From Bacteroidota bacterium (GTDB taxonomy: Bacteria > Bacteroidota > Rhodothermia > Rhodothermales > Bin80), in the NCBI GenBank assembly GCA_026708685.1, contig JAPOUL010000080.1, positions 1-46,238 of the forward strand: DNA of 46,238 bases, in the 5' to 3' direction. The notes beneath the pieces were generated by a model. It worked only from the letters and a program-made list of their open reading frames with translations, had not been told where the DNA came from and made no database searches. Below, in pieces: positions 1-46,238 of the stretch. Position numbers and translations under genes: made by a program. Every line of letters begins with the position of its first letter. The first letter of the stretch is position 1.

Positions 1-62
1 AATGGATACGGTTGGAGTGGCTGTCTAACATGGTTACTCACGTATATAATTCCCATTTATTT

Positions 63-884
63 ATGCAAACATCTCTTCGAATTGCGGCTGTGCAAATGTG
101 TTCTGGGCAGGATATTGATGCAAATCTTTCCGAAGCAGAATCGCTCGTTAAACAGGCGGTTGAACAGGATGTCCAACTGGTTGCACTCCCAGAAAATTTC
201 TCCTACCTTGACCGAGAGGGCAAGAAAATTGATGTGGTCGAAAACCTTGAAGATGGTATTGCCGTCGGGCTGCTTCAGGAATTGGCCCGTTCTCATTCCA
301 TCTATATTGTAGGGGGAACCGTCCCACTGCTTGCCAACGAACGGGTGACCAATACATGCTTAGTGTTTGCTCCTGACGGTAGCATCTTAACGAGATACGA
401 CAAAATTCATCTGTTTGATATTGACTTGGATGAGCAGCACTCTTTCATGGAGTCCAAATATATTGAAGCGGGGTCTGAACCTGTAACTTTTGAGGCGTTC
501 GGAATACCCATGGGACTCAGTATCTGCTATGATTTGCGCTTTCCCGAGCTGTACAGGGTGTTGACCTCTCGTGGGGCTAGAATCCTCTATGTTCCATCTG
601 CCTTTACATGGCGCACGGGTGCCTATCATTGGCATGCTCTACTGCGAGCACGAGCCATTGAGAACCTCGCCTATGTGGTCGCTCCTGCCCAATTTGGACG
701 ACACAATGCTGAGCGTGAAAGCTTTGGACACTCAGTGATCATTGACCCTTGGGGGCACATTCTTGCACAAGCACCTGACCGATCATGCGTGATTGTGAGC
801 GAAATCGATTCTTCTTATCAGGACCTTCTTCGCTCTCGCCTACCCTGCCTCCATCACCGCCGTATCCATCACATTTCTGATTGA
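63..884 (+). CDS. Carbon-nitrogen hydrolase (Nit1/Nit2-like amidase)
   Basis: Nitrilase-superfamily enzyme of 273 residues, the usual size for the Nit branch that removes amide groups from small metabolites (deaminated glutathione in characterised members). The complete Glu-Lys-Cys catalytic triad is visible: E44 in ALPENFSY, K114 in YDKIHLFD and C155 in SICYDLRFPELYR. The C-terminal RLPCLHHRR is also typical of this branch. The frame stays open upstream to base 12, but the conserved fold begins at the methionine chosen here (LRIAAVQM), so the upstream extension is probably not translated. It is cytosolic, with no signal peptide. The following gene lies 254 bases away, so it is probably a single-gene unit. 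The family is certain; the substrate is inferred from the family. Confidence 0.9.
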   Translation: MQTSLRIAAVQMCSGQDIDANLSEAESLVKQAVEQDVQLVALPENFSYLDREGKKIDVVENLEDGIAVGLLQELARSHSIYIVGGTVPLLANERVTNTCLVFAPDGSILTRYDKIHLFDIDLDEQHSFMESKYIEAGSEPVTFEAFGIPMGLSICYDLRFPELYRVLTSRGARILYVPSAFTWRTGAYHWHALLRARAIENLAYVVAPAQFGRHNAERESFGHSVIIDPWGHILAQAPDRSCVIVSEIDSSYQDLLRSRLPCLHHRRIHHISD

Positions 885-1138
885 CCTCATGAGGTGATCT
901 TGTCATTTTGGACTCCAAAAATTCGTTTCAATGAACGACAATCCTTACTGTGATTAACAAAATCACTGTGCGACATTGTGTTCTAAATCAGAGAAAATGA
1001 CGCTGATTCTTATGACCATCCATAATTCTGAATCCAGAACCATTAATTGTCATTCCACACTGATGTATATTATCGTATCTGAGTGAATCCTCCCATAACA
1101 ATAATCGTGAAAACGACTACTTCTTCATTGTCATTCTC

Positions 1139-2959
1139 ATGCGCCTAGCTGCCGCACTTCCCCTGATTTTAGCAATCGTGATCTTCGCTCGATGTGATAG
1201 TTCCTTTGAACCGGATGTTGATGAATCACTTTCGGAGGAAGTTAGAGATAAGCGCATAAATACAGTGAAAACATGGTACTATTCAGAACTCTCTGAGAAA
1301 CAGAATGCCATTCCCGTTTTACCAGATGGTGCTGTCAGTAAAACCTTAAGCGATAGTACCATTGCATCAGTGTTAGCGGCAATGGTCAGTAAATATCCAC
1401 CGAATTGGGATATGGCTGAGACATGGAGTAATGGTCATGGAGGATTTTATATGGCGACGATTCTTGGATTTAACGAATCTACAACCAGTGCATCAGATAG
1501 CCGAATATCCGTCATTTGAACGTTTGTGGCAGATGTAGACTAAGATGGAAACATTCTTACTGGTCAACTTGTCGAATTTGTAAGTTTGGGACTTCAAATT
1601 TCTCTGTTCCAAGATTATGTGAAACGGTGGTTGGTTGGAGATTTTGGAGAGATGCACATCTTGGTAGCCGAGTACTCACTTGACTATGCTTCTACGCAAG
1701 CTTTTATTCATCAGCCCGACAAGAAGCCCAAAGCCATTGCAATGAAGTTAATCGTGAAATCCGAAATGGGAAAGGTGCAAGGAACAACTTCTTGTTGGGT
1801 TAGCGATGATTACTCTATTGAAATGTGTTCACCGACTCCTGTGGGGATGCCTGAATCAGGGGAATGCGTTGAGACCAGAACGATTGAAGTTACCTGCGTT
1901 CTATCCCATGATGGTGGGGGCGGTTGCACAATATGTGGAGGTAGTGGGGGTGGGGGCGGCGGTAGCGGAAATGGTGGGGGCGGTGGTGGTTGTACCTCGT
2001 GTGGAGACAATGGAGATTCTAATGATCTTCCCAAGCCTGGAGATCAAGACGAGGGAAATAAGGAGCAACTGAGGCTTGTTTGTGATGAATCCGTTCAGCG
2101 TGGGTCTACAGGTGGTTGTAAGATTATATCAAAGAACGAATCTATTCAAGTAAAATCTTACACTTTCACATGGTCATCCAGTTTGGGCGGAAGTAACAAT
2201 ACGTATGGTTGGGTAGGAACTGCAACGGAAACAGTCAAAATTACCGTTAAAGCATCCACAGGTTGGACTAAAACTGCCGAAATAAAAGTCACCGACAGAG
2301 ATTGGCCTGGCCCTTCGGGAAAATTGAATATTACTCCAATGTATACCTCAGAACCAAGAAGTCGTAGTTCTACGGTTGTTGGTTTATATCGGTTGGTAGC
2401 GGAAACTAAACTGGATGAAAGTATTTCCCATGGATCGGGTCCATGGGCAGGACGTTTCTACATTGGTTACGCTCCGAGTATTCAGGGTGAACTTCATGTA
2501 GCCAAAGATTTTGACACTCGTCCATCTCAACGTTCAAGCCTACCGGAATACTCACTTAATGGTACGTTATGCCCGCCTGTCATACAAAGTGGTGTTTCCT
2601 CAGCTAGCTATTGGTACGTCAATTCTAAGTGCGGTCGTTTATCTGCTGTTGAGGGGTTTCGGTTAGAAATAATTCAGCACGAAAAGGAACATGCAGCTGG
2701 ATATCAGCAGTGCCTTGACAGTCCTACGACAAAGCAGCTATTCAAAGATCTGGAGAAAGTAACTGGTACGCGTGCAGATGTTACATTCCACTCGTCAAAT
2801 AATCAAGGCATGTGGAGGGTTTTTCTTCGCAAACTTTTAGCATCTGGACATTGGGCTTCGGCGGTCAATTATTCCAAGGCCTTTTATCAATATCATACGG
2901 AATGGGTTTATGCTATGCCGTCTGGCGGTGGACATAGTGGTTCAAACACTCCGTGTTAA
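1139..2959 (+). pseudogene. Secreted Ig-like/HExxH protein gene interrupted by two in-frame stops
   Basis: One reading frame of about 606 codons, interrupted by TGA at 1517-1519 and TAA at 1541-1543. No frame change occurs, and the codons between and after the stops (TFVADVD, then DGNILTGQLVEFVS) read as normal protein, so both stops look like point mutations (TGG to TGA; CAA or GAA to TAA). The N-terminus is a hydrophobic secretion signal ending near FARCDSS, a weak lipobox. After the stops come a glycine-rich linker bounded by CTIC and CTSC (about 1925-2010), an Ig/PKD-like stretch with the CDESVQRGSTGGC pattern (about 2070-2310), and a C-terminal region with HEKEH (about 2680), which fits the HExxH zinc-protease signature. 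An internal restart at TTG 1586 is possible but would lack a signal peptide. The protease function is a guess from one motif. Confidence 0.7.
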
Positions 2960-2984
2960 TCTACTATACTATATCATTGAACAA

Positions 2985-3659
2985 ATGACACATTTTTTCG
3001 CTCTATTTTGCTTTACCACTCTGTTATGCCTACATCCATTCGGGTCTAACCAAATCGTACTCGCACAGGAACAGGAACCCGTGAACCCTCTACATGAAGG
3101 TATGATCTTAGAGCAAGGTATGTGGGTCCCACCAACTCCTGAATCAGCACTGCGAGCACTGATTAATTCAGATGGATATGATACATTTTGGGCAGTTGCT
3201 GCAATTTTGAACCAATCCCACAAATCTTACTCCCCTTCCGAACTGGATGCATTCGCTGATGAGGTAGTGAGAGTTTTTAATGAAGACCCTGGATGGCCAT
3301 CCGCAAATGCTGCCGAGGCACTTGGGCTGGGAGGCCGATGTGATTTGATTATAGATATATACGAATCAAACGATCAGAATCCCACACGCCATTCAACATC
3401 TCTATTGTTTAATATGTTAGGTCGATGTGCTAATGGAGGACTTGACTATTTATGGCATGTTTTTTCAACCAGTGAAAAACCTCCCGTTTGTAATGAAAAT
3501 CCGCGTGGAGATTTTGAAATTCTTGATTTTAATTACTGTGATCTTCAGAGAGGAACATGGTGTTTAGCTGGATTTGAGTTAATCGATCGGCCGGGAGGGC
3601 CCTCTCAGGATGATTGGGATAAACGCTGTTATAGGCCATACTTCATTGAATCCCACTGA
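2985..3659 (+). CDS. Secreted protein of unknown function
   Basis: Protein of 224 residues that I do not recognise. It starts at the methionine of MTHFFALFCF, which begins a clear signal peptide ending near VLAQEQE. The frame extends upstream to 2910, but that part overlaps the preceding pseudogene and precedes the signal peptide. The mature part is mostly helical-looking, with acidic patches (SELDAFADEVVRVFNEDPGW) and six to seven cysteines, consistent with a disulfide-bonded periplasmic or secreted protein. It follows the broken secreted-protein gene by 25 bases on the same strand and was probably its operon partner. Whether it is still expressed or useful after the upstream gene decayed cannot be told. 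Confidence 0.6.
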   Translation: MTHFFALFCFTTLLCLHPFGSNQIVLAQEQEPVNPLHEGMILEQGMWVPPTPESALRALINSDGYDTFWAVAAILNQSHKSYSPSELDAFADEVVRVFNEDPGWPSANAAEALGLGGRCDLIIDIYESNDQNPTRHSTSLLFNMLGRCANGGLDYLWHVFSTSEKPPVCNENPRGDFEILDFNYCDLQRGTWCLAGFELIDRPGGPSQDDWDKRCYRPYFIESH

Positions 3660-3678
3660 TAGGACTTGACATAGAAAT

Positions 3679-5128
3679 TCATTCGGCCATGTATCCTCGT
3701 TTCTTATTTTCTCGGCGCAATCCACTGAGCGTGTAGATATTGCTTTTAAGCTGGTTACAGGGACCGCATAACAAGATACGTTTTGATATGTGGTTCACTC
3801 CTCCATCTGTTCTTGGCATATTATGATCCAGCTGCAGGTATCTTGGATCATCAAATACTCGGTCACAGCCTTGACATTTTATTCCCTGTCTGCTAAGAAG
3901 AATCTCGTACATTTCTGCACGCGTCATTTTCCGTCCAGGAGGTTCTTTGGCCTCATCATACTTCACTGGCAAAAATGGTACTGCCTTCTGCTTATCATCT
4001 GTCCGATCTGGAAGTTCTTGGGTGTAGTTGACCTTTCCAAAAACTCCAACTTCTTTTTGGAGTCTATCCACGACCACCTCCTGCACCTTATCCCATATAT
4101 CAATGCCTACCCATTGGCGATTTAGGTGCTCAGCGGCTACACAAGTAGTAGCACAACCAGCAAAGGAATCCAAGATCATATCTCCCTCGTTGCTACTGGC
4201 CTTAATGATCCGATCGTAAAGTGCCAAGGGCTTTTGAGTAGGGTATCCAGTACGTTGCTTGGCCTGAGAATTGAGGGCAGGAATGTCCGTCCATATACAA
4301 TTCAAGGTTTTTCCTTTCTGCTCATCTAAGTATCGGATCTGGCGAGGAACATTGCCTGACTTAGTCTGGACAACACGACCACTTTCGATTTCTTGGTCCA
4401 TCTCTATGTTATAGTAACTCCCATGACTTCATAGGTACAGTTGGATTGAGGATCTTGTATGGGGGCATTGATTGCTGTAAGTTGGTAAAGCCTGCCATGA
4501 GCATCAATGTTAGAGTATTTCTTTTTTGTTTTTTCGTCCAGATGATTTAGATCATATGGAATCGTGACGGCCTGTGGATTCCATACAAAATGGTTTGTCT
4601 TTGAATATCTCAGGATGATATCAGCATCTTTTGCCAATCCCTTTGTCAAGTTTCCCTTGCGAGTGATTGTTCGTTGCCAAACAATTTCATTTCGAAAATT
4701 TTTATATCCAAAAATTGCATCCATAACTGCTTTCAAGTAGTGTGAAGCAGTTGGATCACAATGTAGATACATGCTACCAGTTGGCTTCAAGAGTCTGTGC
4801 ATTTCAAGTAAACGCACGGCCATGAAGCACATATATGTACCCATGCCGTCTGAGTGAGCATACCGAGCGGATTCAATAGCCTCAATGAGCTTCGGATAGT
4901 CATCGGTCAATTGATCTACCCAGTCTTGATGTACATCCTGCTCCCAGCTCCAGCGATCCTGAAATTTTGCACAGCTGCCAATGAATCTGGTGTAGCATGA
5001 AAATCTTTCCCCTTATTGAATGGTGGATCAGTAGCAATCAAGTCTACCGATTCACTGTTCATTGAACGAAGAAACTTCAGGTTGTTTCCGTGAAAAAGAG
5101 TGCGATTTTTCCAATTAGGAGTACTCAT
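3679..5128 (-). pseudogene. DNA methyltransferase-HNH endonuclease fusion, frameshifted
   Basis: Remains of an adenine/cytosine-N DNA methyltransferase of the beta type with a C-terminal HNH nuclease domain. The N-terminal piece (5128 down to about 4970) has the catalytic DPPFNKG. A frameshift near 4965-4975 moves the reading to FQDRWSWEQDV, and one missing base restores AAGAKFQDRW. The middle frame runs to a TAG at 4404-4406 that sits where GVTxxWRWTK is expected (TGG to TAG). A second shift at about 4380-4400 leads to the last frame, with PTQKP, the SAM-binding LDSFAGCATT, and an HNH zinc-finger-like domain (CQGC, LDHNMPRTDGG, CGPCN). All three pieces are in different frames on one strand in the correct order, so this is one decayed gene. 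The HNH piece alone has an intact frame of 240 codons but starts mid-protein. Confidence 0.88.
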
Positions 5129-5556
5129 TTAGAGCAATACTTCACTATGATTTTTGAATGGCTTGACCGAGTACGTGAGTCTAACCCATTCCCTGAAACC
5201 AGATCCATAAACTCCATCGCTTTCCTACTTTATCTCAATTAGACTACTCATCTGATCAATCGTATCTAATTCACAGACATGATAGCGACCGTCAAATTCA
5301 AAATCAATGATTCAGATGTTTCATGCTGATCGATTCATCAATGCCTGCATATGCACGCTTGACCATAGAGAAGACAAAATCAAACCATCGGATTGGCTAA
5401 ACCCTTCACGTATCTTGAGTAGAATGGATTCACTGTATCAGGATTTACATTACATAGCCCAATATACGACTAACGTTGATATGTATATACCTAAGTGCCC
5501 TTATCCGTTGAACTCAGCATTCAATCTTGCACCATTGCTGTATTATATTTGAGCCG

Positions 5557-5642
5557 TTTGCAAAACCTCTTGGTGAACTATAGAAAATGCGTCACAGGTG
5601 CTTCAGAGCAATATTTCTACGAAAACTCTGAGGTTTTGCAAA
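5557..5642. repeat. Inverted repeat, 13-bp perfect arms (possible MITE or IS remnant)
   Basis: TTTGCAAAACCTC at 5557-5569 is the exact reverse complement of GAGGTTTTGCAAA at 5630-5642, with 60 bases between them. No reading frame lies inside. The loop is too long and the T-run too weak for an ordinary terminator. The arms resemble insertion-sequence ends, so a miniature element or a collapsed IS is the best guess. No target-site duplication was identified. Confidence 0.45.
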
Positions 5643-5909
5643 AGCTTCATTTGTAATGGCTTTTTCTTGATCTTATTGGTTTTAGAATCCAGAACCTACA
5701 ATACAAACTTAACTGAATGATCCACGACGAGTACCTTGCTTATTCATAGAGTCAATATTTTTTACGTCAATGACATTGAACCATTGCGTTATGGGTAAAA
5801 TAGATTCTTCTACAAAAAATGAAAGTTTTTCAAAATGTTCTATTCGTTGTCACATGCGATATATTTCCCTTATTGATTGATAGAGTACACTGAAAAAATG
5901 GATTCATTA

Positions 5910-5940
5910 TTGGTTTATGCCGTCAAATATCGTATCTTTA
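5910..5940 (+). promoter_or_regulatory. Bacteroidota-type promoter candidate for the Vps10/BNR gene
   Basis: TTGG at 5910-5913 and TATCTTTA at 5933-5940 are separated by 19 bases. This is close to the Bacteroidota TTTG-N19-21-TAnnTTTG promoter, and it lies 35 bases before the ATG at 5976. It is a pattern match only. Confidence 0.3.
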
Positions 5941-5975
5941 TCCGTTCATCATTATTCGGAAATCAATCTAATCTC

Positions 5976-8900
5976 ATGAACAGAATCTTTCATACTCTTC
6001 TTTTTCTCCTGTTGGTCTTCACAATTCCTGTCTCAGCACAGGAAAGTCCGATCAGTGAAACCGATTTTTCTGGTATTAAATTGCGTAATGTAGGCCCAGC
6101 ATTCACCTCTGGCCGTATTGCCGATCTAGCCATGCACCCCGATGATGATAATGTGTGGTACGTCGCAGTGGGTAGTGGTGGCGTGTGGAAAACGGTGAAC
6201 GCCGGAACCACCTGGGAATCACTGTTTGATGGCCAGACATCCTATTCCACTGGTGCTATCACACTTGACCCCAGCAATCCTCATACCGTCTGGGTTGGAA
6301 CCGGTGAAAATGTCGGTGGACGGCATGTTGGCTACGGCGATGGCATCTATCGTAGCAACGATGGTGGGCAGACTTGGGAACACATGGGACTCAAAGAATC
6401 CCGACATATCTCTCGCATCGTCGTTCATCCAGACAACAGTGATGTCATTTGGGTCGCAGCTCAGGGGCCCCTCTGGAATAGTGGTGGTGAGCGGGGACTT
6501 TATATGAGTTCAGATGGTGGGCAATCTTGGGAGCGTACCCTTGGTGATGATCAGTGGGTAGGCGTTACAGATGTGGTTCTAGACCCACGCAATCCCGCAG
6601 TGCTCTATGCGGCCACTTGGCAAAGACATAGAAATGTTGCTGCATACATGGGGGGTGGACCTGGAAGTGGACTCCATAAAAGTACCGATGGAGGTCAAAC
6701 ATGGAAAGCACTGACCAAAGGAATTCCAAAATCCAATTTAGGTAAAATTGGTCTTGCCATTTCTCCGCAAAATCCAGACATTGTCTATGCAGCCATTGAA
6801 CTGGATGTACGAACTGGGGGCATCTTTATGTCCGCCGACCGCGGTGCCTCATGGGAAAAAATGTCAGATGCTGTAGCTGGTGCTACAGGTCCTCATTATT
6901 ATCAGGAAATCTATGCATCTCCTCATAAAGAAGGCACCATTTACCTCATGGATGTGCGAGTGCAGGTGTCTCACGACCATGGACGGACCTTTTATCGGAT
7001 GAGTGGGACCGATAAGCATGTGGACAACCATGCCATGGGCTTTCGGATGGATGATCCCGACTATATTCTCATGGGAACCGATGGAGGCCTTTTCCAGACC
7101 TTTGATGGAACAAAGTCTTGGGACTTTATCGGCAATCTGCCAGTCACTCAGTATTACAAGGTCGCTGTTGATGACTCCGAACCCTTCTATCGCATTTTTG
7201 GTGGTACCCAGGATAATGGATCCCATGGCGGGCCCTCACGCACAGTGAGCAATCGTGGAATCCGAAACTCCGACTGGTTTATGACCTTGGGCGGAGATGG
7301 GCATCAGTCAGCCGTAGAACCCGGTAATCCAGACATTATCTATGCTCAATCTCAGCAAGGTCGCTTACACCGCGTAGATATGATTACCCGTGAGCAGACC
7401 CTGATCCAGCCTCAGGCCCTTGCCGGAGACAAGCACGAACGCTATAATTGGGATGCTCCCATTTTGGTCAGCCCCCATGTTCCAACGACAATCTATTTTG
7501 CGTCCTATCGCGTCTGGAAATCAACGAACAGGGGCGATAGCTGGGTTGCCATTTCAGAAGACCTCACCCGCGATCAGGAGCGTATTGAGCTTCCCATCAT
7601 GGGACGCGTGCAGAGTTATGACAATCCATGGGATTTTTACGCCATGTCGGTCTACAATACGATTACGTCTTTGGCCGAGTCCCCCCAGGAAGCTGGACTG
7701 TTGTACGCAGGCACTGATGATGGACTCATTCAGGTGACCGAAAATGATGGCGAAAGCTGGCGCATGATGGAGGTTGGAGACATTGACGGAATCCCCTCGG
7801 GTGCCTTTGTGAATCATCTGTATGCTGATATGCATGACGGCGATGTCGTGTATGCTGCTCTGGATCATCACAAATTTGGTGATCTCTCCCCCTATCTGAT
7901 TAAAAGCAGTGACCGGGGCATGTCCTGGGAATCCATCACTGGAAACCTGCCCGATCGGACGCTGATCTGGCGTATCGTTCAAGATCATGTCAACCCCGAT
8001 CTCTTATTTGTCGCAACAGAGTTTGGGATCTACTTCACCGTTGATGGAGGACAGTACTGGACGAAAGTTGCATCGGATGCAAATATTTCATTTAGAGATA
8101 TTGTCATTCAGCGCCGAGAAAATGATGTCGTAGGAGCATCCTTTGGACGTGGCTTTTTCATCCTTGACGATTTTACTCCTCTGCGTGATCTAAACGAGGA
8201 AATTCTCGCACAGGATGGACATCTATTTGCACCCCGGACCGCACACTTGTTCCAGGAACTCAATCTTGATGGTACATCCCAAGGAACGAATTTCTTCGGT
8301 GCTCCCAATCCTCCATTTGGTGCTACCTTCACCTATTACCTGAAAGAGGGTTCACAGACACTCAAAGAAGCACGCAAGGAGCGAGAAAAAGAGATGGATG
8401 CAGATGAAGATATTCCATTCCCCGGATGGGATGCATTGGATGCCGAGATCAACGAAGTCAAAGATCAAGTCTTTATTGTTGTCCAAGACTCAGATGGACA
8501 TGTGGCTGGACGCGTTTCCGGTAGCACATCCAAAGGCATGCATCGTGCAACATGGGATCTGCGGTATCCATCAGCCGCTGTCATCACCCCTGGTGATAAT
8601 CAGGAAAGCAACTGGAGTCGCTATTTAGCTACCCCTGGAACGTACACCGCCACATTGGTGAAGGTGAGTGATGGGGTTGAGTCCACACTCTCAGGACCCG
8701 TTTCCTTTGAGGTTGATCTGTTGCATACCCCTGCAGTGGAAGGAAAAACCCCAGATGCCATCAATGCCTATCGCGTGAGGGTTGCCTCTCTAATGCAACG
8801 GGCCAGTATGTTTTCTGAATCTCTGGAAGATCACACCCAACATATAGAGGCTATGCAGACGGCTCATGAGCGTGCACCGCATCCATCTTCCGATTTGGTC

Positions 8901-9197
8901 ACCCAACTTCATGCTGCACATGCAACACTTCTGGGAATCACCCAAAACCTGAGCGGCTATGAATCAAAACAGGCCCCTGGAGAACGAGACATGCCCACCG
9001 TCATGTCACGGTTGTTTGTGGGACAAAGTGGACTTCGTACGACCTACGGTCCCACCGACTTACACGAGCAAACGCTCAATACAGGAGAAGCACAACTCAC
9101 AGAACTGGAATCATCACTTGCCTCCTTTATTGAAACCGTGCTTCCAGAACTTACTAGTGCACTGGAGGCTACTGACGCACCTCCAATCATGAAATAG
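5976..9197 (+). CDS. Secreted Vps10/sortilin-type BNR-repeat protein
   Basis: Large exported protein of 1073 residues, annotated in many relatives as a glycosyl hydrolase or Vps10-domain protein; the true substrate is unknown. The start is placed at MNRIFHTLLF because it begins a standard signal peptide ending VSAQES; the frame is open upstream to 5877. The N-terminal two thirds hold about ten or eleven Asp-box/BNR repeats of the S-x-D-x-G-x-x-W type, for example SNDGGQTWEHM, SSDGGQSWERT, STDGGQTWKAL and SSDRGMSWESI, which build tandem beta-propellers. After about residue 770 comes a non-repetitive part with an Ig-like, FlgD-type stretch (MHRATWDLRYP) and a helical C-terminal tail. The stop lies 4 bases from the stop of the convergent YceI gene. 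Peptidase or glycosidase activity should not be assumed from the propeller alone. Confidence 0.85.
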   Translation: MNRIFHTLLFLLLVFTIPVSAQESPISETDFSGIKLRNVGPAFTSGRIADLAMHPDDDNVWYVAVGSGGVWKTVNAGTTWESLFDGQTSYSTGAITLDPSNPHTVWVGTGENVGGRHVGYGDGIYRSNDGGQTWEHMGLKESRHISRIVVHPDNSDVIWVAAQGPLWNSGGERGLYMSSDGGQSWERTLGDDQWVGVTDVVLDPRNPAVLYAATWQRHRNVAAYMGGGPGSGLHKSTDGGQTWKALTKGIPKSNLGKIGLAISPQNPDIVYAAIELDVRTGGIFMSADRGASWEKMSDAVAGATGPHYYQEIYASPHKEGTIYLMDVRVQVSHDHGRTFYRMSGTDKHVDNHAMGFRMDDPDYILMGTDGGLFQTFDGTKSWDFIGNLPVTQYYKVAVDDSEPFYRIFGGTQDNGSHGGPSRTVSNRGIRNSDWFMTLGGDGHQSAVEPGNPDIIYAQSQQGRLHRVDMITREQTLIQPQALAGDKHERYNWDAPILVSPHVPTTIYFASYRVWKSTNRGDSWVAISEDLTRDQERIELPIMGRVQSYDNPWDFYAMSVYNTITSLAESPQEAGLLYAGTDDGLIQVTENDGESWRMMEVGDIDGIPSGAFVNHLYADMHDGDVVYAALDHHKFGDLSPYLIKSSDRGMSWESITGNLPDRTLIWRIVQDHVNPDLLFVATEFGIYFTVDGGQYWTKVASDANISFRDIVIQRRENDVVGASFGRGFFILDDFTPLRDLNEEILAQDGHLFAPRTAHLFQELNLDGTSQGTNFFGAPNPPFGATFTYYLKEGSQTLKEARKEREKEMDADEDIPFPGWDALDAEINEVKDQVFIVVQDSDGHVAGRVSGSTSKGMHRATWDLRYPSAAVITPGDNQESNWSRYLATPGTYTATLVKVSDGVESTLSGPVSFEVDLLHTPAVEGKTPDAINAYRVRVASLMQRASMFSESLEDHTQHIEAMQTAHERAPHPSSDLVTQLHAAHATLLGITQNLSGYESKQAPGERDMPTVMSRLFVGQSGLRTTYGPTDLHEQTLNTGEAQLTELESSLASFIETVLPELTSALEATDAPPIMK

Positions 9198-9201
9198 CTG
9201 C

Positions 9202-9783
9202 CTATTGCGACGGGACGGCGATGAGTTCAAACGAAATGACGAGTTCATCGCCCGTCCTGTAGGCACCAAACATGAGAGAAGGGGGCTTAAGGCCGTAGTC
9301 GGACATAAGGATGGCATGCTGTCCAGTAAAGTGCATTTTCTCATTCTCGGAACGAATGCCCTCAACAGGAACCATAATCTCCTTGGTTTCGGCGGCAATC
9401 GTAAGGTTTCCAGTGGTGTTGAGCGAAAAAGTGCTGTCGTTCATCATAGCAACATCTGACACAGAGAGGAGCTCATACATGATTTCTGGGTAATCATCCG
9501 CTTTCAGTGCACCGTACATTCCCCGATCCATGATTGGACTCTTACGGCTTTTCATCATCTTGGAAGGGATGACGAGTACTGCCGAGTCCACGCTTCCTTC
9601 ATCATTGACGGTGACCGAGCCATCAATCTGGGTTGCATAGACCGACCACTCAGGGGTTTGATTGGAAGTACCATCCACTTGAATAGTGCTCTCGGGAGCG
9701 ATCATGTAATCGACCTGTGCATTCACGTGTGCATGTAAGACCACGATCAGCAATGATGCACAGAGTAAAGACTTGAAATTCAT
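9202..9783 (-). CDS. YceI-like secreted protein
   Basis: Exported protein of 193 residues with the YceI lipocalin-like beta-barrel layout, a fold that binds isoprenoid-type lipids in characterised members. The signal peptide is visible at the chosen start (MNFKSLLCAS to HVNAQ), and a second ATG lies three codons upstream at 9792. The mature part follows the family order: an opening IAPESTIQVDGTSN segment, the central KSPIMDRGMYGALKADDYPEIMY (the family's helix and strand around the conserved hydroxyl/aspartate pair), and a closing VISFELIAV strand. It converges on the Vps10/BNR gene with only 4 bases between stops. No regulatory sequence was identified. The ligand is unknown. Confidence 0.8.
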   Translation of the reverse strand: MNFKSLLCASLLIVVLHAHVNAQVDYMIAPESTIQVDGTSNQTPEWSVYATQIDGSVTVNDEGSVDSAVLVIPSKMMKSRKSPIMDRGMYGALKADDYPEIMYELLSVSDVAMMNDSTFSLNTTGNLTIAAETKEIMVPVEGIRSENEKMHFTGQHAILMSDYGLKPPSLMFGAYRTGDELVISFELIAVPSQ

Positions 9784-10020
9784 AGGAGTCATGATGATGA
9801 TAAATTGGTTTATTCTTTTTAGTACGAAAAGAGAAATTTGTTCAATTCCAATACTTGATGGCTGGCAATCATTCTCAATGGTTCCTTCCAATGCATCCAC
9901 AAACACTCGGAGATTACATAAAGATGGAGGAGAAGTCCGTTACTTTCTTAAGAATCAGATCATCTGCAACGTGAATAGATTCATGTTGAGACGATCAAAT
10001 TTGATCAAAAACGATAGATC

Positions 10021-10392
10021 CTATGACGGATCCGAAGAAACATCCATCCAATCAGGAATGGGGGTTACGGTTTCCTCCGGCGGATCACCTGGACTGGACC
10101 ACCCCATCTCGCTACAAATCATCAGGGGCTTGACCGTCATGTCATTCTCTACGAGAATCTGGCATGCAAGACGTACCTCCCCGAGTAGATTGGTCTCGAT
10201 CAACTTTTCATGCTCCGCACGAGAGATGACCGATGGCTCCCCATCAATGACTTCAATACGACAGGTCGTGCATCGGGCATAGCCACCGCAGCGATGTCCT
10301 ATATCAACTCCATGCTCACGAAGAGCGTTTACAAGACGTTGACCTTCGTCAATCTCAAAAACCCCAGATCCGGGGACGGTAACTTTTGGCAT
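10021..10392 (-). CDS. 2Fe-2S ferredoxin
   Basis: Plant/adrenodoxin-type [2Fe-2S] ferredoxin domain in a 123-residue protein. The four cluster ligands are C35, C41, C44 and C77, in the patterns HRCGGYARCTTCR and RLACQI. The first part (PKVTVPGSGVFEIDEGQRLVNAL) is the beta-grasp lead-in. A tail of about 35 residues rich in Pro, Glu and Ser (PPEETVTPIPDWMDV) extends beyond the fold. The frame is open upstream to 10476, but the fold begins at this ATG, and a longer start would run into the divergent hydrolase gene. The two start codons are 63 bases apart, so both promoters lie in or next to that interval. It is a soluble electron carrier; its partner enzyme is not encoded nearby. Confidence 0.9.
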   Translation of the reverse strand: MPKVTVPGSGVFEIDEGQRLVNALREHGVDIGHRCGGYARCTTCRIEVIDGEPSVISRAEHEKLIETNLLGEVRLACQILVENDMTVKPLMICSEMGWSSPGDPPEETVTPIPDWMDVSSDPS

Positions 10393-10455
10393 GTTATCAG
10401 ATTTTTGAATAGATTTACTTAATATACGCCCATTCTTCCAAAAAACATCAATTCC

Positions 10456-11721
10456 ATGACCCGCTGGATTCCCCATCTCGTGATTTTGTCAGTTGTTGCA
10501 CTCAGTGCATGCCGCTCTACCAGAACGGATCTGGTCCCGGAACCTCCATCTCTGGATCAGCAGATTGCTCTGGTTTCCATCTCTACAACCCCTCCATTTG
10601 TTTCTACGGATTCACCAACTGTCGTCTATCCAAATGCACTCGTGCAGATGGATTCGATCCTGATTGACTATATCCTGGCTGAAGCGTTTCCTGGAGCTGT
10701 GGTTGCCGCCGGAGTAGGTACCGAAGTCATTAAAATGAACGGATACGGTCGCTTTACTTATGATTCGCAGCAGTACACCCTGCCAAGGTCTATTTTTGAC
10801 TTGGCATCTCTGACAAAAGTCGTGGGAACAACCACCGCTACCATGCTCTTGTATGAAAGCGGAGATCTTGATCTTGAAGCCCCCGTTGCACGCTATCTGA
10901 GTGCTTATGATACCCCCGAAAGAGAATCAATTACCATATATCATCTTTTGACTCATACAAGTGGGTTGCCTGCATTTCGACCGTTCCATCAAGATGATGT
11001 CTTCACTTCCGAGACCGTGTTGGATTCTATCTTCTCTACTCCATTGATTTCAGAACCGGGTGAAGAATATAGATACAGCGATTTTGGAATGATTTCCCTA
11101 GCCCTTGCTATTGAGGAGATCACGGGAGAATCATTTGATTCCTGGTGTGAGAGGCATATCTTTACTCCCTTAGCAATGACTTCGACTGGATTTCGAAGTA
11201 CCGGCACACCCGACTCTACGATCGTCCCTACTGAAGTGGATGATGCGTTCCGTCAGCGCCTCGTACAGGGAGAGGTTCATGATGAGACAGCATGGATTTT
11301 AGGAGGGGTTGCTGGGCACGCTGGATTATTCTCCAATGCATTGGATCTATCCAATTTTGCCCAAATGATGGTACAGGGGGGAGTATATGATGGACAGCAG
11401 TTTCTACAGCCAGAAACGATTAATCAGTTCACGGCCGCAGTCGATACGTCAATGAGCACGCGTGCTCTGGGTTGGGATACCCGTAACCTGAATGATGAAC
11501 CATCTTCTGCAGGCATTTATTTCGGTCCAAAAAGTTACGGCCATACCGGCTTCACTGGCACCTCCCTATGGATTGACCCTGATTCCAAAGCCTGGGTCAT
11601 TCTTCTGACCAATCGCGTCTACCCTACCAGAGAGCGATACGATCGTTTTTGGGGATTGAGAGGACAGATTGCTGATCAGGTCTATCAAGCATTATTCTGG
11701 CCAATCAACAATGATCGTTGA
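10456..11721 (+). CDS. Beta-lactamase-family serine hydrolase, lipoprotein (copy 1)
   Basis: Lipoprotein of 421 residues (lipobox ALSAC at the end of the signal peptide) with a class C beta-lactamase/penicillin-recognising fold. The catalytic S118-x-x-K121 is in FDLASLTKVV, the YxN-equivalent tyrosine is in YRYSDFGM (Asp replaces Asn), and the third box is close to SYGHTGFTGTS, where HTG takes the KTG position. These features are typical of the esterase/DD-peptidase-like group rather than true beta-lactamases. A very similar gene follows at 11919, so the pair arose by tandem duplication. Its likely site is the inner leaflet of the outer membrane or the periplasm. Roles in peptidoglycan or ester hydrolysis are inferred from family; no resistance function is implied. 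Confidence 0.88.
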   Translation: MTRWIPHLVILSVVALSACRSTRTDLVPEPPSLDQQIALVSISTTPPFVSTDSPTVVYPNALVQMDSILIDYILAEAFPGAVVAAGVGTEVIKMNGYGRFTYDSQQYTLPRSIFDLASLTKVVGTTTATMLLYESGDLDLEAPVARYLSAYDTPERESITIYHLLTHTSGLPAFRPFHQDDVFTSETVLDSIFSTPLISEPGEEYRYSDFGMISLALAIEEITGESFDSWCERHIFTPLAMTSTGFRSTGTPDSTIVPTEVDDAFRQRLVQGEVHDETAWILGGVAGHAGLFSNALDLSNFAQMMVQGGVYDGQQFLQPETINQFTAAVDTSMSTRALGWDTRNLNDEPSSAGIYFGPKSYGHTGFTGTSLWIDPDSKAWVILLTNRVYPTRERYDRFWGLRGQIADQVYQALFWPINNDR

Positions 11722-11918
11722 TGCGAACGCAATCACATTTCGGTCTGAAAGCAAGTGGTCAGGTAATGGATTATCTGAAATCATCTATCCCGTTCAGTAC
11801 AATAAAACCTCTTTTGTCTCAATGGATCTTCCTACAACGATGCACCTGAGGATCTTAGCTGTTGAATCAACAAACTTACTTCCTTGGATCCTATCGCCAT
11901 AGGCCATTCCAAATCACC

Positions 11919-13118
11919 ATGAGTTCTCACTTCCACTCATTCTTTCTTTGCATTGCCATCTTGCTGTTTGCGGCATGCAATACCGAATCCCATGATCCTG
12001 CATCAGAATCCTCAGATGAGATTCCCATGCAGCCTACGAACTCCTATGACATTACTGGAATGCAATTGGATTCCATCATCCATGGATTCATTGAGAAAGG
12101 AGCCTTTCCAGGGGCATCCATTGCCATAGGAAAAGGCTTAGAAACATCTGTAATGGAGGGTTATGGTGCCTATACCTATACCTCTGAGCGTCAGATTACA
12201 CCTGAATCCATTTTTGATCTGGCTTCCCTTACCAAAGTGATAGCCACGACAGCCGCATCTATGCTACTGTATGAGCAAGGAAAATTACGTCTTGATGCCC
12301 CCGTTTCCACATATCTTCCTGAGTTTGACACCCCTTCACGTCGTTCCATTACGATTGGTCATCTTCTTTCCCATGCAAGTGGACTTCCATCATGGCGGCC
12401 TATGCATCTCAATGGGATGACGACCCACGATGCACTCATGGACTCAATCATGACGATTCCATTAACCGCAAGACCAGGCGAAGTATTCCAGTACAGTAGT
12501 TACGGCATGATAGTGCTAGCCAAAGTGGTAGAGATGGTGACCCAAGAACCATTTGATCAGTGGTGTGCTACTCATATTTTCGAGACCTTATCCATGATGT
12601 CCACAGGATTTCATGGTATTGGAACTCCTGATTCTACTATTGTCCCAACCGAAATAGATACCCAGTTCCGTCACCGCTTGATTCAGGGCGAAGTACATGA
12701 TGAAAATGCTTGGATCATGGGAGGCGTAGCGGGCCATGCAGGCCTTTTTTCAAATGTAGAAGATCTGTCCATCTTTGCAAAAATGATGGCAATGCGGGGA
12801 CAACACAATGGAATGCAATTCTTGCAACCTGAAACCATTGACCTCTTTACCACAGCAGTTGACACATCATTAGGTACGCGGGCACTTGGGTGGGATACTC
12901 GTGGTCCAGCCCACCAGCCATCCTCAGCTGGTCAATACTTTGGACCAAGAAGTTTTGGTCACACTGGATTCACTGGAACCTCAATCTGGATAGACCCTGA
13001 GACTCAGATCTGGGTTATTCTGCTCACAAATCGAGTCCATCCAACCCGGAATAATTATGATGCTTTTCGGGGAGTTCGTGGACTCGTTGCTGATATCGCC
13101 TATCAAGTATTTCTCTGA
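11919..13118 (+). CDS. Beta-lactamase-family serine hydrolase, lipoprotein (copy 2)
   Basis: Second member of the tandem pair, 399 residues. The start is at the ATG opening a lipoprotein signal (CIAILLFAAC); the frame runs upstream to 11862, but that extension lacks a signal. The catalytic S103-x-x-K106 is in FDLASLTKVI, the YSSYG motif takes the YxN place, and SFGHTGFTGTS is the third box. Long blocks match copy 1, including TSLGTRALGWDTRGP, GVAGHAGLFSN and GTPDSTIVPTE, while the lipoprotein linker and the 197-base spacer do not. It differs from copy 1 at YSS against YSD, which could change specificity. It may be co-transcribed with copy 1; no terminator is seen between them. Confidence 0.88.
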   Translation: MSSHFHSFFLCIAILLFAACNTESHDPASESSDEIPMQPTNSYDITGMQLDSIIHGFIEKGAFPGASIAIGKGLETSVMEGYGAYTYTSERQITPESIFDLASLTKVIATTAASMLLYEQGKLRLDAPVSTYLPEFDTPSRRSITIGHLLSHASGLPSWRPMHLNGMTTHDALMDSIMTIPLTARPGEVFQYSSYGMIVLAKVVEMVTQEPFDQWCATHIFETLSMMSTGFHGIGTPDSTIVPTEIDTQFRHRLIQGEVHDENAWIMGGVAGHAGLFSNVEDLSIFAKMMAMRGQHNGMQFLQPETIDLFTTAVDTSLGTRALGWDTRGPAHQPSSAGQYFGPRSFGHTGFTGTSIWIDPETQIWVILLTNRVHPTRNNYDAFRGVRGLVADIAYQVFL

Positions 13119-13183
13119 TCCGGTCATAAGGAACAAATTCACCTCAAAAACTTTTAGTGTGCGTTAACACAAAAAATACTTTC

Positions 13184-13480
13184 ATGCCAACCTACGATTA
13201 CAGACGTGCTGACGGAACGATCTTTGAGATCGTTCAGTCAATTACAGAGGATCCGCTCACGGAATGTCCTACAACTGGCCAGCCGGTAGAACGAATGATC
13301 AGCGGTGGAACCGGATTCATCTTGAAGGGAAGCGGCTTTTATCAGACCGATTACGTCTCAAAGCCAGATCCTAAAGAGTCCAAGCCTACCTCAGGAGAGG
13401 ACGACTCATCTAATAAGGATAATGCTACATCTGCGGATACCAAGAAATCAGAAACCCCCAAAGAGAAACCAAAGGATTAA
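13184..13480 (+). CDS. FmdB-type small protein lacking its zinc cysteines
   Basis: Small protein of 98 residues. Its first 55 residues match the FmdB/zinc-ribbon family start (MPTYDYRRADGTIFEIVQSI, then ECPTTGQPVERMISGGTGF and FYQTDY). In the usual family member two CxxC knuckles bind zinc; here the first is replaced by RRAD and the second keeps only one Cys (CPTTG), so zinc binding is not expected. The C-terminal 45 residues are a charged, low-complexity tail of Lys, Ser, Asp and Pro. The frame is open back to 13157, but the family start is this ATG. The function is unknown; regulatory roles attached to the family name come from one founder operon and should not be transferred. Confidence 0.8.
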   Translation: MPTYDYRRADGTIFEIVQSITEDPLTECPTTGQPVERMISGGTGFILKGSGFYQTDYVSKPDPKESKPTSGEDDSSNKDNATSADTKKSETPKEKPKD

Positions 13481-13671
13481 AGGTTTCAATATTGGTATAG
13501 GAATTGCACTGACTTTCATCTCCATAACCTGTTCAAAAAGAGAGTTCTGAAATAGCAGATTGATGGTGCTGTGCCGCTAGGCTTTGGTGTCTCGTTCTAC
13601 CAGATATTCCGTTGGGACCATCATAGTATGACCAACAGAAATGTTTTACAGTGGAATGGTTCATATCCACT

Positions 13672-14028
13672 TCACGATGCATTAATACTGGATAATTCTT
13701 CAGAAACTTCTCGTATTTCCTTGGACAACCGCTTCTCTGATTCATGAACCTTTCCTATTAACGTACTCTCCGATTCATGAATCTTTCCTATTAACCTACT
13801 CTCTGATTCACGAATCTTTCCTATTAACCCGCTCTCTGATTCACGAATCTCTTTGTGCACATCCTGCATCTCGTTCCGTACACCTCGTATCTCGTTCCGT
13901 ACACCTCGCATCTCCTGCAGAAGAAGTTTTTGACCCTTTCGAGAATCGTGGTAGTGCTTGGTCAAGAAGCTGATGATGATAATCAAGCATGCAAGATGCA
14001 CCCAGTTGAATATCGTAATTTCATCCAT
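13672..14028 (-). CDS. Membrane-anchored hendecad coiled-coil protein (copy 1)
   Basis: Protein of 118 residues. Residues 5-24 form one transmembrane segment (around HLACLIIIISF), followed by a conserved basic stretch KHYHDSRK. The rest is one continuous predicted coiled coil, with 11-residue repeats of the type IRESESGLIGK, IRESESRLIGK, IHESESTLIGK, VHESEKRLSKE, and shorter REIRGVRNE repeats before them. An 11-residue period gives a straight, nearly untwisted helix bundle. The same layout recurs in the gene at 14077-14451 on the same strand, so these are tandem paralogues. Similar small proteins are common in multicopy in environmental Bacteroidota-like and Poribacteria-like genomes (recollection), with no known function. 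The frame is short but strongly patterned, which supports coding. Confidence 0.65.
   Translation of the reverse strand: MDEITIFNWVHLACLIIIISFLTKHYHDSRKGQKLLLQEMRGVRNEIRGVRNEMQDVHKEIRESESGLIGKIRESESRLIGKIHESESTLIGKVHESEKRLSKEIREVSEELSSINAS
13734..13850. repeat. 33-bp tandem repeats inside the coiled-coil gene (copy 1)
   Basis: Three complete units (13734-13766, 13767-13799, 13800-13832) plus a partial fourth, each built on TGATTCATGAATCTTTCC with a few substitutions. They encode the 11-residue repeats on the minus strand. The period of 33 keeps frame, so units can be gained or lost without breaking the gene. Confidence 0.8.
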
Positions 14029-14076
14029 CCTATCAAACTTTAACCCAGTAGGGTAACTACGACCGGTAACACTGGC

Positions 14077-14451
14077 TTACGATGGATGGGTTCCAGTTGC
14101 CTTCAAGATTCCTCGATGTTCAGCTACTTGACCAGATAGTTCACGGATATCTCTGGATATCCGCCGCTCCGATTCATGAATCTTTTCAGTTACCCCACTC
14201 TCCGATTCATGAATCTTTTCAGTTACCCCACTCTTCAATTCATGAATCTTTTCGGTTACCCTACTCTCCGATTCATGAATCTTTTCAGTTACCCTACTCT
14301 CTGACTCATAAATCTCTTTCCGCACATCGTGCATGTCCTGATGCAGGATTTTTTCACTCTTACGTGAATCATGATAGTGCTTCGCCAAGAAACTGATGAT
14401 GCTAATCAAGCCAACAAGAGTTCCCAAGTTGTAAATAGTCATTGTGTCCAT
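14077..14451 (-). CDS. Membrane-anchored hendecad coiled-coil protein (copy 2)
   Basis: Protein of 124 residues and paralogue of the gene at 13672-14028. It has a transmembrane helix (LGTLVGLISIISFL), the conserved KHYHDSRKSEK, then 11-residue repeats IYESESRVTEK, IHESESRVTEK, IHELKSGVTEK, IHESESGVTEK, IHESERRISRD. The C-terminal end (VAEHRGILKATGTHPS) differs from copy 1. Both run on the minus strand with 48 bases between them, so they may be one transcript. No enzymatic motif is present. The design, a membrane anchor with an extended rod, suggests a spacer, scaffold or self-association role, but that is inference only. Confidence 0.65.
   Translation of the reverse strand: MDTMTIYNLGTLVGLISIISFLAKHYHDSRKSEKILHQDMHDVRKEIYESESRVTEKIHESESRVTEKIHELKSGVTEKIHESESGVTEKIHESERRISRDIRELSGQVAEHRGILKATGTHPS
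14165..14309. repeat. 33-bp tandem repeats inside the coiled-coil gene (copy 2)
   Basis: Four complete 33-base units (14165-14197, 14198-14230, 14231-14263, 14264-14296) and a partial fifth, built on GATTCATGAATCTTTTCAG. The units are more alike within this gene than between the two genes, which suggests recent unit duplication or conversion. Confidence 0.8.
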
Positions 14452-15020
14452 TATATCAAAAATTTAAGTTTGTATGGTTTATGAGCCTCACATCAAAATG
14501 GCTAGTTAGCGTTCTATCAGACGCACACCGTAAAATGGTATATGGACTGCCCGCCATGATGTGTTTAACGATTCCTAAGCGATGCCGCAAATTCACATAG
14601 CGATATGCAATATGACTGAGGAACTGCGGCTTAGCACCAGTAGTAAATAAATGTGCAGATGTGAAATTACTCATACACAAAATCATCAATTTTTTCATTG
14701 CTACAAAAAGGTTAAAGGTTAGAAAAACAGTGTCACTTTATATGACGCGGTCACTTATCAAAAAGTAACCATAGAACACCCTAATATACGAATTGGAAAT
14801 TAATATCTTTTGGGTATACCTTGTAGAATTACTAACTAAAATGGCAATCTTTCGCTTTCCACGCGTAGTTGAACATTGTAACTCAAACAATCATCCATTC
14901 TTGCAAAAATTTGATGGACTGCATTGTGAGGTACAATCAGCTGGTTACATCCGTCTTGAGAACGAAATCCTGAAAGAGATTCGGCAGAGAGAATCACTTA
15001 TTCTGTGGCAACAATTGAAT
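14452..15020. other. Intergenic region upstream of coiled-coil gene 2 and beyond tpiA
   Basis: This 569-base stretch lies between the start of coiled-coil gene 2 and the end of tpiA. An 80-codon frame on the minus strand (14456-14698) and a 99-codon frame on the plus strand (14793-15092, overlapping tpiA) have no recognisable features. I see no RNA gene or repeat here. Confidence 0.4.
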
Positions 15021-15776
15021 CTATACCACCAGCTGTGCGGCTCGAATAATCTTACCGAAAGCATCGGCTTTAAGGCTTGCACCACCAATTAACCCTCCAT
15101 TGACATCGGGCTGACTCAGGAGCTCTTCAGCATTGGATGGATTCATGCTCCCTCCGTACAGAATGTTTACCTTGGAAGCGATGGTATTTCCAAACTGCTG
15201 TCTAATTAGTGAACGAATAAAAGCGTGCATTTGCTGAGCTTGATCTGGGGTGGCAGTTTCGCCCGTTCCAATCGCCCAGACGGGTTCATATGCAATCACA
15301 ATCGCATTGGGGGCCTTCACTTGAATTCCTTCAAGTGCAAACCGAACCTGAAGAGCGACAACCTCCTGCTCTTTGCCAGCCTTGCGCTGATTGAGCTGCT
15401 CTCCTACGCAGATAATTGGAATTAATCCAGTACTGACCGCCTGTTTGACTTTACTGTTGACACCGCCATCGGTCTCTCCAAAGTGTTGACGGCGTTCTGA
15501 ATGTCCAAGGATCACGTAGTGACATCCCAGTGATAGAAGCATCTGAGCCGAAATTTCTCCTGTAAAGGCTCCGGCATCCGCCCAGTATATGTTCTGTGCA
15601 CCCAATCGAATCCGACTTCCCTTGAGTGCCTCAGCCACTCCACTTAAGAGCGGGCTCGGAGGACAAACAGCAACCGTAAGCGATGGAGAGTCTACCATTT
15701 CTCGTACAATCCCCTGTGCCAACTCCACTGAAGAGCGGGCATCCGTATTCATTTTCCAATTTCCAGCGATAAGCAT
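15021..15776 (-). CDS. tpiA: Triose-phosphate isomerase
   Basis: Glycolytic enzyme interconverting dihydroxyacetone phosphate and glyceraldehyde 3-phosphate; 251 residues, the normal length. Catalytic residues are K8 (GNWKMN), H92 (ILGHSERR) and E164 (AYEPVWAIGTG), and the phosphate-binding GG loops are at LYGGSM and GGLIGGASL. It is the last gene of a minus-strand run bcp-gatB-thioredoxin-fold-tpiA, starting 9 bases after the stop of the thioredoxin-fold gene, so it is probably co-transcribed with a translation gene, an uncommon setting for tpiA. The upstream region lacks a Shine-Dalgarno sequence, as seen elsewhere in the window. Confidence 0.97.
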   Translation of the reverse strand: MLIAGNWKMNTDARSSVELAQGIVREMVDSPSLTVAVCPPSPLLSGVAEALKGSRIRLGAQNIYWADAGAFTGEISAQMLLSLGCHYVILGHSERRQHFGETDGGVNSKVKQAVSTGLIPIICVGEQLNQRKAGKEQEVVALQVRFALEGIQVKAPNAIVIAYEPVWAIGTGETATPDQAQQMHAFIRSLIRQQFGNTIASKVNILYGGSMNPSNAEELLSQPDVNGGLIGGASLKADAFGKIIRAAQLVV

Positions 15777-15785
15777 GATAAGATG

Positions 15786-17156
15786 TTAGTTTAGTGAAGG
15801 TTGATCCAGTCGATTGATCATATCCTCATAGATAGCTGCCATGGTACCACCGATGTATTTATCTATGAGACTTCCATTAGGATCAATCAAAAAACGTGTT
15901 GGCAAAACATTGATATTGTAGAGTTCTGCAACTTCCTGAGCCCCATATACATGGCGGCCAGGAACAACTCTCTCTTCAAAGAATCCTTCATTGACCAACG
16001 TATCTGGCTGCATAGAAAACGAAACTATCTCCAGTTGAGTGCTACCCAAGGTTTCAAAAAGATCATTGCGTCCGGGCAATTCGCGCTGATACAGATCATC
16101 TTCTGGACGATAAAACTCCAGTAGGACATGTTTGCCTCTTAAATCTGCCAGTTTCAGTGAATCTCCATTGGCATCACGAACCGAGAAGAGGGGTGCTTCC
16201 ATTCCTGGAAGCAAATGTTCCATTTCGTAAGCGGCACGCTCTGCCCAGGTGGCCCACTGCGTTTCTCCAAATTCTTCCTGGATTTTGCGTGCCTCCAGTA
16301 GTGCAGCATCAAATTCCATGCTATCCATGTGGGCGATCACTTTCTCCGATGCGATCTCTGCACGCTGAAGATCCGATTCAACCTGTTGAGACAGGGATTC
16401 CAGAAGAGTGAATGCTGCAATCTGGCCTCTGAGGCGGGCTTCGGACTGCCGGGCAGCACGAACAGCATCTGTGTAGCGAGGATTCGACACAGGCAGTCGA
16501 CTCATCCGTGCGACCACCACTGAATCTTCCCATCCAGTACCCATACGAATCGCCTCAGCAGCAGCTAGTTCGCTTCCCATTGTATTGGGAAAGGTTTGTT
16601 GCAATGTCCATAGAATCATCGTTGTCTGTTGAACCTGATTCCGTACCTGTTCTTCATCATACGTCTCGGACTGCACAAATGTAACGAGGGACTGCTCATG
16701 CTGAGTACGGATGTTTTGATAGGCCTGCAGCGATGAGTTCTCCTCCGATCGAATCCGAATATTATGCCCCTGTAACGGAAATCTGGCAGTCATTGATGCA
16801 GAATCCCCATCCGCAATGGCAATCTGACCTGAAGCCTGAATCTGTCCCAGTCGGCTCATCACAAGCCTGTACACTCCCCGCTCTGGAGCAGTCACCTGCA
16901 TGGAGAAATACCCCATGGTGTCAGTGACCGCATACCCCAGTGTATCGGGCTCACCGGCATTGTCTCCTGCTACAAGCACTTCAAATCCACTGTAATCCGT
17001 GGAGAGATCGATCTCTGGGCGTATCGTAAGGGTTCCTTCAAATGAGCTTTGAACCTGTTGGGATACACTCTGCTCTGGTTGTGCACAAGAAAACATGGTC
17101 ATTCCAATGACACAGTACAGAACCAGTTGGCGCATGTGGAGAAAGGATGGCTTCAT
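15786..17156 (-). CDS. TlpA-like thioredoxin-fold lipoprotein lacking the CxxC motif
   Basis: Lipoprotein of 456 residues with lipobox MFSC. The order is an N-terminal beta-rich domain, about residues 40-130, that resembles the DUF4369/carboxypeptidase-regulatory lead-in of thiol-disulfide oxidoreductases; a long helical middle (about 140-315); and a thioredoxin-like domain from residue 318 (APLFSVRDANGDSLKLADLRGKHVLLEFY). Where WCxxC is expected the sequence is FYRPEDD (348-354), with no cysteine, while the cis-proline loop (VLPTRFLIDPNG, P419) is kept. It therefore keeps the fold but cannot do thiol-disulfide exchange. Its ATG overlaps the gatB stop codon (ATGA), which fixes the start and implies translational coupling. 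A scaffold or binding role is inferred; the partner is unknown. Confidence 0.85.
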   Translation of the reverse strand: MKPSFLHMRQLVLYCVIGMTMFSCAQPEQSVSQQVQSSFEGTLTIRPEIDLSTDYSGFEVLVAGDNAGEPDTLGYAVTDTMGYFSMQVTAPERGVYRLVMSRLGQIQASGQIAIADGDSASMTARFPLQGHNIRIRSEENSSLQAYQNIRTQHEQSLVTFVQSETYDEEQVRNQVQQTTMILWTLQQTFPNTMGSELAAAEAIRMGTGWEDSVVVARMSRLPVSNPRYTDAVRAARQSEARLRGQIAAFTLLESLSQQVESDLQRAEIASEKVIAHMDSMEFDAALLEARKIQEEFGETQWATWAERAAYEMEHLLPGMEAPLFSVRDANGDSLKLADLRGKHVLLEFYRPEDDLYQRELPGRNDLFETLGSTQLEIVSFSMQPDTLVNEGFFEERVVPGRHVYGAQEVAELYNINVLPTRFLIDPNGSLIDKYIGGTMAAIYEDMINRLDQPSLN

Positions 17157-18625
17157 GGCTTTCGTCGTTGAAGTTCTTCTTTGATCAATGTTTGTACAAG
17201 TTTGGGATCAGGTGCCCCCTTGAATTGGCGCATCACCTGTCCGATGAAGAATCCAATGATGGATTCCTTTCCCTGAAAATACATCGCAATCTGTTTAGGG
17301 TGCACATCCAATATAGCCTTCACGACCGGGTCTAGTTCACTGCGATCGGATACCTGAATCAGATTCAAGTCCTGGGCGATGGTTTCGGGAGTGCGGTGAT
17401 CGGAGAGCATTGCTTCAAACAAAGACTGTGCACCCGTTGAACTGATCGCAGACTGCAATCGCATCTTCGTTAACTGTGCAAGACGCTCGGGCTGAATCGG
17501 GAATGCCTCCGCTTGAACTTTTTTTTCCTTGCATGTTCTCAACATGTCCCCCATGATAAAATTGGATACGGCTTTGGCCAGTTCTGCAAGAGAATGGGAG
17601 AGGTTCATCAACTCAAGTGCATCCAGCGTCGCTTCAAAGTAATCCGCAATCGGCCGTTCGTCAGTCAAAATTTCCGCATCATACTTTGGCAAATGCAGTC
17701 GCTCCATATAGTCCAGCAATCGGTCATCGGGAAGCTGTGGCATGCTTTGGACGATCGCCTCTTTCATGTCTGATGTGACCATCACGGGTGGCAAGTCAGG
17801 ATCAGGAAAATATCTGTAGTCATGGGCCTCTTCCTTGGAGCGCATGGAGTAAGTTTTCCCAGAGGAATCATCCCAGAGACGGGTTTCATGAGTGACTTCA
17901 TCTCCCTGACTCAGCAAGGCTGTCTGACGTAGCGTTTCATAGTCAATTGCTCGCTCCACATGACGGAAGGAATTCATGTTCTTGATCTCCGTCTTCGTCC
18001 CCAAGGCTGAGGATCCTTTCTCACGAACAGAGACATTGGCATCACAGCGCAGGGATCCCTCCTCCATATTCCCGTCACTGATGCGCAGGTACCGAACCAA
18101 CTGGCGGATTTTCTGCATATACTGACTCGCTTCCGCACCAGAACGTAAATCGGGTTCAGAGACGATTTCCAGAAGTGGAACACCACATCGATTATAGTCC
18201 AGAAGCGTATGTGTTGGGGTTTGATCGTGGAGTGATTTCCCAGCATCTTCTTCCATATGAATCCGGGTAATGCCCACTTTCTTGCCCTCATTCAATGGGA
18301 GATAGCCCCCAACACAGATCGGATCTTCAAACTGTGAAATCTGATACCCTTTGGGCAAATCTGGATAGAAATAGTGTTTTCTCGCCAGCACACTACGTTC
18401 GGCTATCTCACAATGCATGGCTATCCCCAATCGAACTGCATATTCAATCACCTTGGCGTTCAGTACGGGTAACGTTCCAGGAAGACCTAGACTCACAGGA
18501 TCAACGTGTTGATTGGGCGTTGCCCCAAACTCGGCAGAATCGGGACTGAACGCTTTGGAGGCAGTCAGGAGTTGACAGTGCACCTCAAGTCCTACAACAG
18601 TTTCGTAGACAGTATTCTGAATCAT
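17153..18625 (-). CDS. gatB: Asp-tRNA(Asn)/Glu-tRNA(Gln) amidotransferase subunit B
   Basis: GatB is the tRNA-binding and kinase subunit of the GatCAB enzyme, which amidates mischarged Glu-tRNA(Gln) or Asp-tRNA(Asn). The 490-residue protein has standard family blocks: VGLEVHCQL at the start, HYFYPDLPKGYQISQ, HMEEDAGKS, GVPLLEIVSEPDL, TEIKNMNSFR, and a C-terminal YqeY-like helical domain (ending IGFFIGQVMRQFKGAPDPKLV). The start ATG overlaps the stop of the upstream bcp gene by ATGA, and its stop overlaps the start of the next gene in the same way. gatA and gatC are not in this window. Confidence 0.97.
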   Translation of the reverse strand: MIQNTVYETVVGLEVHCQLLTASKAFSPDSAEFGATPNQHVDPVSLGLPGTLPVLNAKVIEYAVRLGIAMHCEIAERSVLARKHYFYPDLPKGYQISQFEDPICVGGYLPLNEGKKVGITRIHMEEDAGKSLHDQTPTHTLLDYNRCGVPLLEIVSEPDLRSGAEASQYMQKIRQLVRYLRISDGNMEEGSLRCDANVSVREKGSSALGTKTEIKNMNSFRHVERAIDYETLRQTALLSQGDEVTHETRLWDDSSGKTYSMRSKEEAHDYRYFPDPDLPPVMVTSDMKEAIVQSMPQLPDDRLLDYMERLHLPKYDAEILTDERPIADYFEATLDALELMNLSHSLAELAKAVSNFIMGDMLRTCKEKKVQAEAFPIQPERLAQLTKMRLQSAISSTGAQSLFEAMLSDHRTPETIAQDLNLIQVSDRSELDPVVKAILDVHPKQIAMYFQGKESIIGFFIGQVMRQFKGAPDPKLVQTLIKEELQRRKP

Positions 18626-19098
18626 TCATCATCGAGTTCCGCGAACGCATCAAGTATTTCCTGACCATGGATCCTGTAGTCAGGGTTACGAAAGATCTTC
18701 ACAATTTTACCATAGGCATTGATCAGAAAAGTCGTGTGCTTGATTCCCAAGAAGGTTTTTCCATACAGGGCGGCTCCGCCTTTTCTCCATACGCCATAGG
18801 CATCAATCACCTCTTTAGTCGTGTCAGCCAGTAAAATAAAGGGAAGATCATACTTGGATGTGAATTTCCGATGAGATTCAACCGAATCACATGACACTCC
18901 AATCGCGACAATTCCAGCCTCTTCAAATCCCTGCCACTGATCCCTTATGCTACACGCTTCAGCACGGCATAAAGGAGTGTCATCTCTAAGGTAAAAGTAT
19001 AGAGCGACCTTGGATCCCGAGTAGTCCTGAAGACTCAGTGAATTTCCATCAGTAGAAATTCCAGTGAAGTTGGGAGCTTGATCTCCTACTTTCAGCAT
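18622..19098 (-). CDS. bcp: Peroxiredoxin, PrxQ/Bcp family (copy 1)
   Basis: Thiol peroxidase of 158 residues reducing hydrogen peroxide and organic hydroperoxides. The peroxidatic and resolving cysteines, C44 and C49, are both in YLRDDTPLCRAEACS, the PrxQ arrangement with one four-residue gap. The start is set at MLKVGDQAPNF, where the family begins; the frame is open upstream to 19203. It departs from the usual motif at LRDDTPLCR, where YPKDDTPGCT is expected, unlike copy 2 at 20600. It heads the gatB run with an ATGA overlap, so peroxide defence and Glu/Asp-tRNA amidation are coupled in expression here, though this may be chance. Confidence 0.93.
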   Translation of the reverse strand: MLKVGDQAPNFTGISTDGNSLSLQDYSGSKVALYFYLRDDTPLCRAEACSIRDQWQGFEEAGIVAIGVSCDSVESHRKFTSKYDLPFILLADTTKEVIDAYGVWRKGGAALYGKTFLGIKHTTFLINAYGKIVKIFRNPDYRIHGQEILDAFAELDDE

Positions 19099-19285
19099 AG
19101 TTTTTTGTATGGGCACAGGGGTATTGGATGCAATTTTATGAACGTTAAGAACAACGTTCTTAGGCGATTCGTCATCAAATGTTTCACAAAGCCAATGAGA
19201 CACAATGACTTAAACACTGGACAGGTAATGATGTTTTTCCATGTTTTTATTATACTCTTATAATTTGGCAGGTTAAACGTATTCT

Positions 19286-19700
19286 TTGATGTTTGTTCTT
19301 CGTGCTATCCTATTAGCTCTGTTCTCTGAATTAGATGCAGGTTTTGAAAATAGTAATTTCATAGACCACATGGACACTGACATAGGTGTTTATGATGTAA
19401 ATGTAATCCTTTCTAATACCGCCCATTTTTCAAAAAAACGGGCCCATCAGGATCCATCAATGGTATTGCTCCCACCGATTCAGTGAGTCTGCTCACCGAA
19501 CTGATAGAGAAAGAAACCCGTTACCGTCTTGCTCCCGGTCATTCTACGCATCAATCCAAATTCAGTAATAAACCTCCCAACCCACCAAAAAAACATGAGG
19601 GTCACAGCCGCGGGCTATCTCCTCCTTAATATGAACTCGGTCCTTGAAGTGGATCATTCTACTCGCAACTACTAATCCTTGAGCGGTCTTCCGACAACGG
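19286..19700 (+). pseudogene. Decayed secreted FN3 protein gene, copy A
   Basis: First of two tandem remnants. It opens with a short frame (MMFVLRAILLALFSELDAG, signal-like) that ends at 19486, while the homologous downstream reading (SGSINGIAPTDSVSLLTELIEKE, up to PPNPPKKHEG) is in another frame. The frame change falls near the A-run at 19432-19438. The match to copy B at 19758 runs for about 330 bases; after that copy A loses similarity and contains stops. It is not expected to give a functional protein. Confidence 0.6.
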
Positions 19701-19757
19701 CACGAAATTTTTTTATTTTTCTTAAATTTCTAAAACATCGCAAGCCTACGCTAACGA

Positions 19758-20291
19758 ATGATGTCTGTTCTTAGTGCAATAATTGTAGCTCTGTTCTCTG
19801 GCTTAGATGCAGGTTTTGAGTATAGCAGTTTCATTGACCGCATGGACACGAACATGGGTGTTCATGACGCAGATGTAATCGTTTCCTATACCCCCCTCAT
19901 TTTTCAATAAAACGAGCCCATCAGGATCCATAGATGGAATTGCTCCCACCGATTCAGTGAATCTGCTCACCGAACCAATGGAGAAAGAACCCGTTACTAT
20001 ATTGACATTGAATGCACGCGATCATTCTAAGCTCAGATCCAACCTCAGTAATGAGCCTCCCAATCCACCAAGAAATGTGAGGGTTTCATCCACGAGTTAT
20101 CTCAATATTAATTTGCAATGGGATCTTGAGATGAATCATGTTACCAGTAACCAATATATCATTGAATGGTCTTCCGCCAATAGGAGCTGTGGGTTCCTTC
20201 TGGTACCTACCTGTACCGAATACGCACTATCTCGTTAGAAGATTACAGGTCCACCCCAGCCTACACTGGTCATTTTACGCGAGTCCGATGA
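19758..20291 (+). pseudogene. Decayed secreted FN3 protein gene, copy B
   Basis: Second remnant. It has a signal-like opening frame (MMSVLSAIIVALFSGLDAGFE) ending in TAA near 19908, then a second frame from about 19910 to 20238 with TSPSGSIDGIAPTDSVNLL and a fibronectin type III start: PPNPPRNVRVSSTSYLNINL, QWDLEMN, NQYIIEWSSANR. A further frame change follows, and the FN3 ending (VPSGTYLYRIRTISLEDY) reads to 20291. The early frame change is shared with copy A, so decay probably began before the duplication. FN3 proteins of this type are usually secreted and surface-attached. Confidence 0.6.
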
Positions 20292-20599
20292 CACAGAGGG
20301 GCAATCAGAAGATTCCCTTGAATTCAACTCATTTGAATCCATGTGCGTCAGGAGCAGCTTTTCAGATGCGCTACTGATGCTGGAAATATCAAGGGCGGTT
20401 TTTAGCAAGAAATGACCGCAGTCTCGACTTGTCTGTTCAGATCTATCATGCACACTCACCACGTAGGGGCAGGGTAATTCCACTGGAACAGGCCGTTCTG
20501 TGGAACAAACTTCCGTACAGAAATTCATCCGAACTGCCTCCCGATTCAACTTCTCCGATCAATGATGAGCGGGAAAGATTGTATCATCGCCCAACATCT

Positions 20600-21064
20600 T
20601 CAACTTAACGCTGCAAATGCATCAAGAATTTCCTGCCCATGAATTTTTGTTTTTGGGCGCTTGAAAATCTTAACAATCTTTCCTGACTCGTCAATCAAAA
20701 AGGTGGTACGCTTCACCCCATAAAACGTCTTTCCGTACATCTTCTTCTCTCCCCAAACTCCATAGGCATTCATCACCGTTTGCTCAGTATCTGCCAAAAG
20801 GGCAAAGGGAAGTTCATGTTTGGCGGAAAACTTCTGATGTGATTCTACACTGTCACCCGAAACGCCAATCACTACGATACCCGATTTGTCAAACTCCGGC
20901 CAATGATCGCGAATACTGCAGGCCTCTGCAGTGCATCCCGATGTATCATCTTTGGGGTAAAAATATAATGCTATCCTAGAACCTGAATGGTCACTCAGAC
21001 GAATGGAATCGCCAGTTCCTGTGACACCCGTGAAGTCGGGTGCCTGATCTCCTACTTCTAACAT
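20600..21064 (-). CDS. bcp: Peroxiredoxin, PrxQ/Bcp family (copy 2)
   Basis: Paralogue of the gene at 18622-19098, 154 residues, with the more typical motif YPKDDTSGCTAEACS (C44 peroxidatic, C49 resolving). The reaction is thioredoxin-linked peroxide reduction in the cytosol. It stands alone, 1.5 kb from copy 1, with the two FN3 remnants in between. The start at MLEVGDQAPDF is the family start. Upstream is a clear TATATTTG box and an inverted repeat (21093-21133), so this copy, unlike copy 1, seems to have its own regulated promoter. Confidence 0.94.
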   Translation of the reverse strand: MLEVGDQAPDFTGVTGTGDSIRLSDHSGSRIALYFYPKDDTSGCTAEACSIRDHWPEFDKSGIVVIGVSGDSVESHQKFSAKHELPFALLADTEQTVMNAYGVWGEKKMYGKTFYGVKRTTFLIDESGKIVKIFKRPKTKIHGQEILDAFAALS

Positions 21065-21092
21065 GGAAATGATTTGGTTTGTGAAAGTTGCC

Positions 21093-21133
21093 CAAATATA
21101 CTACATGATCTCCGATTACGGTGATTGGAGATC
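21093..21133 (-). promoter_or_regulatory. Candidate promoter with overlapping inverted repeat for bcp copy 2
   Basis: On the minus strand TATATTTG (21100 to 21093) is a perfect match to the Bacteroidota -7 box, 29 bases before the bcp start. A perfect 7-bp inverted repeat GATCTCC/GGAGATC (21107-21113 and 21127-21133, 13-base spacer) covers the -33 area, where no good TTTG is seen. This is the layout of a regulator-dependent promoter; the regulator is unknown. Confidence 0.35.
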
Positions 21134-21479
21134 CGAAAGATACTTCAGCAGACGATTGACTATCCCTTGGTTTTCGGAATATTTCCATGTATGTGCATCT
21201 CTGTATTTCATCCAGTGACGTTATGTATGGTTACCTCAATCTGTAAGAAAAGGAGAGCTGCTATTTCGAGCACGGGAGGCTTTCTGAAACCCACCGTTTT
21301 GTTGCGATATTGCTATGGAGATCTTCAATGCATGTTTTAGAGTTGATCTGGAGATTGGGCAAACGGCTCTGATATCTGTTTTTCGTGGATGACTCGTGAT
21401 TAAAGATTGATCTTGCCATATCTCAATGATTCATAAAAATATCAAGAATACGTATATTAGTGCATCTATATACATTCTC
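21134..21479. other. Intergenic region upstream of the TonB receptor
   Basis: About 350 bases between the bcp promoter region and the TonB-receptor gene. I see no gene, RNA or repeat I can support. It must carry the receptor promoter, but no box stands out. Confidence 0.4.
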
Positions 21480-24296
21480 ATGATCATTAATCATTCCATC
21501 AAACATTTTTTCATTTGCGTATTGGCATTGCCTCTGTTGTGTATAACCGCCAGTTTGAGTTCTGCACAAACGATCTCTGGTGTCGTGACGGATGCAGAGG
21601 ACGGTACTCCTCTTATTGCAGCTACAGTGATTCACGCAGGTTCTGGAATTGGAACCGTCACCGATATTGACGGGCAGTATACCCTTGACGGATTACCCTC
21701 TGGAGTCGGTCTCATACGCGTCTCCTACACAGGATACAGAACCGTTGAAACCAGCGTCACTCTGAATGATCAGGAAACGTTCATTCTCGATATTGAGATG
21801 ATCAGCGGTGTGGACCTTGATCAGGTTCTGGTCACTGCCAGTCGTCGGCAGGAAAAACTTCTTGACACACCTGCATCCACCGATGTGATTCTAGCCCAGG
21901 ATCTTGTGCGTCAGGTTTCCCCCTCCTCTATTTCATCCCTTCGCAATGTAACTGGACTGGACATTGCTCAAATTGGAATTGATCGCCATGAAGTTGTTTT
22001 GAGGGGGTTCGCCAATGTGTTCAGTGGAGCAACATTAGTCATGACGGACTACCGCGATGCAGCCGCGGCCTCTTTGAACGTGAATCTTCATTCATTGATG
22101 CCCAATATATCGGTTGATCTAGATCGGGTAGAGGTGGTGCGAGGTCCTGGTTCTGCACTCTATGGACCAGGAGTTGATGCAGGTGTGATCCACTACATCA
22201 CCAAGGATGCGTTTTCACATCCTGGTGCTACATTTTCTGTTAGCGGCGGTGAGCGTTCTTTCCTTAATTTTGAGGGACGCGTTGCAACGGTACTGGGAAA
22301 AAATATAGGGGTGAAAGTGACGGGTTCCTATTCCGAGGCCAATGATTTTGGACTTGACTCCTGCAGCAGTGATCTTCTGGCTCAGGAGAAATTTAATGAA
22401 TGTCCAGATCCATCCGATGCCATCCAGATCTATGTTGATGGCGAACGTGATACGGACTATCGTAAATATACCTTGAATGGTTATCTTGACTTTCGCTTCA
22501 GCCCCACTACTCAGCTGTCTTTAAGTGCTGGAACTGCACAGCTCACGGGAACGATTTTGAGTGGAATTGGAACGCTTCAGGCTGATAATTACGGATCAAC
22601 GTTCGTTCAGGCACGTCTGTCGTCTGGAAACTTTTTTGCACAATTTTTTATGAATGCAAATAATTCTGGGGACAGCTATGTATATGGCGGTGATCCTGTG
22701 GTGGAATTTTCCAATCAGTATGTAACCCAGGTTCAGTATGATGTCGATATCGGATCGCGTCAATCCCTTACCTTGGGTGCAGATTTTGATCTTACCCGTC
22801 CAGACACACGAGGAACGGTTCTGGGTCGTAATGAAGACAACGACAATATCAATGAATACGGATTGTATGCCCAGTCCACCACTCGAATTACCAACCGTCT
22901 GGAGTTGACCCTTGCACTGCGTGGAGATTACAATAATGTCGTAGATGACATACAGCTGTCTCCCCGTCTTGGCCTAGTCGTCAAGCCCACATCAACCTCC
23001 AGTTTCCGAGCGACCTACAATCGCAGTTTTTCATCCCCCACCGCAAGCAGCAATTGGCTAGACCTTGTAGCTGCAACGATCCCTGGCACTGCAATTAATG
23101 TACGTGGGCGCGGAGCTGCGACTGGGTTTACCTATACGCGGAACCCCGATTATCTGAACCTTGGTGCACCTACCGATCTCGTTGCATCAAGCCTGATCCC
23201 TGGCTCAGAGGGAGCACCCACTCCCGCTGGAATCAGTACTGGTCTTATCTACGGACTGCTTTATCAAGGTCTGGTGGCCATACCAAATGAAGACATTGCC
23301 CTGATTCTTGAACGTCCAGAGCTCACACCATTGATTGGCCTTTTGAAGAACGCGTTAAGCCCAGAAAACACCGTCGTGAATGGCTTCAGCCCTGGGGTCC
23401 TTGGAGCACTTAATCTCAGTACGTTATCCATTGATCTGAATGTCACTGATTTAGAGGATGTTGATCCATTAAAGCCAACCATTTCTGAAGTGTTTGAAGT
23501 AGGCTACAAAGGAATTTTGGGGGATAAATTACTCCTAGCCGCAGATGCATACTATGCGACCAAGAAGAATTTTGAAGGTGCACTTCAGGTCAGAACTCCT
23601 TTTGTTTTAGTCCCAACTTTATCGCAGGATCTTGTCCGTGACATTACAACTGGAATCACCAATAATACGACACTATCTACCGCTCTGGGAGGCCTTGGTT
23701 TCACCCCAGAGCAGGTGGCCCAGTTGCTTGTAGATGTTGCAGGCGGGTCATTGCCATCTCCATCCACGCCTATCGCCATCATACAACCCAACGAGAATAA
23801 TCCAGGCGTTGGACAAGTTCCAGAGATGATGTTGTCCTACCCAAATTTTGGAAATATTGAATATTTTGGAGTTGACCTTTCCCTCCAGTATCTGCTCTCC
23901 CGTGAAGTTTCTCTGTTCGGGAATATGTCGTGGATCAGTGATAATTTCTTTGATCATACGGAACTGAATGAAGAACAGGAAGATCGTACTATTTCCTTAA
24001 ATGCTCCAAGCTTCAAGTTTAGGGTTGGTGGGCAGTATGAGCATCGATCTGGCTTCAATGTCAGTGTGGCTGGCCGATATGCCCAAGGATTTCCTGTAAA
24101 CTCAGGACCCTATAATGGTTTCGTCCCCGACTACTTCACCCTGGATGTAGGGTTGGGTTATCAGATCAATTCTGCACTGAATGTTGATCTTGGGATCAAC
24201 AATGCCACTGACAGCAATCATCGCGAATATGTGGGGGCCCCGAAACTTGGACGCACGGCCAATGTCCGTTTGACATTTACCACTGACTGGAGATAG
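21480..24296 (+). CDS. TonB-dependent outer-membrane receptor
   Basis: Outer-membrane receptor of 938 residues. In order: a signal peptide (ending SLSSAQ; the ATG at 21480 is preferred over 21426 because it directly begins the signal); a carboxypeptidase-regulatory-like domain (ISGVVTDAEDGTPLIAATV, TDIDGQYTLDGLPSG, about residues 30-110); a plug domain (VLVTASRRQEKLLDTPASTDVI, then NVTGLDIAQIGIDRHEVVLRGF, RVEVVRGPGSALYGPGVDAGVIHYI, about 115-250); and a 22-strand-type barrel to the C-terminus. It has a long inserted region around the central barrel (GLIYGLLYQGLVAIPNEDIALI). No SusD partner follows, so it is not a standard polysaccharide-uptake pair. The substrate is unknown. Confidence 0.92.
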   Translation: MIINHSIKHFFICVLALPLLCITASLSSAQTISGVVTDAEDGTPLIAATVIHAGSGIGTVTDIDGQYTLDGLPSGVGLIRVSYTGYRTVETSVTLNDQETFILDIEMISGVDLDQVLVTASRRQEKLLDTPASTDVILAQDLVRQVSPSSISSLRNVTGLDIAQIGIDRHEVVLRGFANVFSGATLVMTDYRDAAAASLNVNLHSLMPNISVDLDRVEVVRGPGSALYGPGVDAGVIHYITKDAFSHPGATFSVSGGERSFLNFEGRVATVLGKNIGVKVTGSYSEANDFGLDSCSSDLLAQEKFNECPDPSDAIQIYVDGERDTDYRKYTLNGYLDFRFSPTTQLSLSAGTAQLTGTILSGIGTLQADNYGSTFVQARLSSGNFFAQFFMNANNSGDSYVYGGDPVVEFSNQYVTQVQYDVDIGSRQSLTLGADFDLTRPDTRGTVLGRNEDNDNINEYGLYAQSTTRITNRLELTLALRGDYNNVVDDIQLSPRLGLVVKPTSTSSFRATYNRSFSSPTASSNWLDLVAATIPGTAINVRGRGAATGFTYTRNPDYLNLGAPTDLVASSLIPGSEGAPTPAGISTGLIYGLLYQGLVAIPNEDIALILERPELTPLIGLLKNALSPENTVVNGFSPGVLGALNLSTLSIDLNVTDLEDVDPLKPTISEVFEVGYKGILGDKLLLAADAYYATKKNFEGALQVRTPFVLVPTLSQDLVRDITTGITNNTTLSTALGGLGFTPEQVAQLLVDVAGGSLPSPSTPIAIIQPNENNPGVGQVPEMMLSYPNFGNIEYFGVDLSLQYLLSREVSLFGNMSWISDNFFDHTELNEEQEDRTISLNAPSFKFRVGGQYEHRSGFNVSVAGRYAQGFPVNSGPYNGFVPDYFTLDVGLGYQINSALNVDLGINNATDSNHREYVGAPKLGRTANVRLTFTTDWR

Positions 24297-24559
24297 TCCT
24301 TCATCCTACATTTTTGAACATTTTATTGACACAACCCACTCAATATCCTATTGGTAGCCCTTGCATGTCCACCAATGGTTGCGATAAATCCCTTCTCTTT
24401 TGATGTCTGAGAGGGGATAATCCTAGGTTCATGTGAAGACTTTGTATCCTGTACTACAAACATCTTTGATGACTTCTTTTGAGAATGTAACATGAACATT
24501 ATGGATGAAAGAAGTTTAAGGGCTTTCGTTTCCTACAAACCATAAACTCCCAATTACTA

Positions 24560-25378
24560 ATGAGTAAAACCATTCTTATTACGGGTTCCAGCACTGGAAT
24601 CGGAAAAGCCACTGCACAACATTTCCACGACAAGGGGTGGAATGTGATTGCAACCATGCGAACTCCTGAAAAAGAGGAGGATTTGACTGAACTTGACAAT
24701 GTTCTGGTCACCAAACTTGATGTGCTTGATCTGGACTCTATTGATCAGTCTCTTCGCAAAGGAATTGAAGCGTTTGGAACGATTGACGTACTGGTCAATA
24801 ATGCTGGCTATGGAGCATATGGCCCTCTGGAAGCCTTTCCCCGTGAAAATATCATCCGACAGTTCAATACGAATGTCATTGGACTGCTTGATGTCACCAG
24901 AGCCATTCTGTCTCATTTTCGTAGCAATCAATCTGGTGTAATCATCAACATCTCATCCATTGGTGGACAGATGACCTTTCCACTGGGGAGTCTCTATCAT
25001 GGGACAAAATTTGCCGTAGAAGGAATTTCAGAATCTCTTTCCTTTGAGGCAGGCCAGATTGGTGTAAAGGTCAAAATTGTAGAGCCTGGTATGATTGCTA
25101 CGGATTTCGCTGGACGCTCCTTTGATTTCCAAATCAATCCTGAAATGACGGAATATCAGAACATTACGAACACTTTTGCTCAAGCGATGGGTGGAGATTC
25201 TGCACCACAAGCGTCTCCAGCTAGTTTGGTTGCTGAGGTGATCTACGAAGCGGCTACCGATGATTCCACGAAATTGCGCTATCTGGCTGGTGAAGATGCC
25301 CATCAATATATTGGTGCTCGTCAAACGGTTGGAGATGAAGCCTTCATTCAGAATATGAAGAATCAGTTCGGGTTGTAA
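24560..25378 (+). CDS. Short-chain dehydrogenase/reductase
   Basis: Classical SDR of 272 residues. The nucleotide-binding TGSSTGIG (9-16) and NNAG (80-83) are present, with catalytic S133 in NISSIGG, Y146 and K150 in YHGTK, and the PG motif VEPGMIATDF. It is a cytosolic NAD(P)H-dependent oxidoreductase of the kind that reduces or oxidises small alcohols and ketones. Residue R34 after the second strand (ATMRTPEK) favours NADP(H). It is probably a single-gene unit, 263 bases after the TonB receptor and 80 bases before the next gene. The substrate cannot be told from sequence. Confidence 0.93.
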   Translation: MSKTILITGSSTGIGKATAQHFHDKGWNVIATMRTPEKEEDLTELDNVLVTKLDVLDLDSIDQSLRKGIEAFGTIDVLVNNAGYGAYGPLEAFPRENIIRQFNTNVIGLLDVTRAILSHFRSNQSGVIINISSIGGQMTFPLGSLYHGTKFAVEGISESLSFEAGQIGVKVKIVEPGMIATDFAGRSFDFQINPEMTEYQNITNTFAQAMGGDSAPQASPASLVAEVIYEAATDDSTKLRYLAGEDAHQYIGARQTVGDEAFIQNMKNQFGL

Positions 25379-25458
25379 CACCTTTCTATATCCTTCATCC
25401 AGTGGTGAAGAGTTTCTGATATGTTGATCTTGCAGAAGCTCCCATACTGCATTTCATT

Positions 25459-26229
25459 GTGCCCGCTTTGATATTTCTGAGGCGGACACCCGTGCTGGTT
25501 TTTTTCGCTGTCCTCCTTGTAGGCGGATGTGCGTCAATACGACAGTCTCTTCAAAACCAGCCGTGTATTCTGGATCCCTCTCATCCGTATGACACGGTTC
25601 ATGTAGATCCTGAGCACCATAACCTTACGCTCCATTGGAAACATCCAGACACTGGGCAACCATTTGAGACTATAAAGAAGGTGGTCGTCTGGCTTAAAAG
25701 TAGGGGCGACTCTGTCATCGCTGTGACCAATGCCGGGATTTACGAGCCTGGATTCATCCCGACCGGTCTCTATGTAGAAAAGAGCCAAGAACTGAATCCG
25801 TTGAATCTCAAGGATGGCTATGGGAATTTCTATCTCAAGCCTAATGGCGTATTCTTCATTTCTGATGGTCTATTTGAGATTGTTGAGTCTGAGAAATTTC
25901 ATGAGCAAGAACTCAGCATAGAGTATGCTCTGCAATCAGGCCCTCTGCTTTTGGAGAATCAAACGATCCACCCTGAATTCACCGCAGGTTCTAAGAACTG
26001 CCGTTTACGAAGTGGAATTGGAGTCACCAGAACTGGTCAAGCGATCCTCGCCATCAGTAACGGTGCGGTTAATTTTTATGATTTTGCAACATGGTTCAGA
26101 GATGATGTCGGTGCGATGAATGCCCTGTATCTTGATGGTGCCATCAGCGAACTGTATATTCATGATCGGAGGGAGCATTCCAACGGAAGGTTTGCCGGAT
26201 TCTTGGCAGTCATTCTGAAAAAAGAGTAG
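25459..26229 (+). CDS. Phosphodiester glycosidase-like (DUF2233) lipoprotein
   Basis: Lipoprotein of 256 residues; the signal ends at VLLVGGCAS. The body follows the DUF2233/NAGPA fold, related to mammalian uncovering enzyme: VTNAGIYEPGFIPTGLYVE, GNFYLKPNGVFFI, ALQSGPLLL, RSGIGVTRTG, ALYLDGAISELY. In characterised relatives this fold cleaves phosphodiester-linked N-acetylglucosamine. The start is the GTG at 25459; no in-frame ATG exists before the signal, so the start is uncertain by a few codons. The stop codon ends exactly where the convergent tRNA-Gln begins, leaving no space for a terminator between them. Envelope polymer turnover is a reasonable but unproven role. Confidence 0.85.
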   Translation: MPALIFLRRTPVLVFFAVLLVGGCASIRQSLQNQPCILDPSHPYDTVHVDPEHHNLTLHWKHPDTGQPFETIKKVVVWLKSRGDSVIAVTNAGIYEPGFIPTGLYVEKSQELNPLNLKDGYGNFYLKPNGVFFISDGLFEIVESEKFHEQELSIEYALQSGPLLLENQTIHPEFTAGSKNCRLRSGIGVTRTGQAILAISNGAVNFYDFATWFRDDVGAMNALYLDGAISELYIHDRREHSNGRFAGFLAVILKKE

Positions 26230-26302
26230 TTGCCCCGCCAGGATTCGAACCTGGAACCTCCTGGTCCAGAGCCAGGCGCTCTGCCAATTGAGCTACAGGG
26301 CA
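26230..26302 (-). tRNA. tRNA-Gln (anticodon CTG)
   Basis: A complete cloverleaf can be drawn on the minus strand: a 7-bp acceptor stem TGCCCTG/CGGGGCA with one T-G pair, a D-arm GCTC/GAGC, an anticodon stem CCTGG/CCAGG with loop CTCTGGA (anticodon CTG), a T-arm CCAGG/CCTGG with loop TTCGAAT, and an A discriminator. CCA is not encoded. It reads CAG glutamine codons and is a substrate for GatCAB if glutaminyl-tRNA is made indirectly. Confidence 0.95.
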
Positions 26303-26509
26303 AGGCTACTTTATTCTATTTTCCCTTGATGTTGGTTCCTTGAAAGGCAGACTTATCTTTGAAATTGCATGCGACAATCAATCGCTCAATGAAATCAAAT
26401 AGTGTGCTGACTCTCATTCAAGACATGCCAAAACGAGGCGAATTGATTCAACTATTTTGAACCATGCATTCAATCAATGCCTGAAAACGATGACGTATCT
26501 CTTGATTAA

Positions 26510-26692
26510 TCCCAAAGTAAGTTCATCATTCTACCTCAAACAGTCGATGAAGCCCATAGAGAAGTAATCGAAATACAAGATGAAAACATGATCACCTTTC
26601 GCAGAGCAAGTTCATACTATCATGACATCTCCCTTATTCAGCCTACCGAAATGGAAAGCCTGAGATGGGAGAATACGAAACTACTTCAATAG
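26510..26692 (+). pseudogene. Possible gene remnant, 60 codons without a start
   Basis: An open frame from 26510 to the TAG at 26690-26692 reads FIILPQTVDEAHREVIEIQD, then ITFRRASSYYHDISLIQP. It looks like real protein composition but has no start codon before the stop TAA at 26507-26509. I do not recognise it. It may be the tail of a decayed gene. Confidence 0.25.
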
Positions 26693-27064
26693 GCTCTCCA
26701 AAAATGCGTAGCCTTGTTCTGTGTCCTACCTTTCAACACATCAGATCTTTTCCCTTACAATCATTCCCATAAAATGGTGGTGCACTATCAAAGTGAGTAA
26801 TTCATTTTGATACCAAGTCTGGGTAGTATGTTGCTAGAATCTATGAAATTTAAATCCATGTTTTGATCATCCGAACTACCCCATCGCTATGGTGGTCATA
26901 AAGTCTCACACTACTGTGAATCAATTGACTCTTTCATGAGTATACATGGTCAGATTTAGGGCTGTTAGCTTATTTGTTGAGTCGTATGTTGTAGTAAAGG
27001 TATCTCTCTCTTCCCAGAAAGAAGAAAATCCTAATCGTGTAGAACTTGCTTTGACAATAAATTC
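26693..27064. other. Intergenic region before the giant repeat protein
   Basis: About 370 bases. A minus-strand frame (26921-27202) of 93 codons overlaps the beginning of the giant gene; its composition is plausible, but nothing identifies it. No terminator or repeat is seen. Confidence 0.4.
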
Positions 27065-30000
27065 ATGGTCTTGGGTTGGAAAAAGTTGATCGATTTTGGC
27101 CTTTGGTGCTTGGGTGCGTGGGTTCCGTATGGATACGAGATCACCGGTTCTAACTTTTTTGCGATCCACAAAGTAAGATGCTTCCATGTCTTGATCCATC
27201 ATGCCTTGATCTTGTGTTTTCTTGGTGCATTGTTACACCCTGGTGTCGCCTATGCTCAGATTCAACCGTTCCTCAGCCTACCCTCTTCAGAGATAGAATC
27301 CTCTGAAGAGTTGATCTTGAAACCACCTGCGGAAAGTGAGATGAAGATGATTCATATCCATCGTCTACTTTCTTACCGTAATCTCCCCCTTCCCATAGAT
27401 GCGATTCAAGTAGTTAAACCGCAATATGATCCAATCATCATTGGGTCTGCTGTGGACATGAACCAAAAGAATTTTTTCGTGAGGATGGATAAGCCCTCCC
27501 GGTTGCAGGATGTGAGTTCTTACAGCCTTTCCACCTCATCGGTGCTGGAATCAGAAGCAAAACCCAAGATATGTTTAGAAATGTCACCTTGGGTTCGCTC
27601 AGCCATGGGTGATCTTGTAGAAGTCAGAGCTGGCGATCCAATCACTGCAGTTGCTACGATTGATCGGCCAAGAAGTAGCATTACGTACGTAAAACTTCTT
27701 TTCCTTGAAAGTGACGGAAATCCTTCAAGCTTACGCGGCCTCATTTCTGGAATACCCGATTGGATTGAGATTCCTGCTGGAAAATACAAATCTAGTCCTC
27801 TTAAACTACAAACTCATTGGGACGGACGTGATGATCTAGTAGTATTGGGAGGGCTTGTAGGAAAATCCTTTTCAAATGGTTTTCACCGCGACTGTCTGTG
27901 CCCTAGTGTAGTTATCTACCATGGAGCCCCAACGCTATCGGTATCTCCCAATCCAGTTGATGATGGTAATCCTGTAACAATCACTACAGAATTTGAGAAC
28001 ACTGTATCCAGCGATCAGACCATACATTTGGTCTACCCTAATGAGTTCAACGATTCAGCTTGGGATCGTTATCACTATAAACAATTAAAATCCATTACCG
28101 TCAAGGCAAATGCAACTGAGGGAACCGGGACCATTCCGACCTACGAATTTTCGGGCGGTGGACAAAAGTCATTTGATGTAGGCATTCATCTCGCCCGTAT
28201 TCCGATTTTAGGAAATATAATTGTACAAAAAAAAACGGTAACGATCATTGATAATGAACATCCAGAAGTTTCTTTCAAATCGGCTGAATCTAATTCAGAT
28301 GAAGACAGTGGCAGCGAGATTGTGGCATTGACCATTGATCCTGCACCTGAAACAGCATTGACTGTGAACTACAGATTGGGAGGTACCGCTACTTTAAGCA
28401 CTGACTATGAAATCACAAAATCTGGAACAGTGACGGTGCCGAAGGACTCAACATCTGCGGAGATTCCAATCACAATTCTTGATGACAACGAAGATGAGCC
28501 GGATGAGACGGTGATCCTAACATTATCCGACGGAGGTAGTGCCTATGCACTTGGAAGCATCATAGAACATACGCTTACCATTACCGATAATGATACCTCG
28601 GCAGTCAGTTTCGCAGTGGGCACATCCACTGTACAAGAAGACAAGGGTATTCACAATGTAACGTTAACTATTGATCCCGCTCCTGCCAAAGCATTGACCG
28701 TGAAGTACGCGGTAGATGGAACTGCAACTGAAGGTGCTGATTACTCTATTCCACATTCTGGCAATGTCACGGTGCCGAAAGATTCAACCTCAGTGAAAAT
28801 ACCCATCAGTATTATCAAGGACGATCCGATTGAGCAGGACGAAACGATTGTGCTTACTCTGACCGATGGTGGTGATGCCTACAATCTCGGAAGCATACAA
28901 ATCCATACACTCACCATCACCGAACCTGATCCATCTGAAATTCAATTTGCGTTGGACAAATCTGTTGTTGAAGAAGGCACAAATGAACCTCAAAAGATAG
29001 AATTAACCATCAATCCTGCCCCTCCTGCCGAACTGACCGTGAACTATAGGATAGCTGATCAAAGCACTGCAATCGTAGATGTAGATTACTCCATTACAAA
29101 TTTAGGAACGGTGACAATTCCTGTCGGTGAAACCTCCGTGGACATTCCAATCAATATTGTAGACGACCAAGCGAATGAGCTTCAGGAATCGGTCATCTTC
29201 ACCCTGGCCGCCCATCCATCCTACACCCTTGGAAGCATACAGGAGCATACACTCACGATTACCGACGATGATATCCCTGCAGTCGGTTTTGTAAAGTCCA
29301 CATCTGTTGCTAATGAAGATAAAGGCACTCACAATGTAGCATTGACCATTGATCCCGCCCCTGCAACAGAATTAATTGTAACCTATACTCTGGAAGACAC
29401 CGACAATGCCGCAACCGAAGGCATTGATTTCTCCATTACAACTTTGGGCACGGTGACGCTACCATCAGGTAAACCATCGGTGAATATTCCAGTCGTCATT
29501 CGAGATGATAATGATGATGAAAAAAACGAGACGGTCACTCTTGTACTGACTGATGATGATGGAGCTTACGAAATCAAGAACCACAGAAGACATCAAGTTC
29601 TAATACTGGATGACGACGAATCGGAAGTAGTCCCGGTCAATGTAACGTTATCCGCAAGTCCTGAAAAGGTAACTGAAGGTGAAATAGTTACTCTGACGGT
29701 TACCCTGTCTGAGCCCTTATCCAATCATGTGGATATCTCCCTCAAAGATACACCCGGAGTACCACCAACCGATTCGAAAGATTATGGAATCATTCCAACC
29801 ATAAGAGTTGATGCAGGAGAACGTACTGGATCCGGCACGGTCAAAATCAATGATGATGATATTTCTGAGGGTGATGAGCAATTTACGGTTGCTTTGGATG
29901 TGTTACCGGAAGGAACCGATCGTGGTAGCCCTTTTTCCGTTAACATTATGATTCAAGACAATGCCCCCCTTCCAGTGGAAGCGTCCTTGACCGTTTCCCC

Positions 30001-33000
30001 CAAGTCAGTAGATGAAGGGCAAACCGTAGAGGTAACAGCATTGATCACCAACAAGCTTGAAACGGATATCACGATTCCACTCATATATGATGACCAGACA
30101 CAATATCCACCCGAGTCTGGCGATTATACCCCACTTGAAGACATTACAATTGTCAGCGGCCAGATTACAGGTTCTGGACAAATCCGAACTCACGAAGATA
30201 AAGATGATGACAATGAGGAATTCACTGTTTCAATTGAGAATATGGATTCAGAATACTGGATTCCCAGTGAAAATGCTAGTGAAACGGTGACCATTCAAGA
30301 TACCAGGACATCCTTACGTGTGGATCTGTCGAATGCCCCATCCGATCGCGTCTCTGAAGGAAATCAAGTGACTATTACAGCAACCTTAACCGAGAGCCAA
30401 AACGAACCTGTTACGATCCCCCTAATCCTTGTAAATGAAACCACCAGTGATGAGGACTATGTAGCCCCTGACCCGCGTGTCATTGAAATAGCTGCTGGGA
30501 GTACAAGCGGCTCCTATGTTATTTCCACCACGTATGATGACGTAGATGAAGGGGAGTTTGAGATCTTCATCGTGTCTATGGATGAAACACAGTTACCGTC
30601 TGACCTTGAAGTCGGGAACTCCTCTGTTGAAGTGAGAATTACTGATGACGATGATGCTGCAATCAATGCAGATCTTCGTGTTACCGTTACTGAAGGAAAG
30701 CAAGAAAACATTGAAATAGCCCTCAATTCACGGCCGCTCATAAATGTAACGGTAAATATCACTGCGAATTCAAATTCAGCGTTAAGCTTCTCACCACCTG
30801 TGCTTCAATTCACCCCCGAGAATTGGGGTGATACTCAACCTGTTGTACTCGATGCCCAAGACAATCAGATAGTCGGCGAAAATGACCCAGTAACTCTGAC
30901 GCTGACTACAAATGGATATACCTCAGCACCTCATAATATTGGAGTTATCATTCTTGATAATGATACACCAGGAATAGATATCCGCCCTTCATCACTTACC
31001 ATTGAAGAAGGAGATACAAAATCATTGATGGTGGCTCTTTTAAAAGCCCCATCTGATCACGTGACCGTGACGATCCCCGGTTCTGAGAAGAATTTAACAG
31101 TCAATAAAAAAACTCTGGAATTCACTCCTGATACATGGAGAAAACATCAAGAGATTAAACTCACAGCCCAGCCATTGGATGAGGATGAAGAGTCTAAAAC
31201 TGTAACACTCTTCCTAACTGGATCAGGCGGCGGTTATGATGACACCAACCATACCGTTCCGGTTACGATTATTGAAAAACCTCCTCCTCCTATACCAACC
31301 CTTTCAATTTCTGATAATTCCGCTACAGGCACCAACGGGGAGATCCAAATGCATGTGACCTTAGAACCTGCAAGCCAAAAGGTCGTTACGGTGGAATATG
31401 AGACATCAGATGATACCGCAACGGATGGAAAGGATTATGTCGCATCACGCGGCATTATGATTTTTGATGCAGGTGCAACGAGTGGAGTCATCCAAATTAT
31501 GCTGAATAAAAATGATAACTTAGATGGTGATAAGAGTTTTAAGGTTACCTTATCCAATCCTCGCAATGCGATTGTTCGCGGTGATGGTGTCGGAATAGCA
31601 ACCATTCGTGATAAAAATTCACCCGCGTCTTTGACGATTAGCGATGCATGGGTCGTAGACTCTGAGGCGTTCGTACAGTTTGTGGTCACCGTATCGGAGC
31701 CCCAATCCATGCCCGTGTCCGTTGAGTACCGTACGCAAGATGTAACGGCCACAGGAGGAGAGGATTATGAACCTCAGGCAGGATTGGTCACTCTTGCACC
31801 TGGAAAGGTTGAAGCGGTTATTGCAGTCCCTCTATTGAAGGCGGGGACAAACTGGAAACAGGAGAGCTTTGCGGTCCACTTGATCTCATCAGAGAATGCC
31901 CAGATTACTAAATCTGTCGGGGTGGCAACGACTCAAAATTCGGCTGAGCAAGATATGCATGTACTCACTGCTTATACGACCCGGTTCGTGCGGAGCTCTT
32001 CAGTCCAAATTGTAGAGGCACTGCAGCAAAGATTCCGTTCAGATGGAAATCATTCTGTATGTGGTGCGCAGGAACGTGCGGAAGCGGTGAGAATGTATGG
32101 TGGGAATTCATCATGGAACCCATCGCTGGGCGAATTACTCTCTGGATGTCATATGTCTGGATCTACAACTACATCCAGCGGTCAGTTCAGTGTTTGGGGG
32201 CGTGGAGCATTCCAGCAGTTTCAAGGTCATAGCGATGATGCACTTACCCTACGAGGTGAGGTGACCACCGGGATGCTGGGGGTAGACTATCAATGGAATC
32301 AGCAGGAAAGCACTGGAAATTGGCTTGTCGGGATGCTTGTGTCTCAAAGCCATGGTGATGGTTCATTTGATAGGGCAAGCGAATCTGGAAACCTCGCGGC
32401 AAACTTGACCAGAGTTCATCCGTACATTTCCTATTCCGGTAACGAGTGGCTGGTTTGGCTCAGCGGCGGCTATGGTTGGGGCAATGTCCAGCAAGATGCA
32501 TTGAAAAGAGATCTGACCTCTCGGTTTGGAGCACTTGGAATGCATGCCCATCTCACATCCATAGATGCTGTACGTCTTTCCTACCATGGAGATGTTCTGC
32601 TGACCGATGCCAAGGTGCAAGCACAACCTATACAAGAAGACGTAATACGGGTTCGTGTGGGAATGGAAGGGGCCTTCCAGATTTTGCAAGGAGTACAACC
32701 GTATGTAGAAGCGAATGTACGTCAGGATGGCGGAGATGCAGAAACTGGACTTGGATTGGAGCTGGGAGCAGGTGTGCGAATGAATTATCCCGCATGGCAT
32801 TTGAAAGCGGATCTGTACTCTCAGAGATTGGTACTCCATACTGCAGATGGATTTACAGAATGGGGATTCTCTGGATCCGTGCAACTCGGTCGCCGCTCCG
32901 AAGGGTTGATGGTACTCCTTCGCCCATCTTGGGGACCCGCCCAGACCATGTCCCTCTACCATCAAAGAACCATTCTTGACCCTACCCCGTCAGATCAAGC

Positions 33001-33226
33001 GACCTATCGTACCGATCTTGAACTGGGTTATGGAATGCCTTGGAAGTCTACTGTCGTACGATCCGTCATGGGAGTGACACAATTACCCTACGGAAGACTG
33101 CTTCGATTGGGCGGCGAATTAAGCCCTTGGAATCAAGCACGCTTTTCTATATCAGCACTAGGGTACCACCAACAACTCTCGGTGGAAAATGTCAGTTTTA
33201 ATGTGCAAGGATCCCTTATCTTCTAA
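27065..33226 (+). CDS. Giant Calx-beta-like repeat protein with C-terminal barrel (autotransporter-like)
   Basis: Reading frame of 2053 codons. A signal peptide (LILCFLGALLHPGVAYAQ) sits after an unusually long lead; a TTG at 27191 would give a normal 24-residue signal, so the ATG at 27065 is uncertain. Residues of about 300-400 form an unclear N-terminal domain. From about residue 398 to 1630 run about eleven modules of about 110 residues; the first four fit Calx-beta well (TATLSTDYEI, VTVPKDSTSAEIPI, DDNEDEPDETVILTLSD). The later ones are more diverged (TEGEIVTLTVTLSEPLSN). After a linker, residues of about 1710-2053 carry alternating beta-strands (VWGRGAFQQFQG, GMLGVDYQW, VGMLVSQSHGDG) and end in F, as outer-membrane barrels do. 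Calx-beta modules usually bind calcium between domains. It is probably a surface-exposed adhesin or display protein. Confidence 0.8.
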   Translation: MVLGWKKLIDFGLWCLGAWVPYGYEITGSNFFAIHKVRCFHVLIHHALILCFLGALLHPGVAYAQIQPFLSLPSSEIESSEELILKPPAESEMKMIHIHRLLSYRNLPLPIDAIQVVKPQYDPIIIGSAVDMNQKNFFVRMDKPSRLQDVSSYSLSTSSVLESEAKPKICLEMSPWVRSAMGDLVEVRAGDPITAVATIDRPRSSITYVKLLFLESDGNPSSLRGLISGIPDWIEIPAGKYKSSPLKLQTHWDGRDDLVVLGGLVGKSFSNGFHRDCLCPSVVIYHGAPTLSVSPNPVDDGNPVTITTEFENTVSSDQTIHLVYPNEFNDSAWDRYHYKQLKSITVKANATEGTGTIPTYEFSGGGQKSFDVGIHLARIPILGNIIVQKKTVTIIDNEHPEVSFKSAESNSDEDSGSEIVALTIDPAPETALTVNYRLGGTATLSTDYEITKSGTVTVPKDSTSAEIPITILDDNEDEPDETVILTLSDGGSAYALGSIIEHTLTITDNDTSAVSFAVGTSTVQEDKGIHNVTLTIDPAPAKALTVKYAVDGTATEGADYSIPHSGNVTVPKDSTSVKIPISIIKDDPIEQDETIVLTLTDGGDAYNLGSIQIHTLTITEPDPSEIQFALDKSVVEEGTNEPQKIELTINPAPPAELTVNYRIADQSTAIVDVDYSITNLGTVTIPVGETSVDIPINIVDDQANELQESVIFTLAAHPSYTLGSIQEHTLTITDDDIPAVGFVKSTSVANEDKGTHNVALTIDPAPATELIVTYTLEDTDNAATEGIDFSITTLGTVTLPSGKPSVNIPVVIRDDNDDEKNETVTLVLTDDDGAYEIKNHRRHQVLILDDDESEVVPVNVTLSASPEKVTEGEIVTLTVTLSEPLSNHVDISLKDTPGVPPTDSKDYGIIPTIRVDAGERTGSGTVKINDDDISEGDEQFTVALDVLPEGTDRGSPFSVNIMIQDNAPLPVEASLTVSPKSVDEGQTVEVTALITNKLETDITIPLIYDDQTQYPPESGDYTPLEDITIVSGQITGSGQIRTHEDKDDDNEEFTVSIENMDSEYWIPSENASETVTIQDTRTSLRVDLSNAPSDRVSEGNQVTITATLTESQNEPVTIPLILVNETTSDEDYVAPDPRVIEIAAGSTSGSYVISTTYDDVDEGEFEIFIVSMDETQLPSDLEVGNSSVEVRITDDDDAAINADLRVTVTEGKQENIEIALNSRPLINVTVNITANSNSALSFSPPVLQFTPENWGDTQPVVLDAQDNQIVGENDPVTLTLTTNGYTSAPHNIGVIILDNDTPGIDIRPSSLTIEEGDTKSLMVALLKAPSDHVTVTIPGSEKNLTVNKKTLEFTPDTWRKHQEIKLTAQPLDEDEESKTVTLFLTGSGGGYDDTNHTVPVTIIEKPPPPIPTLSISDNSATGTNGEIQMHVTLEPASQKVVTVEYETSDDTATDGKDYVASRGIMIFDAGATSGVIQIMLNKNDNLDGDKSFKVTLSNPRNAIVRGDGVGIATIRDKNSPASLTISDAWVVDSEAFVQFVVTVSEPQSMPVSVEYRTQDVTATGGEDYEPQAGLVTLAPGKVEAVIAVPLLKAGTNWKQESFAVHLISSENAQITKSVGVATTQNSAEQDMHVLTAYTTRFVRSSSVQIVEALQQRFRSDGNHSVCGAQERAEAVRMYGGNSSWNPSLGELLSGCHMSGSTTTSSGQFSVWGRGAFQQFQGHSDDALTLRGEVTTGMLGVDYQWNQQESTGNWLVGMLVSQSHGDGSFDRASESGNLAANLTRVHPYISYSGNEWLVWLSGGYGWGNVQQDALKRDLTSRFGALGMHAHLTSIDAVRLSYHGDVLLTDAKVQAQPIQEDVIRVRVGMEGAFQILQGVQPYVEANVRQDGGDAETGLGLELGAGVRMNYPAWHLKADLYSQRLVLHTADGFTEWGFSGSVQLGRRSEGLMVLLRPSWGPAQTMSLYHQRTILDPTPSDQATYRTDLELGYGMPWKSTVVRSVMGVTQLPYGRLLRLGGELSPWNQARFSISALGYHQQLSVENVSFNVQGSLIF

Positions 33227-33560
33227 CCGAAGCCATCAAGCATCTGATTGATCATCCATGTATAGTGATTACATGCCAACCTGTAATTGGCTACAGAAAT
33301 TCATGGTGTCAGGCAATGCATTTACAAGTGCAACATTGGACATGACTCGCCCTAGGCGTGGGGGATGTTCTTGGATGAGAAACATGCGAAAATGCCCCAT
33401 CTAAGATTGACCTATGGGTAGATAATCATCTGGTGTGGAACCCAATATACTCCGAAATCAGCCTGCACTCCAAGTGCATTGCTGTTACCGCCCAGATCTT
33501 GATGGGTGTGCCGTTCTTTCTTCGGTGGGTGTCGGATCGGACTATCCTCTTTCTCAGCCT
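33227..33560. other. Intergenic region, nothing recognised
   Basis: About 330 bases between the end of the giant protein gene and the end of the ATPase pseudogene, which converge here. No gene, tRNA or hairpin with a T-run was found. Confidence 0.4.
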
Positions 33561-34673
33561 CTATTGATTTGTCGGCCCGTATTCGGACACCAGCCACGTC
33601 TGCATGGAGGGAATGGGGATAGCATAGTCTCCGTTCGTGCACTCATCCAGTATGCCCTGTCGGAGCACGCGGCGAAACACTTCTACGGCATCCTCGCGGG
33701 AGTGGTTTTCCATGAGTGCGTCCATGAGCGATCGTTGGGTAATGGTGGCACCTATAGGTTGATCCGTGAATAGGTCCGCGATGAGGCTACGCTGCTCCCT
33801 ATTGATCCCGTGAGCACGGGTCTCGTAATACGCAAGTTAGTAGGCCCGCCCCACCTCCAGTACCCGTTCCAGCACGGCTTGAGTGGGCTTCTCACCACCC
33901 TCTGCAATGACTTGTCGCACCGCTTCTACGTAGCACATAATGTGGTGGGGCTATCCATGCGTCTGCTCGGCTATGGTTGGTATCCAGCCATCCGGTGGTG
34001 ATTCCATGCCAAATTGATGACGTAGATTGTCTTCAATCACTGCCCGCGTGAGATGGTGTCGAAGGGGCCGAGCCGCACCCTAAGGCCGTCCTCTATGCGG
34101 GACACGCCTATGGACTCAAATGCCATCTCAGTGTTTCCCGTCCGCCTGCAAGCAGGGTGACGGGACGGCCGACCTGACCGTTATGGATCATGTTTAGCGT
34201 GGATGTGGCCTCAACCTTGACGGAAGCGGGGGATGCAAGGTCAGCAATGTGCTGGGCCTCGTCCAGCAGTAGCAACAGCCCATTGCTACTGGTAGCCTCG
34301 CGGATGATATCGACGACGGATGACAGTTCAACCGTCTCCTTTTTTCGGAAAAAGTTTACGATCTTTGCGTTGATCCCCCGCCTCTCTCCCTTCAAGGTGT
34401 ATAGGGCACGCCTAGCCTTTTCGCCATGGCCGCGGGGTCGAGTAAGGCGGAGGGGGTGATATTGCCTGCTATCGTATAGCCGATACCCTCCGCGTGTCTG
34501 GACAACTCACTCATCAGTGCCGTTTTGCCTGTGCCAGGAGGGCCTTTGATGAGAAAGATGCTACCTCCTGCACAACTTTGATAGTGATCAAGTGCACGCA
34601 GGAAGGGATTGATGATTTCGTCCCTTCCATGAAAGTAGTGTGCAGGACCTCTGAACTCAATGAATTTGTGCAT
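33561..34673 (-). pseudogene. AAA-type ATPase gene, multiply frameshifted and stopped
   Basis: Remains of a P-loop ATPase that keep their order on the minus strand. Piece one (34673-34392) has FRGPAHYFHGRDEIINPF and Walker A GPPGTGKTALMSEL. A frameshift near 34395 leads to piece two, with GLLLLLDEAQHI (Walker B) and VTLLAGGRET. Another shift near 34123 gives FESIGVSRIEDGLRVRLGPFD, and a third near 34040 gives VIEDNLRHQFGME. Downstream, TAG at 33951-33953 (where THGWPHH is expected) and TAA at 33837-33839 interrupt a frame that ends properly at 33561. At least three frame changes and two stops mean it cannot be functional. The DEAQ Walker B and layout fit the STAND-like ATPases often linked to sensing or defence; the original role is unknown. 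Confidence 0.85.
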
Positions 34674-35062
34674 TTTTGCAGGGAAGGTTGAACGTATAAT
34701 TCCCAGTTACAGTTGATGTTCAAGTCAGCTAGGAGTAATTCTGGTAATATACAGGAATATGTAATTAACCGTGCTGGCACAGTGCGATGTTGGCTACTTG
34801 ACGTATGCATCCTCCAAGGATTAAATATCCAGATACCAACCGCATACTCCCGCGGCACTGGCGAAAATCGCCAATACTCGGAGGCAGAAGATCTTGGACA
34901 CTCCGCATAGTAAAGTCAAGAAGTGCTGATCTCCCCACTCTGGCATTCACGTAGATAATTCCCCAAACATAGATGAGCTAAATTTCATCCGAATCTCCAT
35001 GATGGGAACTATCAATTCATCCTTGGGGGGAAAGGTATAATACCACTGATCCAGTTACCTCT
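34674..35062. other. Intergenic region, nothing recognised
   Basis: About 390 bases upstream of the ATPase remnant and downstream of the YaaW-like gene. A 61-codon minus-strand frame (34765-34950) has no identifiable features. No RNA or repeat was seen. Confidence 0.4.
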
Positions 35063-35842
35063 TCATGGATTCTGAAGGCGAATGTCATCTTGCGCATGAA
35101 GATATGCCTCATTCTTTTCGGCATCAAGGCGTATACAACTGAGCCCCAAATACAGCAGTATTGGTACCGTCTTTCGGCGAGCGGGGCCTTGAAATTGCAG
35201 AATCGTCATTCCAATAGAAACGGCCCATGCTCCAGGGATGATTGTATGGACCCACCATGGAACTCGGGCAAATAAAAAAGCAAACAATGTGGCAGCAAGC
35301 TTTGCTCCAATCACGCGGGCCGTCCATCCAAACAACACGGTTTTGATGAGCCCCTGCACGACGAGCATTCCAAATGCTTGGAGTAGCACTGGAACAGCGA
35401 ATATGCCACCTGTCTTCTTCAAGAACGCAATCGCTCGCTTACGCTCTACCCCGAGTGACTCCAGAATTCGTTGCTGCTCTTCTGGTGTTAACTTCGAGAA
35501 AATATCCACGGCATACTGCTGGGCCATATCCATCAGCATGTCTCTTTCTGAACCACGATCTGCCAACGGAACTTTGAGAAATCTGCCCGTGTCACGGATC
35601 ATGTAACGAAAGTCCACAGCGGGTTCAGCACCAGAAACCTTGCGAACTTGATAGGCGATCTTGCTACTTCCCAACAATCGAATTTTATGTTCAAGTCCTT
35701 CACATAATGCTCTACGATGCTCAGGAACATCTATATTCTTGAGATGCTCCTTCAGATGTGAACATGGATCAAATGGACCCTGAATGATCTTGATCAGATA
35801 GTCATAATCTTCGGGGGAAAGTTCAACCAGTAGATCCTGCAT
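35063..35842 (-). CDS. YaaW-like (UPF0174) protein
   Basis: Protein of 259 residues resembling the YaaW/DUF3944 family of unknown function. The order is an N-terminal helical part (LSPEDYDYLIKII, EHRRALCEGLEHKIRLLGSSKIAYQVRKVSG), a charged central region (KLTPEEQQRILESLGV), and then hydrophobic segments (IFAVPVLLQAFGMLVVQGLI and the following ARVIGAKLAATLFAFLFARV, GAWAVSIGMTIL) that could cross or line a membrane. The overall layout and the RxxxxIPxxxxLxxIR-like end (TVPILLYLGLSCIR) match what I remember of E. coli YaaW. It lies 127 bases after the rlmB operon, same strand, so is probably a separate transcript. Confidence is moderate because similarity is judged by eye. Confidence 0.6.
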   Translation of the reverse strand: MQDLLVELSPEDYDYLIKIIQGPFDPCSHLKEHLKNIDVPEHRRALCEGLEHKIRLLGSSKIAYQVRKVSGAEPAVDFRYMIRDTGRFLKVPLADRGSERDMLMDMAQQYAVDIFSKLTPEEQQRILESLGVERKRAIAFLKKTGGIFAVPVLLQAFGMLVVQGLIKTVLFGWTARVIGAKLAATLFAFLFARVPWWVHTIIPGAWAVSIGMTILQFQGPARRKTVPILLYLGLSCIRLDAEKNEAYLHAQDDIRLQNP

Positions 35843-35969
35843 CTCTATAAGTGGAGTGATCTCTTCATCTAACGGATACGCACTTCTATGATGGAAAGTT
35901 TTTCATCTCAATCAATTTGCTCATGAGTAAATCTTGATCCTATTCAGAATGCCGATCTCAAGGATGAAT

Positions 35970-36725
35970 TCAAGGTGACGGCTGACACGCTTTGGCAAGT
36001 AGAATTCCCGTCGCTACTGAGGCATTGAGTGACTCCATATCTCCACTGATCGGAATTGACAACAGTTGATCACAAAGCCTCTCGGTATCTGAAAAGAGTC
36101 CTCGACCTTCACTGCCAATCACAAGTGCAATCGGATATTTCCAGTTGATATCCCACATGGATACAGACCCGCTATGTGATGCTCCATAGACATAGTATCC
36201 CCGCTCCTTGATTTCACCAATGACATCTGCGAGTCGACCGACTCGGGCAATGGGAATCCGCAATGCAGCTCCACTGCTGGCTTTGACCATGGCTGGACTT
36301 ACGGGTGCCATATGATGAGAACTGACAAGAATTCCCTTTACATCAAAAGCAACCGCACAACGGACGATGGCTCCAAAATTTCTTGGATCCTGAATTCCAT
36401 CCAACAACAAGAGCCGCGGCTGTAACGAACGTACCGTATCAAGATCGGGAGCGATCTTTGCCAACATTGCAGTATAGTCTGCATAAGCAAATGCAGGTTG
36501 TACTGCTATGACTCCCTGATGCAATGCTCCCCCAGCCAATCGTTTGAGGCCACCAGCGGGCAGAACCTGTACAGGTATTTGTTTTTGATGTGCTAGACTG
36601 CGAATGTGATGTAGCCGTTTGGCATCTCTGAGCAGATATATTTTTTCAATTGAATGGGGATTCCGCTCCAACACCTCACGCACTGGATTTCTTCCCGCAA
36701 TGATGAGGGGGGTATGATCAGACAT
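35970..36725 (-). CDS. rlmB: 23S rRNA 2'-O-methyltransferase (RlmB/TrmH family)
   Basis: SPOUT methyltransferase of 251 residues. Known members methylate the 2'-OH of G2251 in 23S rRNA. Conserved family motifs are all visible: LDGIQDPRNFGAIVR, VIGSEGRGL, and IPISGDMESLNASVATGILL, which forms the SAM-binding knot. The N-terminal part (IAGRNPVREVLERNPHSIEKIYLLRDA) is the substrate-binding lead of RlmB-type proteins. It overlaps the upstream PLP-decarboxylase stop by 8 bases and is the last gene of the run from obgE. Confidence 0.93.
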   Translation of the reverse strand: MSDHTPLIIAGRNPVREVLERNPHSIEKIYLLRDAKRLHHIRSLAHQKQIPVQVLPAGGLKRLAGGALHQGVIAVQPAFAYADYTAMLAKIAPDLDTVRSLQPRLLLLDGIQDPRNFGAIVRCAVAFDVKGILVSSHHMAPVSPAMVKASSGAALRIPIARVGRLADVIGEIKERGYYVYGASHSGSVSMWDINWKYPIALVIGSEGRGLFSDTERLCDQLLSIPISGDMESLNASVATGILLAKACQPSP

Positions 36726-38112
36726 CCACCTCTAGGAATCCGACCAGAGAAGCAACCAGTGCTTCGGCATAATCAGCCTGCTCTGGCCGCATCAGTACAC
36801 TCCGAAGAATACGAACCTCTTTCTGGTCAATCTCTACTGATGGCATGCGTTCTTGGAGATCACTTGATTGAACCCTAAGAGTGCTCAGAAAAATGGGATT
36901 TTCCGTAGAGGCCATGGAACGTTCAAACAATGCCTGCGATGCTTGATCAATTCCACTAGCGGTTGATGATCCTGTATCTGGAAAGTAACCGACGATGTCA
37001 AGATCCGGTTTTTTCCAACTTTTCAGCGGTGTATCTTCTAATGCTACATGCCATCGCTGAGCTGCTTCAAGACATGATGCCAGTACAGGTCCGAGTCCAG
37101 TATCGGCTAATAGTGGCAAACACTCAAGCGTCAGCCACAATGCACCTGCTGCCGCACCTGCACGAGAACATTCCAGGCTGATTTCGCCCAGATGCAAATC
37201 ATTGCTTGAGAAATAGGTATACGGTGATTCATGGAAATAATGTCGTCCGACCTCTCGGTCCTGATACACAATACAACCGCATCCATAGGGCTGTAGTCCA
37301 TGCTTATGAGGATCCAAAGCGACCGAATCAGCCTCTTTGATTGCATCAAGATTCTTGGATACTTCTGCATCAATGATCTCCGAATGGATCAATAATCTAA
37401 AAAAACCTCCATAGGCAGCATCTACATGAACCCGTGCTCCATAGCGTCTGCATAAAGGAATTGCCTCATCCATAGGATCCACTGCACCCAAGCTCGTTGT
37501 GCCAGCAGTCAGGACAACCGTTCCAACTTTGCTATCCTGAAGAAGATCTTCTAATGCATTCAGATCCATCCGACCTTCAGAATCAGTCTCTACTTTCTCC
37601 ATAGGCACCCCCAATACATGCCCCATGCGTGCATGGGTATAGTGAGCTTCCCTGCTCACAGCGATGGCTTTCTCTGGATGCTCTTCCCGACTTACAAATA
37701 AGGCTTCTAAATTTGCAATCGTTCCACTGGTCGTGAGATGACCCAGTGCAGAATCGGAAAATTCCAACATTCTGGATATCTTCACAATCACCTCCTTTTC
37801 CATATCTGCAGTTGCAGGCCCTCCATCCAGTGCATGATTGTTCGGATTGATCCGCATGGCCGTCACATATCCTAAAATGGCAACTGGATGTGGTGGCTTA
37901 AGCATCTGGCCCGCATAGCGGGGATGGAAAAACGGATAATTATCGGTCAGCCGATTGAGATATTCTTCATACGCCTGACCCAGTGCCTGATGGTCAACCC
38001 TCAAAGAAGGATGTATCTCAAAATCTCCCCAACGATCTTCCCAGATGCGAACACAGCGATCCGCCTCCTTAAGCCAACTTCCCAATGACTGGGCAGCAAC
38101 TGGCTCAATCAT
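36718..38112 (-). CDS. PLP-dependent group II decarboxylase-like protein
   Basis: Fold-type I PLP enzyme of 464 residues related to aromatic-amino-acid or tyrosine decarboxylases. The internal-aldimine lysine is K270 in LDPHKHGLQPYGCG, the pyridine-N aspartate is D231 in VHVDAAYGG, and LTTSGTIANLEAL is the phosphate-binding region. H157 in REAHYTH is the ring-stacking histidine. The amino acid substrate is not obvious from sequence. It sits between lgt and rlmB in a tight run with overlapping ends (4 bases and 8 bases), so its expression is tied to lipoprotein and rRNA functions, which is odd for an amino-acid decarboxylase. Cytosolic. Confidence 0.88.
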   Translation of the reverse strand: MIEPVAAQSLGSWLKEADRCVRIWEDRWGDFEIHPSLRVDHQALGQAYEEYLNRLTDNYPFFHPRYAGQMLKPPHPVAILGYVTAMRINPNNHALDGGPATADMEKEVIVKISRMLEFSDSALGHLTTSGTIANLEALFVSREEHPEKAIAVSREAHYTHARMGHVLGVPMEKVETDSEGRMDLNALEDLLQDSKVGTVVLTAGTTSLGAVDPMDEAIPLCRRYGARVHVDAAYGGFFRLLIHSEIIDAEVSKNLDAIKEADSVALDPHKHGLQPYGCGCIVYQDREVGRHYFHESPYTYFSSNDLHLGEISLECSRAGAAAGALWLTLECLPLLADTGLGPVLASCLEAAQRWHVALEDTPLKSWKKPDLDIVGYFPDTGSSTASGIDQASQALFERSMASTENPIFLSTLRVQSSDLQERMPSVEIDQKEVRILRSVLMRPEQADYAEALVASLVGFLEVDV

Positions 38113-39002
38113 GATGGTCTACGCGTCAAAATCGCCAAGCCAACAATACCCGCCACGATCATCACCACAGAAATCATCTCCGCCTGCGTCACTTGCATCC
38201 CCAATACATCAAACAGATTATTGACACGAATCTGCTCAATCAATAAACGCTCCACCCCAAAAAAGAGGAGCGAAAGAGAAGCCAGCCATCCCGCCTTAAA
38301 TGGATGATCACGCAAACTCCACAGAATCCCAAACAAAATGGATGCCATGACAAACTCGTAGATGGATGTTGGATAGACCCCAGACTCTGGGAGCGTTTCT
38401 CCAAGAATATTGTTGGGGTATGTCTCTCCCCACAGCCAGTCAGGAACAAAGCTTGGCTGCGCATCAGGATTCGCTGGAATCCCCCAGTCTCCGTCTCCCG
38501 CTAGGTGACAACCAATCCTGCCAATCCCGTAGGCCAGCATCACCGTCGGTAAGATGGAATCAACAAAACGAAATAGATTCACCCCCGATTTATGGACATA
38601 CCACATGATCCCCACTGCAGCAAAAAGTAAGCCTCCGTAAAACGTCAGCCCACCCTGTGAAAAGATCATGGCAGCAGGATTGATCATGAAATCTCCCCAA
38701 TTCTCAAGGATATGAAACACCTTAGCACCAACAATACCCCCCACAACTGCTATGACTGTTATGGTTCCCATCAAAGTGGATGGACTCGCCTGAACCGTCT
38801 GCTTTTTTCCATTGGGTTTCTTGGTCGTCACTTGAACGGAATTGAGCACTCCCTTTTTGTAGAGCCTGTCCAGTTCACGACGGGTAAGCCATGCTGCCAT
38901 CAAAAAAGCAGTGGCCATCATGGCACCAAATGAATAAATGGTAATGGAGCTCAACCCCAGAAATTCTATAGGGAGAGGAATTTCAAGAAGACGTGGATAC
39001 AT
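38109..39002 (-). CDS. lgt: Prolipoprotein diacylglyceryl transferase
   Basis: Integral membrane enzyme of 297 residues. It transfers diacylglycerol to the lipobox cysteine, the first step of lipoprotein maturation, and would serve the several lipoproteins in this window. Six to seven hydrophobic segments are visible, with the signature GRIGCHLAGDGDWG, the GDGDWG variant known from Bacteroidota-type Lgt. A charged loop after residue 45 (RRELDRLYKKGVLNSVQVTT) is longer than usual. Its start lies inside hisS by 20 bases and its stop overlaps the decarboxylase start (ATGA), supporting co-transcription. Confidence 0.93.
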   Translation of the reverse strand: MYPRLLEIPLPIEFLGLSSITIYSFGAMMATAFLMAAWLTRRELDRLYKKGVLNSVQVTTKKPNGKKQTVQASPSTLMGTITVIAVVGGIVGAKVFHILENWGDFMINPAAMIFSQGGLTFYGGLLFAAVGIMWYVHKSGVNLFRFVDSILPTVMLAYGIGRIGCHLAGDGDWGIPANPDAQPSFVPDWLWGETYPNNILGETLPESGVYPTSIYEFVMASILFGILWSLRDHPFKAGWLASLSLLFFGVERLLIEQIRVNNLFDVLGMQVTQAEMISVVMIVAGIVGLAILTRRPS

Positions 39003-40290
39003 GTGACAGTAATTCTGTGATTCGCTTTACGATGTGGATCAAATCAACACTCTCCTCTTCACTAGTGTTCATATCCTTGACAATCGCTGTTTCATTGATG
39101 ATTTCCTGGTCTCCCAGGAGGATGGTATATCTGGCCTTGTGGTGATTGGCAAGACGCATCTGAGCTTTCAGCGATCGATTGCCCAACTCCATTCCCACTC
39201 GAAAACGAGATCTGCGCAGTTGAGTTGCAACATGAAAAGCGGCTGCATGTGCAGATTCGCCAATGGCAATGACCCAAATTTCAAAGGTGAAGGGTCCACA
39301 GGGAAGATCCTCTTCACAATCATTGAGGGCAAGAATCAAGCGCTCCATTCCAGCGGCAAAACCCACTGCACCAATCGGGTGCTTCGCACCTATTTCTGGA
39401 GCAAGTAGATCATATCTCCCCCCACCGGCCAATGCGTTCTGGGCACCAATTCCATCCACCTCCAGTTCAAATGCAGTATGGCAATAATAATCAAGCCCCC
39501 GAACCAGCATTGGATCTTCAATAAATGGAATGTTTACCGCTGTCAGGAACCCTTTGACCAATTCATAATTGTCCAGACTGTCTTTACTGATGTACTCTGA
39601 GATCAGAGGGGCATGTTCAAGAATCGTCTGTTCAGCCTCAATTTTGGTATCCAAGATACGGAGCGGATTCCGTGATAGACGGTCTTGACTGGTCTGAGAC
39701 AGTTTTTCCTTGAACGGTGTCAGATAGTTGACCAAGGCATCACGATAGCGTGATCTGGCATCCGAATCACCAAGTGTATTGATCCGAAGCCTCTGATTGG
39801 AAATGCCAAACAACTCAAAAATCTCTGACATCAGTGTCATGATTTCTGCATCTGCCCTTGGGTCGTCCGTACCTATGATTTCTGCTCCAAACTGATGGAA
39901 CTGCCGATATCGCCCTTTTTGGGGGCGTTCAGCCCTGAAACAGGGACCCATATAAAAGTACCGCTGAACCCCTGGCTTTTGATGTAAATGATGCTGGATA
40001 TAGGACCGCATGATGGGGGCAGTCATTTCAGGGCGTAACACATAACTGTGACGGCCTCGCTCTAGGGTAAACATCTCCTTGGATACAATATCGGTGTTCT
40101 GTCCTACCCCTCTGGCAATCAGACTGGTATACTCAAGGATTGGCGTTCGGATCTCTGAATACCCGTAACGATGCATGACTTCACGTATCTTTGATTCGAG
40201 AAAGCTCCACACCTCTGACCGTTCAACGGGGCGAACTGCCTCTGGATATAGATCCATCGCCCCCTCAATGCTTTTGGTTAAGTTCTTCAC
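38983..40290 (-). CDS. hisS: Histidyl-tRNA synthetase
   Basis: Class II aminoacyl-tRNA synthetase of 435 residues. Conserved blocks: YGYSEIRTPILEYTSL, motif 2 YFYMGPCFRAERPQKGRYRQF with HQFGAEIIG, the histidine-binding LVRGLDYYCHTAFE, and GGRYDLLAPEIG in the active site. The C-terminal anticodon-binding domain follows. It begins with GTG; the KSIEGAMDLYP lead aligns with the family start, so the later ATG at 40257 would cut into the enzyme. It has 18 bases to rluD upstream and overlaps lgt downstream. Confidence 0.96.
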   Translation of the reverse strand: MKNLTKSIEGAMDLYPEAVRPVERSEVWSFLESKIREVMHRYGYSEIRTPILEYTSLIARGVGQNTDIVSKEMFTLERGRHSYVLRPEMTAPIMRSYIQHHLHQKPGVQRYFYMGPCFRAERPQKGRYRQFHQFGAEIIGTDDPRADAEIMTLMSEIFELFGISNQRLRINTLGDSDARSRYRDALVNYLTPFKEKLSQTSQDRLSRNPLRILDTKIEAEQTILEHAPLISEYISKDSLDNYELVKGFLTAVNIPFIEDPMLVRGLDYYCHTAFELEVDGIGAQNALAGGGRYDLLAPEIGAKHPIGAVGFAAGMERLILALNDCEEDLPCGPFTFEIWVIAIGESAHAAAFHVATQLRRSRFRVGMELGNRSLKAQMRLANHHKARYTILLGDQEIINETAIVKDMNTSEEESVDLIHIVKRITELLSHVSTSS

Positions 40291-40308
40291 GAAACTATGC
40301 GTTAAACG

Positions 40309-41283
40309 TTATCTGTACGCAGAATCTTTCTGCAGTTGTTCGACTGTCCATACCATATCTTCTGGCATCTCAGCTGTAAATTCCATGAAGCTACCCGTAT
40401 CCGGGTGAAGAAAACCGAGTGATTGAGCATGGAGGGCCTGGCGGTCTAAGACATCAAAGATATTGGAATAGAACGCTTTTCGGTTCCGAGTCACTGAACC
40501 ATAACGAATGATGGTTCCTCCATACGCCGAATCTCCGATCAAGGGATGTCCTATAGATTGGAGATGAACCCGGATCTGATGGGTTCGCCCAGTACTCAGC
40601 TCAAAACGCATGAGGGTTGCTGGTCCCAGTATTTCATGGGTTTCATATCGTGTCACAGCGGGTTTGCCATCAGGACGTACGCACATGATGATTCGGTTAC
40701 GGGATGATCTTCCGATTGGGGCATCAATCGTACCAGATCGGGGCTCAGGAATCCCCCAAACAATTCCAACATACTGTCTTCTGACTGTTCGTGCCTCAAA
40801 CTGAGATTGCAGGGCACGGTGAGCGACATCATTTTTGGCAACTACCAGTAACCCCGTGGTATCCATATCTAGTCGATGAACGATCCCAGGGCGAAAAGGC
40901 TCATCTGTAGCGTGAGGCAGATGCTCCGGTACATGATGCAATAGTGCATTCACCAGTGTTCCCTTCGTCCGTCCTGCACCTGGGTGAACTGGCATTTTGG
41001 CCGCTTTGTTGACAACCAAGAGACTCTCATCTTCATGCACGATATCCAACGGAATTGCTTGAGGTATGAGATCCAGAGGCTCCACAGTAGGTACCTCCCA
41101 GTGAATGACTGCGTTCGGTTTAACTGCATGAGAGGGTTTTAAGATCACCTCATCATCAACGGTCACATGCCCCGATCGAATCATTTTCTGTGCTTGACTT
41201 CGGGATCCTATAGAGTCTACCATCGCCAATGTCACATCAAGGCGCTGCTCCGTTTCTGCAATCAAGGTTGTTTCATCCATCAT
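40309..41283 (-). CDS. rluD: 23S rRNA pseudouridine synthase, RluD-type
   Basis: RluA-family pseudouridine synthase of 324 residues with an N-terminal S4 RNA-binding domain (RSQAQKMIRSGHVTVDDEVI) followed by the catalytic domain. The catalytic aspartate is D139 in HRLDMDTTGLLVVAK. RTHQIRVHLQSIGHPLIGD is also typical. RluD-type enzymes modify U1911/U1915/U1917 of helix 69; the S4 plus length points to RluD but other RluA members are possible. It begins one base after the obgE stop; two ATGs (41283, 41280) are possible. Confidence 0.92.
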   Translation of the reverse strand: MMDETTLIAETEQRLDVTLAMVDSIGSRSQAQKMIRSGHVTVDDEVILKPSHAVKPNAVIHWEVPTVEPLDLIPQAIPLDIVHEDESLLVVNKAAKMPVHPGAGRTKGTLVNALLHHVPEHLPHATDEPFRPGIVHRLDMDTTGLLVVAKNDVAHRALQSQFEARTVRRQYVGIVWGIPEPRSGTIDAPIGRSSRNRIIMCVRPDGKPAVTRYETHEILGPATLMRFELSTGRTHQIRVHLQSIGHPLIGDSAYGGTIIRYGSVTRNRKAFYSNIFDVLDRQALHAQSLGFLHPDTGSFMEFTAEMPEDMVWTVEQLQKDSAYR

Positions 41284-41284
41284 C

Positions 41285-42298
41285 CTATGATCCTGAGTCC
41301 AGTTCGTTTTGAATACACTTCCATAGACTCCTTTTGAGGCTATCTAGTCCGAAGCCTGCTGCTGCACTGATCAGAAATACTTGCTCCTGAGAACCAAATC
41401 TTTCCCGTGCCTGATGCAGAAAGCCTGCGTGGTCATCACTGGGAAGCAGATCTGATTTTGATAGGGCAACCAGTCGCTGCTTCTGACAAAGTTTGGGATC
41501 ATAGCATTCCAACTCATGAAGAAGGTGCTTGAATTCATCTACATCATCATCCGATGTGACGGGAATCAAAAAAAGAAGCACAGCATTACGTTCAATATGT
41601 CTGAGAAAACGCAGTCCTAGTCCTTTTCCCTGACTGGCCCCTTCAATAATGCCGGGAATATCGGCTATGACAAACGACTGGTACTCATCAACCCGAACCA
41701 CTCCGGGAGACGGAGTCAGCGTCGTGAATGGATAATCTGCTATCTTGGGACGAGCGGCAGATACCGATGCCACCAGTGTGCTCTTCCCCACATTTGGAAA
41801 TCCCACCAAGCCCACATCTGCTAGCATCTTCAGTTCCAGCTGAACTTTTCTCTCTGCACCGGGCTCACCCGGCTGTGCGTATCGTGGTACCTGATGGGTC
41901 GCAGATTTAAAAAACGAGTTCCCTTTGCCACCACGCCCCCCCTTTACGAGTATAAGTTGGTCACCGTGATGAACAACTTCGCCTAGGATTTTTCCACTCT
42001 CACTCAGTTTTGCAATGGTGCCACAGGGCACCCGTATCATCAGATCTTTACCATCCTTGCCCGATCGATGATTTCCCTGACCTCCCTCCCCTCTGCTTGC
42101 TCTCTGATGTGGATTGTATCTCAAATCCAGAAGTGTGTAGAGATGTTGATCAGCTTCAAGAATCACGGATCCTCCTTTGCCCCCATCTCCACCTGCTGGA
42201 CCACCTTTGGGGACATATTTTTCCCGCCGAAAAGCCACACTACCTGGCCCTCCATGTCCACTTTTTGCGTAAATTGTAACCTGATCAATAAATCGCAT
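41285..42298 (-). CDS. obgE: Obg GTPase
   Basis: Ribosome-associated GTPase of 337 residues. The glycine-rich Obg domain is at the start (DQVTIYAKSGHGGPGSVAFR, then EKYVPKGGPAGGDGGKGG). The G domain has GFPNVGKST, DIPGIIEGASQGKGLG and the G4 motif LSKSDLL. There is no extended C-terminal tail, as in many Obg proteins. The start is the ATG at 42298; the codon before it is TTG. It heads the minus-strand housekeeping run and is divergent from rnhA with 11 bases between starts, so the promoter of each must lie inside the other's coding region or 5' end. Confidence 0.96.
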   Translation of the reverse strand: MRFIDQVTIYAKSGHGGPGSVAFRREKYVPKGGPAGGDGGKGGSVILEADQHLYTLLDLRYNPHQRASRGEGGQGNHRSGKDGKDLMIRVPCGTIAKLSESGKILGEVVHHGDQLILVKGGRGGKGNSFFKSATHQVPRYAQPGEPGAERKVQLELKMLADVGLVGFPNVGKSTLVASVSAARPKIADYPFTTLTPSPGVVRVDEYQSFVIADIPGIIEGASQGKGLGLRFLRHIERNAVLLFLIPVTSDDDVDEFKHLLHELECYDPKLCQKQRLVALSKSDLLPSDDHAGFLHQARERFGSQEQVFLISAAAGFGLDSLKRSLWKCIQNELDSGS

Positions 42299-42309
42299 CA
42301 ATCGTTTGG

Positions 42310-42759
42310 ATGAAGGAAGTGACGATCTACACCGATGGAAGTTGTGAGGGAAATCCTGGTCGAGGGGGATGGGCTGCGATTCTACAATACAACAACACTG
42401 AACGAGTTCTATCGGGGGCAGAGCCGGATACGACTAACAACCGGATGGAACTCACCGCTGCTCTGAACGCCCTCAGGGCATTGAAAATGCCATGCTGTGT
42501 GAAACTTCATACCGACAGTCAGTATCTTAAACGTGCTTTCACGGATTGCTGGATTCGTACATGGCAAGCCAATGGGTGGATGACCTCAAAACGCCAGCCA
42601 GTGAAAAACCAGGACCTCTGGAAAGAGCTGTGGGAGCTCATCCACATTCACGATGTTGAATGGATTAAAGTTAAAGCACACGCCAATAACCAGCTGAACA
42701 ACCGCGTAGACAAGATTGCCGTCAAGGCTCGAAATCGCATACCGGACATTGAAACATAA
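42310..42759 (+). CDS. rnhA: Ribonuclease HI
   Basis: RNase HI of 149 residues, which cuts the RNA strand of RNA-DNA hybrids during replication and R-loop removal. All four metal-binding acids are present: D9 (YTDGSC), E47 (NRMELTA), D69 (HTDSQYL) and D134 (NRVDKIA). One aspect differs from common sequences: KAHANNQLNNRVD replaces KGHAGHxxNExAD, so the conserved histidine of the handle region is changed to N at one position. Divergent from obgE. Confidence 0.95.
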   Translation: MKEVTIYTDGSCEGNPGRGGWAAILQYNNTERVLSGAEPDTTNNRMELTAALNALRALKMPCCVKLHTDSQYLKRAFTDCWIRTWQANGWMTSKRQPVKNQDLWKELWELIHIHDVEWIKVKAHANNQLNNRVDKIAVKARNRIPDIET

Positions 42760-42761
42760 TG

Positions 42762-42775
42762 TATACGCACGTATA
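42762..42775. repeat. Short inverted repeat before the DUF5916 gene
   Basis: TATACG and CGTATA separated by two bases, 13 bases before the start of the next gene. It could be an operator for the DUF5916 gene; it is too short and has no T-run for a terminator. Confidence 0.25.
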
Positions 42776-42788
42776 GGATATTTTATCC

Positions 42789-45287
42789 ATGCTCATTTTT
42801 CTGTTCCACTTCTTGACTGGCCTACTCTTCGTTAGTGTGCTCCCCTGCCCTGATGACTGTACCCTCTCGGCATCTTATGTCTCAGAGGATATCCAAGTTG
42901 ATGGTCTCTTGAACGAACAGGCATGGATTGACGCAGCGGTTGCGACGGGCTTTACTCAATTCTCTCCTGATGAGGGTGGTCTTGCGACACAACAAACCGA
43001 AGTTCGTATTCTCTATGGGAAAAGTCAGGTTTTTATCAGTGCTTTTCTGAAAGACGATGAACCTGAATCCATCCGTCGGACTCTGGGCCGACGTGATGAA
43101 TTTAATCAGGCAGACTGGTTTATTGCATCCATTGATTCCTACTTTGATCGAAAAACTGCCTATAATTTTGCTGTCAATGCCGCAGGTGTGCAGGCAGATG
43201 GAATCTATACGGGAATCCGCCGTACCGGTGGGGGAGCTGGATTTGACTTTGATACGTCATGGGATGCGGTGTGGGAAAGTGCGGTTCGTCGCACACCCGA
43301 AGGATGGACAGTGGAAATGCGTATCCCCTTCACCATGCTCCGATTTTCTGATTCGGCCAATCAACGCTGGGGGATTAACTTTCGACGCGTGATTCCCCGA
43401 CTGGGTGAAATCAGTGACTGGGTTCTCATCCCCCGTGCTGAGCGAAGTAGCGGTACAGTCGCCCAGTATGGAATCCTTGAAGGAATTGAAGAGATTCGGC
43501 CGAGACGTAATGTTCAGGTTTCTCCTTACACCGTAGGAAATGCTACCCGTGATGGAGAGGAATCTTCTTCCTCTTTTACCGCCGATGTTGGAGCGGATCT
43601 TAAGGTTGGGCTCTCTTCTAATGTGACCTTGGATGCGACCATCAATCCTGACTTCGGGCAAGTGGAGGCGGACCCAGCTGAATTGAATCTGACCGCCTTT
43701 GAAACGTTTTTTCCAGAGAAACGCCCATTCTTTACCGAAGGTGTCGCGGTCTTCAACTTCAATGTCGTACGTGGAGGTTCACTACTCTATACAAGGCGTG
43801 TCGGGTCCCAGGCTGGCGTTCTGGGAGCGGCTAAACTATCGGGTCGCACATCAAAAGGATTGGACTTTGGAGCATTCGGAGCCTCTACGGGTGAGAATTT
43901 CAATCCAGAAAATACGTATGGTGTCGCACGAGTGCGTCAACGAATTGGTGAACTTTCCAATCTTGGTGGAATTGCGACATTCTATAACAGTATTGATGGA
44001 ATCCTGAGTTATACGGGGGGAACCGATTGGGATCTCCGTTTTCTGAATAATCAGTACAGTTTTAACGGTCAGATCAGTGGAACGCACCGTACTGAGGATG
44101 GTGATCCTGAGCAGGGATTTGCGTTCACGGCAGGTATCGATCGTCAGCGCAATATTTGGAATTTCTCAACTGACTTGGCCGTCATTAGTGATGGTTATAA
44201 CCCAAATGATATTGGACGACTACGACAAAATAACTATGTCAATATTTCTGGGGGAGTATCTCACCAAATTAATGGGGGTGCACCTTTTGGACCTTTCCGC
44301 CGCGCTTCTGCATTTTTATTTGCTGGTGGTGGATTTTCCTATGATCAGCGACTACATAACGGTTTTGGACTCTTTTTATTTTCTGACTGGTCCTTGCGGG
44401 GGTATCAGGAAATTGAATTGAATCTCTTCACCGACTATATCTTTGGAGGATACAATGAATTTGAGACCCGGGGGTTAGATGCACGTGCCCGTCCTCTACA
44501 AATGGAATTTGATCTTGAATTTCGAACTGATACCCGACGTAAATGGGTTTTTGAACCATCCTTGGAAGGTATGTTGTATGCCGATGGAGGAGTCAGTTTA
44601 GCCCCCGAATTGGAACTTCAATGGTCAGCCACTCCTAAACTCAATCTTTCCATTGAGGCCACCATTAGCCAAGAGCAAAACACCAAGGAGTGGGCAGCGA
44701 ATGAATCATTGTCGTATGTAGGTAACACTCTGCAAATTGGCACCGAAAGCAATGAAGATCCATCAGACACTGAATTTTGGCATTCCATTGGCAATCGGCC
44801 TGATCTAGACCGAATCTTCGCGATGCGTGGTTCTTGGGAGGATGGTCAAAATTACTATGTCCCCATCTTTGGTAAACGCAACACCCGAGCTGCTGATATC
44901 ACCTTTCGGGCTGGTCTCACGCTCTCGCCCAGCCTTTCAATCCAGTTTTATGGACAGCTGTTTGCCGCTCGTGGCCAATACACCAACTTTGAAGTCCTTC
45001 AGGATCGAGATACGCTGGTTCCCGTATCATCTTGGCCGAAACACTATGATTTTGCGTTCAGCAGATTCCAGACCAATACAGTGGCTCGGTGGGAGTATCG
45101 CCCTGGATCGGTGCTTTATGTCGTATGGTCGCAATCTCGCTCATCGGACGATGATGACCCTGGCCTTTTGAATATGGGAGTACCTTCGCCTTTTGACCAA
45201 TCTACATCAAGGCAGTTACGCGACACCTTTGACCTACCAGCGACCAATGTACTCCTGATTAAGTTGAGTTATAAGTTTCTCAACTAA
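42789..45287 (+). CDS. DUF5916 outer-membrane barrel protein
   Basis: Exported protein of 832 residues. The signal peptide is at the start (LIFLFHFLTGLLFVSV). Residues of about 35-220 form a carbohydrate-binding-like beta-sandwich (IQVDGLLNEQAWIDAAVATGF, YFDRKTAYNFAVNAAGVQ, WTVEMRIPFTMLRFSD). The rest is the DUF5916 region (RRNVQVSPYTVG, LDATINPDFGQVEADPAELN, AFETFFPEKRPFFTEG), followed by barrel strands to the C-terminus, which ends LLIKLSYKFLN. The family is common in Bacteroidota and related bacteria, has no known function, and is often encoded beside peptidases or TonB genes. It is 29 bases after rnhA but probably has its own promoter. Confidence 0.88.
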   Translation: MLIFLFHFLTGLLFVSVLPCPDDCTLSASYVSEDIQVDGLLNEQAWIDAAVATGFTQFSPDEGGLATQQTEVRILYGKSQVFISAFLKDDEPESIRRTLGRRDEFNQADWFIASIDSYFDRKTAYNFAVNAAGVQADGIYTGIRRTGGGAGFDFDTSWDAVWESAVRRTPEGWTVEMRIPFTMLRFSDSANQRWGINFRRVIPRLGEISDWVLIPRAERSSGTVAQYGILEGIEEIRPRRNVQVSPYTVGNATRDGEESSSSFTADVGADLKVGLSSNVTLDATINPDFGQVEADPAELNLTAFETFFPEKRPFFTEGVAVFNFNVVRGGSLLYTRRVGSQAGVLGAAKLSGRTSKGLDFGAFGASTGENFNPENTYGVARVRQRIGELSNLGGIATFYNSIDGILSYTGGTDWDLRFLNNQYSFNGQISGTHRTEDGDPEQGFAFTAGIDRQRNIWNFSTDLAVISDGYNPNDIGRLRQNNYVNISGGVSHQINGGAPFGPFRRASAFLFAGGGFSYDQRLHNGFGLFLFSDWSLRGYQEIELNLFTDYIFGGYNEFETRGLDARARPLQMEFDLEFRTDTRRKWVFEPSLEGMLYADGGVSLAPELELQWSATPKLNLSIEATISQEQNTKEWAANESLSYVGNTLQIGTESNEDPSDTEFWHSIGNRPDLDRIFAMRGSWEDGQNYYVPIFGKRNTRAADITFRAGLTLSPSLSIQFYGQLFAARGQYTNFEVLQDRDTLVPVSSWPKHYDFAFSRFQTNTVARWEYRPGSVLYVVWSQSRSSDDDDPGLLNMGVPSPFDQSTSRQLRDTFDLPATNVLLIKLSYKFLN

Positions 45288-45588
45288 TCAAAAATTTTCA
45301 GCAGTAAGCGACTTTGTCTGAAAGAATCTTTAAGTCATGGCCTCCATGCTTGATTAATTTCTGGAGATATGACTATCTTTCTCGGACTCTAATCATACAA
45401 CTGGCTCTCTTTCAAGGTCAATTACTCCACTTTTAATTGACACTATGAACGATTCCTGATCATTCTAAATTCAACTGTGAATTCAACTTTCAGAAGAAAT
45501 GTAATCTACATTTATTGCAATACATGAATTCGTGAAAATCATGCATACCCGTAATGGTTGCCAGATCAAATCAATGAGTCAACTACCC
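45288..45588. other. Intergenic region between convergent genes
   Basis: About 300 bases between the ends of the DUF5916 gene and the PD-(D/E)XK-like gene, which converge here. No terminator with a T-run and no other feature was recognised. Confidence 0.4.
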
Positions 45589-46233
45589 TTACTTCTGCAT
45601 TTCGTCCGGCTGACTCACATCAATCACAACGATATTGATTTTATTCCTAAGTATCGGATCTACCTGATTTTTAAGTTGATTTTTCAATTTTTCTGGATCG
45701 TTCCCTATGCCTCTGATCATATGAGTACCAAACCAGAGCACTAAGTAAATTCCATGACCATCAGATTCTGGGGATCGGGTATATTTTGGTACAAGTTGTT
45801 CTGAAATCCCTTGCCATATGCGATGATCATCATTTTTTTTGATTTCTATTGGAATTGCAAGATCAGAGCCATACGATATACGAATATCAGCCCTTTTTTC
45901 ATCAGCATATTGCCCCTCTGGTTCTCCACTGACTTGGTAGTTTTTAAGGTATGGATTCATATGTGACAAAAGCACATCACGGCAATCGTTTTCGTGCTGA
46001 GGTTTAGTGAACTTATTCGTTTCAGAATCTCGGCACCAATACTGCCTCCATTCATTGGTTGATCCGTGACGAATACGATACCCTAACTCATGTAGAACAT
46101 CTGTCGTTAGAGCCAGAAGATCAGCTGCATTTGCTGGGGGGCCACCTTGGAGAGACTGCTGAACTTCTTCCAAGCTAAGATCCGGTCGATTGGCTATGCG
46201 GCGATTTCTATTCCATTCCTGCTGAGAACGCAT
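45589..46233 (-). CDS. C-terminal part of a protein with PD-(D/E)XK-like motif (cut by window edge)
   Basis: The frame is still open at the window edge, so the ATG at 46233 may be internal and the protein larger than the 214 residues seen. The visible part carries RADIRISYG, then a short gap and IPIEIKKNDDHRIW, giving D-x(10-12)-E-x-K as in PD-(D/E)XK nucleases, then QLVPKYTRSPESDGHGIYLVLWFG. Similar tails close large P-loop or NACHT-type proteins that are often annotated as defence ATPases or restriction-like enzymes; I infer the same here without seeing the upstream part. The early segment (NRPDLSLEEVQQSLQGGPPANAADLLALTTDVLHEL) is probably a helical domain before the nuclease. Confidence 0.55.
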   Translation of the reverse strand: MRSQQEWNRNRRIANRPDLSLEEVQQSLQGGPPANAADLLALTTDVLHELGYRIRHGSTNEWRQYWCRDSETNKFTKPQHENDCRDVLLSHMNPYLKNYQVSGEPEGQYADEKRADIRISYGSDLAIPIEIKKNDDHRIWQGISEQLVPKYTRSPESDGHGIYLVLWFGTHMIRGIGNDPEKLKNQLKNQVDPILRNKINIVVIDVSQPDEMQK

Positions 46234-46238
46234 AATCT

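What the first reader, a model, noticed from the sequence alone, without database searches (positions are those of the whole stretch)
27065..33226. Calx-beta repeat array joined to an autotransporter-like barrel
About eleven Calx-beta-like modules in a row are followed by a candidate barrel ending in F. Autotransporters are mainly known from Proteobacteria, so a Bacteroidota-type version carrying calcium-binding modules is unusual and may be a self-exported surface adhesin.
Basis: partly seen in the sequence, partly recalled or inferred. Interest (0 to 1): 0.55.

Follow-up and report, generated by a model that had tools for sequence, protein, structure and literature searches.

The report
Giant calcium-module autotransporter-like surface protein
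An uncultured Rhodothermaceae-type bacterium carries a very large predicted surface protein, a chain of twelve calcium-type modules that ends in an outer-membrane barrel resembling autotransporters, and it is one of about a dozen such genes in this genome.

Summary
One open frame (27065-33226, 2053 aa) encodes a signal-like segment, a ~220-aa unassigned region, twelve (not eleven) Calx-beta-type sandwiches of four sequence types, then a membrane domain. AlphaFold models of that domain show a helix followed by a beta-barrel; structure comparison puts autotransporter translocators first (EspP Z 22.9, NalP 21.9, Hbp 21.9, AIDA-I 21.4). It is not a one-off: the genome has ten full-length barrels of this family plus two split ones, all 10 genomes of the genus held (own included) have relatives, but only 10 of 394 sampled from the phylum. 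Two features depart from textbook autotransporters: a cysteine pair invariant in 27 of 27 barrels, and ~110 extra C-terminal residues with membrane-type strands, which suggest more than 12 strands (18 fits topology; unproven, low-confidence region). Five Calx-beta arrays of the genome end in type IX tails instead, so one passenger type uses two exits. 'Autotransporter in Bacteroidota' alone is not new: 63 of 394 sampled genomes pass PF03797's cut-off. Verdict: real, a new variant of a known kind, moderately interesting.

The parts
27065..33226 (+). whole open frame, 2053 aa, Calx-beta array plus C-terminal translocator
27191..27256 (+). signal-peptide-like segment (residues 43-64, ...GVAYA|Q); real start codon uncertain, in-frame TTG at 27191 or upstream ATG 27065
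   Evidence: read by eye; no signal-peptide program run
27257..27919 (+). N-terminal region, residues 65-285, no Pfam domain listed
27920..28252 (+). module 1 (type A, like modules 6-8)
28253..29620 (+). modules 2-5 (type B, 39-58% identical to each other; acidic Ca-type loops)
29621..30649 (+). modules 6-8 (type A)
30650..31276 (+). modules 9-10 (type C, 33% identical)
31277..31609 (+). module 11 (Calx-beta, 60.6 bits), barrel-linked pair, part 1
31610..31936 (+). module 12 (Calx-beta, 47.7 bits), barrel-linked pair, part 2; acidic (DxD-type) exit absent
31940..32038 (+). predicted helix (residues 1626-1658), aligned with the helix that lies in the pore of autotransporters
32060..32149 (+). 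segment from Cys1666 to Cys1695, both invariant in 27 of 27 barrels (possible disulfide)
32180..32896 (+). about 12 predicted strands (residues 1706-1944) that superpose on complete autotransporter barrels
   Evidence: PF03797 match 32192-32545
32897..33223 (+). extra C-terminal stretch (residues 1945-2053), amphipathic strands, low model confidence, terminal Phe

Best explanation
A monomeric autotransporter-type surface protein, most likely an adhesin. The chain is exported to the periplasm by Sec; BAM (perhaps helped by TAM) recognises the C-terminal strand and inserts the barrel; the helix just before the barrel lies in the pore; the Calx-beta array is threaded to the outside, modules 12 and 11 first, and folds into a rod that Ca2+ at the module borders stiffens; the N-terminal part is the far tip that contacts a partner. 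Shown: frame, modules, helix-plus-barrel prediction, structural match to autotransporters, presence of Omp85 and TamB genes, a multigene family with a conserved module 11-12 / helix / Cys-pair / barrel unit. Inferred: signal cleavage, self-export, order of threading, Ca2+ binding, surface exposure, adhesion and its target.
For: Structure: EspP Z 22.9 over 263 residues at 2.8 A, NalP 21.9, Hbp 21.9, AIDA-I 21.4, EstA 19.0, all aligned from the helix on; barrel-only model EspP 18.2, NalP 17.6, AIDA-I 17.4. Foldseek: BrkA beta-domain E 2.2e-5, solved Calx-beta domains E ~1e-6. Sequence: PF03797 32.6 bits, cut-off 26, for this gene; 15 matches in the genome. Last residue aromatic in 25 of 27 barrels (21 Y, 4 F, 1 H, 1 N). 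Machinery: five Omp85 matches, two TamB matches, one of them under 4 kb from an Omp85 match on contig C1. No T9SS tail listed for this protein, though the genome has 59 matches. Family: 10 full-length and 2 split barrels in the genome; modules 11 and 12 are on average 45% and 48% identical among 24 proteins.
Against: hmmscan with Pfam did not list PF03797 for the whole protein at E<=1 nor for the barrel at E<=10 (only OMP_b-brl, 18.5 bits, below its cut-off 28.7). Profile comparison with four E. coli K-12 autotransporter ends gave nothing (probability 0.2%, E 0.27). No solved chain matched the barrel profile up to E 10. In the barrel-only model the lead is small: CymA has Z 16.8 beside AIDA-I 17.4, and Foldseek there puts a Bdellovibrio OmpA-like pentamer first (E 9.2e-6, EspP 2.4e-5). 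About 110 C-terminal residues are outside the 12-strand match. Model confidence is modest, from 6 sequences.
Confidence: 0.76

Rival explanations
1. An ordinary outer-membrane barrel whose Calx-beta array stays in the periplasm, for example as a tether; no self-export.
For: A soluble N-terminal part plus C-terminal barrel would fit this too; other barrels also match (CymA Z 17.7 and 16.8; TonB receptors over residues 20-419 of the barrel model at Z about 14).
Against: Twelve modules of ~110 aa should be longer than a periplasm (general knowledge); autotransporters with their helix rank first in both models; modules 11-12, helix and barrel are conserved as a unit.
Confidence: 0.1
2. The array is exported by another system (type IX or type I) and the barrel only anchors it.
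For: The genome has 59 T9SS-tail matches, and five Calx-beta frames end in such a tail; for a Calx-beta adhesin of Pseudoalteromonas (BapP) a T1SS was proposed, though its authors also name a type V route because of its Sec signal (PMC12153261, passages read).
Against: No T9SS tail listed for this protein; aromatic last residue and barrel are a BAM-type ending.
Confidence: 0.08
3. A decaying, no longer expressed family copy.
For: Two sister genes have split barrels (C118, C128), and a decayed ATPase gene lies just downstream.
Against: The window frame is intact over 2053 codons and keeps the invariant columns including the Cys pair.
Confidence: 0.04

Closest known systems
Type Va (classical) autotransporters: EspP, NalP, Hbp, AIDA-I, EstA, BrkA translocators (PF03797)
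   Same: single chain, N-terminal passenger, helix then C-terminal barrel, aromatic last residue; best structural matches
   Different: passenger is a chain of Calx-beta sandwiches (classical passengers are mostly beta-helices, recalled); ~110 extra C-terminal residues with further strands; invariant Cys pair between helix and barrel; no detectable sequence relation to four K-12 autotransporter ends
Ca2+-dependent adhesins with Calx-beta modules (BapP of Pseudoalteromonas, LapA)
   Same: long arrays of Calx-beta-type sandwiches, BapP shown to act in Ca2+-influenced biofilm formation (PMC12153261, passages read; LapA in PMC7616799, one passage read)
   Different: the BapP model in the passages has a propeller and 12 sandwiches, no barrel is mentioned, and a T1SS is proposed; the LapA passage speaks of a type II system (type I by recall)
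T9SS-tailed Calx-beta proteins of the same genome
   Same: same passenger domain family
   Different: end in a Por_Secre_tail instead of a barrel
Inverse autotransporters (intimin/invasin, type Ve)
   Same: also display Ig-like sandwiches (recalled)
   Different: their barrel is N-terminal (recalled); here it is C-terminal

Membership tests
Calx-beta domain (PF03160) | profile match over curated cut-off | tested here: met
   214.9 bits against 27; the last module superposes on CALX/NCX and integrin beta4 Calx-beta domains at Z about 15
Calx-beta domain (PF03160) | Ca2+ bound by acidic loops | not testable with these tools
   acidic loops visible in many modules, acidic exit absent in module 12; no assay
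[quoted passage not shown]
   hydrophobic segment ending AYA|Q read by eye; start codon uncertain
Type Va autotransporter | C-terminal barrel preceded by a helix in the pore | tested here: met
   predicted helix 1626-1658 and barrel, aligned with EspP 999-1300; prediction only, modest confidence
Type Va autotransporter | barrel of 12 strands | tested here: inconclusive
   12 strands fit up to about residue 1944, but strands continue for ~110 residues at low confidence
Type Va autotransporter | PF03797 match | tested here: inconclusive
   32.6 bits over cut-off 26 in the genome search, but not listed by hmmscan
Type Va autotransporter | aromatic C-terminal residue (BAM signal) | tested here: met
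   25 of 27; window ends in F
Type Va autotransporter | passenger reaches the surface through its own barrel | not testable with these tools
   needs surface labelling
T9SS cargo | C-terminal TIGR04183-type tail | tested here: not met
   not listed for this protein at E<=1

The most novel reading that the evidence does not exclude
An enlarged autotransporter: the translocator starts like a classical 12-strand one but has about 18 strands, and its wider pore, with a disulfide-closed segment next to the pore helix, exports chains of beta-sandwich modules instead of a beta-helix. A count of 18 is even, puts the 25-residue loop 1958-1982 outside and the C-terminus in the periplasm; four of the six additional strands are about as amphipathic as strands 2 and 6-12 (shuffle fractions 0.082, 0.017, 0.020, 0.017), two are not (0.49, 0.44).
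Probability: 0.3. Interest if true: 0.62.

Novelty: new variant of a known kind. Interest (0 to 1): 0.43.

Why it matters
Classical autotransporter passengers are mostly beta-helices, and a usual explanation of export is stepwise helix folding outside (both recalled). A family that seems to export long chains of separate Calx-beta sandwiches, in a bacterium that also owns type IX tails and puts other Calx-beta arrays on them, would allow a direct comparison of two exits for one passenger type. It also points to a sizeable surface repertoire: one to ten full-length copies in six of the ten genomes of the genus, more distant relatives in the other four. Some named relatives are sponge MAGs by recall, which would make a host-attachment role testable.

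Tried and rejected
Shared recombination tracts between sister genes (antigen-shuffling idea): exact matches of 25 bases or more between different genes were at most 35 bases (46 between the C14 gene and a fragment on the same contig); longer ones lay within one gene (194 bases in C128, 91 in C168). One contig-tip fragment (C25 end) was put in the wrong orientation in that script and not all tips were included, so tips were not properly tested. Not supported, not excluded.

Position: the SpoU-decarboxylase block beside the gene is kept in 9 of 9 congeneric regions fetched, and no relative of the barrel lies next to it in them; two of the nine (L105, L109) end shortly after SpoU, and L111 has a Calx-beta-type frame about 7 kb away.

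ATPase partner: an expanded AAA_16-like ATPase family lies within 2.5 kb downstream of 6 of 36 barrel genes in four genomes, about 1.2 expected (Poisson P 0.0013). The test was made after seeing the pattern, coordinates and rough family sizes were entered by hand, so I do not count it as a part.

Other phyla: plasmids and viral contigs gave no relative; a Pseudomonadota-wide search could not be run. From memory, similar barrels occur in proteobacterial MAGs; recalled, not tested. The phylum searches scored at most 4 or 6 candidates per genome.

Print: in the listings of searches (lists were capped: 15 of 23, 15 of 51, 8 of 230 in 81, 82, 95) and in passages of five papers I saw no description of this family; most subscription journals are not in that library.

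Full report
What is there. The frame 27065-33226 (+) is intact, 2053 aa, and ends in F. Residues about 43-64 look like a signal peptide ending AYA|Q, read by eye; the listed ATG lies far upstream and overlaps an opposite frame (26921-27202), so an in-frame TTG at 27191 is a possible start. No Pfam family is listed for residues 65-285. Pfam Calx-beta scores 214.9 bits over 7 stretches. With borders set by eye, alignment gives twelve sandwiches: type A (modules 1, 6, 7, 8; 25-34% identity), type B (2-5; 39-58%), type C (9, 10; 33%), type D (11, 12; 34%). Module 1 resembles 6-8 (25-30%) more than 2-5 (6-17%), as if the type B block had been inserted and duplicated in place.

The translocator. Two AlphaFold jobs with six sequences (window plus L054-L058) gave mean pLDDT 65.0 and 62.6; in each, two or three of the five models were much poorer. 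Both best models show a helix (residues 1626-1658 in the first), short helices between two cysteines, and a barrel. On the barrel-only model: EspP 18.2, NalP 17.6, AIDA-I 17.4, with CymA 16.8, CdiB 15.7, BamA 15.4 and FadL 15.2 close behind, so the lead there is small. Foldseek: solved Calx-beta domains at E about 1e-6 and BrkA at 2.2e-5; with the barrel-only model a Bdellovibrio OmpA-like pentamer comes first (9.2e-6), EspP second (2.4e-5). Sequence evidence is weaker and mixed: PF03797 32.6 bits, over its cut-off, in the genome search, but absent from hmmscan lists; no PDB chain by profile; no relation to four E. coli K-12 autotransporter ends.

The extra C-terminus. Autotransporter barrels fit up to about residue 1944; 109 residues remain, with block-mean pLDDT about 27-54. 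Using 27 barrels (loci held, of the 39 full-length matches I count), strands proposed at 1946-1957, 1983-1993, 2010-2022 and 2043-2053 are about as amphipathic as strands 2 and 6-12; those at 1996-2007 and 2025-2035 are not, and strands 1, 3, 4 and 5 are also unremarkable against shuffles; 1958-1982 looks like a loop. I chose the strand list from the model, so this is a consistency check. Counted so there are 18 strands, an even number that places the long loop outside. This is inference.

Family and distribution. In the own genome the barrel has 21 matches: 10 full-length, two genes whose barrel is split in two frames (C118, C128), four fragments at contig ends and three distant barrels. Of 23 frames with Calx-beta matches that I count, 12 carry this barrel (two of them split), 5 carry a T9SS tail in the same frame (C118 839 aa, C23, C168, C75, C69) and 6 carry neither. 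All 10 of 10 genomes of the genus match the barrel profile; in a phylum sample 10 of 394 genomes and 3 of 170 genera do. Named relatives are MAGs: Bacteroidetes CAR3_bin_6 (four loci), Rhodothermaceae SB0661_bin_24 and bin80. PF03797 at large is over its cut-off in 63 of 394 genomes, the strong matches in one other family, f25. Abby et al. [quoted passage not shown] A tree of 27 barrels needs at least 6 label changes for the 10 own-genome rows, with well supported cross-genome pairs such as L018/L085: at least part of the duplication is older than the species split.

Conserved unit. In 24 of the 27 proteins (those with enough upstream sequence) modules 11 and 12 are on average 45% and 48% identical. 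By my count in that alignment the exit of module 11 keeps two or more acidic residues in 18 of 24, and the exit of module 12 lacks an Asp pair in 20 of 24. In the window copy the module 11 exit is also weak (RDKN). Cys1666 and Cys1695 are invariant, 27 of 27; last residue Y 21, F 4, H 1, N 1. I read modules 11-12, linker, helix, Cys pair and barrel as one export unit to which different arrays are joined.

Machinery. Five Omp85-family matches and two TamB matches, one TamB match under 4 kb from an Omp85 match on C1, fit BAM plus TAM. A 2015 survey says that several phyla with TamL and TamB have no autotransporters (PMC4494059, passages read); this genome would have both.

Mechanism and limits. 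Export through its own barrel, Ca2+-stiffened stalk and adhesion are inferred from family knowledge. Not tested: signal cleavage, surface exposure, calcium, partner, passenger cleavage. The genome is a 170-contig assembly, 99.64% complete. That relatives such as SB0661 come from sponges is recalled.

Scores.

Noticed in passing
window 33573-34637 (-): Decayed copy (stops inside) of an AAA_16/nSTAND-like ATPase family with 69 matches in this genome (E<=0.001) and, at E<=1e-10, 60, 55, 40, 4 and 1 in five congeners: a striking lineage-specific expansion of unknown role (domains).
   Followed up: partly
L039:8545-9776 (G000:C118) and L044:7747-9007 (G000:C128): Two sister genes whose barrel is split between two reading frames: pseudogenes, assembly errors or switchable genes; not resolved.
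   Followed up: partly
L047:6788-11080 (G000:C168): Calx-beta array with near-identical units (exact repeats up to 91 bases) ending in a T9SS tail: same passenger kind, other exit.
   Followed up: partly
G000 contig ends C41, C25, C97, C168, and similar tips in G388, G395, G396: Many contigs break inside the 3' part of barrel genes, suggesting near-identical copies or strain variation there.
   Followed up: no
L040:17311-19734, L045:5344-7332, L046:7253-16150: A second, more distant set of autotransporter-like barrels with other passengers.
   Followed up: no
window 10456-13118 (+): Two adjacent genes of the beta-lactamase-type family PF00144.
   Followed up: no
window 3679-4401 (-): Frame joining part of a DNA methylase (N6_N4_Mtase) to an HNH endonuclease domain.
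   Followed up: no
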